54,422 nucleotides of DNA from Bacilli bacterium (lineage in GTDB: Bacteria; Bacillota_I; Bacilli_A; RFN20; CAG-826). The notes beneath the pieces were generated by a model. It made no database searches. It was not told the DNA's origin and saw only the letters and a list, made by a program, of their open reading frames with translations. Positions 1 to 54,422 of this stretch are shown piece by piece (positions within the stretch are counted from its first letter, which is position 1; every line of letters begins with the position of its first letter). Both the position numbers and the translations under genes were made by a program. The stretch lies in the NCBI GenBank assembly GCA_017534425.1, contig JAFXWB010000054.1, positions 1 to 54,422 on the forward strand, given 5' to 3'.

Positions 1-65
1 CTTTGATAAAAGATTACATAAATTACTACAATTATGAGCGCCCGATGTACTGTCTTAAATACAAA

Positions 66-96
66 ACCCCACATCAGTATAAATCTGACATGGGGT
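66..96 (-). terminator. Terminator hairpin after the 613-aa membrane protein gene
   Basis: A hairpin with arms ACCCCA/TGGGGT, an internal mismatch, and ATCAG/CTGA around an AT loop. On the minus strand it is followed by TTTTGTATTT, so it probably ends the leftward gene that stops at 165. A run of seven T lies about ten bases past it on the plus strand, so it could act both ways. I see no gene in positions 1-164. Confidence 0.6.
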
Positions 97-164
97 ATTG
101 ATGCTTTTTTTGAATTGTCTACTTTTCGTTGACTAGTTCAATCTACCAGCTTTTAATTTATAAA

Positions 165-2006
165 TTAATGTTCTTCGCTATTAATCCAGTAATTACGTTT
201 TCTATTGTAATAATCTCTACGAGATGCACTTTTTATTAGTTTATAACGACGTTTTAATGGCGCTCTAATAATCCAATATGGAATTGCTGTAACAACAAAT
301 CCTAACCAAATAAATGATGGAATTAAACAGCCAGTTCTAAGATCGAAATTAATTGAATTCGCATATTCTTTCAATGCGCTTATTCTAGACGCGAGTGCTG
401 GCCATGCGTATTTGGCTCCATAAGTAAGAGCGATTCCAAAGATAACTTGAAGTAGTGCTCCCCAAATAACAATTCCTAATCTTGTCCAGCATTTATCTTT
501 GCGGAAAGTTCTAAGAAGAGTAACAAGTGCAAACCATGCCCATGGAAGTGCGAATAAAGCAACGAGAGCTAAGAAGATGAAAGGAGCTTTTTGACCAATA
601 GTACCAGTTCTTTCAGAGATATTTTGCGGAATCATCTTAAGAAGATACTCTCTAATTGCGTTCTTTAAAGTATCATCACTTTCGTTATTCTTTGCTTGTT
701 CAGCTCTAGATTTAATTATTGATCTAGATTGACCAGATGAACCATTAAGGAAACTTTCAATTAATGTGCTCATTGCCGTGTCAATATCATTAACAGACTT
801 GATTACGGTATAGTAAGTGTCTGATGAGCTATATTCGGTTGGTAAAATAGGATTTCCTTCGCCATCTAAGATGTAGTAGACTCTTTGACTTGTTTTTTCA
901 ATGGCGATATCTGCTTCAACTTGTTCTTGTGTTGGTTGTGGATCACATAAAACAGGAGTCTTAACAACTAAACCATCAACTCCCTCTAATGATTCTACCA
1001 TTGCATCTGTAATTTTATCTTCATCAACATCGTCTGTTGTATATGGTTGTTCATCATAATAAATAACACTTGAATCATACGGTTCAGTGTTATGCTTGTA
1101 TGCTTTTCTAGCAACAAAATATGTCCAGTTTGCTTCTTCTGCTTCAATATCTGTTGTGACTTGCTCTTCTGTTGGTTGAGGATCAGCTAAAACAAAAGAA
1201 TCGCTTTCTTTGACAAAATAAGCAGTTTCTGCATTATATGCAGCGGTATTATGAGAATATTCAAAATACTCAACAAAATATTTGTATTCTGACTCAAGAT
1301 CTTTATCGATGTTTACTTCTTCTTCGCTTGGTTGCGGATCAAAAGCAACATATTTACGTCCTCTCGAATTAATAATATCAAGAACACCACTTGAGTTTTC
1401 TCCGCCATGAAGAATAGTAGCAGCTAAATCATCAACAGAAACACTTTCTCCCTCATCTAAAAGAGAATATACATCATCAAAAACTTGTTGAATTTCTTCA
1501 TCGGAAGCTTCGGCTCCGCCCGGGAATTTAGCTTCGATTTGTTTGTTGATTTCTTCTCTTAATGTATCAAAAGCATATCCTTCAATGATATCTTTAAAGA
1601 GAAGGTGCAAAGGAGTATTAAGACTATCTACGACATTATCTACAATCTTGTATAAATTCGATTGGATTAAATCGTCAAGTAGTTTTGTATTCTTAAAGTT
1701 AAATGCACTTTTGACAGGAATATCTACTGGAATTTCAATATCATATCCATTTGGAAAATAATTTTGAATATTTTCTTCAGTGATATATTTATTCATATCA
1801 GGAGATGCTTTATAAGTAATTCTAGATTCACTTTCCCCACTACTGCCATTATTAAAAGCCTTGCTTAAAATAATGCCCATTCTTTCTTTTGTGAAGTGAG
1901 CTTTTACGGTTCCTTTGAAGATTGGTCTAGTGCAGAGAGCATAAACTGCCACGGCTGCAGCAGCAACATAGCATAGGTTTAATATCCTAACTATTAGTTT
2001 TCTCAT
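165..2006 (-). CDS. Hypothetical membrane protein with three DPQP repeats
   Basis: 613 residues; I recognise no family. One hydrophobic segment lies near the N-terminus (about residues 8-26). A long hydrophilic, acidic region covers about 30-470, and three hydrophobic segments follow (about 475-498, 508-530, 558-582) before a basic tail. This suggests a large extracytoplasmic domain held by membrane segments at both ends. The middle carries a degenerate repeat: DPQPSEEEV at about 223, DPQPTEEQV at about 275 and DPQPTQEQV at about 355. Each is followed by an acidic stretch and a tyrosine-rich YFV/YY segment. The ATG at 2006 has an AGAGG-type ribosome binding site upstream. It lies downstream of tldE on the same strand, about 50 bases away. 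Function unknown; the gene call itself is secure. Confidence 0.85.
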   Translation of the reverse strand: MRKLIVRILNLCYVAAAAVAVYALCTRPIFKGTVKAHFTKERMGIILSKAFNNGSSGESESRITYKASPDMNKYITEENIQNYFPNGYDIEIPVDIPVKSAFNFKNTKLLDDLIQSNLYKIVDNVVDSLNTPLHLLFKDIIEGYAFDTLREEINKQIEAKFPGGAEASDEEIQQVFDDVYSLLDEGESVSVDDLAATILHGGENSSGVLDIINSRGRKYVAFDPQPSEEEVNIDKDLESEYKYFVEYFEYSHNTAAYNAETAYFVKESDSFVLADPQPTEEQVTTDIEAEEANWTYFVARKAYKHNTEPYDSSVIYYDEQPYTTDDVDEDKITDAMVESLEGVDGLVVKTPVLCDPQPTQEQVEADIAIEKTSQRVYYILDGEGNPILPTEYSSSDTYYTVIKSVNDIDTAMSTLIESFLNGSSGQSRSIIKSRAEQAKNNESDDTLKNAIREYLLKMIPQNISERTGTIGQKAPFIFLALVALFALPWAWFALVTLLRTFRKDKCWTRLGIVIWGALLQVIFGIALTYGAKYAWPALASRISALKEYANSINFDLRTGCLIPSFIWLGFVVTAIPYWIIRAPLKRRYKLIKSASRRDYYNRKRNYWINSEEH

Positions 2007-2035
2007 AAATACCTCTTGGAATAATGATATAAATA

Positions 2036-2057
2036 AATAATAGTATTGTCTATTATT
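2036..2057 (-). terminator. Weak AT-rich hairpin between tldE and the 613-aa gene
   Basis: AATAATAG and CTATTATT form an 8-bp all-weak stem overlapping the tldE stop codon, followed on the minus strand by a T/A-rich tract. It may be a weak terminator or only AT-rich coincidence. Confidence 0.25.
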
Positions 2058-3384
2058 ATTTTCCGCTTATTGTTAATTTTCCAACTAAAATTGAAGGGCA
2101 AGACATTTGGTTAGAGATAACCAATTTATTGTTATTTGCAATACATTTAATGTTACTAAAAACATTAAGAAGGTTGCCAGCAACTGTAATTAAGGCTAAA
2201 GGATCAGCCTTTTTTCCGTCCCTAATCATGAATCCTGCACATTGCAAAGAAAAATTTCCAGATTGAGCATTCATGCCTGAGTGAAGACCCGTTAGTTCTG
2301 TTAGGTACACACCTTCTTTAATTGAAGAAAGCATTTCCTCTTCTGACTTCTTGCCTCCTTTTACAATGGTGTAACCTGTTCCCGCTCCAGCTTTTCCAGC
2401 TCCTGCTCCGTTTCCGGTTGGTTCAACTCCGGCTTTTGCAGCAGTTTGCAATGTATAGAGATAAGTTTCGATGACACCTTTCTTGATCAAATACTTCTTG
2501 TTTGTAGCAACCCCTTCATCGTCAAAATACCTGAAAAATATATTCTTTTCTAGAGGATTTTCGATTACAGTAAGCTTTTTGCTGAGCGCTTGTTGGTGAA
2601 GTTTTCCTTCAAGCAATGATGTGTGTTTTTGAACCTCTTCAGCGTCAAGTGAACTAATCAAAAATGACATAAGAGATGCAACACACTCTGGATTTAAAAC
2701 GATAGGATATTTTTTTGATTCACATTGCTGAGCGCCGAGTTTTTGTAATGCATCTTTTGCAACTTTTTCAACAAATTCATCAATTTTAAATTCGGCTTCA
2801 TCTTTAGATGCAAACACACTAAAGCCAGTTCTAATCTCTTCTCCATCCTTAGCAGTTACTTCGGCAAAATATGCATATGTATTTTTCTTTTGAGATAGTT
2901 TTAATCCGTACGAATTTGTCTTTTTGCTGCTGTTTGTTTCTGCTTCAAAACCAACAGTTACAACTTCATTAATTCTTTTATCATAAGCAAGTAATCTTTT
3001 TTCAATATCTAGCAAAATTTGCACCTTTTCTTGTACATTTCCACCAAAATCAATATTTGAGAAGACGTTTTTCTTGTGATATTTTTCGCTGCCTTTGAAG
3101 ATGAATACAGGATCATCGTTTTCAATTATTGAAGCAGAACGTTTAATTTCTTTAACAAGGAACTCTGGCGAATTTTTATCAACATGGTCCACAGATACGC
3201 TACCCATTTTTCCTTTATAAATACCGCGTGCGACAAGCTCAAAAGAAGAATTGTTAGTAAGCGAATCAACATTGCTATGGAAAATAGAAACAGATAAAGA
3301 GCTAGATTCATTTATTGTGAGATCTGCAGCATCAAAACCTTCATCTTTTGCTAAAGCAAAGAATTTCTTTTCATTCATTCTCAT
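2056..3384 (-). CDS. pmbA: TldE/PmbA-type metalloprotease subunit
   Basis: 442 residues of the TldD/PmbA (peptidase U62) family. TldD and TldE form a heterodimeric zinc protease that degrades unfolded or cleaved peptides and matures some modified peptides. This copy lacks the HExxxH motif found in its neighbour, as expected for the non-catalytic TldE partner. The family-typical glycine-rich C-terminal part is present, with GNFSLQCAGFMIRDG and TVAGNL-like segments. Its start overlaps the tldD stop by four bases (ATGA), so the two are translationally coupled. It lies downstream of tldD, the usual order. No peptide substrate gene such as a microcin-like precursor is visible nearby, so the substrate is unknown. 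Confidence 0.93.
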   Translation of the reverse strand: MRMNEKKFFALAKDEGFDAADLTINESSSLSVSIFHSNVDSLTNNSSFELVARGIYKGKMGSVSVDHVDKNSPEFLVKEIKRSASIIENDDPVFIFKGSEKYHKKNVFSNIDFGGNVQEKVQILLDIEKRLLAYDKRINEVVTVGFEAETNSSKKTNSYGLKLSQKKNTYAYFAEVTAKDGEEIRTGFSVFASKDEAEFKIDEFVEKVAKDALQKLGAQQCESKKYPIVLNPECVASLMSFLISSLDAEEVQKHTSLLEGKLHQQALSKKLTVIENPLEKNIFFRYFDDEGVATNKKYLIKKGVIETYLYTLQTAAKAGVEPTGNGAGAGKAGAGTGYTIVKGGKKSEEEMLSSIKEGVYLTELTGLHSGMNAQSGNFSLQCAGFMIRDGKKADPLALITVAGNLLNVFSNIKCIANNNKLVISNQMSCPSILVGKLTISGK

Positions 3385-4778
3385 TTGATTTCTCCTCCGT
3401 TTCCTCCAACAGTCATTTCGCTGACTCTGATTGTTGGTTGTCCAACATCAACAGGAATAAATCCAGAAGCGGCTCCACACATACCTTGAGCGCGTTCTAG
3501 ATCGTTTCCAATCATATCAATCTTCATTAAGATTTCTTGTCCAGTTCCGATAACGGAAGCCCCTCTTACAGGTTCGCAAATTTTGCCATCGCGAATTAAG
3601 TAGGCTTCACTACAACCAAAGTTGAATTCACCGGTAACAGGATTGACTTGTCCACCTGCCAAGGATTTTGCATATAAACCAAATTTGGTTGCAGCAATAA
3701 TTTCTTCTGGAGTTGATTTGCCTGCACAAATATATGTATTGGACATTCTTGATGTAGGTTCATATTTATATGATTGTCTTCTACATGCTCCATTACCTTT
3801 TCTATTCATACGTCTACCGTTGAAATCATCGATAAGGTAGTTTTTAAGAATCCCGTTTTCAATTAATAAGGTCTTTTCGGTTTTGTTTCCTTCATCGTCA
3901 ATATTGTTGCTTCCCCAACCATTTGGGATAGTTCCGTCGTCAATGGCTGAAAGGATTGGTGAAGCTATCTGTTGGCCGATTTTTCCCGAGAAAACCGATA
4001 GATTTCGAGAAACTGCAGATGCCTCGAGAGGGTGTCCACAAGCTTCATGGAAGAGCGTCCCACCAAAACCATTACCAATAACAACAGGCATTTTTCCGCT
4101 CGGGCATTCTTTTGCCTCAAGCATCATAATTGTTTTCTCGCCAACATTTTTGCAAAGCTTTTTAACATCAATATTCTTCTCAAAGAATTCAAATCCAGCG
4201 CTAGCGCCAGGGCCTTCAAAACCAGTTTCTATCTTTCCTTGATCTGCAGCGACACACATGACACCGCATCTTCCTCTTTCTTTATAGTCTAGATGATTGA
4301 AACCCTTAGTGTTGATGATTTGAACTTTAGAAATTGAATACATAAAAGAGACGTTTGTTCTGACGATTCTTTTATCGACATTTCTTAATGTCTCGTCACC
4401 AGATTTTATGTAATCAATAATTACTTTATCATTAATGTTTGAAAATGAATCTTCAATTTGAGAAATATTTTTAGCTTTTTTTGTAACTAATTTATCCACT
4501 GTTAATACTTGTTTATCGTGGAAGGAATTAGATAAATTCTGAATTAATTTTGTTAATGCTTTTTCACTAACTTCATTGGTATATCCATAAACACTTTGCA
4601 GTTTGTTTAAAAGACGAATTCCGGCGCCACATGAATGACGTACAGCTGAATTTTCAACTTTGCCATTCTCAACAGTAACAGAAAATGAGTCTTTCTCTTC
4701 AATGTAGATTTCTGCATAATCTGCGCCAGTATGTAAACCACTATTTAGGATACGAATAGCTTGATTTTTGTTAATCAT
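3381..4778 (-). CDS. tldD: TldD zinc metalloprotease subunit
   Basis: 465 residues. The catalytic zinc site HEACGH is at residues 244-249 (H244, E245, H249), inside the conserved stretch GNGFGGTLFHEACGHPLEAS. The C-terminal segment contains RAQGMCGAASGFIPVDVGQP, typical of TldD. It pairs with the downstream tldE gene as a cytoplasmic heterodimeric protease. The ATG at 4778 is preceded by a strong AAAGGAGG ribosome binding site. A TATAAT-like sequence lies further upstream on the minus strand, but I see no good -35 for it. The region to rpmE (4779-4939) is shared with the divergent rpmE promoter. Confidence 0.95.
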   Translation of the reverse strand: MINKNQAIRILNSGLHTGADYAEIYIEEKDSFSVTVENGKVENSAVRHSCGAGIRLLNKLQSVYGYTNEVSEKALTKLIQNLSNSFHDKQVLTVDKLVTKKAKNISQIEDSFSNINDKVIIDYIKSGDETLRNVDKRIVRTNVSFMYSISKVQIINTKGFNHLDYKERGRCGVMCVAADQGKIETGFEGPGASAGFEFFEKNIDVKKLCKNVGEKTIMMLEAKECPSGKMPVVIGNGFGGTLFHEACGHPLEASAVSRNLSVFSGKIGQQIASPILSAIDDGTIPNGWGSNNIDDEGNKTEKTLLIENGILKNYLIDDFNGRRMNRKGNGACRRQSYKYEPTSRMSNTYICAGKSTPEEIIAATKFGLYAKSLAGGQVNPVTGEFNFGCSEAYLIRDGKICEPVRGASVIGTGQEILMKIDMIGNDLERAQGMCGAASGFIPVDVGQPTIRVSEMTVGGNGGEIK

Positions 4779-4899
4779 AGCATCCTCCTTTCGTAATTTT
4801 ATAAGCGGGATTATTATAAACCAAAACCAATCAATATAAATGTAATTTGCATTTATTCTTGATTTTAGTTTGTTGTATGCTACGATATTTAAGCACTTT

Positions 4900-4934
4900 C
4901 TTTAGGAGCCACAAGAGCCCTAAGGCGGAAGGAG
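4900..4934 (+). promoter_or_regulatory. Candidate leader hairpin and RBS of rpmE
   Basis: CTTTAGG (4900-4906) pairs with CCTAAGG (4919-4925), with one wobble pair, around a 12-base loop. It ends two bases before the GGAAGGAG ribosome binding site (4927-4934). A stem this close to the RBS could control L31 translation. Ribosomal-protein leaders, including ones for L31, are known in Firmicutes; whether this matches that class I cannot tell. Confidence 0.4.
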
Positions 4935-4939
4935 TTATT

Positions 4940-5143
4940 ATGAAAAAAGACATTCATCCAAAAGTTTATGAAGTAGAAGTTACATGTGTCTCATGTGGCG
5001 CTAAGTTCAAAACACATTCAACAAACAAGGAAATCCGTGTTGATACTTGCTCAAATTGCCACCCATTCTATACTGGCAAACAAAGATTCGTATCATCCGA
5101 TGGACGTGTCGATCGTTTCAATAAGAAATACGGTCTTAAATAA
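4940..5143 (+). CDS. rpmE: 50S ribosomal protein L31 (zinc-binding type)
   Basis: 67 residues. The ATG at 4940 is chosen because it follows GGAAGGAG at the right distance and gives the normal L31 length; an upstream in-frame ATG at 4847 would add 31 unrelated residues. Four cysteines (C16, C19, C37, C40) form the zinc site of the C+ form, and the conserved [12 protein letters not shown] segment is present. L31 bridges the two ribosomal subunits. The gene is monocistronic: divergent from tldD and closed by a strong terminator. Confidence 0.97.
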
Positions 5144-5164
5144 GCACACAAACAAGATAAACAA

Positions 5165-5195
5165 GCTCGCTGGCAACGGCGAGTTTTTTATTTTT
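5165..5195 (+). terminator. Rho-independent terminator of rpmE
   Basis: CTCGC (5166-5170) and GCGAG (5179-5183) form the stem, followed directly by six T and then ATTTTT. Confidence 0.85.
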
Positions 5196-5240
5196 CACAT
5201 ATGTGTTTTATATCTCGCTTTATTTTTAAATAAATTGAAG

Positions 5241-5246
5241 TATAAT
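5241..5246 (+). promoter_or_regulatory. Perfect -10 box upstream of the nuclease lipoprotein
   Basis: TATAAT lies 38 bases before the ATG at 5285. No good -35 is visible at 16-18 bases (TTTATT is the nearest). This probably starts the transcript running from the lipoprotein through metG and the polyamine genes. Confidence 0.4.
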
Positions 5247-5284
5247 TTTTTGTATGGAGAGATTATAAAAATCACGAGCACATT

Positions 5285-6673
5285 ATGAAAAAGAAATACA
5301 CTTTACTTATGACTTTAGCTTTAGCAGCTTTCACCGTTTCTGGATGTGATGCTTTCAATAACATATTCCATAAAAAGGAACAAGAAACTCCAACAGAACA
5401 ACAAGAAGATACAAACAAGGAAGAAGAAAAAGATCCTGTTGTACCTGATCCAACATCAATTGATCTTGATCGACAAGAAATAACCTTAGATGTTGGGGAA
5501 GAATTTGAGATTGTTGCTAAAGTTTTACCTGCTAATGCAAACCAAGCAGTGACTTTTAAAAGTTATGATGAGAATGTTTGTACAGTTTCATCTGCGGGTT
5601 TGGTTTTTGCTGAAAATAGTGGAGAAACAAACATCTTAGTTGCAAGTGAAGTTAATCATAATATCCACGAATACTTGTCTGTTTTCGTTAACGAAGAAGA
5701 ACACGTTGATAACAACTTTAAAGTTTTCTTTAATGCAAATGGTGGTACCGGAACAATGTCTCAACAAATAACAAACGGTTCATCATTTACTACTCCAGAT
5801 TGCACCTTCACCTATGCAAATCACACATTTAAAGAATGGGCTTTAGGTTCTGCTAGTGGAACAAAATATGTAGCTGGAGCAACCATTGAAAATATTACAA
5901 CCAATATTACTCTCTATGCCACCTGGGAATATCAACAACCAACAGGCGAAATCGATGATGACTATGGAGACTATTATTCATCAATCGCGTCAGATTTAAC
6001 CGGCCAAAACTTAATTAATGCGCTTAATACTCTTAATAACGCAAAAAGAGTTAGAACAATGGGTTATGCAGGTCTTAAGACCTGGGGAAAATATACAGAA
6101 ATTGATTGGACAGGAAAATCAAACGTCTCAGGAAAAATGTTTGGTTTTTATGATAATGCGCTAGTTTGCAATGAATGGGACAATCAAGCAACCTGGAACA
6201 GAGAACACGTTTGGCCAAAATCTTTAGGCGGAAGCAAAGTTGAAGGCGATATGCACATGCCTAGACCAGCATCAGTAAAAATTAACTCTGAAAGAGGAAA
6301 TAAATACTACGGCAGCACAGGTTCACTTTATGATCCAGGACAATATGAAGCAAATTATCGTGGTGTTGCAGCCAGAATCATTTTCTATTGTGCTATCGCT
6401 GATAAGAGCTTAGATTTAAGTGATTCTAACTCCGGTGGTTCTTCTGAAATGGGCAAATTATCAGATTTATTAAGATGGAATCTTGAATATGCTCCAAACC
6501 GTTCTGAAAACGCACCACTTACACTACGAATTGAACAAAACAGAAATAAAGAAATGTATTCCAGAGAAGGATTGCAAGGTAATCGTAATCCGTTTATTGA
6601 TCACCCTGAATATGCATGTAAGATTTGGGGTTCTAGAAACGCCACCACAAAATCAATTTGTGGAATAAATTAA
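5285..6673 (+). CDS. Secreted lipoprotein endonuclease with Big2 and InlB-type domains
   Basis: 462 residues. An N-terminal lipoprotein signal ends in VSGC (C21). An acidic linker follows, then a bacterial Ig-like (Big2) domain at about 54-136 and an InlB-type B-repeat at about 144-215 (FNANGGTGTM ... LYATWEY). From about 235 comes an endonuclease I (EndA/NucM, His-Me finger) domain. Its active-site pattern is WNREHVWP (H308), DMHMPRP (H324) and NSERGN (N334). The likely role is degradation of extracellular DNA or RNA at the cell surface for nucleotide scavenging or biofilm turnover. It ends 33 bases before metG, so co-transcription is possible. The ribosome binding site is weak. The nuclease call is strong; the physiological role is inferred. 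Confidence 0.92.
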   Translation: MKKKYTLLMTLALAAFTVSGCDAFNNIFHKKEQETPTEQQEDTNKEEEKDPVVPDPTSIDLDRQEITLDVGEEFEIVAKVLPANANQAVTFKSYDENVCTVSSAGLVFAENSGETNILVASEVNHNIHEYLSVFVNEEEHVDNNFKVFFNANGGTGTMSQQITNGSSFTTPDCTFTYANHTFKEWALGSASGTKYVAGATIENITTNITLYATWEYQQPTGEIDDDYGDYYSSIASDLTGQNLINALNTLNNAKRVRTMGYAGLKTWGKYTEIDWTGKSNVSGKMFGFYDNALVCNEWDNQATWNREHVWPKSLGGSKVEGDMHMPRPASVKINSERGNKYYGSTGSLYDPGQYEANYRGVAARIIFYCAIADKSLDLSDSNSGGSSEMGKLSDLLRWNLEYAPNRSENAPLTLRIEQNRNKEMYSREGLQGNRNPFIDHPEYACKIWGSRNATTKSICGIN

Positions 6674-6705
6674 ATTTTTATTTAATAGAACAAGGAGTAC
6701 CTCAT

Positions 6706-8283
6706 ATGAAAAACAAGTTCTACATAACCACACCAATTTATTATCCAAGTGCCGAAGCTCATATTGGGCACGCTTATTGCACAACAATGTGCGACATTTT
6801 AGCACGAGCAAAACGAATGCGTGGGTTTGAGACTTATTTTTTAACTGGCGTTGATGAGCACGGTGAAAAAATCCAAAAAAAAGCACAAGAAAAAGGCGTA
6901 ACTCCTCAACAATATGTCGATGAAATTGCCGAGAAATTCAAGGTTTTATGGAAGGCAATGAAGATTTCAAATGATGACTTCATTCGTACAACACAAGAAA
7001 GACATATGACCGTTGTTCAAAACATTTTTTCGAAAATGCTTAAGAACGACGATATTTATCTTGGAAAATACGAAGGCTGGTACTGCACACCTTGTGAATC
7101 TTTCTGGACTGATACTCAAGTAGGCGAAGAACATCTTTGCCCAGATTGTCATAGGCCAGTTCATAAAGCAGAAGAGGAATGTTATTTCTTCAAAACTTCC
7201 AAATATGTTGATCAATTAGTTAAACACTATGAAGCCAACCCAAAATTTATTACCCCAGTTTCACGTAAGAATGAAATGATGAACACCTTTATTAACAAAG
7301 GTTTAGATGATTTAAGTGTTTCTAGAACATCTTTCGATTGGGGAATTCCAATTAGAGAAAACAACAAACATGTTCTTTATGTTTGGCTTGATGCCTTATG
7401 CAATTATATTACTGCTTTAGGTTATGATACAGACCACCCAGAGCTCTTCAAAAAATTCTGGGAAGATCCAAACTGTGAGATCGTTCATGTTGTGGGTGCA
7501 GACATTACACGCTTCCACGTTATTTATTGGCCAATGTTTTTAACATCACTTGGATTAAGACTTCCAGATAGAGTCTTTGTTCATGGGTTATTAGATTTAA
7601 ATGGTGAAAAGATGTCAAAGAGTCGTGGTAACGTTGTTTCACCATTCCCACTTATTGAGAGATATGGTGTAGATACAGTTCGCTGGTTCCTTGCAAAAGA
7701 ATTTTCTTTTGGTAGCGACGGAAGATTTACTCCTGAATCATTTGCGGAACGTATTAACGTTGACCTTGCAAACAACTTTGGAAATCTTGTTAACAGAACA
7801 ACATCAATGATTTCAAAATATTTTGAAGGTGTCGTTCCAGAACTTAAAAATCCAGGCGAAAAAGAAAAATCAATTCGAGCATTAAGTGAAAAGACAATAA
7901 AAGCATATGAGAATTTGATGGATGACCTTAAAGTCTCTGAAGCTTTAAATGAAGTTGTTGAATTGCTTAATGTTGCAAATAAATATATTGAAGAATCGCA
8001 ACCTTGGGTTTTATCAAAAGAAGGAAAAACTGAAGAATTAGGAAATGTCATGGCTGTATTAACAAGCACAATCATTACTTGCACAAAACTTCTTTCTCCT
8101 GTTTTGGTAGAAACTACAGATAAGGTTTATGCTCTCTTTAATTTAACTGAAGAGCAAAAAACATATGAATTTACCGAGAATTTCTGTGGATTTACAGGAA
8201 ACCATGTCGAAAAAGGAAGCCCACTTTTCCCAAGATTAGATATTGCTTTGGAGACCGAATATATTAATTCACTAACTAAATAA
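6706..8283 (+). CDS. metG: Methionyl-tRNA synthetase
   Basis: 525 residues from the ATG at 6706, which follows AAGGAG; an upstream start would prepend 16 residues not seen in the family. It charges tRNA-Met with methionine. The class I signatures are present: HIGH in AEAHIGHAY near the N-terminus and KMSKS in GEKMSKSRGN. The CP insertion has the zinc cysteines CTPC and CPDC. The protein stops after the anticodon-binding helices, so it lacks the C-terminal dimerisation/tRNA-binding domain found in many MetRS. The adc-agmatine deiminase gene starts four bases after its stop. The gap to the previous gene is too short for a T-box. Confidence 0.96.
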   Translation: MKNKFYITTPIYYPSAEAHIGHAYCTTMCDILARAKRMRGFETYFLTGVDEHGEKIQKKAQEKGVTPQQYVDEIAEKFKVLWKAMKISNDDFIRTTQERHMTVVQNIFSKMLKNDDIYLGKYEGWYCTPCESFWTDTQVGEEHLCPDCHRPVHKAEEECYFFKTSKYVDQLVKHYEANPKFITPVSRKNEMMNTFINKGLDDLSVSRTSFDWGIPIRENNKHVLYVWLDALCNYITALGYDTDHPELFKKFWEDPNCEIVHVVGADITRFHVIYWPMFLTSLGLRLPDRVFVHGLLDLNGEKMSKSRGNVVSPFPLIERYGVDTVRWFLAKEFSFGSDGRFTPESFAERINVDLANNFGNLVNRTTSMISKYFEGVVPELKNPGEKEKSIRALSEKTIKAYENLMDDLKVSEALNEVVELLNVANKYIEESQPWVLSKEGKTEELGNVMAVLTSTIITCTKLLSPVLVETTDKVYALFNLTEEQKTYEFTENFCGFTGNHVEKGSPLFPRLDIALETEYINSLTK

Positions 8284-8286
8284 AAT

Positions 8287-10914
8287 ATGGCAAAACTAGA
8301 TCAAAACAGAACGCCTTATTTAGATGCGTTAAAGACATACATTTCTCGTGACACAACTCAACTAGATGTTCCAGGACATCAGCAGGGTAATGTTTCAAAT
8401 GCTCTAAAAGATTATCTTGGTGCTAATATTTTTAAATGTGATGTCAACGCTCCAATAGGCTTAGATAATCTTGCAAATCCACATGCATGTTTGCAAGAAG
8501 CAGAAGATCTATTTGCAGACTTTGCTGGTGCAGATAATGCGTTCTTTTTGATTAATGGTACATCAAGCGGCATTATCGCTATGATTATGTCGGCTTGTAG
8601 AGCGAATGATAAAATCATTCTTCCAAGAAACGTGCATAAATCAATTGTTTCTGCTCTTATCCTTTCTGGTGCTTCTCCTATTTATATCATGCCTAGAATT
8701 GATGCTGATTTAGAGATTGCCAATCAACCAACAGTTGAAGAATACATTAATGCAATGCATAAGTACCCAACAGCCAGATCAATCTTTATTATTAACCCTA
8801 CTTATTTTGGCGCAGTTAACGACTTAAAACGTCTTGTTGAAGAAGCACACTCAAGAGGAATGTCTGTTTTAGTAGATGAAGCACACGGCGCCCATTATTA
8901 CTTTGATAAAAAAGGACCAATTTCAGCAATGGAGGCCGGAGCAGACATGGCCGCGGTTTCGTTTCACAAAACAGGCGGAAGTTTAACTCAGTCATCAGTT
9001 TTGTTACTCAAGTCTGAGCTTATTCAAAAACAAAAAGTACAGAAAACCCTTAATATTTTGAATACAACCTCCCCATCCACGCTTCTTATAGCTTCACTAG
9101 ATGCAGCTAGACATTTCGTCGCAAATCATGGTCAGGAAGCGATGGATCATACCCACGAAATTAGTAAGTACGCAAGAGAACAAATTTCGAAGATAAATGG
9201 TTTTGTTCCGTGTGGAAGAGAGCATTTCTTGGCACGTGGTTGTTATGAATATGACGACACAAAACTTGTTATCAAATTAGAACATCTTGATATTAATGGT
9301 TTTGATGTTTATCAATTACTTCAAAAAGATTATAAGATTCAAATTGAATTAGCTGAAACTTATGCAATCATGGCTATTTTAGCCATTGGAACCGGTAAGA
9401 AACAAATTGATAAACTTGTTGCTGCTCTTAAAGATATATCAAAGAAACATTACAAAAAGACATATGAATACAAGAGACACGCCTTTGGCGTTGAATTTCC
9501 GTTCCAAATTGTTAGACCTCGTAGTGCATATCACGCACCAGGAGAAAGAATTCCTCTTAAAGACGCTGTGAATCAAATTTCTAAAGAATCAATTATGATC
9601 TACCCTCCAGGAATCCCATTAATCGTACCTGGTGAAGTTTGGACAAAAGACTTAGTTAAAAGAGTCGAAGGATATAAGAAAAATGGTGTAACCATTCTTT
9701 CAGATTACGGTGCAGATGTTGTTAACGTTATTGAGACCGATAAATGGAAGATGTACAGAACATACCAAAACAAATTGTCTAACTATGTTACAAAGAGATT
9801 AACAACTCCACGTAATGATGATTTCTCTATGCCGTTCGAGGGTGGAAAACATAGTGGCACAATTGTTCTTTTACCATTTAGAAAAGACACATGGAGAAAG
9901 AATGCTGAACCAGCATTGAAGAACTATAAAGAAGTGATTGATGCAATTGCTAAGTATGAGCCTGTTTACGTAGGTATTGCACCAAAACTTTGGAATAGAG
10001 TAATTAAAGATTACGAGAATAGAGAAAATATTTATCCAATCAAAATCGCCTATAACGATTCTTGGGCTAGAGATAACTGCCCAATCTTTGTTACAAACGG
10101 AGACAGAATGAGAATCGTTGACTTTAGATTTAATGCTTGGGGTGGAGATTATGATGGTCTTTACTCTAATTATAAAAACGACGACCAACTAACAAAGAAT
10201 TTGGCTAAGAAATTTGGACAAGAAGTCTATAGACTTGATGACTTTGTTTTAGAAGGCGGATCAATTCATGTTGATGGTGAAGGGACTTGTATGGTTACAA
10301 AGGCGTGTTTACTTTCGCCTGGAAGAAATCCTCATTTAACCCAACTTGAAATTGAAGAGACCCTCAAGATTTATCTTGGAGTAAGTAAAGTTATATGGCT
10401 TGAAAACGGAATTTATCAAGATGAAACAAACGAACACGTTGACAATATTGCATGTTTCATTAGACCTGGTGTTGTTGCTTTAGCATGGACCAACGATAAA
10501 GAAGATCCACAATATAAATTCTCTCAAGAAGCATACAAAATTTTAAAAAACGAAAAGGATGCAAAAGGTAGAGAACTCGAAATTGTAAAAATCAAGGTTC
10601 CAAAACCAATATATATGTCCAAGAAAGAATCTCAGGGAATTTCTGTCGGAACACATGATGCAAAGACAAGACAAGAAGGGGATAGACTTGCAGCTTCATA
10701 CATTAACTTCTATCAAGGAGAAAAATTTGTTATTCTTCCAGGGTTTGGAGTACCAGAAGACAAAGCTGCAAAAGAAACCTTAAAAAAACTTTATCCTGAA
10801 AAAGAAATTATCCAGCTTAATACAAAAGAAATATTACTCGGTGGAGGAAACATTCATTGTATTACAATGCAGATTCCATATAACAAGGAGTTTATAAAGA
10901 AAAATGAAAATTAA
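8287..10914 (+). CDS. Arginine decarboxylase fused to agmatine deiminase
   Basis: 875 residues that join two enzymes of one pathway. Residues 1-about 485 are a fold type I PLP decarboxylase of the Orn/Lys/Arg family: DEAH at 197-200, and the PLP lysine K228 in SFHKTGGSLTQSS. After a linker of about 30 residues, about 515-870 are an agmatine deiminase (guanidino-modifying superfamily): NDSWARDNCP at about 590, E656 in LEGGS, H717 in NEHVDN, and the nucleophile C858 in GGGNIHC. The expected reaction is arginine to agmatine and CO2, then agmatine to N-carbamoylputrescine and ammonia. The reading frame is continuous, so this is a real fusion and not two adjacent genes. It starts four bases after metG with no clear RBS and overlaps aguB. 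The substrate of the first domain (arginine, not lysine or ornithine) is inferred from the second domain. Confidence 0.93.
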   Translation: MAKLDQNRTPYLDALKTYISRDTTQLDVPGHQQGNVSNALKDYLGANIFKCDVNAPIGLDNLANPHACLQEAEDLFADFAGADNAFFLINGTSSGIIAMIMSACRANDKIILPRNVHKSIVSALILSGASPIYIMPRIDADLEIANQPTVEEYINAMHKYPTARSIFIINPTYFGAVNDLKRLVEEAHSRGMSVLVDEAHGAHYYFDKKGPISAMEAGADMAAVSFHKTGGSLTQSSVLLLKSELIQKQKVQKTLNILNTTSPSTLLIASLDAARHFVANHGQEAMDHTHEISKYAREQISKINGFVPCGREHFLARGCYEYDDTKLVIKLEHLDINGFDVYQLLQKDYKIQIELAETYAIMAILAIGTGKKQIDKLVAALKDISKKHYKKTYEYKRHAFGVEFPFQIVRPRSAYHAPGERIPLKDAVNQISKESIMIYPPGIPLIVPGEVWTKDLVKRVEGYKKNGVTILSDYGADVVNVIETDKWKMYRTYQNKLSNYVTKRLTTPRNDDFSMPFEGGKHSGTIVLLPFRKDTWRKNAEPALKNYKEVIDAIAKYEPVYVGIAPKLWNRVIKDYENRENIYPIKIAYNDSWARDNCPIFVTNGDRMRIVDFRFNAWGGDYDGLYSNYKNDDQLTKNLAKKFGQEVYRLDDFVLEGGSIHVDGEGTCMVTKACLLSPGRNPHLTQLEIEETLKIYLGVSKVIWLENGIYQDETNEHVDNIACFIRPGVVALAWTNDKEDPQYKFSQEAYKILKNEKDAKGRELEIVKIKVPKPIYMSKKESQGISVGTHDAKTRQEGDRLAASYINFYQGEKFVILPGFGVPEDKAAKETLKKLYPEKEIIQLNTKEILLGGGNIHCITMQIPYNKEFIKKNEN

Positions 10915-11773
10915 AGTAGCTATTACTCAAATGAGTTGTTCAGACAATTACGATGCAAACGTTAAGAAAGCGGAAGAAATGGTTAAAAAGTGTGCTGAGA
11001 AAGGCGCACAAATCGTACTTTTGCAAGAGCTTTTCTCTGGTTTATATTTTTGCCAAGTTGAAGATTATGATAAGTTCGAATTAGCGCAAATTCGCGAGAA
11101 ATCCTTGCTAATTTCGCATTTTAAAGAAGTTGCAAAGAAATATAATGTTGTTCTTCCTATCTCATTTTTTGAAAAAAGTGGGAACAATTATTTTAACTCG
11201 CTTGTTATGATTGATGCGGATGGTAAAGACCTCGGTTTATATCGAAAAACACATATCCCAACAGGAGAGTGTTATGAAGAAAAATTCTATTTCTCTCCTG
11301 GAGACACAGGATTTAAGGTATTCAAAACAAAATACGGAAGAATCGGTGTTGGAATTTGTTGGGATCAATGGTTCCCTGAAACTGCAAGAATACTTGCTTT
11401 GAAAGATGCAGAGATTTTACTATACCCAACTGCAATAGGATCTGAGCCAGTTTTAGTTAGAGACTCGATGCCTCATTGGAGAAACACAATGTGCGGTCAC
11501 GCTGCAGCAAATATTATCCCTGTGTGTGCATCAAATAGGGTTGGTGTAGAAAAAGCAGGAAAGTCTTTAATGACTTTCCAAGGATATTCATTTATTGCAG
11601 ATCAACATGGATGTGTTGTTGAAGAAATGAATCGTGAAGAAGAAGGTTTTAGAATTCACGAACTCGACCTTACGGAAATTGATAAAGAAAGAGTATCTTG
11701 GGGTGTTTTCAGAGATAGAAGACCAGAAACATATAAAGAATTAGTTGGTTACTCAAAAGAATTAGATGAATAA
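10904..11773 (+). CDS. aguB: N-carbamoylputrescine amidase
   Basis: 289 residues of the nitrilase/carbon-nitrogen hydrolase family. The catalytic triad is visible: E42 in LLQELF, K115 in YRKTHIP and C152 in GICWDQWFPE. The WDQWFPE context and length match AguB, which hydrolyses N-carbamoylputrescine to putrescine, CO2 and ammonia. It overlaps the 3' end of the decarboxylase-deiminase gene by 11 bases, with an AAGGAG RBS inside that gene. Together the two genes complete putrescine synthesis from arginine. It also overlaps the next gene by eight bases. Confidence 0.93.
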   Translation: MKIKVAITQMSCSDNYDANVKKAEEMVKKCAEKGAQIVLLQELFSGLYFCQVEDYDKFELAQIREKSLLISHFKEVAKKYNVVLPISFFEKSGNNYFNSLVMIDADGKDLGLYRKTHIPTGECYEEKFYFSPGDTGFKVFKTKYGRIGVGICWDQWFPETARILALKDAEILLYPTAIGSEPVLVRDSMPHWRNTMCGHAAANIIPVCASNRVGVEKAGKSLMTFQGYSFIADQHGCVVEEMNREEEGFRIHELDLTEIDKERVSWGVFRDRRPETYKELVGYSKELDE

Positions 11774-12683
11774 AAATGACAAAAAATCTCAAGTACATCG
11801 TGGCAAAGTAAATCCGAATTCCATAAAAGAATTTAAAGTTCATGAAGAGTGCGAGTTACTTGAGTTTTTGTTTGCAAAATTTCCAAGCTTATCGAGAAAT
11901 GCTGTTAAGTCGATTTTAAGTGGGCACTATGTCGCTGTTAATGGCGCGCCTGTAACTCAATATAATCTCAAACTTTCAAAAGACGATGTTGTAATTGTGT
12001 CTAAACAACGCATATCTAAGAAAAATCGCCAGGATTTACCAATAATTTTTGAAAATGAAGAGTTTATTGTGATAAATAAACCAAGCGGCCTATTAACTAT
12101 CCCAAGCGACAACGAAAAAGGCAGAACAGCATATCGAATGGTTAATGACTATGTACAACAAAAGGACAAACACAATCGAATTTTTGTGGTCCATAGATTA
12201 GATGAAGATACGTCTGGTGTGTTAATGTTTGCAAAGAACCCAAAAATTAAAGATATCTTGCAAAAGAACTGGAGCGATATTGTGCTCGAGAGAGGGTATT
12301 ACGCCGTTGTTGAGGGCAAGATGCCAAAACAGCAAGACACTTTAATTAATTTTCTGAAAGAGAATTCATTGAACCTAATGTATGTAACAAATGATAAAAC
12401 AAACGGTAAAAAATGCGTAACTCAATATAAGGTTATTAAAAGTAATAAAGATTACTCCTTACTTGATGTGAATATTGATACAGGAAGAAAGAACCAAATA
12501 CGTGTGCAACTAGGACATATTGGCCACCATGTTGTGGGTGATGATAAATATGGCGAACCAGCAGATCCACTCAAAAGACTTGGGCTTCATGCATATAAGT
12601 TAAAATTCATTCACCCAATTACAAAAAAGATGTATGAGTTCAAAACAGAAATGCCAAAAGAATTCGAAGCACTGATGAAATAA
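11766..12683 (+). CDS. RluA-family 23S rRNA pseudouridine synthase with S4 domain
   Basis: 305 residues. An S4 RNA-binding domain (about 28-75: SRNAVKSILSGHYVAVNG) is followed by the RluA catalytic domain. The catalytic aspartate lies in HRLDEDTSGVLMF, and the C-terminal motif DTGRKNQIRVQL is present. It isomerises uridine to pseudouridine, most likely in 23S rRNA (RluC/RluD-like); the exact position cannot be read from sequence. It overlaps aguB by eight bases and is the last gene before a bidirectional terminator. Confidence 0.9.
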   Translation: MNKNDKKSQVHRGKVNPNSIKEFKVHEECELLEFLFAKFPSLSRNAVKSILSGHYVAVNGAPVTQYNLKLSKDDVVIVSKQRISKKNRQDLPIIFENEEFIVINKPSGLLTIPSDNEKGRTAYRMVNDYVQQKDKHNRIFVVHRLDEDTSGVLMFAKNPKIKDILQKNWSDIVLERGYYAVVEGKMPKQQDTLINFLKENSLNLMYVTNDKTNGKKCVTQYKVIKSNKDYSLLDVNIDTGRKNQIRVQLGHIGHHVVGDDKYGEPADPLKRLGLHAYKLKFIHPITKKMYEFKTEMPKEFEALMK

Positions 12684-12728
12684 AAAACACGAGAATTCCA
12701 TATGATTTTGCATCTATCTCGTGTTTTT
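12683..12728. terminator. Bidirectional terminator between convergent operons
   Basis: AAAAACACGAGA (12683-12694) and TCTCGTGTTTTT (12717-12728) form a perfect 12-bp arm pair with A-runs and T-runs on both sides. It serves the rightward pseudouridine synthase gene and the leftward dnaX-rsmI operon. Confidence 0.9.
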
Positions 12729-12735
12729 ATTTTGA

Positions 12736-13584
12736 TTAATTTAGGTGATAAACTTTATAAACAATATTCTTGTTGATCTTAGTCATCTCAGAGACTTTTT
12801 TAATAGCGTCCTTTGTGCTCATCCCTGAATCAACCATCGACTTAACCATATTTACTATATCATTATTACTGATAACGGGCTTAACCTCACCTGTTGAACC
12901 TTCAACAACAATTACCATTTCACCTTTAAGAGTCTCAGGGTCAATTTCTGACATTGCTTTAAGCCCACAGCGAATAAACTCTTCGTGTTTTTTGGTTAGT
13001 TCTCTAGCTAAGCAAGCTTTTCTGTCGCCAAAGATTTCGTATAAGGCTTCCAAAGTCTTCTTAATGCGGTGTGGAGCTTCATAAAAAATAAGTGTTTCTT
13101 TTTTATAAACTAGCTCTCTTAATTCCTCTAAACGAACAGATTCTTTTGCATTCAAAAATCCATGAAAGTAGAAGTGGTCTTCACATAAGCCGGAAGCCAC
13201 TAAGGCGTTTAGTGCGGCATTAGGACCAGAAACTGGAGCAATATTAATCTCATTCTCCAAACATATCTTTACAAGTTTTGATCCAGGATCTGAAATACAT
13301 GGATATCCAGCATCTGAAACATAAGCCACTTTGGTGCCTTTTTTTATCTTTTCAATAAGATCATGAGACACAGAAACTTCATTATGTTCACGAAGTGAAA
13401 TTAAATCTTTTTTGATACCTAAAAGAGATAAAAGTTTTCCCGTTACTCTTGTGTCTTCGCAAGCAATTAAATCAACAGAAGAAAGAACCTCCAATGTTCG
13501 AGGTGATACTTCTTGCAAATTGCCAATCGGAGTAGCAACTAAATAAAGAAGAGGTTTATCTGATTCAAAGTTTAATGATCTCAT
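12736..13584 (-). CDS. rsmI: 16S rRNA 2'-O-ribose C1402 methyltransferase
   Basis: 282 residues of the tetrapyrrole-methylase-fold family RsmI (YraL/YabC). N-terminal LYLVATPIGNLQEVSPR, then LIACEDTR, SDAGYPCISDPG and APVSGPNAALNALVASGL are the family motifs. It methylates the ribose of C1402 in 16S rRNA with SAM. Its start overlaps the ricT stop by four bases. It is the last gene of the leftward dnaX operon, the same position as in Bacillus. Confidence 0.96.
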   Translation of the reverse strand: MRSLNFESDKPLLYLVATPIGNLQEVSPRTLEVLSSVDLIACEDTRVTGKLLSLLGIKKDLISLREHNEVSVSHDLIEKIKKGTKVAYVSDAGYPCISDPGSKLVKICLENEINIAPVSGPNAALNALVASGLCEDHFYFHGFLNAKESVRLEELRELVYKKETLIFYEAPHRIKKTLEALYEIFGDRKACLARELTKKHEEFIRCGLKAMSEIDPETLKGEMVIVVEGSTGEVKPVISNNDIVNMVKSMVDSGMSTKDAIKKVSEMTKINKNIVYKVYHLN

Positions 13585-14405
13585 TTATTACGATTAACTT
13601 TCTTTAGCTTAAGAGTTTCTTGCAATGGAACAAATTCATAATCACTTTCACAAGTTAATTTAACGTGTTTAGAAAAAACGTTGTATGAACTTACTTTCCA
13701 AATTTTTCCGTCTTCTCTTTCGTATAAGGTTCCAAGTGGTGGAAAATCTTTCTTTAAATCGGTATAAGCATCATCTTCATAAAGAAGACAGCAAATAAGC
13801 TTTCCACAATGACCGCTTAATTTTGGAATGTTCAAAGATAACATCTGGTTTTTTGCACGGTTTATTGAAACAGACTCAACATCAGTGGAGAATCTTTTAC
13901 AACAAAGTGGTAGACCGCAGAGGCCAATGCCTCCAACCATTTTTGCCTTGTCTCTAGGTCCAACCTGTCTAAGCTCAATACGGCAACGGAATTTGCTAGC
14001 AAGAACTTTTAAAAGTTCTCTAAAATCAACTCTTTCTTCTGCAACATATGTAATAGTTACCTTTGAACCATCTAGAGCGAATTCTGCGTCAATTGGATTC
14101 ATTTCAAGGCCCAACTTTTCAATCTCAACTAAGGCATCTTTAAGAGCCTGTTTTCCGCGTTTTTGATTTGTTTCGTGAAGTAATAAATCATCTTCAGTAG
14201 CAGCTCTTACCATTGGTTTAAGTTCTAGGCTACTTTTGTATGTTGATATATCAAAAACAGGAGTCGCGACCTCTCCGAGTTGAAGGCCTCTTACTGATTC
14301 AGCGACAACTTTTTGTCCGATTTGTAGATCTTTGATGTCGGTTCCAAAGAAATATGCTTTACCGGAGTTGGAAAATTTAATGCCAACATAATGTGTAATT
14401 TCCAT
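13581..14405 (-). CDS. ricT: RicT (YaaT), PSP1-domain protein
   Basis: 274 residues with the PSP1 C-terminal domain. The conserved cysteine-rich motifs GIGLCGLPLCCKRF and CGKLICCLLYE are present. In Bacillus, RicT with RicA and RicF forms an iron-sulfur complex that affects RNase Y processing, sporulation and competence. No ricA/ricF is seen here. It sits between holB and rsmI, as in Bacillus, and shares one base with the holB stop (TAATG). Confidence 0.93.
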   Translation of the reverse strand: MEITHYVGIKFSNSGKAYFFGTDIKDLQIGQKVVAESVRGLQLGEVATPVFDISTYKSSLELKPMVRAATEDDLLLHETNQKRGKQALKDALVEIEKLGLEMNPIDAEFALDGSKVTITYVAEERVDFRELLKVLASKFRCRIELRQVGPRDKAKMVGGIGLCGLPLCCKRFSTDVESVSINRAKNQMLSLNIPKLSGHCGKLICCLLYEDDAYTDLKKDFPPLGTLYEREDGKIWKVSSYNVFSKHVKLTCESDYEFVPLQETLKLKKVNRNK

Positions 14406-15388
14406 TATTTTTCCTCCTTCGTAATTGAATAAATAATGTGGTCTAATAAAAGACCTGGATTAACGTTATAATCAAGCTTCTTAAGTGAAGTCATCAGCAC
14501 GATTAATGTCTTGTCAATGTGACTTACATGAGTTAAGAGCTCGTGTAATATATTATCATAACTTTTTAATGTTATGCTTTCATTTACTGATAAGTTAAGT
14601 AGTTCTTTAAAAATTTCAGTAAGCATTTTTATATAAAGGCGAGTTGATGCAGCTTGTTTAAGTGCCGGGATTATTGTTCTTTGACATGTATAGACTGCAT
14701 CATCTGAAGAAATTACAAGAGCATTTAATTGATCTGTTAAACATTGTTTGGCGAGTTCATAGTCCTTACTTTCAGATATTTCTTTGATCGTTCTTGCATC
14801 GTTGTAAAAACCACTCAAAATTTCAGCGTGTTCTGCAAAAACCCCCATATTTTCCGCATCTTTTATAACTTTATCTCTGTCAATTTCCCTAAATCTTAGT
14901 ACCTGAGTACGTGAAATAATTGTAGGCAAAAGTTTAGATTCGTTTTCGGTAGTTAAGAAGGCGTAAATATTCTTGCCTGGCTCTTCCAAAAATTTAAGTA
15001 ATGAGTTAACAGCAACCGCAGTCATTGTTTCAACAAGATGCAAAACGTAAATCATTACACCTTTTTCTTCAAGTGCGGTTTTATCAAATGTTGATGTAAT
15101 CTTTTCGATATCACCTTTTTTAATTTTGGCATTGCCATCACCAAAAACCATTACATCAGCATAGTTACCTTCATCAACTCTCATACAAGTGATGCATTCA
15201 TTACAAGCAAGCGGATGTGGATTATCGCATATAAGAGACTTAGCTAAGTAAAGAGCAACATCCTTTAGCGGCATTCCAACCGATCCACTAAGCAAATAAG
15301 CATGTGAAAGCTTGTTTGACTCTAAGGCATTTACAAAAGTTTTATAAATAACTGGTTGATATTCTTGTAAGTATTTATCTATTTGCAT
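14405..15388 (-). CDS. holB: DNA polymerase III subunit delta'
   Basis: 327 residues, AAA+ clamp-loader fold. The P-loop is degenerate (GSVGMPLKD), typical of delta', which does not hydrolyse ATP. Zinc-site cysteines occur in CDNPHPLACNECITC, and SLLKFLEEP and ISRTQVLRFR are conserved. It works with DnaX and delta to load the sliding clamp. Its start overlaps the tmk stop by ten bases. Confidence 0.94.
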   Translation of the reverse strand: MQIDKYLQEYQPVIYKTFVNALESNKLSHAYLLSGSVGMPLKDVALYLAKSLICDNPHPLACNECITCMRVDEGNYADVMVFGDGNAKIKKGDIEKITSTFDKTALEEKGVMIYVLHLVETMTAVAVNSLLKFLEEPGKNIYAFLTTENESKLLPTIISRTQVLRFREIDRDKVIKDAENMGVFAEHAEILSGFYNDARTIKEISESKDYELAKQCLTDQLNALVISSDDAVYTCQRTIIPALKQAASTRLYIKMLTEIFKELLNLSVNESITLKSYDNILHELLTHVSHIDKTLIVLMTSLKKLDYNVNPGLLLDHIIYSITKEEK

Positions 15389-16005
15389 TTTGCTAATCTA
15401 TCTTTGATAGCATGATAAGCATCTTGCACAACTTGATCGAAAGGTTTTGATGCATCTAATACAACAAAGCGATCTTTAAAGCGATTTGCTAGCTCTAAAA
15501 ATGTTTTGCGGACATTATCATGAAAATCTATTTTTTCTAAATCTAAACGGTTAACTTCTCTATTATTGTTTGCGGCAATTCTTTGCATTCCGATGCGTGG
15601 GTCTATGTCAAATAACAAAGTTAAATCAGGATAGAAACCACCGGTAGCATATTGATTAAGAGCAAGAATATTATCAATTCCTAATCCTCTTGCTCCGCCT
15701 TGATATGCTAGTGAGGAGTCTAAAAATCTATCAGAGATAACAATTTTTCCTTCTTTTGATAAAGGCCAGACTTTTTCGACTAAATGTTGTCTACGGCTTG
15801 CAGCATAAAGCAATGCTTCGGTCATTGGATCCATAGCAGTATTCTTCTTGTCTAAAATAACATTACGAATTTCTTCAGCAATTGGTGTTCCGCCTGGTTC
15901 GCGTGTTAAAACAACGATTTCTCCATCTGCTTCAAGAAGTTTTACAACCTCTTTTGTTACGGATGACTTTCCGCTTCCTTCTGGTCCTTCTATAGTAACA
16001 AACAT
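15379..16005 (-). CDS. tmk: Thymidylate kinase
   Basis: 208 residues. P-loop EGPEGSGKSS (about 7-16), LTREPGGTP and DRFLDSSLAYQGGARG (DR motif) identify dTMP kinase, which makes dTDP for DNA synthesis. The start has an AAGGAG-type RBS in the 12-base gap after recR. Confidence 0.97.
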   Translation of the reverse strand: MFVTIEGPEGSGKSSVTKEVVKLLEADGEIVVLTREPGGTPIAEEIRNVILDKKNTAMDPMTEALLYAASRRQHLVEKVWPLSKEGKIVISDRFLDSSLAYQGGARGLGIDNILALNQYATGGFYPDLTLLFDIDPRIGMQRIAANNNREVNRLDLEKIDFHDNVRKTFLELANRFKDRFVVLDASKPFDQVVQDAYHAIKDRLAKCK

Positions 16006-16017
16006 AAATGTTTCTCC

Positions 16018-16614
16018 TTAAATTTTATTTCTACCTTCAAGTGCTTTTGTTAGCGTAAGCGCGTCAGCATATTCTAAATGCCCACCTAATGGTAGACCAT
16101 AAGCAATACGCGTTACGTTTACTCCAGTATTCGCAAGTATACGAGCTAGATACAAAGCCGTTGTCTCACCTTCTGTGTTTGGAGGTGTAGCAACGATAAC
16201 TTCACTAACTTTTTGTTGTTGTATTCTGTCAAAAAGAGACGAGACATTTAAATCATTTATGGTAACACCATTAACTGAGCTTAATGCCCCTCCTAAAACA
16301 TGGTAAACACCATCAAATGCGCCAATTTTTTCAAAAGCAATAACGTCTTTTGGGTATGACACAACCATGATTTTGGTTTTATCACGCATGTCATTTGCAC
16401 ACACTTCGCAGATATCGTCTTCAGTGTATGCGCCACAAATTGGACAATGATGTATTTTTGATTTTACTTCTCTTAATGCATCAGCAAAATATTCAACGTT
16501 TTCATCTTTCATTTCTAGGACTTGATATGCCATTTTTTCTGCGGTTTTATGGCCAATTCCTGGTAAACGTTGAAATGAATCGATAAGTTTTGCGATGCTA
16601 GAGAATTCTTTCAT
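16018..16614 (-). CDS. recR: Recombination protein RecR
   Basis: 198 residues. An N-terminal helix-hairpin-helix (FQRLPGIGHKTAEKMAY) precedes a zinc finger (C57, C60, C69, C72) and a Toprim domain. RecR works with RecF/RecO in gap repair. It shares one base with ebfC (TAATG) and lies in the standard dnaX-ebfC-recR order. Confidence 0.97.
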   Translation of the reverse strand: MKEFSSIAKLIDSFQRLPGIGHKTAEKMAYQVLEMKDENVEYFADALREVKSKIHHCPICGAYTEDDICEVCANDMRDKTKIMVVSYPKDVIAFEKIGAFDGVYHVLGGALSSVNGVTINDLNVSSLFDRIQQQKVSEVIVATPPNTEGETTALYLARILANTGVNVTRIAYGLPLGGHLEYADALTLTKALEGRNKI

Positions 16615-16910
16615 TAAAAGAGTGGTCCGTTTCCTGTGACTGATTCACTAATGGCGGCTTCAGCAGCCTTAATTTGTTCGACAGCTTCGTTAATAGCCAA
16701 GGCGATAAGCTCTTCAACCATCTCCTTGTTGTCTGGGTCAAGAGCATCTTTATCAATGTCGATTGATTTAACAGTTTTATCTCCTTTAACAATAACTGTT
16801 ACTGCTCCACCTTTACTTATAGTAAATTCTTTTTCTTCAAGTTCTTTTTGTTTCTTTTGCATTTCTCTTTGCATTTTTTGAGCTTGAATAATCATTTGTT
16901 GCATGTTCAT
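16614..16910 (-). CDS. ebfC: YbaB/EbfC-family nucleoid-associated protein
   Basis: 98 residues: a glutamine/lysine-rich N-terminal helix, a central beta region (TVIVKGDKTVKSIDID) and a C-terminal helix. This is a small DNA-binding dimer whose gene almost always lies between dnaX and recR. It overlaps dnaX by four bases (ATGA). Confidence 0.95.
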   Translation of the reverse strand: MNMQQMIIQAQKMQREMQKKQKELEEKEFTISKGGAVTVIVKGDKTVKSIDIDKDALDPDNKEMVEELIALAINEAVEQIKAAEAAISESVTGNGPLF

Positions 16911-18703
16911 TTTCTAAGTTCCTCCAATGAGATGTGGATGTCTTTTGGCAACGGCAAACGAGAGATTTGTCTTAAATTTTGATATGCTTTAACTAGTCTA
17001 GTAGAATCACTACGTGACAAAGCATAGACAAACATATCGCGGCCAAGCATTTTATGTAAGATTTCAGAAATTCTATTCGAGTTAGTTTTAACATTAACCT
17101 TTGAAGCGAGTTTCTCAAAGTCATAGACCAACAACAAAACATTCTTTGTCGCAACAAGAGGAGAACCATCTTTAAGTAATGCGACTAGATCACCTAATGT
17201 TGGATGTCCAAGATATGCTGTTAATTCATTCCAGCGCTTAATAATGTTTAGACGTAGTTCTCTATCGCCGAGAACCATAAATTTAATAATCATATCATCA
17301 TCAAATTCATATTTATCCCCGGTAATTTCCACAGATTTTTTCTCTTTATCGTCATCAACAAGCCAATCTGGAGCAACTGTCTCATCAACAACTTTTTCAA
17401 CTTTCGGCTCAGGTTTTGGTTCTGGCTTTGGCTGAGGTTTTGGCTGCTCAGTTATTGGCTCAGGTTTGATTTCAATAATCGGCTCAGGTTGTTGTACTGG
17501 TGCAGGCTGTGGTTGAGGAGCAACAGGCTCTTCAACTTTCGGTTCAGGTTGAATAACAGGTTCAGGCTTTGGTTCAACTTTCTTTTCAACAATAACTTGT
17601 TTTTTAACCATTACTGGGGCGGCAGCATCTTCGTAAGTAAGAAGCTTTAACAAAGCTACTTCAAATAATGTTTTGACATTACTGGCAGTTTTGAAATCTA
17701 ATTGGAGTTTTAGGAATGTTCCAATCATTTCATGAAGCTTTCTTACGTCGATTGAGTCTGCGAGAAGTTGAGCGTCGCTTTGATTTAATGTTGTTAATTC
17801 ATCAAGTTTAGATGTTTTCTTATAAATAAGAACATCTTTTAAAATTTCCAAAATATCTTGAGTTAAACGTGCAATATCAATGCCACCTTCAGAAAAGTTT
17901 TTAACTTTCTCTAAGGTAGCAGATATATCACCAGCATTAATGTCTTGAATTAAACCAACCTTTTCTTTATTTGAGATAAGGCCAAAGATTGAATAGACGT
18001 CTTCAACACTTAACGAATTATTTGAGTACGCCAAAATTTGATCAAGAATCGATAAGGCATCACGCATTCCGCCATCAGCAAGAGAAATAATTGCTCTAAC
18101 TGCAGCCTTATCATACTGAACTCCTTCTTGTTTAAGAACTGTAATCATTCTTTCTTCAATGTCAGCGTCTGCAACCTTTGTAAAGTCATAACGTTGGCAT
18201 CTAGAAAGGATAGTAGGAATAATTTGATGAGGTTCGGTTGTTGCTAAAATAAAGATGACATGTGCTGGTGGTTCTTCGAGCGTTTTAAGAAGAGCATTAA
18301 AAGCGTTGTCAGTCATCATATGAACTTCGTCAATGATATAAACTTTGTATTTTCCTTTTATTGGCAAGTAGTTGACTTTGTCAATTAAGTCTCTAACTTG
18401 TTCAACACCATTATTAGAGGCAGCGTCAATCTCAATTACATCTGGATGAGACCCTTCAGTAATTTCTATACAATTAGAACATTTATTACACTGGTGGCCA
18501 AAACCTTCTTCACAGTTAAGAGCTTTTGCAAGAAGCTTAGCCATTGTTGTTTTTCCAGTTCCTCTAGGGCCACAGAAAAGATAGGCGTGAGCAATTTTAT
18601 TATTTGCAAGAGCGTTTCTTAATGTTCTGATTATGTGTTTTTGTCCAGCAACTTCGTCAAAGGTTTGAGGACGATATGTTCTGTATAATGCTTTATATGC
18701 CAT
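16907..18703 (-). CDS. dnaX: DNA polymerase III subunit gamma/tau
   Basis: 598 residues. Walker A GPRGTGKT (about 45-52), zinc-site cysteines C64, C72, C75 and C78, DEVHMM, and sensor 1 LATTEPHQIIPTILSRCQ are all clear. This ATPase drives loading of the sliding clamp and dimerises the replicase. Between about residues 370 and 445 lies a low-complexity linker of P-x-P-E/K type repeats, followed by a C-terminal polymerase-binding domain. No obvious slippery site with a strong signal is visible, so one full-length product (tau) is expected. It is the first gene of a seven-gene leftward operon in which nearly all genes overlap. Confidence 0.96.
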   Translation of the reverse strand: MAYKALYRTYRPQTFDEVAGQKHIIRTLRNALANNKIAHAYLFCGPRGTGKTTMAKLLAKALNCEEGFGHQCNKCSNCIEITEGSHPDVIEIDAASNNGVEQVRDLIDKVNYLPIKGKYKVYIIDEVHMMTDNAFNALLKTLEEPPAHVIFILATTEPHQIIPTILSRCQRYDFTKVADADIEERMITVLKQEGVQYDKAAVRAIISLADGGMRDALSILDQILAYSNNSLSVEDVYSIFGLISNKEKVGLIQDINAGDISATLEKVKNFSEGGIDIARLTQDILEILKDVLIYKKTSKLDELTTLNQSDAQLLADSIDVRKLHEMIGTFLKLQLDFKTASNVKTLFEVALLKLLTYEDAAAPVMVKKQVIVEKKVEPKPEPVIQPEPKVEEPVAPQPQPAPVQQPEPIIEIKPEPITEQPKPQPKPEPKPEPKVEKVVDETVAPDWLVDDDKEKKSVEITGDKYEFDDDMIIKFMVLGDRELRLNIIKRWNELTAYLGHPTLGDLVALLKDGSPLVATKNVLLLVYDFEKLASKVNVKTNSNRISEILHKMLGRDMFVYALSRSDSTRLVKAYQNLRQISRLPLPKDIHISLEELRK

Positions 18704-18821
18704 AAAAATTTACCGATATAGATTTTACTTCAATTACAAAGTAAAGAAAAGTATAATCCACGAAAATTAATATAAATATTAAGAAATATGGCTTTTACTT
18801 TATCAAAACTTTTGTTTATGG

Positions 18822-18827
18822 TATAAT
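18822..18827 (+). promoter_or_regulatory. -10 box of prfA, very close to the start codon
   Basis: TATAAT ends only 10 bases before the first ATG at 18838. Initiation about seven bases downstream would place the transcript start near 18834. The -35 at 17 bases is weak (TTTATC). The mRNA would be leaderless if 18838 is the start, or have a leader of about 16 bases if 18850 is used. Confidence 0.6.
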
Positions 18828-18849
18828 CTCTCCGCTTATGGAACAAAGC

Positions 18850-19920
18850 ATGTTAAAAAGACTGCAAACCTCTGAAATGAGATTTGAGGAAGTCGAAAAA
18901 GAATTATTAGACGAAAACATCATGAAAGACATGAAACGTTTTCGTGACCTTTCTAAAGAAAGAGCCGTTCTTGAACCAGTAGTCGAAGGATATCACAAGT
19001 ATTTAAGAATAGTTTCAGACATTAAAGATGCTGAACTTATGATAAATGATTCAGATCCTGAGATTGTTGAACTCGGCCACAGTGAACACAAACGCCTTAT
19101 TGAGGAAGAAGCAAAACTCTGTGGAGAATTGAAAATCGCCCTTCTTCCAAAAGATCCTAATGATGACAAAAACATCATTGTTGAAATTCGTGGCGCAGCA
19201 GGCGGAGACGAAGGAAACATTTTTGCAGGCGACTTATTTAGAATGTATGTTAGATATGCTGAAACACAAGGATGGCGCATTCAATTAATTGATGAAAATC
19301 CATGCGAAGCCGGCGGTTATTCCTTTATATCATTCATGATAAAAGGCGATAATGTCTACTCTCGATTAAAATTTGAATCTGGTGCCCATCGTGTCCAAAG
19401 AGTTCCGAAGACAGAAGCTTCCGGAAGAATTCATACATCAACTGCTACAGTTTTGGTTATGCCGGAAATGGAAGAAATTGATGTCGAACTTAAAATGGAA
19501 GATATTCAGGTTGATACATATCGTTCACAAGGTGCTGGTGGTCAAAACGTTAACAAGACAGAATCCGCAGTTCGTATGACACATAAACCAACCGGAGTCG
19601 TCGTATCTTGCCAAACTGAAAAATCACAAATTCAAAACAGAGCAATCTGTATGCAAATGTTGAGAGCTAAAATCTATGCCAAACTACAAGAAGAACAAGA
19701 AGAAAAGTTTGGTTCTGAAAGAAAACTTAAAGTTGGAACAGGCGAGAGAAGCGAAAAGATTCGTACTTACAACTATCCACAAAACCGTGTAACTGATCAT
19801 AGAATTGGATTTACTATTCAAAAATTAGATAGAGTTATGGAAGGCGATCTTGATGAAATTCTTGATGCGCTTCAACACTTCGATCAAGAACAAAAAATGC
19901 TTGGCGATTCAAATAACTAA
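18850..19920 (+). CDS. prfA: Peptide chain release factor 1
   Basis: 356 residues from 18850. An in-frame ATG at 18838 would add four residues. I prefer 18850 because MLKRLQ aligns with the usual RF1 N-terminus and a weak GGA precedes it. It recognises UAA and UAG and releases the peptide. The codon-recognition tripeptide P-K-T lies in RVPKTEASGRIHTST, and the catalytic GGQ lies in [12 protein letters not shown]. It shares its last base with prmC, whose product methylates this GGQ glutamine. Confidence 0.96.
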   Translation: MLKRLQTSEMRFEEVEKELLDENIMKDMKRFRDLSKERAVLEPVVEGYHKYLRIVSDIKDAELMINDSDPEIVELGHSEHKRLIEEEAKLCGELKIALLPKDPNDDKNIIVEIRGAAGGDEGNIFAGDLFRMYVRYAETQGWRIQLIDENPCEAGGYSFISFMIKGDNVYSRLKFESGAHRVQRVPKTEASGRIHTSTATVLVMPEMEEIDVELKMEDIQVDTYRSQGAGGQNVNKTESAVRMTHKPTGVVVSCQTEKSQIQNRAICMQMLRAKIYAKLQEEQEEKFGSERKLKVGTGERSEKIRTYNYPQNRVTDHRIGFTIQKLDRVMEGDLDEILDALQHFDQEQKMLGDSNN

Positions 19921-20759
19921 TGACACTTTGCGAAGTTTATAAAGATTCACTCAAAAAACTAAAAAATCCAGACACTGATGAGATTTCTGTGCGCATCCTT
20001 TTGTGCCACAATAACGGAATTAAATCCATGTCTGGTTTTTATATTCACAAAAACGAAAATATTAAGGATTTACCGCTTTTTTTGAATCAACTCGAGAGAT
20101 TTATGAATGAGGAACCAATCCAATATATTCTTGGAGAAACAGAATTTTTAGGACTAGATTTTTATGTCGATAAGCGAGTTTTAATTCCAAGACAAGAAAC
20201 AGAGGAAGTAGTGACTCAAGCATATTTAAGAGCTCTTCAAGAATTTGGAGATAACGTTATAAATGTTGCAGATATTTGCTGTGGTTCTGGCGTTATGGGA
20301 ATTACATTAGCAAAAAAGTTGAAAGTTCGTTATTTGTTTATGTCTGATTTATCAGAAGACGCAATTGAAGTAGCTAAAAAGAACGCATCCAGGAACGATG
20401 TAATCGCAAATTTCTTTGTTGGAGATGCTTGTAATGAATTGGTAAAAGCAGGGGCGAAAGTTGATTTATTGGTTGCCAACCCACCATATATTTTGAACAG
20501 AGAAGATGTTGACCAATCTGTCCTTGATAATGAACCACATCTTGCTTTGTTTGCGGATGAAGAATTGAGTGTCTATAAACATATTTTTGAAGCTTTGCCT
20601 AAGATCAAAAACAAGAAACTTTTGTGTGTTTTCGAAATTGGTTATGATTTGAAGGAAAAATTAACAAAATTATTGGAAAAAACCGTAAAAAACGCTACTT
20701 TTGGGTTTGTAAAAGACATCAACGGGAAAGAAAGAATTCTTATTTTAGAGTTGAGGTAG
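19920..20759 (+). CDS. prmC: Release factor glutamine methyltransferase
   Basis: 279 residues. A SAM-binding motif (ADICCGSGVMGITLA) and the substrate-glutamine motif NPPY (187-190) identify PrmC/HemK, which N5-methylates the GGQ glutamine of RF1 and RF2. The N-terminal helical domain contains PIQYILGETEF and PRQETE. It starts at the prfA stop codon, so the modifier and its substrate are coupled. Confidence 0.96.
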   Translation: MTLCEVYKDSLKKLKNPDTDEISVRILLCHNNGIKSMSGFYIHKNENIKDLPLFLNQLERFMNEEPIQYILGETEFLGLDFYVDKRVLIPRQETEEVVTQAYLRALQEFGDNVINVADICCGSGVMGITLAKKLKVRYLFMSDLSEDAIEVAKKNASRNDVIANFFVGDACNELVKAGAKVDLLVANPPYILNREDVDQSVLDNEPHLALFADEELSVYKHIFEALPKIKNKKLLCVFEIGYDLKEKLTKLLEKTVKNATFGFVKDINGKERILILELR

Positions 20760-20771
20760 TAAAATAGAATT

Positions 20772-21389
20772 ATGAAAATTCTAAAACCAACAGAACTTGA
20801 AGAAGCCGCAAAGCTGTTAAGAGAAGGAAAGGTTATTGCCTTTCCAACTGAAACAGTATACGGATTAGGCGTAGTGTATGATAATAAGGATGCTTATGAC
20901 TCTTTGGTGGCAGTAAAAAGGCGTCCACCAGACAAACCATTCACACTAATGCTTGCTGATGTTGAGGATGTAGAGAAATATGCTGACCTCAACAAAGTAT
21001 CAAGGGCACTAATGAAAGAATTTATGCCTGGTCAATTCACATTAATAACTAAAGCAAAACCAGGGCTCCCTTCATGGTGTGTTTCAAGTATTGGTAATGT
21101 TGGGATTAGAATCGCTGATTATGATTTAATTCGAGACTTAATTAGGAAAACTGGAAAACCGCTCCTTGTTCCTAGTGCGAATAAGTCTGGTGAAAAACCA
21201 GGAACAACCGCTTATGAAGTTGTTGAGGCATTTGGTGAAGAACTTGCAGCTGTAGTAGATGGCAAAACCGTTACTAATGTTCCTTCGACAATAGTCTTGG
21301 TTGAGGATAAATTTACCCAAATCTTAAGAGAAGGTGCTATAAAAATTGAAGATATAAAAAGAGTTGTCTCGGAGGAGAAAGAAATATGA
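20772..21389 (+). CDS. tsaC: L-threonylcarbamoyladenylate synthase
   Basis: 205 residues of the YrdC/Sua5 fold: FPTETVYGLG, KRRPPDKPFTLML, and SANKSGEKPG. It makes threonylcarbamoyl-AMP from threonine, bicarbonate and ATP for the t6A37 tRNA modification. The protein has the YrdC core and lacks the extra Sua5 C-terminal domain. It ends in ATGA, overlapping rpiB. Confidence 0.94.
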   Translation: MKILKPTELEEAAKLLREGKVIAFPTETVYGLGVVYDNKDAYDSLVAVKRRPPDKPFTLMLADVEDVEKYADLNKVSRALMKEFMPGQFTLITKAKPGLPSWCVSSIGNVGIRIADYDLIRDLIRKTGKPLLVPSANKSGEKPGTTAYEVVEAFGEELAAVVDGKTVTNVPSTIVLVEDKFTQILREGAIKIEDIKRVVSEEKEI

Positions 21390-21814
21390 AAGTAGTAATT
21401 GCATCAGATCACGCAGGTTATGCATATAAAGAAGAAATAAAAGCCTTTTTAAATTCCAAAGGCATTACAGTCATTGATGTTGGAACAAACTCAACTGAAT
21501 CTTGTGATTACCCAATATTTGCGCACCAAGCCGCAGAGAAGATTGCTGGTGGTGAAGCTGAGTTTGGAGTTTTAGTCTGCTCAAGTGGTGAAGGAATTGC
21601 AATTGCTGCAAACAAAACAAAAGGCGTTCGTGCAGGTATTGCATATAATGACGAGGTGGCAGGCCTTATGAGGCAGCACAACAACGCTAACATGATTGCG
21701 TTTGGAGCAACATTTATGAAACTCCCTGATGTTCTAAGAAGAATTGAAATATTTCTTAAAACTCCATTTGAGGGCGGCCGTCACGAGAGAAGAGTAAAAG
21801 AGATCGAAAACTAA
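21386..21814 (+). CDS. rpiB: Ribose-5-phosphate isomerase B
   Basis: 142 residues, RpiB/LacAB family. SDHAGYAYKE (D8, H9), C65 in CSSGEGIAIAAN, and H98 in RQHNNANM are the active-site residues. C65 with the GEGI loop favours RpiB over LacA/LacB. It interconverts ribose-5-P and ribulose-5-P. The AGGAG RBS lies inside tsaC. It is the last gene of the prfA operon. Confidence 0.94.
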   Translation: MKVVIASDHAGYAYKEEIKAFLNSKGITVIDVGTNSTESCDYPIFAHQAAEKIAGGEAEFGVLVCSSGEGIAIAANKTKGVRAGIAYNDEVAGLMRQHNNANMIAFGATFMKLPDVLRRIEIFLKTPFEGGRHERRVKEIEN

Positions 21815-21842
21815 ACTCAAAATTTATTTCAAATATTATTTG

Positions 21843-21876
21843 AAAAAATGCGTGAAATCGCATTTTTTCTTTTTTC
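21843..21876 (+). terminator. Terminator of the prfA-rpiB operon
   Basis: AAAAAATGCG (21843-21852) and CGCATTTTTT (21859-21868) form a 10-bp stem with a six-base loop, followed by CTTTTTT. A smaller inverted repeat, TTTCAAAT/ATTTGAAA, lies just upstream. Confidence 0.85.
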
Positions 21877-21894
21877 ACCTGGATATATATAGTG

Positions 21895-23052
21895 ATGGGA
21901 AATAATTTTGTCTGCCCTAAATGTGGTAATCAAGATCCTAAATATATTGGATTTTTGAACGGAAAGCCTTACTGTCGTTTTTGCATAACAATGAACGGCA
22001 AACAAGCCGAACAAAAAAGACGCGGTCATGGTTCAGTTGTTTTAAAACTTGGCTATTCTCTTTCAAAAGATCAAAAAAGACTTTCAGAACAAATTGTCTC
22101 CAATTACAAAAACGGAATTGATACTTTGGTTAACGCGGTTTGTGGAGCAGGCAAGACAGAACTAATTTATGCTGTCATGGCGTATTGTTTATCTTTAGGG
22201 AAAGCCGTAGCCTTTGCTGTTCCTAGGAGAGATGTTGTTATCGAATTATCTCAAAGAATTCATATGGTTTTTCCAAATAATTCTATTGTTTCAGTATATG
22301 GAGGACATACGGAAAAATTGGCAGCAGATATAGTTGTGCTAACAACACATCAACTCTATAGATATGAAAAATATTTTGACTTAATCATATTGGATGAAAT
22401 TGACGCCTTTCCATTTAACAACAATGAACTTTTACACTCGATGTTCTTTAGAGCGATTAAAGGAAATATTGTAATGATGTCGGCGACCCCATCTGAAGAT
22501 GTTATTGAATTCTTTAGTCAAAAAGGGAAGCAGATTTTAGAGTTAAACACGCGTTTTCACAAGCACCCATTGCCAGTACCACAAGTAGTAGTGAGAATCG
22601 GGATTTTGAAATTCTCATACTTGGTTACAAAGCTAAGAAACTTTATTCAGAACGGTAAAAAAGTTTTCGTTTTTGCCCCGACAATTTCAAGGTGCGAAAC
22701 AGTATATAAATTTTTAAAAATATTCGTGAAAAACGGTGCTTTTGTGCATTCTAAGTGTAAGAATAGAACTCAAATTATATCTACATTTAAGAAGGGTGGA
22801 TACGATTATTTAGTTACCACAGCAGTTCTAGAAAGAGGCGTTACTTTTAAAGATCTTCAAGTCATTATTTATGATGCTGATAATGAACTTTATAATTCAC
22901 AAACATTAATTCAGATTTCAGGAAGGGTAGGTAGAAAAATTGATGCTCCAGAAGGTGAAGTTGTTTTTCTCGTCAATAAAAGAACGAGCGAAATCAATAA
23001 TGCAATCACAACAATCGAAAGCAAAAACAGACATTTGCAAAATATGCTTTAA
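21895..23052 (+). CDS. comFA: ComFA-like DNA helicase/translocase
   Basis: 386 residues from the ATG at 21895; a GTG at 21892 is an alternative. An N-terminal zinc-ribbon (C7, C10, C27, C30) precedes a superfamily 2 helicase core. Walker A is CGAGKTE (about 83-89), motif II is DEID, motif III is SATP, and the C-terminal motifs include TAVLERGVTF and QISGRVGR. ComFA is the ATPase that helps single-stranded DNA enter during natural transformation. The adjacent comFC supports the call. No comE or comG genes are in the window, so competence is not demonstrated. No clear SD precedes the start. Confidence 0.92.
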   Translation: MGNNFVCPKCGNQDPKYIGFLNGKPYCRFCITMNGKQAEQKRRGHGSVVLKLGYSLSKDQKRLSEQIVSNYKNGIDTLVNAVCGAGKTELIYAVMAYCLSLGKAVAFAVPRRDVVIELSQRIHMVFPNNSIVSVYGGHTEKLAADIVVLTTHQLYRYEKYFDLIILDEIDAFPFNNNELLHSMFFRAIKGNIVMMSATPSEDVIEFFSQKGKQILELNTRFHKHPLPVPQVVVRIGILKFSYLVTKLRNFIQNGKKVFVFAPTISRCETVYKFLKIFVKNGAFVHSKCKNRTQIISTFKKGGYDYLVTTAVLERGVTFKDLQVIIYDADNELYNSQTLIQISGRVGRKIDAPEGEVVFLVNKRTSEINNAITTIESKNRHLQNML

Positions 23053-23641
23053 TCCAATTGAACAAAATACGTTCCACTCGTTGTTGTGTAAACACGCGAC
23101 AATATGCCATGAATGTCTGTTAAAATTCGGTCCAGTTTTGAACACCTTTAAGGTTGATGATATTGAATGTTTTCATATATATTTTTACAATGAAAAAGTG
23201 CAAGAACTTTTGTATCAATTTAAGGGGTGTTATGACTATGAATTATATTCTGTCTTTTTAGAATATTATTCGAGTTACTTAAACATTAAGTTTAAAGATT
23301 ATGAAATTGTGCCTGCTCCATCTTCAAAAAAGAGCGATAAAGATAGAGGGTTTAATCATGTTGAAGAAATGTTCAAAACCTTAAGATTAAAAATGAATAA
23401 ATGCATACACAAAACAAAGCAAAGAAAGCAAGCAGATTTGACAACAAAAGAAAGAGAAAAAATAGGCGATTATTTGGTTATTGATGATGTTAATTTAAGT
23501 AACAAAAAAATTCTGTTGGTGGATGATGTCTATACAACTGGTTCGACCATTAAATCAATGATTCAACTTGTAAAACAAAAAGGTGCAAAAAAGATAAAAG
23601 TTTTGTTGATGTCAAAAACAATTGATTTGGAAAAGAGATGA
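23000..23641 (+). CDS. comFC: ComFC/GntX-type phosphoribosyltransferase-fold protein
   Basis: About 213 residues from the ATG at 23000. An N-terminal cysteine cluster (CKICFNPI, CHEC) suggests a zinc ribbon. The C-terminal PRTase motif ILLVDDVYTTGST and APSSKKSDKDRGFNH identify ComFC. It interacts with ComFA in DNA uptake; its enzymatic activity is uncertain. The start is ambiguous: an ATG at 22943 is also in frame, giving an overlap with comFA of 53 or about 110 bases. Both overlaps are unusually long. A competing role in general PRTase chemistry cannot be excluded. Confidence 0.88.
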   Translation: MQSQQSKAKTDICKICFNPIEQNTFHSLLCKHATICHECLLKFGPVLNTFKVDDIECFHIYFYNEKVQELLYQFKGCYDYELYSVFLEYYSSYLNIKFKDYEIVPAPSSKKSDKDRGFNHVEEMFKTLRLKMNKCIHKTKQRKQADLTTKEREKIGDYLVIDDVNLSNKKILLVDDVYTTGSTIKSMIQLVKQKGAKKIKVLLMSKTIDLEKR

Positions 23642-23671
23642 TAGAGTAGATTTTTAACTATAATAATTAAG

Positions 23672-23699
23672 TTGCTATACCAATTATATTTGGTAAAAT
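23672..23699 (+). promoter_or_regulatory. Promoter of secA with extended -10
   Basis: TTGCTA (23672-23677), a 16-base spacer and TAAAAT (23694-23699), preceded by TGG, an extended -10 element. It is 29 bases upstream of the secA start. Confidence 0.65.
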
Positions 23700-23728
23700 A
23701 CTAAATTGACCCGTTAAGGAGTAATACT

Positions 23729-26167
23729 ATGGCAAATTTCATTGAAAAATTATTTAGAGTCGACGAACGTGTATTGAAGAAATACAGCAAGATGGCCGAC
23801 AAAGTTTTAGCCTATGAAGACGAAATGGCTAAGCTTTCAAACGAAGAATTACAAGCAAAAACCCCATATTTTAAGGATCTTTTGGCAAAAGGCGCAACAT
23901 TAGAGGATATCAAATTCGAAGCCATGGCAGTTGCTCGTGAAGCCGCAAGAAGAACCTTAGGTCAATTCCCATATAAAGTTCAAGTTATTGGTGCTCTTGT
24001 TATGCATGATGGCGATGTCGCCGAAATGAGAACTGGCGAAGGTAAGACCTTAACCGCAACAATGGCAATTTATTTAAATGCACTCGAGGGTAAAGGCGCA
24101 TATGTCGTTACAGTTAACGAATACCTTGCTCAACGTGACGCTGAGTGGATGGGACAAATTTATCGTTTCTTAGGTTTAACAGTAGGATGTAATATTCATG
24201 ACCTCACAACCCAAGAAAAACAACAACAACATTTGTGTGATATTTGTTATACAACTAACTCTGAGTTAGGTTTTGATTACTTAAGAGATAACATGGCTAA
24301 CACAAGAGCTCGTAGAGTTCTTCGTGGTTTAAATTATGCAGTTATCGACGAAGCTGACTCGATTTTAATTGATGAATCAAGAACCCCACTTATTATTTCA
24401 GGTCAAGCAAGAACAAGCGCATCTTCTTACAAGACTTACGACTTATTTGCAAAAGCACTCAGAAGAAACGTTGACTTCGAAATTGATATTAAAGAAAAGA
24501 CCTGTTCATTAACTGAAGCAGGAAATAAACGTGCTGAACAACTCTTTGGAGTTGATAATCTTTATGGCCCAGATCATCAAGAAGATCTCCACAGAATTCA
24601 ACAAGCTTTGAAAGCTAACTACATCATGACACGTGATGTTGAATACATGGTTGATCAAAATGGTGAAATTCAATTAATTGACCAATCAACTGGACGTATT
24701 CTTAAAGGACGTGAATATAGTGATGGCTTACAACAAGCTATTCAAGCTAAAGAAAACGTCAAAATTAAAGAAGAAACAGTCACAATGGCAACAATTACTT
24801 ATCAGAACTTCTTTAGACTTTTCAAAAAGATGTCTGGTATGACTGGTACTGCAAAGACCGAAGAAGAAGAATTCCAAAAGATCTACAACATGAGAGTTGT
24901 TGTTATTCCAACAAATAGACCAGTTATTCGTGAAGATGCAATAGATTATATCTATGCTCACAAGACTGAAAAACTTGCTGAACTTGTTAAGGAAGTAAAA
25001 GAGAGACATGAAAAAGGGCAACCAATTTTAATTGGTACAGTCTCAGTTGAATCTTCTGAAGAAGTTTCAGCATTGCTCGATAAAGAAGGTCTTAAACACG
25101 AAACATTAAATGCTAAGAACCATGCTCGTGAAGCTGAAATTATTGCACATGCCGGTGAAAAAGGTGCCATTACAGTTGCTACCAACATGGCTGGTCGTGG
25201 TACCGATATTAAAATTGATGACGAAGTTAAGGCTTTAGGTGGTTTATGTGTTTTTGGTACAGAGAGACACGAATCACGTCGTATTGATAACCAGTTACGT
25301 GGACGTTCTGGACGTCAAGGTGACCCAGGATTCTCTAGATTCTACGTTTCTTTTGATGACGATCTCTTAAAGAGATTTGCTGCAGAATCTATTCAAGCAC
25401 GTATTGAATCTTTTGGTCCAGGACCACTTGAATCGAAACTTTTCTCTGCCGTTATCACAAACGCTCAAAAACAAATTGAAGGTCAAAACTTCGATATTCG
25501 TAAGAATCTTCTTGATTACGATGATGTTATTTCAAGACAACGTAAAGCCATTTACGAAAAACGTGATGCAATCATTTACGCTGAAGACATCACTGATATG
25601 ATTGAAGAGTTCTTCAGAGTTGGTGGATATTGCTTAGCAAGAAAAGCATTACCAGAAGGTACAAACGACGATCTTATTTCAGGTGAACTTCTTAAGAAAG
25701 TTCTTGAACCAAAGTTTGTTCCAGTAGGTTCATTTAATGAAGCACTTTATGATGAAGCTCCTCTTGAGGATGCAGGACAAGATTTAGGTGACTTCCTTTT
25801 AGATAACTATTATGTCCGTCGCAAACAATGGGGTGAAGATATCGCAAAACAAGTTGAAAGAGACATTTGTTTACAAACCATTGACCAAAACTGGACTAAA
25901 CAAATTGATACAATGGCAAGACTTCGTGAAGGTATTCACCTACGTAGTTATGCTAATACAAACCCACTTCAAGATTACGTTAATGAAGGACAAGCCCTCT
26001 TTAGAGAATGTTTAGAGAACATCTCTCAAGAAGTAGTTTTCAAGTTCCTCAACGTAATTGTCCAAATTAAGAAACCTGCTGAACAGGCTCCAAAAGAAGA
26101 TGTTGAAGCCACTAAACCAATAGAAGAAGACGTTGTTGACGTCGAATCCAAAGACAAAAAGGAATAA
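23729..26167 (+). CDS. secA: Preprotein translocase ATPase SecA
   Basis: 812 residues. Walker A RTGEGKT (about 101-107), VNEYLAQRDAEWM, the DEAD-type motif VIDEADSILIDE, and TNMAGRGTDIK are diagnostic. SecA drives secretory proteins through SecYEG. The protein ends in an acidic tail with no CxCxxxxxxxxCH zinc motif, so the SecB/lipid-binding C-terminal tail is absent. AAGGAG precedes the ATG. It is followed after one base by prfB, as in many Firmicutes. Confidence 0.98.
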   Translation: MANFIEKLFRVDERVLKKYSKMADKVLAYEDEMAKLSNEELQAKTPYFKDLLAKGATLEDIKFEAMAVAREAARRTLGQFPYKVQVIGALVMHDGDVAEMRTGEGKTLTATMAIYLNALEGKGAYVVTVNEYLAQRDAEWMGQIYRFLGLTVGCNIHDLTTQEKQQQHLCDICYTTNSELGFDYLRDNMANTRARRVLRGLNYAVIDEADSILIDESRTPLIISGQARTSASSYKTYDLFAKALRRNVDFEIDIKEKTCSLTEAGNKRAEQLFGVDNLYGPDHQEDLHRIQQALKANYIMTRDVEYMVDQNGEIQLIDQSTGRILKGREYSDGLQQAIQAKENVKIKEETVTMATITYQNFFRLFKKMSGMTGTAKTEEEEFQKIYNMRVVVIPTNRPVIREDAIDYIYAHKTEKLAELVKEVKERHEKGQPILIGTVSVESSEEVSALLDKEGLKHETLNAKNHAREAEIIAHAGEKGAITVATNMAGRGTDIKIDDEVKALGGLCVFGTERHESRRIDNQLRGRSGRQGDPGFSRFYVSFDDDLLKRFAAESIQARIESFGPGPLESKLFSAVITNAQKQIEGQNFDIRKNLLDYDDVISRQRKAIYEKRDAIIYAEDITDMIEEFFRVGGYCLARKALPEGTNDDLISGELLKKVLEPKFVPVGSFNEALYDEAPLEDAGQDLGDFLLDNYYVRRKQWGEDIAKQVERDICLQTIDQNWTKQIDTMARLREGIHLRSYANTNPLQDYVNEGQALFRECLENISQEVVFKFLNVIVQIKKPAEQAPKEDVEATKPIEEDVVDVESKDKKE

Positions 26168-26168
26168 G

Positions 26169-27294
26169 ATGAAAGAGCTCCAAGAATTACGCTTAGAACT
26201 TAAAGAAGTTACTGAGATGGTAAACAGGCTCGGTGACTCTCTTTGACCTTGCTTTCTTAGATAACAAAGTTAATGAATTAGAAGCTAAGCAAAACGAAGA
26301 AGGTTTTTGGAACGACCAAAAATCAGCATTAAAAGTTATTGAAGAATATAACGACGCGAAAGAAGAACGCGACACATATCTAAAAATTGAAAAGACTCAC
26401 GAGGAGATAAAAGACTTACTTTTTGCAACCTCCGAACAAGACGAAGACATGCGTGCTTTATTAGAGGAAATGTTGGCTGATTTATCAAAAAACACCAGGA
26501 TTTTCCGACAAAAATTACTTTTTAAAGGTGAATTCGATAGGCATGATGTCACTCTTGAAATTCATTCAGGAGCCGGAGGAACTGAAGCTCAAGACTGGGC
26601 GGATATGTTATCTAGAATGTATGTTCGTTGGTGTGAAAGACACCATATGAAATTCTCAGTAGTTGATCAACAACCTGGTGAAGAAGCAGGTATCAAATCA
26701 ATCGTTTTTAACATTAGTGGCAAGAACGCATATGGTCTTCTTAAATCTGAAAAGGGAGTTCATAGATTGGTAAGAATTTCCCCGTTTGACGCAAACAAAA
26801 GAAGACACACATCATTTGCATCAGTTAACGTTGTTCCTTTATTCGATGATGATGTTGATATCACAGTTGATGATAAAGACTTAAGAATTGATACATATAG
26901 GTCTGGTGGTGCAGGCGGACAAAATGTCAACAAAGTTGAAACAGCCGTTAGAATTACTCATATTCCAACCGGAATTGTTGTCTCTTGCCAAATTGAAAGA
27001 TCACAACTTCTAAATAGAGAAACAGCGATGAAAATGTTAAAGAGTAGACTTTATCAAATGGAAGTTGAAAAAAAACAAGCTGCACTTAAAAACATTGTGG
27101 GAGAACAAAAAGATATTGAATGGGGTTCACAAATCCGTTCATATGTTTTCTGCCCATATACACTAGTAAAAGATAATAGAACAAATTATTCAGAGGGCGA
27201 TGTCGACATGGTTATGGACGGCGAGCTTGACGGTTTTATTTATGCTTATCTTGAAGATTTAGCAAGACACACAGAATTAAATAATGGAATTTAG
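26169..27294 (+). CDS. prfB: Peptide chain release factor 2, made by programmed +1 frameshift
   Basis: The first segment runs from the ATG at 26169 to CTT at 26241-26243, followed by an in-frame TGA (26244-26246). Skipping one T continues the frame at 26245 (GAC) to the stop at 27294, giving about 375 residues that begin [16 protein letters not shown]. This is the classical RF2 autoregulation: low RF2 stalls at UGA and favours frameshifting. The stop-codon tripeptide S-P-F lies in [15 protein letters not shown], and GGQ lies in [14 protein letters not shown]2 recognises UAA and UGA, showing that UGA is a stop codon here. The gene starts one base after secA and overlaps uvrB by 11 bases. A GTG at 26233 could be mistaken for its start. 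Confidence 0.97.
26232..26247 (+). promoter_or_regulatory. prfB recoding site (CTT TGA C)
   Basis: The slippery CTT (26241-26243) is followed by TGA and C, the conserved RF2 context. The internal Shine-Dalgarno-like GGTGA (26232-26236) lies four bases upstream of the slip codon. It matches the 3' part of the anti-SD target instead of the usual AGGGGG. Confidence 0.93.
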
Positions 27295-29260
27295 AAAATT
27301 TGAATTAGTCTCTAACTTTAAACCAACAGGAGATCAACCAACTGCCATTAAAGAACTTGTTGAAGGCATTAATGAAGGTAAAAAACTCCAGGTTCTTTTG
27401 GGTGCTACTGGTACAGGCAAAACCTTTACTGTTGGAAATGTTATCGAACAAGTTCAAAAGCCAACATTAGTTTTAGTTCATAACAAAACGCTTGCAGCAC
27501 AACTATATGCTGAGTTCAAAGAACTCTTCCCTCATAACAGAGTTGAATATTTCGTTTCAAACTTTGATTTCTATCAACCAGAAGCTTATTTGCCAAAGAG
27601 CGATACTTATATTGATAAGAACGCTGTTATGAATGAAGAAATTGAAATGTTGAGAACATCAGCTATTAATTCAGTCTTAGAAAGAAACGACACAATTGTA
27701 GTTGGCTCAGTTGCATCCATTTACGGATTAACAGATCCAGACGAATATAGAAGATTACTTTTTGATGTTCGTGTTGGCGAAACAATTGATAGAAAAAGTT
27801 TTATTAATAAACTCATTGATGCCCAATATCAACGTAACAATTTAGACATAAAACCAGGATATTTTAGAGTACGTGGGGATGTCATTGAAATCTGCCCGCC
27901 AATTTCAGATAACTATGTTATTAGAATAGATACTTTTGGAGATGAAGTAGAAAGCATCAACAAAGTTGATATGTTAACTGGAGAAGTAAAGGAAAGCTAC
28001 AAAACATACCCAATTTTCCCAGCATATGATCATGCTTCAACAAGAACAAGAATTGCTGAGGCTGTCTCAACTATTTCTGAAGAGTTAGAAGAACGCCTCA
28101 AATTCTTTAAAGACCAAGGAAAATTGCTTGAAGCAGAACGTCTTGAAATGAGAACAAAACAAGACATGGAGAGCATGCTCGAATTTGGAATGTGCCCTGG
28201 AATTGAGAACTATTCAAGACATATCGATAAGAGAAAAGCGGGGCAACGCCCATTCTCATTAATTGACTATTTTCCTAAGGATTTCTTGATGATAATTGAT
28301 GAATCGCACGTTTCAATTCCGCAAGTAAGAGGTATGTATAACGGCGATAGATCAAGGAAAGAAACCCTTGTTGAATACGGTTTTAGATTGCCTTCTGCAT
28401 TAGACAATAGACCGCTCAATTTTGAGGAGTTTGAATCTTTAATGCCACAAGTCATTTGTACATCAGCGACGCCAGGCGATTATGAGATGGAAAAATGTGG
28501 CAGAAAAGTTGTTGAACAAATCATTCGTCCAACAGGTCTTTTAGATCCGAAGATTGAAGTTAGAAGAACACTCGGACAGATTGATGATCTGATTCACGAA
28601 ATTAAAGAAAGAATTGCCAGAAACGAGAGAACGATGGTTGTCACTTTGACAATTAGAATGGCCGAAGACTTAACAGAATTCCTTAAGGAAAGAGGAATAA
28701 AAGTCGCATATTTGCATAATGAAACAAAGACACTAGAAAGAACCGAAATTATCTATCAACTTAGAAAAGGAAAATACGATGTTTTAGTAGGTATTAACTT
28801 GCTTCGTGAAGGACTTGATATTCCTGAAGTTTCGCTAATCACTATTCTAGATGCGGATAAGGAAGGCTTCTTACGTTCGGCTCGCTCACTTATTCAGGTC
28901 ATTGGCCGTGCTGCTAGAAATGCAAATGGTAAGGTAATTATGTATGCCGATCGAATTACAGATTCAATGGCTGAAGCAATAGGTGAAACTAATCGTAGAA
29001 GAGCAATTCAGGAAGCATACAATGATGAGAACGGAATCATCCCAACAACGATTATAAAAGAGATTCGTTCACCGCTCGGAAATACTGAAAATTCCCAGGA
29101 AATCGCCACAAAAATCAACAAACACTCAACTAGAAGTGAAATTGAAAGAGAAATTAAAAGACTCGAATCTGATATGCGTGCAGCAGCCAAGGCATATGAC
29201 TTTGAAAGAGCTGCCGAAATACGTGATATCGTATTTGAACTTAAGGCATCTCTTGAATAA
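27284..29260 (+). CDS. uvrB: Excinuclease ABC subunit B
   Basis: 658 residues. Walker A GATGTGKT (40-47), the beta-hairpin region [19 protein letters not shown], the helicase motifs DESHVS and [13 protein letters not shown], and a C-terminal UVR motif (about 620-655) that binds UvrC. UvrB verifies DNA damage in nucleotide excision repair. Its start lies inside the prfB 3' end. uvrA and uvrC are not in the window. Confidence 0.98.
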
Positions 29261-29265
29261 AGCGT

Positions 29266-29294
29266 TTGCTTTATAAAATATATTGTGTTAAATT
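29266..29294 (+). promoter_or_regulatory. Candidate promoter of secG
   Basis: TTGCTT (29266-29271), a 17-base spacer and TAAATT (29289-29294). It matches the consensus only partly but lies correctly in the 59-base gap between uvrB and secG. Confidence 0.35.
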
Positions 29295-29319
29295 ATTCAA
29301 GCACAAAGGAGGAAACAAC

Positions 29320-29547
29320 ATGAAAGCATTAGACATTATATTCTTAGTAATTGGTCTTATTATCATTGTTTTATCCTTGCTCCAAGGCGGTAAGTCAGAG
29401 GGTGCATCTGGTGCTATTACCGGTGGCGGTATGAATGTCTTTGTTAAAACCAAAGAAAGAGGATCTGAAAAGATCATTACAATCTTAACATTCATATTCG
29501 TTATCATCTTTATGTTCTTAGCCGTATTGGCGAGCGTATTAGCATAA
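29320..29547 (+). CDS. secG: Preprotein translocase subunit SecG
   Basis: 75 residues from the ATG at 29320, which follows AAAGGAGGAA; an in-frame upstream start at 29266 has no RBS. Two transmembrane helices (about 3-22 and 50-74) flank a loop with GGKSEGASGAITGGG, the SecG signature. It is an accessory membrane subunit of SecYEG and lies 3 kb from secA. A terminator follows. Confidence 0.94.
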   Translation: MKALDIIFLVIGLIIIVLSLLQGGKSEGASGAITGGGMNVFVKTKERGSEKIITILTFIFVIIFMFLAVLASVLA

Positions 29548-29564
29548 CAAACTAATTCACAAAG

Positions 29565-29597
29565 ATATGCCTGAGAAATCGGGCATATTTTTATTTC
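29565..29597 (+). terminator. Terminator after secG
   Basis: ATATGCCTGA (29565-29574) and TCGGGCATAT (29579-29588) form a 10-bp stem with a GAAA tetraloop, followed by TTTTTATTT. The next gene has an RBS just after the T-run, so this could also act as an attenuator. Confidence 0.85.
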
Positions 29598-29611
29598 TAA
29601 GGAGGAACGCA

Positions 29612-30838
29612 ATGAAAAAAGTAGATTTAAAAAGGTATGCGTACCTTATTACAAAAGTTGGCGCGAACGTACAAAAAGGACAAGAAGTAACTGTCCACGC
29701 AAATCTAGATCAAGAAGAACTTGCAAATTACGTAGTTGAATATTGTTATAAGCTTGGCGCAAAACTTGTTACTGTTGAGTGGATTTCAGATAAATTAACA
29801 AAGACACAATACAAAAAAGCAAGTGTAAAAGCGTTATCTGAATTTCCAACTTGGAAGGAAGAAAAACAAAAACATATTAACGCTACATTACCAGCAGTTA
29901 TTTTTATTGAATCAAGTGATCCAAATGCTTTAAAAGGCGTTAACCAAAAGAAGGTTTCTGAAGTTCATAGAAATATGATTGCTAAAGTGAAACCTTATAG
30001 AGACGCGAGAGAGAATAAGTACCAATGGACTATAGCGGGGGCCGCATCTAAAGCTTGGGCAAAAAAAGTGTTCCCTGGTGTTTCAACTAGTAAAGCAGTA
30101 AGTATGCTATGGGATGCAATTATGAAAACATCTAGATGCACAGACGATCCAATTAAAGCGTGGGAAGACCACGAAAAAGATTTAGAAAAAAGAACTTCCT
30201 ATCTAAATTCTCTGAATTTAGATTATTTACATTATGAATCTAAAAATGGTACTAATTTTAAAGTCTGGTTAAATGACAAAGCTTTATGGCTAGCAGGGGG
30301 AGAAACAATAAGAGAAACAGGGGTTTCTTTTAATCCAAATATTCCAACTGAAGAATGCTTCACTTCTCCAATAGCAGGTAAAGCTGAAGGAATTGTTTAT
30401 TCAAGCAAACCGCTATCATACAACGGAGAACTAATTGAAAACTTCTCGATCAGATTTGAAGGCGGAAAAGCAGTTGAAGTAAAAGCTGAAAAAGGTCAAC
30501 ACCTATTAGAAGAAATGATTCATATGGATGAAGGCGCTTGTAAACTTGGCGAAGTTGCTTTAGTTCCTTTTGATTCACCAATCAATAACACCGGAATTCT
30601 CTTCTTCAATACTTTATATGACGAGAATGCAGCTTGCCATTTAGCATTAGGTATTGGATTTAATAACTGTATTAAAGATTTTGAAAAATATAGCAATGAA
30701 GAAATTAAAAAGATGGGCGTTAACGATTCCGGCATCCACGTCGACTTTATGATTGGTTCAAAAGATTTAAATATTACCGGTTACACAAGAGATGGTAAAC
30801 AAGTTCCAATCTTCCGAAACGGCAATTGGGCATTCTAA
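29612..30838 (+). CDS. M29-family aminopeptidase
   Basis: 408 residues from the ATG at 29612, preceded by AAGGAGG. It belongs to the thermophilic-aminopeptidase (M29, AmpS/PepS-like) family: NIPTEECFTSP (metal-binding glutamate), KLGEVALVP, ENAACHLALG and HVDFMIGS are family motifs. It removes N-terminal amino acids from peptides in the cytoplasm using a two-metal site. It stands alone between two terminators. The substrate preference cannot be read from sequence. Confidence 0.94.
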   Translation: MKKVDLKRYAYLITKVGANVQKGQEVTVHANLDQEELANYVVEYCYKLGAKLVTVEWISDKLTKTQYKKASVKALSEFPTWKEEKQKHINATLPAVIFIESSDPNALKGVNQKKVSEVHRNMIAKVKPYRDARENKYQWTIAGAASKAWAKKVFPGVSTSKAVSMLWDAIMKTSRCTDDPIKAWEDHEKDLEKRTSYLNSLNLDYLHYESKNGTNFKVWLNDKALWLAGGETIRETGVSFNPNIPTEECFTSPIAGKAEGIVYSSKPLSYNGELIENFSIRFEGGKAVEVKAEKGQHLLEEMIHMDEGACKLGEVALVPFDSPINNTGILFFNTLYDENAACHLALGIGFNNCIKDFEKYSNEEIKKMGVNDSGIHVDFMIGSKDLNITGYTRDGKQVPIFRNGNWAF

Positions 30839-30840
30839 TT

Positions 30841-30868
30841 TAAAAGGTGACTTTAGTCACCTTTTTGT
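30841..30868. terminator. Bidirectional terminator
   Basis: AAAGGTGACT and AGTCACCTTT form a 10-bp stem with a two-base apparent loop, flanked by A and T runs. It closes the rightward aminopeptidase gene and the leftward YolD gene. Confidence 0.85.
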
Positions 30869-31189
30869 TTAGAAACTTCCGTCGACCTCCATATCAATGA
30901 TATTTACAAAATCGAGGTTCCCATGTTCGAGAATTAGTCGTCTATTTTCTAAATCTATTCTTTTGATAGTTGAATTAATGTAATACAAATATCCATCATT
31001 AAAAAATTTAATTTTCACAACCTGACCTTTTTGGTAAGACTGAAGAACGTAATTAATCTTCTCTTTTTGATCTTCGGTAAGAATCGGCTTTGCAATCTTA
31101 TTTCTTTGGTACTTCATTTCTTCTAAGCATGTTGCTTGTTCAATCAAAGAGGAATATGGGGCCCATTTTTTCATTCCACGATCACTCAT
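30869..31189 (-). CDS. YolD-like protein
   Basis: 106 residues. The N-terminus DRGMKKWAPYSSLIEQ matches the YolD pattern (DRG..KW.P...L.E). The rest is a small beta-rich domain. YolD-like proteins are encoded with UvrX-type Y-family polymerases in Bacillus and are thought to regulate or assist them. The four-base overlap (ATGA) with the polymerase gene supports this pairing. Confidence 0.85.
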   Translation of the reverse strand: MSDRGMKKWAPYSSLIEQATCLEEMKYQRNKIAKPILTEDQKEKINYVLQSYQKGQVVKIKFFNDGYLYYINSTIKRIDLENRRLILEHGNLDFVNIIDMEVDGSF

Positions 31190-32430
31190 TTATGGTGTCC
31201 TCCTATTTGGTTATGTCTTTCTTTAGCTGTACTTTCTTCAAGAAGAGATGAAGCTCTTAAGATTGTGTCTTTACCATATTTGCGTTTGAGACTATCGATT
31301 GTCTTTGTCATTTCTTTTTTCGTTTCGTCGGTATGACCAACTTCAAATAAATTGAGTTGTTCGTATTCTCCTGATTCGAGTTGAGAATAGCTAATATAAA
31401 CTGCTCTAACCTTGTGATTTCCTATGTATTTCTCATAAATTTTTAATAAATCTTCGTAGATTTTATCAGTATCATCAGTTGGATAATCAAGAGTCACCTG
31501 GTGAGCAAATCCACCCCCTTCTGAATATGTATATCTAATAGCTACTCCAAGTCTTTTAGTTGTTTTGTTATGTTCCCTAAGTCTCATTGCTAAATCATCA
31601 TTCATTTCTTTAAGTATCAATTTGCCTTCTTCTGGGGAATAGTCCTTAAAAAGGACTTGACCAATAGAGAATGATGTATCTTGAGGTATATATTTGTCTC
31701 TTAAGTTTGTGTTATCAATTCCGTTAGCGTGCTCCCAAAGTTGTTCGCCCATAATACCAAATTTTGCTTTAAGTAAATTTTTGTCAGTATTTGCGAGTTG
31801 ACCAACAGTTTCAATACCCATTGCATTGAGCTTTGTTTCATAACCAAAGGAAATTCCCCACATTTTTGTAAGAGGAGTTATCTTCCAGAGTTTATTTTTA
31901 ACATCCGCCTTAGTCCATTGGGCAATATATGGGGCACGTTTCTTAGCATCAGTATCTAAAGCGACTTTTGCCATTAACATATTGTATGAAATTCCAGCAG
32001 TCGTTATTAAACCTGTTTTTTCAGTGATTGCTTTTTGAAGTTTTCTTACAAGTTGATATGGTGTGCAGTTATATGCTTTTAAATACGGACCAAGATTAAC
32101 AAAAAATTCATCAATTGAATAAATATGAATATCGTCTTCTCCAATATAATCTAAAACAATATTTATAATCTCTGCGCTCTTTTTAACATATAAGCCCATT
32201 CTTGGTTGAGCGAAGATAAGACCTTCAATTGGGGGAAGTTCTCTTCTTCTACATCTAGATGGCACGCCTTGGTCTTTTAAAAATGGAGAAACCGATAAGA
32301 CAATTGTTCCCTCGCCTCTAGTTGGATCGCATACTACTAAAGGTGTGGTAAAAGGGTTGAGTTTTCTTTCAATGCACTCAACAAAAGCATAAAATGCTTT
32401 CATGTCAATGACAGCAATACTTCGATCCAT
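31186..32430 (-). CDS. Y-family DNA polymerase (UvrX/UmuC-like)
   Basis: 414 residues. The catalytic metal ligands lie in IDMKAFYAFVE and YSIDEFF. The palm, fingers and little-finger layout is complete and is closer to UvrX/YqjW (UmuC group) than to DinB: IYSIDEFFVNLGPY and WGISFGYETKLNAMGI. It performs translesion synthesis. Start at ATG 32430; I see no clear SD. It is followed by an overlapping yolD-like gene. No LexA box was found upstream. Confidence 0.92.
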   Translation of the reverse strand: MDRSIAVIDMKAFYAFVECIERKLNPFTTPLVVCDPTRGEGTIVLSVSPFLKDQGVPSRCRRRELPPIEGLIFAQPRMGLYVKKSAEIINIVLDYIGEDDIHIYSIDEFFVNLGPYLKAYNCTPYQLVRKLQKAITEKTGLITTAGISYNMLMAKVALDTDAKKRAPYIAQWTKADVKNKLWKITPLTKMWGISFGYETKLNAMGIETVGQLANTDKNLLKAKFGIMGEQLWEHANGIDNTNLRDKYIPQDTSFSIGQVLFKDYSPEEGKLILKEMNDDLAMRLREHNKTTKRLGVAIRYTYSEGGGFAHQVTLDYPTDDTDKIYEDLLKIYEKYIGNHKVRAVYISYSQLESGEYEQLNLFEVGHTDETKKEMTKTIDSLKRKYGKDTILRASSLLEESTAKERHNQIGGHHK

Positions 32431-32467
32431 AAATATATTTAATCAAAAATAGTAATTTTGATGAAGA

Positions 32468-33625
32468 CTATTTATTTAAAACATCTTCATACATTTTAAT
32501 AATTTGTTTAACTGAATAATCAATACTATATTTATCAGCCATTCCAACATACTTTTTAGCTTCAGCTTTTCTTTCTGCTGGGTGTGAAAGCCAATAATCA
32601 ATTTTTTCGGCTAAGTCTTTTGGATTTCTTTCCTTAAATTTGCTCATTTCAGACAATGCAAATTGACTTGTTGCGGTGTATTTACCTTTTGCAATAATAG
32701 GAACAATTCCAATTTGGATGGCTTCCATACATGATAATCCTTCAACCTCAATAAATGCGCAGTGAATATATAAATCAACATTTAAAGAAATTTTTTGAAG
32801 TTCATCTAATGAATAAAAACCAAAAATTGGTGGATTCTTAATAACTCCTCTCTCTACTAATTTATAAGCGAGATGGCGGAGCTTCTTCTTTTGCGGGCCT
32901 CTTCCTGCAAAAATAAGTTGAATATCGTTTGCGAATTTCGAGTATTTCATTGCTAAAAGCAATGTTTTTAAATCTTTTTCATTTGAGTATCTACCAATTG
33001 TGATAACGTTATATTTGCCACGTCCAATCTTTATCGCTGATTCTTTATCTTTTCTAGTTAATAAGTCCTCTCTAACAAGTCCATTAGAAATGACTCGAAG
33101 TTCAGCTTTAAAATGGTGTCTTTGAAGTCTTTCTCTGACGTTCTCGGTTGGGCATTGAACAATATCGCACTTATCAAACACAAAATGTTTCCAAATCTTC
33201 ATTGTGGTTTGATTGAATACTTTACTTTTTTGTAATCCAATAGATGCAAATAGATTTTCAGGATGTAAGTGATAAGTTCCGACAAGAGGCTTTCCTAATT
33301 TCTTAGCGATTCTACAAGTTGCCATTTGAATAGCAAAAGGCTCTTCAATATGAATTACATCAGCCCATTCTACTGCTTTAGTGATGATTTCCTCTTCTGA
33401 TTTTGAGAAAGAATACCCCTGTTTTCTCACTAATTTGTCAAAAACTGGTATGTGATAGTCTGGTAAAACAAAGTCTGGTTCTGGTCCTTCTGGATCAGGA
33501 TTCATGCCAGATAAGGTTTTAACTTCAATTCCGTTTTCAATTAGTTTTCTAACAGTTCTTCTAGCAGAGCCAGAAAGGCCGTTTCCTTTCGCATAAAAAT
33601 TATTAACAACAAATAATACTTTCAT
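32468..33625 (-). CDS. GT4-family glycosyltransferase
   Basis: 385 residues, GT-B fold. The N-terminal FYAKGNGLSGSARRTV glycine-rich loop and the C-terminal nucleotide-sugar site (FIEVEGLSCMEAIQIGIVPI, with the EX7E-type motif) identify a retaining GT4 enzyme. It resembles glycolipid synthases of the diacylglycerol glucosyltransferase type, but the acceptor cannot be decided. It lies ten bases after the GH13 gene with a GAGGAAG RBS and is probably co-transcribed. Confidence 0.88.
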   Translation of the reverse strand: MKVLFVVNNFYAKGNGLSGSARRTVRKLIENGIEVKTLSGMNPDPEGPEPDFVLPDYHIPVFDKLVRKQGYSFSKSEEEIITKAVEWADVIHIEEPFAIQMATCRIAKKLGKPLVGTYHLHPENLFASIGLQKSKVFNQTTMKIWKHFVFDKCDIVQCPTENVRERLQRHHFKAELRVISNGLVREDLLTRKDKESAIKIGRGKYNVITIGRYSNEKDLKTLLLAMKYSKFANDIQLIFAGRGPQKKKLRHLAYKLVERGVIKNPPIFGFYSLDELQKISLNVDLYIHCAFIEVEGLSCMEAIQIGIVPIIAKGKYTATSQFALSEMSKFKERNPKDLAEKIDYWLSHPAERKAEAKKYVGMADKYSIDYSVKQIIKMYEDVLNK

Positions 33626-33635
33626 AACAACTTCC

Positions 33636-35291
33636 TCAGTAATTTATATAAACACGAGTTTCATATGGTTGTAACTCGTTACTCTTATTAGAATAATTCG
33701 AAATAACTAACTTATAGTTAGATAATTCATCAATAAGTTTTTCTTTAATGATTTTATTTTTGAAATTGCTTATGACCACAACTTCTTTATCATCAAGTTT
33801 TCGTTTGTAAGCATAAACATCATTATTGTTTTTGTTTAAACAAGTGTATGTTCCGTTTTTGATAACTTCATTATTCTTTCTAAATTCAATCAATTGTCGA
33901 TAAAACTTATTAATGGACTTTTCATTTTTAAGGTCTTGTTCAGCATTTATGAATTCTTTGTTTGCGTTCACTCTAATCCAAGGTTCAACGCTCGAAAAAC
34001 CCGCAAATTCCTGATTATTCCATTGAAATGGTGTTCTTGCATTGTCTCTTGTTAAGCTAAACATATGCTTTTTGATCAAAGGTTTTAAGAAGAATATTTT
34101 TTCAGCTAGTTTATAAGTGTTTTTTACTTCAACGTCTCTTAAGTCAGCCATCGCTGTAAAATCACCATTAGTCATGCCAATCTCTTGGCCTTGATAAATA
34201 AATGGCGTACCTTGAAGCATAAAATATGTTGCACCCAACATTGTTGCAGACTCATATCTTAACTCTTTGTCGTTTGTTCCAAATCTTCCCACGCATCTTC
34301 TTTGATCGTGATTTTCAATAAATAATGAATTCCAACCACAATTAAATAGTCCGTGTTGCCACCTATCTACGACTTTTTTTAGTCGTGTCAACTTAAATTC
34401 TCTATAAAACCACTTTGCTCCAAAGAAATTATCTGTATCAGTGTGGTCAAAATTAAAGACCATTGATAATTCTTCACGCTCAGGTTTGATTAATAATTTA
34501 GCATCATCTAAAGATGAAAGGACAGTTTCACCTACTGTCATACAGTCATAATTAGATAAAACATCTTTATTTAGCTCGTGAAGATATTCATGGAGTCTTG
34601 GGCCATTTACGTAATATTGTTTACCCGCAATTGCTAAGGTTGGAAAAACAGATTTAAATCTTTGGTCTTTGCTGATTAATGTAATTACGTCACATCTAAA
34701 ACCATCAACACCCATATCTAACCAGAAACGAAGAATGTCTTTTACTTCTTCTCTAACCTTTGGATTTTCCCAGTTAAGGTCTGGTTGTCCTTTAGCAAAG
34801 AGGTGGAGGTAATAATATTCATCATCAATCTTCTCCCAGGCTTTCTCTGCAAAGAACCCAGACCAGTTATTTGGTGGTTTTTTACCGTTTTTCTTGCCTT
34901 TTTTGATTATATAATAGTCGCGATATGGTGAGTTTTTATCGGAAATTGCAGAATTGAACCAAGGGTGTTCGCTGGATGTGTGATTTACAACCAAATCCAT
35001 GATTAAACGGATACCTCGTTTGTGCATTTCATTTAACATAACCTTGAAGTCATCAAGTGTTCCAAATGGTTTATATATGTCTTTGTAATTTGAAATATCG
35101 TATCCATTATCCTCTTGAGGAGAATCATAGACAGGCGAAAGCCAAACACAGTTAACACCTAAATCTTTTAGATAGTCTAATTTTGAAATGATTCCTGGAA
35201 TGTCTCCTAAACCATCTCCGTTTGAATCACAAAAAGAGCGAGGATAGATTTGATAAATAATTGCGTCTTTATACCAATCAGTTTTCTTCAT
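33636..35291 (-). CDS. GH13 alpha-glucosidase / oligo-1,6-glucosidase
   Basis: 551 residues from the ATG at 35291, chosen because MKKTDWYKDAIIYQIYPRSF is the normal N-terminus; an upstream in-frame start would add ten residues inside the GH36 gene. Clan GH-H motifs: DLVVNHTS, DGFRCDVIT (nucleophile D), GET (acid/base E) and ENHDQRR. It cleaves alpha-glucosidic bonds in short oligosaccharides; 1,6 versus 1,4 preference is not readable. No signal peptide, so it is cytoplasmic. Its start overlaps the GH36 stop by 14 bases without its own SD, implying coupling. Confidence 0.94.
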   Translation of the reverse strand: MKKTDWYKDAIIYQIYPRSFCDSNGDGLGDIPGIISKLDYLKDLGVNCVWLSPVYDSPQEDNGYDISNYKDIYKPFGTLDDFKVMLNEMHKRGIRLIMDLVVNHTSSEHPWFNSAISDKNSPYRDYYIIKKGKKNGKKPPNNWSGFFAEKAWEKIDDEYYYLHLFAKGQPDLNWENPKVREEVKDILRFWLDMGVDGFRCDVITLISKDQRFKSVFPTLAIAGKQYYVNGPRLHEYLHELNKDVLSNYDCMTVGETVLSSLDDAKLLIKPEREELSMVFNFDHTDTDNFFGAKWFYREFKLTRLKKVVDRWQHGLFNCGWNSLFIENHDQRRCVGRFGTNDKELRYESATMLGATYFMLQGTPFIYQGQEIGMTNGDFTAMADLRDVEVKNTYKLAEKIFFLKPLIKKHMFSLTRDNARTPFQWNNQEFAGFSSVEPWIRVNANKEFINAEQDLKNEKSINKFYRQLIEFRKNNEVIKNGTYTCLNKNNNDVYAYKRKLDDKEVVVISNFKNKIIKEKLIDELSNYKLVISNYSNKSNELQPYETRVYINY

Positions 35292-37614
35292 ATTGTTTAA
35301 ATGTGTAAATACGTGAGCCAAAGTCTCCTAAGACTCTTACATAGTCATTGAATCCTGATGCTGACCACTCTGGGTTAAGGATAACGGCTTTATTATTAAA
35401 GGCGGATCCATATGCGATGTAGTTATCTTTTTCACCAGGCATTGTAATGTGCTTGGATAACATATTAACTAGCCACCCGTTTGGTTTAACATGGAATGGT
35501 GTAATCATATTGATTAAACCTCCAAATTTGCGGATATCGTGGTCTACATGTACAACATCAGCTTGATACTTCTTATCATCAATTAATCCTTTAGTGTCCA
35601 AGAAAGCTTCTGGCGCATTACTCTTTTGGAGAATATTAAAATGACCAACAACAGCACTTGTCCTATCATTTGATACCACTTGCCACTTTCTAAAGTTGTC
35701 AGAATAACTTTCTAATACATCAAGCTCACCAAACTGGAACTCTTTACGGTTTGCTTTATAAACTTCAGCAAGTTTTTTACAACGAATTCTTTCTTGTTTT
35801 GAAAGTTCTCTGAAGATTAATTCGTATCCCATAACTCCAAACATCGCTACATTAAACCTCGTATCGATTGGAGTATGTCTTAACATTTGATGAGATGGTG
35901 AACTTGATACGTGACAAGAAACGGTGGATTGAGGATAACCCATATAATAGTTTTCTTGGATTCTTAGTCTTTCGATTGCGTCAGTATCATCACTAGCCCA
36001 AATTTGTGGGAAATACGAAAGAATTCCAAGGTCAAATCTATTACCTCCGCTTGCGCATCCTTCGAATAAAACATTAGTGAATTCCTGGGTTAATTCGTTC
36101 ATGACACGATATAAACCTAAGATGTAGCGGTGGTAGAATTCACCTGGATTGTAATCATTAAAAGTAATGTCGGAGATATTTCTATTCATATCCCATTTAA
36201 CATAATCAATATTGGCAGACTTAAGTATTTTTGAGACATTTTCAATGATGTAGTCTTGAACATCTTTTTTAGATAAATCTAAGATAAGTTCGTGTCTTCC
36301 TAAAGAAGGATCTTTTTCAATACATTTAACTGCCCAATCTGGATGTGCTCTATAGCAATCAGAATCAGGATTAACACTTTCAGGTTCGAACCATAAGCCA
36401 AATTTCATTCCTAACTTATGAATTTTCTTTGAAAGTCCTTCAAGTCCGTGCGGGAGTTTCTTTTTATTAACGTTATAGTCGCCAAGTCCAGCATTATCAG
36501 AATTACGTGCGCCAAACCATCCATCATCTAAGACAAATAGTTCTGCTCCATATTTTTTGCCATCTTTAGCGATACTTAAAAGTTTTGATTGTTTAAATTT
36601 GAAATAAGTGCCTTCCCAGTTGTTAATGACCACTGGTCTAATCGTGTTGTTCCACTGGGTTGGAATAACATGGTCATTTATAAAACGGTGCATGTTCTTG
36701 CTTGCACCATTAATTCCTTTATTGGAATAAGTTAAAACAGCAATAGGTGTTTCTAGTTTTTCGCCTTTTGCGAGTTTATATTCAAAGCAGAACGGATTAA
36801 TTCCGGCTTCTACTCTAATTAAGTCATAATGAGATAATTCAACTTCTGCTAAATGGTTGCCACTATAGATAAGATTGAATGAGTAAACATCACCACTGTC
36901 TAAACCAGCAGTTCTTTCTTTAACCATGAAAAATGGATTAAATCTATTTGAGGAATTGCCTGTTCTAGATTCAATTGAGTATTTGCCCTCTACAATAGGT
37001 TGAACTTGTCTATTCATCTCGCTTGCCCAACCACCAGACAAGGTAATTAACTCGAAGTTTTTGTTAACTAAATCAAGTTGGTATGAGAGAGCTTTTTGAA
37101 CAAATAAATCAAGCTCAGATTCATTAATAACTACTAAATTCCTGCAAAAAACATCATCTTTTTCAAAAACATAGTAGTGGAGTTCTAACTTAACATTAGC
37201 CTTTTCGTCTTTAAGGAAAATAACTAATTCTTCATCTCCATCATGTGGAGTTGGGAGTCCTTCAAGTGGTTGAACTTTTCTAATTTCGTGTCCAGCAAAC
37301 TTGAAATCAAATACATATCCAAATTTTTCATTTTTTAAGAGTATTGGAGTGCTCTTATAGTCGCCCTTGTGTGGGAAAGATAATTCTAATGGGACCAAGT
37401 CCATTGAAACATTGGGGTTCTTGGCTTCATCATAAATGGTAGAAGTACCTTTTTGAACGCTTGGTTTCAATCTTATTGGTTTGACATCAAAATCAACTAA
37501 CTCGACTTTGTTTCCGAAATAATCGTGAAACAATAATCCTAAATCATCAGTATGGAAGATATAGGACAAGGTGTTTGTTTGTAAATGAAACACTTTTTCG
37601 TTTGTCTTAATCAT
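35278..37614 (-). CDS. GH36 alpha-galactosidase
   Basis: 778 residues, the usual size for family GH36. Nucleophile region YVKWDMNRNISD, acid/base region ASDDTDAIERLRIQ, and WFEPESVNPDSDCY and LDDGWFGARNSD are diagnostic. It removes alpha-galactose from raffinose- or melibiose-type sugars in the cytoplasm (no signal peptide). With the GPH transporter and GH13 enzyme it forms an uptake-and-hydrolysis locus for alpha-galactosides. A GAGG RBS lies in the gap after the transporter. Confidence 0.95.
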   Translation of the reverse strand: MIKTNEKVFHLQTNTLSYIFHTDDLGLLFHDYFGNKVELVDFDVKPIRLKPSVQKGTSTIYDEAKNPNVSMDLVPLELSFPHKGDYKSTPILLKNEKFGYVFDFKFAGHEIRKVQPLEGLPTPHDGDEELVIFLKDEKANVKLELHYYVFEKDDVFCRNLVVINESELDLFVQKALSYQLDLVNKNFELITLSGGWASEMNRQVQPIVEGKYSIESRTGNSSNRFNPFFMVKERTAGLDSGDVYSFNLIYSGNHLAEVELSHYDLIRVEAGINPFCFEYKLAKGEKLETPIAVLTYSNKGINGASKNMHRFINDHVIPTQWNNTIRPVVINNWEGTYFKFKQSKLLSIAKDGKKYGAELFVLDDGWFGARNSDNAGLGDYNVNKKKLPHGLEGLSKKIHKLGMKFGLWFEPESVNPDSDCYRAHPDWAVKCIEKDPSLGRHELILDLSKKDVQDYIIENVSKILKSANIDYVKWDMNRNISDITFNDYNPGEFYHRYILGLYRVMNELTQEFTNVLFEGCASGGNRFDLGILSYFPQIWASDDTDAIERLRIQENYYMGYPQSTVSCHVSSSPSHQMLRHTPIDTRFNVAMFGVMGYELIFRELSKQERIRCKKLAEVYKANRKEFQFGELDVLESYSDNFRKWQVVSNDRTSAVVGHFNILQKSNAPEAFLDTKGLIDDKKYQADVVHVDHDIRKFGGLINMITPFHVKPNGWLVNMLSKHITMPGEKDNYIAYGSAFNNKAVILNPEWSASGFNDYVRVLGDFGSRIYTFKQYEEN

Positions 37615-37635
37615 ATCTAAACCTCGTAATTATTA

Positions 37636-37665
37636 TATAAAAAAAGACCCACAAATGTGAGTCTT
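37636..37665 (-). terminator. Terminator/attenuator between transporter and alpha-galactosidase
   Basis: AAGACCCAC (37644-37652) and GTGAGTCTT (37657-37665) form a 9-bp stem with one wobble; on the minus strand it is followed by about eight T. It could give more transporter than hydrolase transcript, or the hydrolases may have their own promoter. Confidence 0.75.
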
Positions 37666-37679
37666 TTATTGTTATATTT

Positions 37680-39332
37680 TTACTTTGCTTCTACTTCTTC
37701 AGGATTAAAGCCAGATGCAGCGTGGCGTTTTTCCAGTTCTTCAACCATGTCTCTATGGCTTTCTTCGGTAATTTTATAACCGAAGTGAATGAGGACCCAA
37801 ACAGCAACAAAGCAAAAAGCAAGAATAATAAAAATCCATAAACCAATAATGTTTAATGAGCCTTTATTGACACCTGCCATAAGCTCTTGAATTTTCCCCA
37901 CAAATGACTCTGAATCATATTCGCCAGAATTCAATTTGCCTTCTGCTGTTGAAATACCATTAACAACGCCCATAACTCCTGCTGATAAGAAGATTAGATA
38001 TTGGAATCCTCTCAACAGAGCTGAACCTAATTTAACATCGAGTGGTCTCCAAGCAGAGATAACTGATTCTTTTCTTTCACCAAATTGATATTCGTTATAA
38101 TCAATTGAATCTTGGAACATAACAAGAATGACCATGTAAACAAGACCTGCGCCAAAGAAGAAGACAAATGGGAAGAGATAGTTACAGAACATAAGTCCGC
38201 CTAATCCCCAACCAAAGTTCATTCCTTCACCGTATGCTGGAGTTGTTCCGCTAAGCATTAGTGAAAGTGGTTTATCTCCAAATAATGGGAAACAAGTTAA
38301 GAAGAATCCGAGGGCACCAACAAGCGAAATAATTACGGCAATTGTTAGGATTTTTTGCTTTTTCATCTTCTTTGCGATTATTGGATAAAGTGCTTGAGAA
38401 GCAATCATTGCAAAGACATAGAAGACTGAAATAAGTGTAACAACAAAGCCTCCGCTTGATGAACCGTAACCAACTGATAAGTAATAATAATTTAAGCCAA
38501 TACCACCGGTAAGAACACCACTAGCAAGATAATAAAGGAACATTGCAATGACAACGTAACGCACTTGTGGATTTTTACCAACGACTTTAAATAAGTCGAC
38601 AAGTGAAGATTTCTCTGATGCCTCTTCTTGTTTTAAGTCTCTAGCTTTTTCTTGGCAGAAGAAGAAAACAACTGCTTGTGAGGCTAAGAATAATAAGCTG
38701 ACAACGATAGCCATGACTGCATACACAGCAGCGGCACCTTTACCAGAACTTGCGCCAAACATTGTTGGAAGAAGTGTTGCGGCAGCGGTCATTAAGAAAC
38801 CACCAATTGCTGCACAAATAGTAACACGTGATGTTAATGTAGCACGTTCATGATCATCATTAGATAAAGATGGAAGCATTGCCCAATAACCAATGTCGTT
38901 CATGGTGAAGAATGTATCCCAAAGAACGTAGAATACAATCATTAATGCAACGAAAACCCAACCATTAGCAGGTCTAACTAAAAATAACAAGATAACTGCT
39001 AAAGTATTTCCAATAGCGCCAATTAAAATCCATGGTTTAAATTTACCAAGTTTAAAGTGAACCTTCTCAACTATAAAGCCCATAATCGGGTCATTAATGC
39101 CGTCCCAAACAAGTGCAATCATCATTGCAATGGTAATGACACCATATTGAGCAGCGAATGTTGAGGAATCACTACTTAGTACGCCAGAAGTAATTGCGTA
39201 TTGAAGTAAAAATGATCCTACTAATGCATAGCAGGCATCACGAAAGATTCCACTGAATGGATAGAACCACTTAGTGAATTTAGGTACTTTGTTGCCAGTG
39301 TAAGCCTTGGCAACTCTGTTAGATAAACCCAT
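37680..39332 (-). CDS. GPH-family sugar:cation symporter
   Basis: 550 residues from the ATG at 39332, which follows GGAGG; an in-frame upstream start at 39359 lacks an RBS. About 12 hydrophobic segments, with NDPIMGFIVEK and a DIGYWAMLPSL-type segment typical of glycoside-pentoside-hexuronide (MelB-like) symporters. It probably imports the alpha-galactoside or alpha-glucoside hydrolysed by the downstream enzymes. It heads the leftward sugar locus. Confidence 0.9.
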   Translation of the reverse strand: MGLSNRVAKAYTGNKVPKFTKWFYPFSGIFRDACYALVGSFLLQYAITSGVLSSDSSTFAAQYGVITIAMMIALVWDGINDPIMGFIVEKVHFKLGKFKPWILIGAIGNTLAVILLFLVRPANGWVFVALMIVFYVLWDTFFTMNDIGYWAMLPSLSNDDHERATLTSRVTICAAIGGFLMTAAATLLPTMFGASSGKGAAAVYAVMAIVVSLLFLASQAVVFFFCQEKARDLKQEEASEKSSLVDLFKVVGKNPQVRYVVIAMFLYYLASGVLTGGIGLNYYYLSVGYGSSSGGFVVTLISVFYVFAMIASQALYPIIAKKMKKQKILTIAVIISLVGALGFFLTCFPLFGDKPLSLMLSGTTPAYGEGMNFGWGLGGLMFCNYLFPFVFFFGAGLVYMVILVMFQDSIDYNEYQFGERKESVISAWRPLDVKLGSALLRGFQYLIFLSAGVMGVVNGISTAEGKLNSGEYDSESFVGKIQELMAGVNKGSLNIIGLWIFIILAFCFVAVWVLIHFGYKITEESHRDMVEELEKRHAASGFNPEEVEAK

Positions 39333-39363
39333 AATAAACCTCCGGGTGAATAAATACATATCA

Positions 39364-39392
39364 ATTTTAGATTATTTCTAAACATAAGACAA
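39364..39392 (-). promoter_or_regulatory. Strong sigma-A promoter of the sugar locus
   Basis: Read on the minus strand: TTGTCT, exactly 17 bases, then TAAAAT. It is about 30 bases upstream of the transporter start. Further upstream an imperfect GTTTAT/ATAAAAC repeat could bind a regulator, but no LacI gene is adjacent. Confidence 0.75.
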
Positions 39393-39437
39393 TTTCTCTT
39401 TGGTTTATATTAATAAAACGTGTAGAATTAAACAGGT

Positions 39438-39647
39438 ATGAATATTTGGTTAGCTATTTCCTTAGTTTTAGCGGTTTAGACAGTCTACCTACTTATGATA
39501 GAAATCTTTTCTGTCACTTTAAAACTTACCGGTATGGCATCAAGCAAAATCAAATTTCAAGTTGCCTCATTATTCACAAGTTCTGGATACACAACATCTG
39601 AATCTGAACTTATCGCAAAAGATGATGCAAGAAGAAAAACATATTAA
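39438..39647 (+). pseudogene. Broken TrkA-C-type membrane protein fragment
   Basis: An ATG at 39438 opens a frame for a short hydrophobic N-terminus, interrupted by an in-frame TAG at 39477. The same frame then continues to a stop at 39645-39647. The text FQVASLFTSSGYTTSESELI resembles the N-terminal part of membrane proteins that carry a TrkA-C domain, where FQV.S.LT..GFTTSESEL is followed by several arginines (here DDARRK). The protein ends there, so the rest of the gene is lost. A nonsense mutation plus 3' truncation next to the tRNA best explains it; the family assignment is from memory of the motif. Confidence 0.65.
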
Positions 39648-39696
39648 ATGTCTTCGATTTGCAGGAAAAACTGCAGAAATCAGAATAAAAACGTAT

Positions 39697-39772
39697 GGGC
39701 CTGTAGCTCAGTTGGGAGAGCGCCTCGTTCGCAACGAGGAGGTCACCAGTTCGATCCTGGCCAGGTCCACCA
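39697..39772 (+). tRNA. tRNA-Ala (anticodon CGC)
   Basis: A complete cloverleaf: acceptor 39697-39703 pairs with 39762-39768 (one G-U), D arm GCTC/GAGC, anticodon stem CCTCG/CGAGG with loop TTCGCAA (anticodon CGC), T loop TTCGATC, and encoded CCA at 39770-39772. The A-C mismatch at the base of the T stem is tolerated in tRNA-Ala. It reads GCG codons. It stands alone at the left edge of the accessory region. Confidence 0.96.
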
Positions 39773-39789
39773 TGAATACCTGCTACTGT

Positions 39790-39932
39790 CGTCGTCCAAA
39801 GTCACTTATCCAAAGTTGGACAAAATGACTTATCCGACAAACATGAAACAAGTCCTCGCAAGAGGGCTTTTGTTTTATGTCTCAAACCGGCGACCTCCTC
39901 GTAGCGAACGATCCGCCTCCCAGGACTGAATT
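39790..39932 (+). repeat. Dispersed repeat A, copy 1 (palindrome, terminator, inverted tRNA-like part)
   Basis: Three modules in order. First, GTCGTCC and a palindrome, AAGTCA (39799-39804) to TGACTT (39826-39831), with TCCAA/TTGGA nested inside. Second, a terminator, GTCCTC/GAGGGC (39852-39867), then TTTTGTTTT. Third, about 39880-39932, a decayed copy in inverted orientation of tRNA-Ala. Read on the minus strand it shows D-arm remnants, an anticodon arm with loop TTCGCTA, AGGTC and the first half of a T arm (GCCGGTTTGA), then stops. It begins 17 bases after the intact tRNA. Confidence 0.75.
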
Positions 39933-40096
39933 TAAGCTATCAAACAAGCCCGTGGTGGAGCTTTGCCTCTAAGTCCTAATAAATGCTTATCAACAGCTTG
40001 TAATGCATCACACGTGAGTCCTGCCTCTAAACTCAAAAAATGTGTCGCTTCTGAGGGGACGAAACCAATTCCTAAATATTTGATAATAATGGTGTC
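39932..40096 (-). other. Unassigned open stretch, possible gene fragment
   Basis: The minus strand is open for 54 codons without a convincing start. The translation looks protein-like (VPSEATHFLSLEAG, ALQAVDKHLLGLRGKAPP), but I recognise no family. A similar peptide (IIDKRLLL) can be read downstream of repeat copy 3 near 45255-45285, so this may be repeat-associated sequence and not a gene. Nothing else is seen in this stretch. Confidence 0.25.
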
Positions 40097-40124
40097 TTAA
40101 ATGACAGAAAGGAGACAGCGAGCA

Positions 40125-40454
40125 GTGTCAGCAGTAGAACTCACAAGATACAAACCAAAAGGCTGGGACGAGTATTTCGTCGATGGAGGAGTATTTGAAG
40201 TGAAAATTAGTGAGAGCAGTCCAGGGGTTAACATTGAGTACGAAGAATTTGGTTCTTTACAAGCATGTCCAGACGATACATTAATAAAAACTGTTATTGT
40301 TAAAGACGACGACAGAGAAATCACTTTAGATCATTCTATTGATATGGAAGATTTCAAACCATCAGGGCATAGATACATCATCTCTGTTTATAACAAACTC
40401 ACGAAGAAAAAACTCAAGTTCGAAATTAGTGAAGATACCATGAAGTCCGTCTAA
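40125..40454 (+). CDS. Small hypothetical protein
   Basis: 109 residues from a GTG at 40125, ten bases after AGGAG; an ATG at 40101 would add eight residues but would put the RBS inside the gene. The protein is charged and beta-rich-looking, with no signal peptide or membrane segment. It has a cysteine at about 45 and a C-terminal half KDDDREITLDHSIDMED. I recognise no family. A terminator hairpin follows the stop directly. It is the only gene between the tRNA and the AraC regulator. Confidence 0.6.
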   Translation: MSAVELTRYKPKGWDEYFVDGGVFEVKISESSPGVNIEYEEFGSLQACPDDTLIKTVIVKDDDREITLDHSIDMEDFKPSGHRYIISVYNKLTKKKLKFEISEDTMKSV

Positions 40455-40460
40455 GCTGAA

Positions 40461-40574
40461 AGCCAGGTGTAAAAGCCTGGTTTTTTCTTGTTCGCGAAAG
40501 CTTGAAAACACGACATAATTGCGATAGGTCGATTTGGACAAAACAGGATGGATTGGCTTAGACAACTACAACTA
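40461..40574 (+). repeat. Dispersed repeat B, copy 1, with terminator
   Basis: Starts with AGCCAGGTGTAAAAGCCTGG and T6 (hairpin CCAGG/CCTGG, 40463-40480, a terminator for the 109-aa gene). It continues through TTCGCGAA, AACACGACATAATTG, GACAAAACAGGATGGATTGG to GACAACTACAACTA. A second copy at 44918-45029 is highly similar along its length. The reverse strand of both copies can be read as SKPIHPVLSK, but no gene structure supports it. Confidence 0.75.
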
Positions 40575-40624
40575 CCCCCATTTATTGGACCATCCGGTAC
40601 AATGATGAATGGGGGTTTTATTTA
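40575..40624 (+). terminator. Long terminator hairpin before araC
   Basis: CCCCCATT (40575-40582) and AATGGGGG (40608-40615) form the outer stem, with ATTG/CAAT inside, followed on the plus strand by TTTTATTT. It would stop rightward transcription before the convergent AraC gene. Confidence 0.75.
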
Positions 40625-40651
40625 TGATTCGAAGTCGCAGCATAATTTAGA

Positions 40652-41473
40652 TTAATAAGACGATATGATTGGTGAATGCCCCCAGTAATGTTTATAAGCC
40701 CTAGAAAATGATTGGACCGAGGAATAATTCAGTTTTTTACTAATAGCTTTGATACTTAATTTATTCTCTTTAATCAATAATTTAGCACTTTCCATTCTCC
40801 TGGTTTTAAATAACTCAAATATGGTTTTTCCAGTTTGTTTACTATAAACATCCGATAAGTATGAATAACGATATCCAAATTCGTTTTCTAATTCTTGTAG
40901 AGAAGAAATGCGATAAATATTATCGTGAATATAGTTTTCAATCCTCATACAAATATCTTTTTGGCGAGAATACGCTACTTTTGTATAATTTTCGCTGAGA
41001 TAATGGCGTTTAATTAACTGCGAAATTTCAAATAATCTATAGGCGATAAGAATGAAAGATTCATCATCTAAAACATATAATTCTTCAATCGCTCTTTTCA
41101 ATGATTCTGTTTGAATATGAATTATTCTGTTTTTCCTTATAAAAGGAATTAAAGCAAGAAAACTGTTGATATCGTTTTCATTATTGAAATGAAATGATGC
41201 ATATGAATAAGAAAAAGAAGGTGAGTTAGATTTGATGGAATGAATATCTCCTGGAATTGAGATATGCATATCTCCACTTTTCATTAGAAACTGTTCATTA
41301 TCTGTTTGAACAACACAAGATCCTTTATCTACATAAGTGATTTCATACCAATTCAAATGAATGTGTGGCTCGCAATAAAAAGAATCGTTTGTGTCGATAT
41401 GTCCTATTTGGTGCAAACAAAGCCCTCTTATTATCTTTGGCTCATAAATGGAGCAATATTCATTCTTCTTCAT
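40652..41473 (-). CDS. AraC-family transcription regulator
   Basis: 273 residues. An N-terminal cupin-like sensor domain (HIHLNWYEITYVDKGS, MKSGDMHISIPGDIHSI) is followed by two helix-turn-helix motifs of the AraC type at about 185-273 (YSYLSDVYSKQTGKTIFELF and LSIKAISKKLNYSSVQSFSRAYKHYWG). Such proteins usually bind a sugar or sugar derivative and activate nearby genes. It is divergent from two Gfo/Idh/MocA genes across a 120-base gap with palindromes, which it probably controls. Confidence 0.92.
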   Translation of the reverse strand: MKKNEYCSIYEPKIIRGLCLHQIGHIDTNDSFYCEPHIHLNWYEITYVDKGSCVVQTDNEQFLMKSGDMHISIPGDIHSIKSNSPSFSYSYASFHFNNENDINSFLALIPFIRKNRIIHIQTESLKRAIEELYVLDDESFILIAYRLFEISQLIKRHYLSENYTKVAYSRQKDICMRIENYIHDNIYRISSLQELENEFGYRYSYLSDVYSKQTGKTIFELFKTRRMESAKLLIKENKLSIKAISKKLNYSSVQSFSRAYKHYWGHSPIISSY

Positions 41474-41536
41474 ATAAAAAAATGCTAAGAAAATTATAGA
41501 ACATTAAGAGCAAAATCGAAAGAAATGTTAACTACA

Positions 41537-41577
41537 ATTAAAACTTTGTTATTGATGTTTTAATACAATTTAATTGT
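41537..41577. promoter_or_regulatory. Inverted repeats in the araC-oxidoreductase gap
   Basis: Two dyads: ATTAAAAC (41537-41544) with GTTTTAAT (41557-41564), and a perfect palindrome ACAATT-T-AATTGT (41565-41577). They lie 16-57 bases before the oxidoreductase start and are candidate regulator sites. No convincing -35/-10 pair was found. Confidence 0.4.
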
Positions 41578-41593
41578 CTAGGAGATTATTTAT

Positions 41594-42652
41594 ATGTCAG
41601 TTGTTGCAATTATTGGGTGTGGAAGAATAGCGAATTATGCTCACTTCCCTGCTTTAAACAAACTCGAAAATGTCCGAATAAAATATGCCTGTGACATTAT
41701 TATGGAAAAAGCCGAAAAAGCAAAACAAGATTATCCGAAAATTGAGAACACAATTCTTGATTATCATGACGCTTTAAATGACAAAGATGTTGATACAGTT
41801 TTTGTGCTAGTACCAAACTATGAACACAAAAGAATTACCATTGATGCTTTAAGGGCGGGCAAGAACGTTTTATGCGAAAAACCAATTGCGTTGAATTATG
41901 AAGATGCTTTAGAAATGCAAAAAGAAGCTAAAAAAGCCGGCAAAATCTTAAATATAGGTGTTAATAACCGTTACAATACTGCAGTTAATACGGTGAAGAA
42001 AATGTGCGAAGACGGAACACTTGGACACATCTATCATGTCGAGTCTCATTTCTTCACAACTAGATCTATACCAGGCTTAGGCGGACCATTCACTAATAAG
42101 AAACTCTCTGGTGGTGGTGTCTTAATTGACTGGGGCGTTCACATCCTTGATTTAATTCAATATTTAGTCGGACACAAAACATTAAAGAGTGTCAGTGCTT
42201 CCACAAATTCTGAATTAGCAAAGAACATGAAAGATTATAAATACGGAAATATGTGGGCAGAAGATACTGCTGATATCGAACATGGTGTGAATGACGTTGA
42301 AGAATTTGTTTCCTGTTTTGCTAGATATGATGGATATACATTATCTCTAACTGGTGGTTGGGCCACCAACATTCCCGCGGATGAATTCTATATTGACATT
42401 TATGGTTCGAAAGCTGGAATTCGCCTTTACTATGTAAAACAAAAATTTAAAGTCTTCTTAGGTGAGACCCTCGAAGTAACCGAAAGCAACATCCCAGAAG
42501 AAAATCATTATGATATTGAAGACAGAATGTTTATTGATTCTGTTGAAAATGGAGTTCCTAATAGAGGGCACATCGATGAAGTCATTGATATCGAAAAACT
42601 TATTGATTTGATTTATCAATCCGCTGATGAAGAAAAGGAAATTAGATTATGA
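41594..42652 (+). CDS. Gfo/Idh/MocA-family oxidoreductase
   Basis: 352 residues. N-terminal Rossmann fold with GCGRIANYAHFPAL, the conserved GKNVLCEKPIAL (EKP lysine), and a C-terminal alpha/beta substrate domain containing GGGVLIDWGVHILDL (the active-site D..H pair). Such enzymes oxidise or reduce sugars, inositols or aminosugars with NAD(P). The ATG follows AGGAG by about 8 bases. It overlaps the next gene by four bases. The substrate is unknown. Confidence 0.9.
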   Translation: MSVVAIIGCGRIANYAHFPALNKLENVRIKYACDIIMEKAEKAKQDYPKIENTILDYHDALNDKDVDTVFVLVPNYEHKRITIDALRAGKNVLCEKPIALNYEDALEMQKEAKKAGKILNIGVNNRYNTAVNTVKKMCEDGTLGHIYHVESHFFTTRSIPGLGGPFTNKKLSGGGVLIDWGVHILDLIQYLVGHKTLKSVSASTNSELAKNMKDYKYGNMWAEDTADIEHGVNDVEEFVSCFARYDGYTLSLTGGWATNIPADEFYIDIYGSKAGIRLYYVKQKFKVFLGETLEVTESNIPEENHYDIEDRMFIDSVENGVPNRGHIDEVIDIEKLIDLIYQSADEEKEIRL

Positions 42653-43494
42653 AGAGAATTGGTTTAATTGACTACTACATTAATGAGTGGCATGCTTTGA
42701 ATTACCCAACGTTTTTAAAGAATGTTAAAGATGCTATTGATGGTGAATTTGAAATCACTGATTTTTACGCTGAAATAAATCACCCCGATCTATCTTCTGA
42801 TGAATATGAAAAGCAATATGGTGTTCATAAATGTTCTTCTTTAGAAGAACTATGTAATATATGTGACTATTTAATGGTGTTATATCCAGATAATCCAGAA
42901 CGTAAGTTTGAAGTTGTTAAAAAGGTGATTCCATATAAGAAACCTATGTTTGTTGATAAGACCTTTATGAATAGTTTTAAAGAAGCTGAAGAAATATTTG
43001 AATTAGCCAAGCAACATCAAACGCCTTTATTCACATCATCTTCTTTAAGATATGCTGATGAAGTCAGAGAGCTAGGTGATGTTGATTCACTTCTTGTTAT
43101 TGCCCCAAGTGTTCATTTAAGCGACTATTTGATTCACCCATTAGAAATTGTTGTGTCTAAAATGGGTGTAGGCGCCACTAAAGCGAAACTATCTAAAAGT
43201 GGTGTCCATCATATGTTGGACGTTAAATACAAAAACGGAAGAAACGCACTTATAGTAATTGCGGAAGGCGGAAACGCCCAAGATTTCTTTGTCAGTGGCA
43301 ATGGTAAGTTTAAACAAAACCTTGTCCGATGCGCATCTCCATATTTTGAAAACGAGATGAAAGATATCTTGCGTTTCTTTAATGAAAAAAAACCATCCTT
43401 CTCTTATCTTGAAACTTTAGAAGCAATGAGACTACGTGACATCGCTCTTCAAAACAGATTTGATGAATGGATTAATTTAAATACCATTTACTGA
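42649..43494 (+). CDS. Atypical, short Gfo/Idh/MocA-like protein
   Basis: 281 residues. The overall order matches a Gfo/Idh/MocA protein (Rossmann-like N-terminus, a VDKTF segment where EKP is expected, a C-terminal HHMLDVKYKNG region). However, the N-terminal GxGxxG is absent (LIDYYINEWHAL instead) and the C-terminal domain is short. Cofactor binding may be altered or lost, and it may act as a partner of the upstream enzyme. ATGA overlap implies coupled translation. Its last 18 bases overlap the 3' end of a gene fragment on the opposite strand. Confidence 0.75.
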   Translation: MKRIGLIDYYINEWHALNYPTFLKNVKDAIDGEFEITDFYAEINHPDLSSDEYEKQYGVHKCSSLEELCNICDYLMVLYPDNPERKFEVVKKVIPYKKPMFVDKTFMNSFKEAEEIFELAKQHQTPLFTSSSLRYADEVRELGDVDSLLVIAPSVHLSDYLIHPLEIVVSKMGVGATKAKLSKSGVHHMLDVKYKNGRNALIVIAEGGNAQDFFVSGNGKFKQNLVRCASPYFENEMKDILRFFNEKKPSFSYLETLEAMRLRDIALQNRFDEWINLNTIY

Positions 43495-43688
43495 GGCAAT
43501 CATTGCCCAACTATTATCAGATAAAGGGGCATCATCGTTTCCATTAGTGATGATGTTTTCTTTTAATTCAGGAATATCTTTTATTCTGTTGTTTAGATAT
43601 TATCAACAAATTTTAAAGTTGTTTCTAAACGATTCTTCAAATACCCCAATCGACCATCTATAACGTCGAAACCTTGAATCTTGTTGTA
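43477..43688 (-). pseudogene. Frameshifted 3' fragment of an unidentified gene
   Basis: On the minus strand a frame reads GFDVIDGRLGYLKNRLETT to a stop at 43593-43595. A one-base shift near 43597 continues with YLNNRIKDIPELKENIIT and ends SWAMIASVNGI at 43477. Together these give about 70 residues of a plausible protein C-terminus with a single frameshift. The 5' side is cut exactly at repeat copy 2. The texture recalls the C-terminal helices of some sugar hydrolases, but I cannot name the family. Confidence 0.55.
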
Positions 43689-43770
43689 GTCGTCCAAAGT
43701 CACTTATCCAAAATTGGACAAATTGACTTATCTAGCTTAGATTAGGCCTCTTAAGAGGTCTTTTCTTATT
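43689..43770 (+). repeat. Dispersed repeat A, copy 2 (no tRNA-like part)
   Basis: Begins GTCGTCCAAAGTCACTTATC and contains the palindrome 43697-43729 and a terminator-like hairpin GGCCTC/GAGGTC (43745-43760) followed by TTTT. Unlike copies 1, 3 and 4, no tRNA-like segment follows. It abuts the truncated gene fragment on its left. Confidence 0.7.
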
Positions 43771-43810
43771 ATTGATGTGTAAATTATGGATAAAATACTC
43801 TGGTTAAGAT

Positions 43811-43839
43811 TTGATATACTGCATATAAAATGCTAAAAT
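43811..43839 (+). promoter_or_regulatory. Promoter of the Fic gene
   Basis: TTGATA (43811-43816), 17 bases, TAAAAT (43834-43839). The start codon is 25 bases downstream with AAAGGA as RBS. Confidence 0.7.
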
Positions 43840-43863
43840 ATATGCAGAAAGGAAATTGATGTC

Positions 43864-44919
43864 ATGCATAAATATACTTACGAATTTTTAAAAGATAAAA
43901 CAATTACTTCCGATCTTTTTTCTTTATCAAATATCATTACTGATTTAAAAAGCAAAACAGATGAAAAAAAAGATTCAAGCAAATCACTTTTTTCTAAGTT
44001 GGAAACGGTCGCCATTAAAGAATCTGTTGAAGGTAGCAACGCTATTGAAGGTATTTTTACAACTGAGCAAAGAATTAAGGAGATTATTGAAAATAATAGT
44101 GAACCATTAACTCATAATGAAGAAGAGATTGCTGGCTATCATGATGCCATTAAATTTGTAAAAGAGAATTATGAGCATCTTTCCTTTGATGAAGAGACAA
44201 TTAAAAGAATACACGCCATGCTTGTTTCTAGACATATTGGATACGATAAAAGCGGGCAATATAAAACTAGTGACAACGTAATTGCTGAAAAGAATAAGGA
44301 TGGAACAATTAAACGTGTTATTTTTGTTCCAACAAAAGCAAACGAAACCGAAAAAGCAATGAGTGATTTGTGCTTAGCTTATCAGGTTTATAGAGATGAT
44401 TATGATATTCCTGCACTTTTATTAATTCCGTGTGTAATAGTGGATTTCCTTTCCATCCACCCATTCAGTGATGGTAATGGTCGCGTTTCTAGACTTTTAA
44501 CGTTATTGCTTCTTTATAAAGAAGGCTATGATATTGGCAAATATATATCATTTGAAAACCAAATCAATAATTTTAAGAGCAATTATTATGATGTTTTAGA
44601 AAGAAGCCAAAAACACTGGCACGAATCCAAAAACACATATTATCCATTCATAAAATTTACATTTCAGATTCTTTATCAATGTTATAAAGAAATTAATAGA
44701 AGATTTATTAAAACCAAAAGTGGAAAAGATAAAAAGAACGAGCGAATTGAGGCCGTGGTTTTAGATAGTATAGTTCCAATTTCTAAAGCCGATATTCAAG
44801 AGTTACTGCCTGATGTTTCAGTGACTACAATTGAGGCTGTTTTAGCAAAACTAATCAAAGAAAACAAAATATATAAAATTGGAACTTTTAAAAACGCTAA
44901 ATATTTAAATAGAAATTAG
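43864..44919 (+). CDS. Fic-domain protein (probable AMP transferase)
   Basis: 351 residues. The catalytic Fic motif HPFSDGNGRVSR lies at 199-210 with all key residues intact. An N-terminal inhibitory helix motif SNAIEG (58-63) fits [S/T]xxxE[G/N], so this is a class II Fic with its own brake. The C-terminus (about 285-350) looks like a winged helix (IVPISKADIQELLPDVSVTTIEAVLAKL). Fic proteins usually transfer AMP from ATP to a target protein. It stands alone with its own promoter, between repeat copies A2 and B2. Its stop codon touches the first base of repeat B2, so the C-terminus may have been defined by that junction. Confidence 0.92.
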   Translation: MHKYTYEFLKDKTITSDLFSLSNIITDLKSKTDEKKDSSKSLFSKLETVAIKESVEGSNAIEGIFTTEQRIKEIIENNSEPLTHNEEEIAGYHDAIKFVKENYEHLSFDEETIKRIHAMLVSRHIGYDKSGQYKTSDNVIAEKNKDGTIKRVIFVPTKANETEKAMSDLCLAYQVYRDDYDIPALLLIPCVIVDFLSIHPFSDGNGRVSRLLTLLLLYKEGYDIGKYISFENQINNFKSNYYDVLERSQKHWHESKNTYYPFIKFTFQILYQCYKEINRRFIKTKSGKDKKNERIEAVVLDSIVPISKADIQELLPDVSVTTIEAVLAKLIKENKIYKIGTFKNAKYLNRN

Positions 44920-45219
44920 CCAGGTGTAAAAGCTTGGTTTTTGTTCGCGAATGATTATAAACACGACATAATTAGGATAGGTCGTTTTAGACAAAACAGG
45001 ATGGATTGGCTTAGATAACTACAGCTTATAGTCGTCCAAAGTCACTTATCCAAAATTGGACAAATTGACTTATCCGACAAACATGAAAGAAGTCTCGTAA
45101 GAGGGCTTTTGTTTTATATATCAAACTCTCCACCTCCTCATAGCGAACGAAGCTTCTCCCAACTGAACTAATGTATCTCACATAACAATTAGAAGCCCAA
45201 CTGACCAATGGGCTTCTTT
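44918..45219 (+). repeat. Composite repeat: B copy 2, A copy 3, inverted tRNA-like part and terminator
   Basis: The fullest copy. 44918-45029 is module B with a weaker hairpin (CCAGG/CTTGG) and T5. 45030-45071 is module A with the palindrome 45039-45071. A weakened terminator hairpin follows at 45092-45106. About 45118-45173 is the inverted tRNA-Ala remnant; on the minus strand its anticodon arm pairs CTTCG/TGAGG around TTCGCTA, and CAGTTGGGAG is intact from the D arm. 45191-45217 is a strong terminator, AGAAGCCCA/TGGGCTTCT, then TTT. Confidence 0.75.
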
Positions 45220-45385
45220 TATATATAGGCGTTATAGCAAGATTGAAGAGTAACAAACGCTTATCAATAATCTGTCAAATCAAACTTGGTGAGATTAAGA
45301 TATCATTATTGAAGTCATTAAAGTTATGTTTATTGATTTTATGATTTTTTATCTTATTCTTATCACTATTTTTAGATGATTGATA

Positions 45386-45442
45386 TATAATTTATGATAG
45401 AAAAGGTGACTTGATACTAGATTTTAATCTAGTTGGTCAAGT
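45386..45442 (+). promoter_or_regulatory. -10 box and nested inverted repeat upstream of the third oxidoreductase
   Basis: TATAAT (45386-45391) without a good -35 is followed by a nested dyad: ACTTGA (45409-45414)/TCAAGT (45437-45442) outside and ACTAGAT (45416-45422)/ATCTAGT (45427-45433) inside. No T-run follows, so it looks more like an operator or leader stem than a terminator. The rest of 45220-45493 is AT-rich and shows nothing else. Confidence 0.4.
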
Positions 45443-45493
45443 AGTTGAGGACATTTACTATAACAACGCTATTAAGTAATTCTTAGGAAAATT

Positions 45494-46729
45494 ATGCTAA
45501 AAGTTTCATGTATTGGTTGTGGCCTTAGAGGTCAAAGATATTTAAATGGTCTAGCAAGTCTTGGAACGGACAAAGTTAAAATTGTTTCACTTTGCGATAA
45601 AGACTTAGTGAGACTGTCTCAAGAACAGGAGAAATATCAATTATCAGATAAAGATGTCTATACTGACGAAGATAGATTCTTTGCTAATTTAAAATCTGAT
45701 TTGTGCATTGTTTCTACACAAGATCAAGACCATGTTAGACACGCCATTAAAGCAATGAAAGCAGGATCTGATGTTCTTTGTGAAAAACCAATATCTGATA
45801 AAGAAAGTGAAATTAGAAAACTTTTAGATATTCAAAAGAAGACTGGAAAGAAAGTCATGATTTGTCATGTCTTAAGATTTGCTCCAGCATATAAAAAAGT
45901 TAAAAAATTAATAGAAGATGGAGCAATTGGTGATTTAGCGTTTATTGATAGCATCGAAAACGTTAATTACGCCCATCAGGCACATAGCTACGTAAGAGGC
46001 AATTGGAGAAGAAAAGAAGAAGCTTCGCCAATGATTATTGCTAAATGCTGTCATGATTTAGATTTGTTAGTTTGGTATACGAATAGTAAATGTAAATCAA
46101 TATCCTCTGTTGGTGATTTGAAATTCTTTAAAAAAGAAAATCAACCTGATGGGGCAAGCGATAGATGCGTGAATTGCAAATATCGAGGTACATGTCCTTT
46201 TGACGCTTATACGATTTATATTAAAAACCATTTCTGGGGAAAAGAAGCGGTCACCAATATTAGACCAATCACTGATGAAGTATTAGAAAAAGAACTAGAA
46301 ACAAGTCCATATGGTCGTTGCGTCTTTAAATGTGATAACGATGTAGTTGATCATCAATTAACTCAAATAGTATTTAATAACGGAATTAAGGCCAATTTAA
46401 GAATGAGCGGCTTTACTTATGACGCTGGTCGAATTATGAAATTTTACGGCACAGCCGGACAAATTGATTTAGATGAGGGCCGTGGCACAATTGAAATTAA
46501 AGTATTTGGAAAAGAAAAAGAAGTGGTTCAAATCTCATCATTAGTCGATGCGATTAGCGGACATGGTGGTGGAGATGAAGGTTTAGTGAAAGCGACTTAT
46601 GAATATATCACTACCGGTTATACTGAAGGTGTTACATCTTTAGACGCCTCTATTGAAAGCCATTTAATGGGCTTTGCCGCTGAAGAAAGTCGCTTATCAG
46701 GCGGTAAATTAATGGAGATTAAACACTAA
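45494..46729 (+). CDS. Gfo/Idh/MocA-family oxidoreductase with internal cysteine cluster
   Basis: 411 residues. Rossmann motif GCGLRGQRYLNGLA, conserved GSDVLCEKPIS, and a substrate domain with KCCHDLDLLVWY. Between about 215 and 235 it carries CVNCKYRGTCPFDAY (C-x2-C-x5-C), a cysteine cluster that occurs in a subgroup of this family and could bind a metal. It is probably an NAD(P)-dependent sugar or inositol dehydrogenase of unknown substrate. It lies between repeat copies A3 and A4 and is not in an operon with the pair at 41.6 kb. Confidence 0.9.
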   Translation: MLKVSCIGCGLRGQRYLNGLASLGTDKVKIVSLCDKDLVRLSQEQEKYQLSDKDVYTDEDRFFANLKSDLCIVSTQDQDHVRHAIKAMKAGSDVLCEKPISDKESEIRKLLDIQKKTGKKVMICHVLRFAPAYKKVKKLIEDGAIGDLAFIDSIENVNYAHQAHSYVRGNWRRKEEASPMIIAKCCHDLDLLVWYTNSKCKSISSVGDLKFFKKENQPDGASDRCVNCKYRGTCPFDAYTIYIKNHFWGKEAVTNIRPITDEVLEKELETSPYGRCVFKCDNDVVDHQLTQIVFNNGIKANLRMSGFTYDAGRIMKFYGTAGQIDLDEGRGTIEIKVFGKEKEVVQISSLVDAISGHGGGDEGLVKATYEYITTGYTEGVTSLDASIESHLMGFAAEESRLSGGKLMEIKH

Positions 46730-46735
46730 TTATAT

Positions 46736-46910
46736 TTTTAGACAAAACTGAATAAGTCTAACTGTCCAACGTCAATAATTGTCGTTGTCCAAAGTCACTT
46801 ATTCAAAATTGGACAAAATGACTTGTTCAAACAGGTCCTCGAAAGAGGACTTTTGTTTTATGTATCGGACCTTCCCGTGCGAACAAAGCTTCTCCCAACT
46901 AAACCAATGT
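46736..46910 (+). repeat. Dispersed repeat A, copy 4, with inverted tRNA-like part
   Basis: Starts with a trace of module B (TTTTAGACAAAAC), then GTCGTTGTCC and the palindrome 46792-46824. A perfect terminator follows: GTCCTC-GAAA-GAGGAC (46835-46850), then TTTTGTTTT, which also serves the upstream gene. About 46860-46910 is the inverted tRNA-Ala remnant, with TGCGAAC from the anticodon loop and TCTCCCAACT from the D arm. This is the most diverged of the three tRNA-like parts. Confidence 0.7.
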
Positions 46911-46987
46911 CCCTCCAGGAGCGACCAAAATAAACTTTAAACGATCAAAATTGTCAACATTAAACTTAAATAATAATTTAAATATGT

Positions 46988-46993
46988 TAAAAT
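46988..46993 (+). promoter_or_regulatory. -10-like box directly before the DUF1538 gene
   Basis: TAAAAT ends eight bases before the ATG at 47001. No SD is visible, so the transcript may be leaderless. No convincing -35 is found at 17 bases. Confidence 0.35.
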
Positions 46994-47000
46994 AATCACC

Positions 47001-48590
47001 ATGAAAAATAGGTATTTGCAAGCATTTATAAGCGCTTCATTGAGTATTATCCCAATGATACTTATTATTCTCGTATTATCATGGACAGGTGTCGCCCCCT
47101 TAGATTTTAATAGAGGGGATTATTGGTTGCTTATCATAGGCATGTTCGTTCTTATTGCAGGATTAGGAACCTTTTCCATTGGTGCTTCATCTTCTTTAAG
47201 CAAAGTTGGTGAATATATGGGCGCTTCTTTGTCAAAACAAAAGAACCTTTTCATTGTTATTGCCTTTGCTTTTGCGTTGGGTTCCCTCATTACCGTGGCA
47301 GAACCAAGTATCATGATTGTGACTAAACAAGTGACAAAAGACCCCGCTTTTGCATATATATTAACCATTGGTATTGCTGTCGGGGTAGGCATATTTGTCG
47401 TTGTCGGTGTTTTAAGAATTATCTTCCATAAGTCTTTAAAACTATGGTATTTGTTCTTCTATGCTTTAACATTCATGCTTCTTATCTTTATTGTTTTAAC
47501 CGCAAAAGATAAAAACGATAAAAGTGTTTTTTTACCATTTATTTTTGATTCCGGAGGAGTCACTACGGGATCCGCGACTGTGCCCTTTATTTTAGCCTTA
47601 GGCACCGGTATTGCGACAGTGAGAGGTGGTAAAAGTGCGAAAAACGATAGCTTCGGTTTAGTTGGTATGGCGTCAATTGGGCCAATTATTTCAGTAACAT
47701 TATTAATCTTATTATCTTCGACATTATCTCCTAACTTTATTCCTTCTTATACCGAACTTGGCAGCAATAATGTCTTTATGATGTTTATCAATACGATATT
47801 CCCTCATAAAACAGCGGATGGTTTTGTTTTAGGAACATCTATCGAAGTTTTAATCGCGATGGCGCCGACATTAACCATTTTCTTAATTTATAACGCCATT
47901 TTTATTAAATTGCCAAAACATAAAATAATTAAATTATTAATTGGCTTCTTATTTGCCTATGTAGGCTTAACAGTCTTCTTATGTGGCACAAGTGCGGCGA
48001 TGACACCGATTGGCTATTATGTTGGAACAAAATTAGGCTTAAAAGCGGAATGGATTATCGTTTTAGTGGCTTTGATTATTGGCTTAGTAACTATTGTTTG
48101 TGAGCCTGCCGTTCACGTTTTAACTGTGCAAATTGAAGAAGTGTCTGATGGCCGTGTAGGAAGATTAACCGTTTTATTAACTCTTTCCATCGGTGTTGGC
48201 TTTGCTATCGCTTTAGCTGTTATTAGAACGATATTCAATTTCTCAATTCTTTATTACATGATTCCAGGCTATATCATCTCTTTAACATTGATGTTTGTCT
48301 GTCCCGATATCTTTACTGCTATGGCCTTTGACTCTGGCGGCACCGCGAGTGGACCAATGGCGTCATCCTTTGTCTTACCGATGGTAGTGGGCTTAACAAC
48401 CGCTATTTATGCGGAAAATGCTAACTATTTTGATCAATCCTTTGGTGTAATTGCCTTAATTGCTTTAACTCCAATTATCGCTATTCAAGTGTTAGGCGTA
48501 ACGGAAAAGATTAAAGATGCGAGAGCGAAATTCGTTATGCGTACGCATGTTTATAATGCTGAAGATGCCCAAATCATTCATTTTAATTAG
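47001..48590 (+). CDS. DUF1538-type integral membrane protein
   Basis: 529 residues, strongly hydrophobic with an internal duplication. Half one has EPSIMIVTKQV (101 on) and FDSGGVTTGSA (182 on); half two has EPAVHVLTVQI (368 on) and FDSGGTASGPM (443 on). The offset is about 265 residues. This matches the DUF1538 family, which has no established substrate. Two inverted or parallel repeats with conserved E-P and D-S-G-G in membrane regions suggest an ion or small-molecule carrier or channel. Eight bases downstream begin two PII-like genes, which suggests control by nucleotide-sensing PII proteins. No SD is visible. Confidence 0.88.
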   Translation: MKNRYLQAFISASLSIIPMILIILVLSWTGVAPLDFNRGDYWLLIIGMFVLIAGLGTFSIGASSSLSKVGEYMGASLSKQKNLFIVIAFAFALGSLITVAEPSIMIVTKQVTKDPAFAYILTIGIAVGVGIFVVVGVLRIIFHKSLKLWYLFFYALTFMLLIFIVLTAKDKNDKSVFLPFIFDSGGVTTGSATVPFILALGTGIATVRGGKSAKNDSFGLVGMASIGPIISVTLLILLSSTLSPNFIPSYTELGSNNVFMMFINTIFPHKTADGFVLGTSIEVLIAMAPTLTIFLIYNAIFIKLPKHKIIKLLIGFLFAYVGLTVFLCGTSAAMTPIGYYVGTKLGLKAEWIIVLVALIIGLVTIVCEPAVHVLTVQIEEVSDGRVGRLTVLLTLSIGVGFAIALAVIRTIFNFSILYYMIPGYIISLTLMFVCPDIFTAMAFDSGGTASGPMASSFVLPMVVGLTTAIYAENANYFDQSFGVIALIALTPIIAIQVLGVTEKIKDARAKFVMRTHVYNAEDAQIIHFN

Positions 48591-48598
48591 AGGTTATT

Positions 48599-48994
48599 AT
48601 GAAATTATTTAAGAAAAAGAAAACCCCAGAAAATGTGAGTAATAACAACATTAGTGTTTCTACCACTAAGAAACTTTTGATGTTTATAACCATAGTCAAT
48701 CGTGGACAAGGCAATTATGTTTTGAAGTTATTTGAAAGCGAAGGAGCTAATGCCCAATTCGTGCAATACGGTGAAGGTACAGCCCAAAAAGAAATCAGAG
48801 ATATTTTAGGTATTGAAGATAATACTAAGGAAATAATTGTTTCACTTTTAAGTGAAGATAAAATCGAAAGTGCTAAAAAAGAATTAGAAGCATTCTTTAA
48901 AATAAGTAAAAGAAATCGCGGAATTGGCTTTTCTATCCCTATGACCAGTTTAATAGGTATGAAGTTATATCAATTCTTAACCGATTCTTTATAG
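48599..48994 (+). CDS. PII-like signalling protein 1
   Basis: 131 residues. After a charged N-terminal extension of about 25 residues, the ferredoxin-like PII fold can be followed: LMFITIVNRGQGNYVLKLF, a T-loop position (QYGEGTAQKEIRDILG), and a C-terminal RGIGFSIPMTSLIGM. It lacks the canonical uridylylated tyrosine context of GlnB/GlnK. It probably binds a nucleotide and regulates the adjacent membrane protein. AGAGGTTATT provides a moderate RBS. Confidence 0.8.
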   Translation: MKLFKKKKTPENVSNNNISVSTTKKLLMFITIVNRGQGNYVLKLFESEGANAQFVQYGEGTAQKEIRDILGIEDNTKEIIVSLLSEDKIESAKKELEAFFKISKRNRGIGFSIPMTSLIGMKLYQFLTDSL

Positions 48995-49006
48995 GAGGTG
49001 ACGATA

Positions 49007-49321
49007 ATGGATGAAGTAAAATTTGAATTAATTGTCGTATTAGTGAATTCTGGTTTTTCAGAAATAGTGATGGATGCCGCACGTGAAATAGGCGCTAGAG
49101 GCGGCACGATTGTTCGCGCTAGAGGAACCGGCACCAAAGACATGGAAAAAAGATATAACATAGTTATCACCCCTGATAAAGAAATGATTTTAATTTTGGT
49201 TAAAGAAACAATTAGAGATCAAATGCTATCCGCGATATATAAAGCCGCGGGATTAGGCACGGATGGACAAGGTATTGCTTTTGCTCTTCCTGTTAACGAT
49301 GTAGTTGGGATCAAGATTTAA
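49007..49321 (+). CDS. PII-like signalling protein 2
   Basis: 104 residues from the ATG at 49007, eight bases after AGGAGG; a GTG at 48998 overlaps that RBS and is unlikely. PII fold: FELIVVLVNSGFSEIVMDAA, ARGGTIVRARGTG, and GLGTDGQGIAFALPVNDVVGI, which matches the C-terminal PII signature. The T-loop is short. Two different PII-like subunits in tandem could form heterotrimers or sense different ligands. It is the last gene of the DUF1538 unit. Confidence 0.85.
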   Translation: MDEVKFELIVVLVNSGFSEIVMDAAREIGARGGTIVRARGTGTKDMEKRYNIVITPDKEMILILVKETIRDQMLSAIYKAAGLGTDGQGIAFALPVNDVVGIKI

Positions 49322-49381
49322 TAATATTATTAAAATGCAAAAAATGAACTGAACCCCATTTAGTTCACAGATTAAAAAAAA

Positions 49382-49416
49382 GCCTCTTAGCGTAAAATAA
49401 ACGTTAGGAGGTTTTC
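49382..49416 (+). terminator. Terminator of the DUF1538-PII operon
   Basis: A 12-bp stem with three wobbles, GCCTCTTAGCGT (49382-49393) and ACGTTAGGAGGT (49401-49412), then TTT. Another small dyad, TGAACT/AGTTCA, lies at 49345-49367. Confidence 0.75.
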
Positions 49417-49440
49417 TAGTGTCATAAGTCTTCTATTTTA

Positions 49441-49466
49441 GTGCAATTTGCTCTTTAAGATTGCAC
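49441..49466 (+). promoter_or_regulatory. Hairpin upstream of the SGNH hydrolase
   Basis: GTGCAAT (49441-49447) and ATTGCAC (49460-49466) are a perfect 7-bp inverted repeat, about 65 bases before the ATG at 49533. No T-run follows. It may be an operator or leader stem. Nothing else is clear in 49417-49532. Confidence 0.3.
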
Positions 49467-49532
49467 TCTAAAGAATTTTCATGATAATTTTTTCTATGGA
49501 AAACAGGTGTACAAACCGCATGGGTTAAAAAT

Positions 49533-50126
49533 ATGAAACAAGAACAATTCGAATGGATTCATAGTTGGTCCGACAATACAAATAATCAAGATTTACCAAG
49601 AGTACTTCTTATTGGAGACTCTATTACTAATGGATATCAAGAAATAGTGAGAGAGACATTAAGAGGAAAGTGTTATGTCGATTATATTTCTACAAGTTAC
49701 ACTCTTAATAGTAGTTTCTTCTTTAAACTTATTGTTAATTATATAAACAATAATAAGTATGATGTTATTCATCTAAATCAAGGTTTGCACGGCTTTTCTA
49801 TGTCTAAAAAAACATACAAAGAAAAGTTAAGGAAACTAACTAGTAAAATCCCTAGCTCGAGTAAAGTTATTCTTGCGGAATCTACTTTTGTTAATAAACC
49901 AGGGAATAAAACTGTTGATAAAAGATGGGGCAAAAAACTTGAAGAAAGAAACGATGCTGTTAATGAACTAGCTAAAGAGATGAACCTTTCTATTAATCAT
50001 TTATATGAAGTGAGCAAAAATATACCAAATGATTTAAGAAATGAAGATGGCACCCATTACTTATATGGTGGTTATCAAATGCTCGCTAAAGAAGTAGTGT
50101 CTGCTATTGAAAAAAAGTTATTTTAA
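49533..50126 (+). CDS. SGNH/GDSL-family hydrolase
   Basis: 197 residues. The nucleophile motif is VLLIGDSITNGY (block I). A block III-like position is LNQGLHGFS, and the catalytic D-x-x-H lies in EDGTHYLYGGY near the C-terminus. No signal peptide is seen, so it is cytoplasmic or released otherwise. Likely activity is an esterase or deacetylase, often on acetylated sugars. It stands alone and is convergent with the surface-protein genes. The SD is weak. Confidence 0.85.
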   Translation: MKQEQFEWIHSWSDNTNNQDLPRVLLIGDSITNGYQEIVRETLRGKCYVDYISTSYTLNSSFFFKLIVNYINNNKYDVIHLNQGLHGFSMSKKTYKEKLRKLTSKIPSSSKVILAESTFVNKPGNKTVDKRWGKKLEERNDAVNELAKEMNLSINHLYEVSKNIPNDLRNEDGTHYLYGGYQMLAKEVVSAIEKKLF

Positions 50127-50178
50127 CTTAAGGCACTCTTCATCATTTAAAACAATTATATAAGATTGAACAATAGTT

Positions 50179-52752
50179 TTACTTTAGATGTCTTCTTTTC
50201 TTTGCATAAACAAGAATAGAAAATGTCGAAATAGAAACAAAAGAAATAATAACAACCAGTGTAGTGTTTGTAGCTGAATCTCTAAATAAAGAGATTTTTG
50301 ATTGATTAGTGATGGAACTTAGTGTTTCGCCATTTGCAATTGCCCATCCTTGTAAACGAGCATATGCGTCTGGACAAACAATTTCAAAATATCTTTTTTG
50401 GTAAACGTTAAGCTGACGATATATTTCTTTAGCGGTTTGATAATAGTGATGTTCACTATCATTACAATATCCTAAAGATGTGTTGTAGGTGCTCATATAT
50501 AGATAGTTCTCACAGAATAAATCTACTTCTGAAGCATCAAACCATTGACGATTTGAAACAGCATTTAAATTAGAAAATCTATAATCACGATCAGGTGAAT
50601 AGTAATAGAAGACATAATCAGTAGATTTATCAACTTCGGCTGGTAAATAAGTGTTGTGATTAACATTTATGTTATGATCTTGATCTTTTAAATCGTAGAA
50701 GTAGGCATTACTGAAAACAAATCCAATGCTGTCGCTTCTTCCCATACAATTTTGGTAAATCTTTGTTACAAGATTATTGGTGGAAAATACAGTATTATCT
50801 ATGGCAAAACCTGCTTTCAAATTATCTGATTGATAACCTGTTAGTTCACTTGTTTTGGTGTAATCTGATTCACTTAATTTAACAAAGAATCTTTCTGTTA
50901 TATCTCCGTTAGGATCGCCACCTTCTAATGAAACAGGGCCCATAGAACATGAAGCAAAGAAGGTGTCATTAACGTTAGTGGTTGTTTTTAAATAACCATC
51001 AAACAAGTAATAAGAATCACTAGAGTAGGCCGGGAATTGGCAACCCTTTAATATTTCAACTTTATCTGCATAATATGCCATATTTTCACTAGAATTTGTG
51101 ATTCCACTAATGGAGAAAGAGAAGGCACACCATCTGGTAAATCGATTGATAAAGCCGCCTTCAGCTAACTTACCTTCTTGGCGATATTGATTTAAAGTTT
51201 TGCCGTCTACCTTAATCTTGTCGTATGTATTAAGACTCAAACACTTTGAATTAACATCGATGTTCGCAGTAGTGTTTTCTGGATAATCAGTGTTATTAAG
51301 ATAAATCCAGAAATGATTATTTTCGGCAAAGTCACCTAGTCTAATTTCTCTAACAACAGCAAGGTTACTAATTTGATTTTTAATAAAACTATCGCCATAT
51401 TTAACATAAGAAACTTCTGAAATAATTATTGAAGATTTAATGTTGGACTCGCCATCAGCAACGACTTCATTAGTGTTTGCTCCAGTATAAGAATATTTTG
51501 GGAATGAAGTATCGCTTTTAAAAGTAATTCTGGTAATCGTGCTGGTGTCAATAATTATACAAAAAGTGTAACTATTCATATGTCCTTGATAATTGAAATA
51601 AAAGTTTTTTCTATCATTTAAGATTTCTCTTAAAACATAAGTTTTATTTTTGGATGTAATAAGTGTCTTGTCTAAATAATCGTATTCATCCTTCCTTTGT
51701 CCAACGATAGAAGAAGAATCAATGAATTGATAATCTGTGTCATTAAACTGAATGGTGATGGAATCATTTGTTAAAGAATTAATGGTCATTATTGATGTTT
51801 CAATGTTGTTGTCATTTGATTGCAATAAATCATATTGACCATTTTCGTTTCTTAAAATAAAAGCATCAAACTTCATTCGATAATAGTGCCCTCTTCCAGT
51901 GGTACACATTTCGTATGAAGGGAATCTTGCTACATTAGATAATTTAAATTTATAAACAGGATTACTAGTTACGACTTGAATAAGAATGTGTGTTCCAAAA
52001 CTACAAACATATAGTTCAGTGTTGTAAGTAACATCATTCATTGCATCCCCGTTTTCATCATAGAAAGAGAGAGCGTCTGCTACTGTTGTTAAATAATCGT
52101 ATGCATTAGTGTTAAATTCATTTGGAGAATGATCGTAATTACTTAAAGTGAAACAGACATTATAACCAACTAAGTTATCTCCATTTTTATTTTCCCAAAC
52201 ATCAACTTTAGTAAGTGATGTAGATGTTTCAACTCCTGTTTCAGTACATTGGAACCAGTTGTGCTTATTGTAATCTTTATTTATAAAGGTATATGTTTTG
52301 TCTAATACATAATTCTCGCCAACACCCGTATCTGCCAATTGTTGAGAAGGAAGATAAAGGCCTTCTTCAAAGGTTACCATTTTTATGGTTGAGAAATCGT
52401 TATAATGGAATTGGAATAAAACCTGCCCATTATCCCAAATGTATGTCACATTATTTTCAATACCTGTAATTAGTTGATTTGAAGCATCATAGAATTTGAT
52501 CTTTTGATTAGCGTTCGTTTTCAAACTGATATCTGTTAGCATGTGGTCGCTTGTATAGTCAGAGTTGCTAATGGTGGCAACTATGTTTTTGAATTCACCG
52601 GCCTCGCTAAAATCATCACTGTATAAGCTGACTATCTCGTTGCTAGATGAAGTTGCAGATGTTTTTATAGGCTCTACATTTTTGTAGTTAACACAAAGGG
52701 ATGAAAGTAGCAAAATTGAAGAAAATAATAAGGAAAAACGCACTTTTTTCAT
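50179..52752 (-). CDS. Large membrane-anchored surface protein
   Basis: 857 residues; no family recognised. An N-terminal signal peptide (about 1-30, SLLFSSILLLSSLC) is followed by a long, Asn/Ser/Tyr-rich, beta-rich extracellular region. Near the C-terminus (about 775-820) a helical module reads TAKEIYRQLNVYQKRYFEI ... ARLQGWAIANGE. Then comes one transmembrane segment (about 829-849) and a basic tail AKKRRHLK. No LPxTG sortase motif is present, so the protein is anchored by its C-terminal helix. The GGAGGT RBS lies across the stop of the upstream GH-like gene; the two genes are separated by two bases and are one operon. A role in binding or using host or dietary glycans is an inference from that neighbour. 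Confidence 0.85.
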   Translation of the reverse strand: MKKVRFSLLFSSILLLSSLCVNYKNVEPIKTSATSSSNEIVSLYSDDFSEAGEFKNIVATISNSDYTSDHMLTDISLKTNANQKIKFYDASNQLITGIENNVTYIWDNGQVLFQFHYNDFSTIKMVTFEEGLYLPSQQLADTGVGENYVLDKTYTFINKDYNKHNWFQCTETGVETSTSLTKVDVWENKNGDNLVGYNVCFTLSNYDHSPNEFNTNAYDYLTTVADALSFYDENGDAMNDVTYNTELYVCSFGTHILIQVVTSNPVYKFKLSNVARFPSYEMCTTGRGHYYRMKFDAFILRNENGQYDLLQSNDNNIETSIMTINSLTNDSITIQFNDTDYQFIDSSSIVGQRKDEYDYLDKTLITSKNKTYVLREILNDRKNFYFNYQGHMNSYTFCIIIDTSTITRITFKSDTSFPKYSYTGANTNEVVADGESNIKSSIIISEVSYVKYGDSFIKNQISNLAVVREIRLGDFAENNHFWIYLNNTDYPENTTANIDVNSKCLSLNTYDKIKVDGKTLNQYRQEGKLAEGGFINRFTRWCAFSFSISGITNSSENMAYYADKVEILKGCQFPAYSSDSYYLFDGYLKTTTNVNDTFFASCSMGPVSLEGGDPNGDITERFFVKLSESDYTKTSELTGYQSDNLKAGFAIDNTVFSTNNLVTKIYQNCMGRSDSIGFVFSNAYFYDLKDQDHNINVNHNTYLPAEVDKSTDYVFYYYSPDRDYRFSNLNAVSNRQWFDASEVDLFCENYLYMSTYNTSLGYCNDSEHHYYQTAKEIYRQLNVYQKRYFEIVCPDAYARLQGWAIANGETLSSITNQSKISLFRDSATNTTLVVIISFVSISTFSILVYAKKRRHLK

Positions 52753-52754
52753 AA

Positions 52755-54422
52755 TTATCTACCTCCATTGTAGCGATAATTTAGGCGACCAATTGGTGCG
52801 CTATCACCGTCGATATAATATTGCATAATATCTCCAGGATTAGTTACGCCGTCGCTTACTTTAAAATCAATTGTGAAAGAGGTAGAATCCTGGATTCCTA
52901 ATTTAGAAAGAGGAATTTTACAAATATATACTTGTCCGCTTAAGAATGAATCAACAGAGGTGTAATTGACTAAGGAATAAGTATTGTCGGCCGAGAACTT
53001 CTTTAAATTTGTAGTGGATGAACCTGAACTTGAATTACCTATATCTAAAACATAGTTGTACCCATTCCATGATTTTTCTTCACTATTTTTGATTGAAAAA
53101 TATGCAAAAAAATTAATATTTTTATCAGTAATGTTAATATTATTAACACAATTCACTCTAAAGTATAAATAATCTCTGTCATTAATAACTTGAACGTTTG
53201 AAATGTCGTTTCGGTTAGTGTGATTAGAATATGAAATTTTTGAGACACTAGAGTTATCAGGGTATAAATTCATGTAATTGGTGTAGATATCACCTGTTCT
53301 TTCTAATGCATCACCCTCAAAGTCTACATATGTTCTTCCGTCGGTCCACATATCTAAGTTATTTAATGCTTTTGTGCCTTTGTTGCTAATATTCTTATAA
53401 GAAGCATTTGATTTAAAGGCCCTTGTGTTTCTCATGTTTTGAAGGAAGAAATTGTCTCCATACAAACCCTTTGTCATTTCCATATCACGAGAGAATTCCT
53501 CGTTAAATTGGTCTACAAAGCAAACATTGCCTTCATATCCTGAACCATAAGTTGTTAATTTTGAAGCTATCCATTCGTTCCATCCAGTTACCATAACTTC
53601 CATGACGGAATCATAATTATCAAAAGCGGTAGCCCACTGATATTCTAGGTTTGTGCCTCTTCTTACATCACTAGCGATATTTGTGTTTTTGCTATAGCTC
53701 CAACCTCTACCGCGATTACCGTTATAATCACGATAGTTTGCATTTAACGCATAATTATATGAAGAAGAAAACGCTAAGGAAGGATGCTGTGCAACTGAAA
53801 CAGTGAGGTATTTGCCACCAGAAGATAAATTAGATGTACGTTGTGGATATTCAAAATCAATCCAAGGCATCGAATCATCAGATAAGTTAACTCCAGATTC
53901 CATACTTGAATCAGTCGGCCACAAAGAATCTCTTATTGTAAAATATGTCTTTATATTATCGTCTAAATTAGACATATTATTTTGGTTTTTAGTGATTGAT
54001 AAGATTGGCTTATTTGTTGCGCTATCCTTATAAAAAACTGGTTCATATGTAGAATTTGCATATGCATTGTAATATTTTTTTGCGTTCGGAACACAATTAT
54101 CATTCAAACCAAAATAAGGAATGACTTTAGGAACGTTCCAGCCTTGATTATGAAGTTCGAGCAACTTATTAAAGAGTAAATCCAATCCGTTATATGGCAT
54201 TCCGTATGAATCCTCTCCGCCACCATATAAAAGAAGATTAGTTAGGTCGATTGCCAAATAATCAATGGATGACATAGTAAATAATTCAATATGTCTTTCT
54301 ACAACCCAAGGGTCACTTGAAGCATAATAACCATATAATGGTTCTGCCCAATAATGCATAGAATTAGGGGTGTCATCTGAAGGAGAATCGGAATATAGAT
54401 CAGCTGTTTTATCAAACAACAA
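52755..54422 (-). CDS. GH99-like/DUF5010-like secreted glycan enzyme, 5' end outside window
   Basis: 555 residues visible; the frame is open at the window edge, so the true start lies beyond 54422. The segment MHYWAEPLYGYYASSDPWVVERHIELFT, abbreviated by position at the visible N-terminus, then GLDLLFNKLLELHNQGW, PKVIPYF, and VMEVMVTGWNEWIASKL look like a (beta/alpha)8 hydrolase of the GH71/GH99-like group. From about 375 a beta-sandwich, carbohydrate-binding-like domain follows (VQVINDRDYLYFRVNC ... GDSAPIGRLNYRY). It is probably secreted, but the signal peptide would be outside the window. The substrate is unknown. It is the upstream partner of the anchored surface protein. Confidence 0.75.
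   Translation of the reverse strand: MLFDKTADLYSDSPSDDTPNSMHYWAEPLYGYYASSDPWVVERHIELFTMSSIDYLAIDLTNLLLYGGGEDSYGMPYNGLDLLFNKLLELHNQGWNVPKVIPYFGLNDNCVPNAKKYYNAYANSTYEPVFYKDSATNKPILSITKNQNNMSNLDDNIKTYFTIRDSLWPTDSSMESGVNLSDDSMPWIDFEYPQRTSNLSSGGKYLTVSVAQHPSLAFSSSYNYALNANYRDYNGNRGRGWSYSKNTNIASDVRRGTNLEYQWATAFDNYDSVMEVMVTGWNEWIASKLTTYGSGYEGNVCFVDQFNEEFSRDMEMTKGLYGDNFFLQNMRNTRAFKSNASYKNISNKGTKALNNLDMWTDGRTYVDFEGDALERTGDIYTNYMNLYPDNSSVSKISYSNHTNRNDISNVQVINDRDYLYFRVNCVNNINITDKNINFFAYFSIKNSEEKSWNGYNYVLDIGNSSSGSSTTNLKKFSADNTYSLVNYTSVDSFLSGQVYICKIPLSKLGIQDSTSFTIDFKVSDGVTNPGDIMQYYIDGDSAPIGRLNYRYNGGR

Follow-up and report, generated by a model that had tools for sequence, protein, structure and literature searches.

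Integrons are the textbook case of enzyme-less gene cassettes gathered in arrays. Tn7 produces a 5-bp target duplication, the direct repeats at the ends of Tn7/Mu-type DDE elements are transposase-binding sites, and CRISPR-associated transposons are guided to their targets by delocalised spacers. Tn7-like elements have been described integrating downstream of tRNAs (PMC8649781), and CyCAST inserts 30-33 nt behind a tRNA (PMC10293859). The mobile insertion cassettes (MICs), including MIC231 of Bacillus cereus and the Tn3-family MICs of Xanthomonas, consist of passenger genes between transposon ends and contain no transposition enzyme (PMC6304161).

The window, i.e., the whole analysed stretch of 54,422 nucleotides, contains four copies of a repeat, all on the plus strand, at 39787, 43685, 45027, and 46780. 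The initial annotation had located these copies correctly, together with their GTYGTCCAAAG start and the arms AAGTCA/TGACTT with nested TCCAA/TTGGA. It had treated the repeat as a stand-alone unit and missed the right boundary; each copy is the left end (LE) of a larger cassette and thus one half of it. Most probably, these LEs belong to non-autonomous transposons that form one family in uncultured ruminant-gut Bacilli, here termed "mobile gene cassettes", which a DDE transposase would move in trans.

The cassettes share with the MICs the passenger genes between transposon ends, the lack of a transposase, and the requirement for an enzyme in trans; they differ in that no cognate autonomous transposon was found and in their head-to-tail arrays behind tRNA-Ala(CGC) and their ends with repeated sites of the Tn7 type. 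The 5-bp duplication is a feature in common with Tn7. Like Tn7-like elements and CASTs, the cassettes have several ~20-bp sites at either end, diverse cargo, and safe-site insertion at a set distance from a tRNA or gene in front (PMC8649781, PMC10293859). This distance is 11-16 bp in the cassettes versus 30-33 nt in CyCAST (PMC10293859), the units are mostly 0.5-2 kb and at most about 7 kb long, and tnsABC/tniQ were not detected. Because the search for these defining genes was negative, the cassettes were not classified as Tn7-like. Integrons also have arrays in which mostly single-gene cassettes share their boundaries, carry Fic and toxin-antitoxin-like cargo, and contain no recombinase. However, the absence of an integron integrase and the presence of target duplications oppose this assignment, and joining sites of the attC type were not seen here when the junction arms were compared by eye. 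MITEs are likewise short and non-autonomous and have terminal inverted repeats as well as target duplications, whereas the cassettes carry genes and prefer sites behind particular genes. The system appears to reach an integron-like outcome at a defined docking site in gut Bacilli, but by another chemistry, marked by TGT termini, repeated sites of the Tn7 type, and 5-bp duplications. A limited literature search found no published description of such cassettes.

Structure of the cassettes and their ends

Inverted right ends (REs) matching the LEs were found in the window at 40570, 45023, and 46774, the last one being divergent. The window therefore comprises three complete cassettes, E1 (39787-40570), E2 (43685-45023), and E3 (45027-46774), and a solo end, E4, consisting of the LE at 46780, for which no RE was found within the window. 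Upstream of E1 lies an intact tRNA-Ala(CGC) (39697-39772, plus strand; ARAGORN; Rfam RF00005, 59.6 bits), the neighbour of the target. The LE of E1 (39787-39835, plus strand; nhmmer profile, 62.5 bits) shows a terminal TGT and two direct repeats of ~24 bp and is followed by a terminator-like hairpin recognized by sequence (39850-39876, plus strand). The E1 cargo is an ORF of 117 aa (40101-40454, plus strand) assigned to no family in a Pfam search, and its RE (40480-40570, minus strand), a seed of the RE profile, is 87-88% identical to that of E2. The cassette is flanked by a probable 5-bp target duplication, GCTAC on the left (39782-39786, plus strand) and ACTAC on the right (40571-40575, plus strand), which match in four of five positions.

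E2 begins with an LE at 43685-43733 (plus strand; 58.7 bits), carries a gene for a Fic/DOC protein of 351 aa (43864-44919, plus strand; PF02661, E=3.7e-16), and ends with an RE (44938-45023, minus strand). E3 consists of an LE (45027-45075, plus strand; 56.8 bits), a gene for a GFO/IDH/MocA oxidoreductase of 411 aa (45494-46729, plus strand; PF01408, E=3.1e-16), and the divergent RE (46730-46774, minus strand; 14.1 bits), which is similar to an RE in locus L186. The LE of E4 (46780-46828, plus strand; 58.7 bits) is separated from E3 by the 5-bp spacer ATAAT. The region between E1 and E2 (40576-43684) has no cassette ends of its own; by sequence, it encodes an AraC-type regulator and two GFO/IDH-like oxidoreductases. 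These genes lay directly behind the tRNA before the arrival of E1.

The two ends are built on the same plan. The LE has a 5'-TGT followed by direct repeats of ~24 bp, GTTGTCCAAAGTCACTTATCC and TTGGACAAAATGACTTATCC, and the RE has a 5'-TGT followed by the corresponding repeats TTGTCTAAGCCAATCCATCC and TTTTGTCCAAATCGACCTATC. The arms that had been described as a palindrome are present but are better read as the two direct repeats of the LE. Sites of ~20 bp thus run in direct orientation within each end and in inverted orientation between the ends, with TG..CA termini, as in Tn7-like elements. This anatomy points to Tn7-type transposition, and the conserved common part of the repeat is a transposon end, without tRNA homology. 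In most LEs, the repeats are followed by a terminator. Its sequence, TTTTGTTTT, had been ascribed to all four copies but is common only to copies 1, 3, and 4; copy 2 has a different one of its own (AGGCCTC..GAGGTC TTTTCTT). The terminator probably substitutes for that of the tRNA or gene in front. The order of the unit is LE, terminator (if present), a decayed antisense tRNA-Ala remnant (if present), cargo, and RE. An Rfam match of E1 to STnc50 (26.9 bits, cut-off 55) was dismissed as a terminator resemblance, and a sequence of genome G010 (loci L033/L086) first read as a tRNA remnant was recognized as an RE once the RE profile had been built.

Insertion sites, arrays, and horizontal transfer

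Among the tRNA-linked LEs, 20 of 21 begin 11-16 bp past tRNA-Ala(CGC). Part of this constancy could go back to a single old insertion and its inheritance instead of repeated targeting. In L083, no element lies directly behind the tRNA, and TAAATGCCCGCTAC is followed by a native terminator; occupied sites read TAAATACCCGCTAC/TGTCG in L071 and TGAATACCTGCTAC/TGTCG in the window, and L034 is also occupied. The gene rpsR is a second insertion neighbour. Perfect 5-bp duplications flank a 531-bp element behind rpsR in G007 (ATTGT), a 1151-bp element behind rpsR in G017 (CAAAA; L081), and the first element behind tRNA-Ala in L076 (AAATT). At the RE/LE junctions, as read from the table of ends, the spacer is exactly 5 bp long in 9 of 17 cases and 2-7 bp long in the other 8, and its sequence varies from junction to junction. 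A DinB/polY-like gene, found in the window at 31186-32430, is a conserved neighbour of the docking tRNA-Ala in most relatives, often together with an RmuC-like gene.

Within its own genome, the repeat is confined to the four copies of the window, and many further copies occur in related genomes. In the GTDB genome collection, the exact 21-base LE pattern matched 29 stretches. All of these come from MAGs whose titles name uncultured Erysipelotrichaceae, Bacilli, or Bacillales, and several are explicitly from ruminant hosts; scans of IMG/VR with the LE and RE patterns gave no match. The inner RE motif occurs in 42 of the 279 genomes of the order (15 of 56 genera), and the reversed control pattern occurred in none of the listed genomes. 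Head-to-tail units were observed in several related genomes, such as RUG12224 (L075, L182), which has three successive LEs at a spacing of ~580 bp with Nif11-like leader ORFs between them. The cargo includes genes for Fic proteins, Nif11-type leader peptides, RhuM, toxin-antitoxin-like proteins, and metabolic functions. Nif11-like leader-peptide genes (L075, L062, L069, L080, and L182) were the commonest, with 29 of the 158 ORFs falling into one cluster. An element of ~7.1-7.5 kb behind tRNA-Ala (L028, 11000-18135; L180, 957-8449) is near-identical in two MAGs, and its genes resemble those for glutamine synthetase III, CTP synthase, an aminotransferase, and a LysR regulator.

The Fic cassette E2 is 92.3% and 92.9% identical to its copies in L076 and L036, which belong to two other species, while the secA genes of those genomes are only 73-74% identical to the secA of the window; the cassettes therefore move horizontally. 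The match between E2 and L076 starts within one base of the first base of the LE, and the order of cassettes differs between L080 and L097. The repeat had been proposed to be mobile and non-autonomous, and this is supported.

Search for the mobilizing enzyme

In the mechanism we propose, a DDE transposase supplied in trans would cut at the TGT ends and insert the cassette into a target opened with a stagger of 5 bp. A target selector would recognize tRNA-Ala(CGC), so that new cassettes would land by the tRNA and older ones would be pushed outward. More tentatively, the system may constitute an integron-like gene-cassette platform of uncultured gut Bacilli, in which the trans-acting transposase docks at tRNA-Ala(CGC) without TniQ.

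TniQ was detected in 0 of the 279 genomes of the order; the control genomes gave no signal either, so this does not prove its absence. The only protein above the Mu-transpos_C cut-off, of 632 aa (G145), is not linked to the ends and was rejected, as it lies on a 3.1-kb contig without such ends; the other matches were sub-threshold. Matches to rve in 11 of 21 array genomes belonged to IS3-type or unlinked proteins only, and IS3 elements were discarded as a source of the enzyme because no LE or RE lies nearby. Tn3 was found in 0 of the 21 array genomes. The Phage_integrase matches proved to be of the XerC/XerD type by tree and C-terminal motifs and were excluded as a dedicated integrase; no tyrosine recombinase linked to the arrays and no IntI integrase were found. 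Among the 158 ORFs in or near the arrays, no recombinase was recognized except for an ORF at a contig end downstream of a cassette (L083, 6485-6829), which we take from its sequence to resemble an IS200/IS605-type transposase. Among the inspected loci matching the patterns in GTDB or IMG/VR, and among those examined within the order, no autonomous element with the same ends was seen. MAGs often lack the plasmids and other mobile DNA of their source, and the enzyme may therefore be unbinned. The missing enzyme is a directly searchable question.

Excision and insertion of the cassettes at the RE-spacer-LE junction by a tyrosine recombinase, with the tRNA-proximal LE as an attI-like site, would also account for head-to-tail arrays of mostly single-gene cassettes free of recombinase cargo, for the toxin-antitoxin-like and Fic genes, and for the inverted arms GACAACKACA/TGTMGTTGTC around the 2-7 bp spacer. 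We regard such an integron-like process as unlikely, however, because the perfect 5-bp duplications at the isolated rpsR elements fit a staggered-cut transposase and not a conserved-overlap recombinase, the spacer sequences differ, and the classified tyrosine recombinases are XerC-like or XerD-like, several array genomes having those two only. Transposition in trans is the preferred reading. A large serine recombinase-like gene (L189, 9498-11192; G104) was observed ~1.4 kb from a weak RE.

The tRNA-Ala remnant in the left ends

Decayed tRNA-Ala fragments occupy the minus strand in the LEs of E1 (39880-39929, D arm to T loop; alignment score 55 versus a shuffle maximum of 29), E3 (45120-45175; 53 versus 23), and E4 (46862-46912; 37 versus 22). 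The antisense tRNA-Ala part had been predicted for copies 1, 3, and 4, and in all three its alignment score exceeds those of 500/500 dinucleotide shuffles; across the family, the 11 best fragment copies score above all 500 shuffles in the alignment to tRNA-Ala. Its truncation in the T loop and constant junction to ATAAAACAAAAG in the three copies were likewise borne out. The fragment fails the covariance-model scan proposed as a check: copies 1 and 3 give no RF00005 match up to E=10 and are not foldable as a tRNA. The plain sequence homology to tRNA-Ala is nevertheless significant. On the opposite strand, the fragment extends backward from the T loop across the anticodon and D arms and, in the longest copies (L071, L076, and L097), as far as the acceptor. 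It starts directly after the T run of the terminator, and its cut points on the cargo side vary in a stepwise truncation, a pattern that would be expected if the module had once been complete and cargo had entered it at varying positions.

The significant homology in 11 dispersed copies is what a tRNA-derived mobile repeat, SINE-like or tRNA-templated, would leave, and the repeat had been described in such terms. This explanation is scarcely tenable. The tRNA part is internal and antisense, gives no tRNA score, is variably cut on the cargo side, and is missing from many LEs, including those of E2 and the Nif11 cassettes, which are mobile without it; across copies it is 74% identical versus 92% for the LE, and the unit as a whole carries cargo between transposon ends. 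Tempting as the misreading is, a fossil tRNA within such an end does not make a bacterial SINE.

Foreign tRNA-Ala matched or outscored the host's own in 9 of the 10 copies tested, and the tenth gave a tie between the host tRNA-Ala and a related type. The best match is mostly of the L073/L085 type and usually not the host's own, in agreement with the earlier view that the tRNA parts have a common ancestor and are not copies of the adjacent gene. The segment could instead be functional, guiding RNA-based homing to the tRNA-Ala target or marking it: the elements sit behind the very gene that it matches, the fragment of L078 has 18 identical nt in the anticodon arm, and Tn7-like elements are described as integrating downstream of tRNAs (PMC8649781). 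We consider this very improbable, given that many cassettes at the same sites lack the segment, that its erosion outpaces that of the end, that it does not follow the tRNA of the host, and that TniQ gave no signal, in the order or in the control genomes. Judged from sequence comparison, the fragment is a fossil passenger, since it is absent from many LEs, decays faster than the end, and is matched no better by the host tRNA than by foreign ones. It would have been captured once in an ancestral LE, at a guess by template switching at the palindromic end, then carried along with the cassettes, and would now be eroding.

Decayed tRNA 3' ends (T loop to CCA) were also observed in displaced positions in L063 (13365-13425; G007), L083 (~4035-4072), and L077 (~1240-1263); together with the usual 13-14 bp, they precede some internal LEs. 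These displaced ends suggest that classical tyrosine-integrase islands share the same tRNA-Ala.
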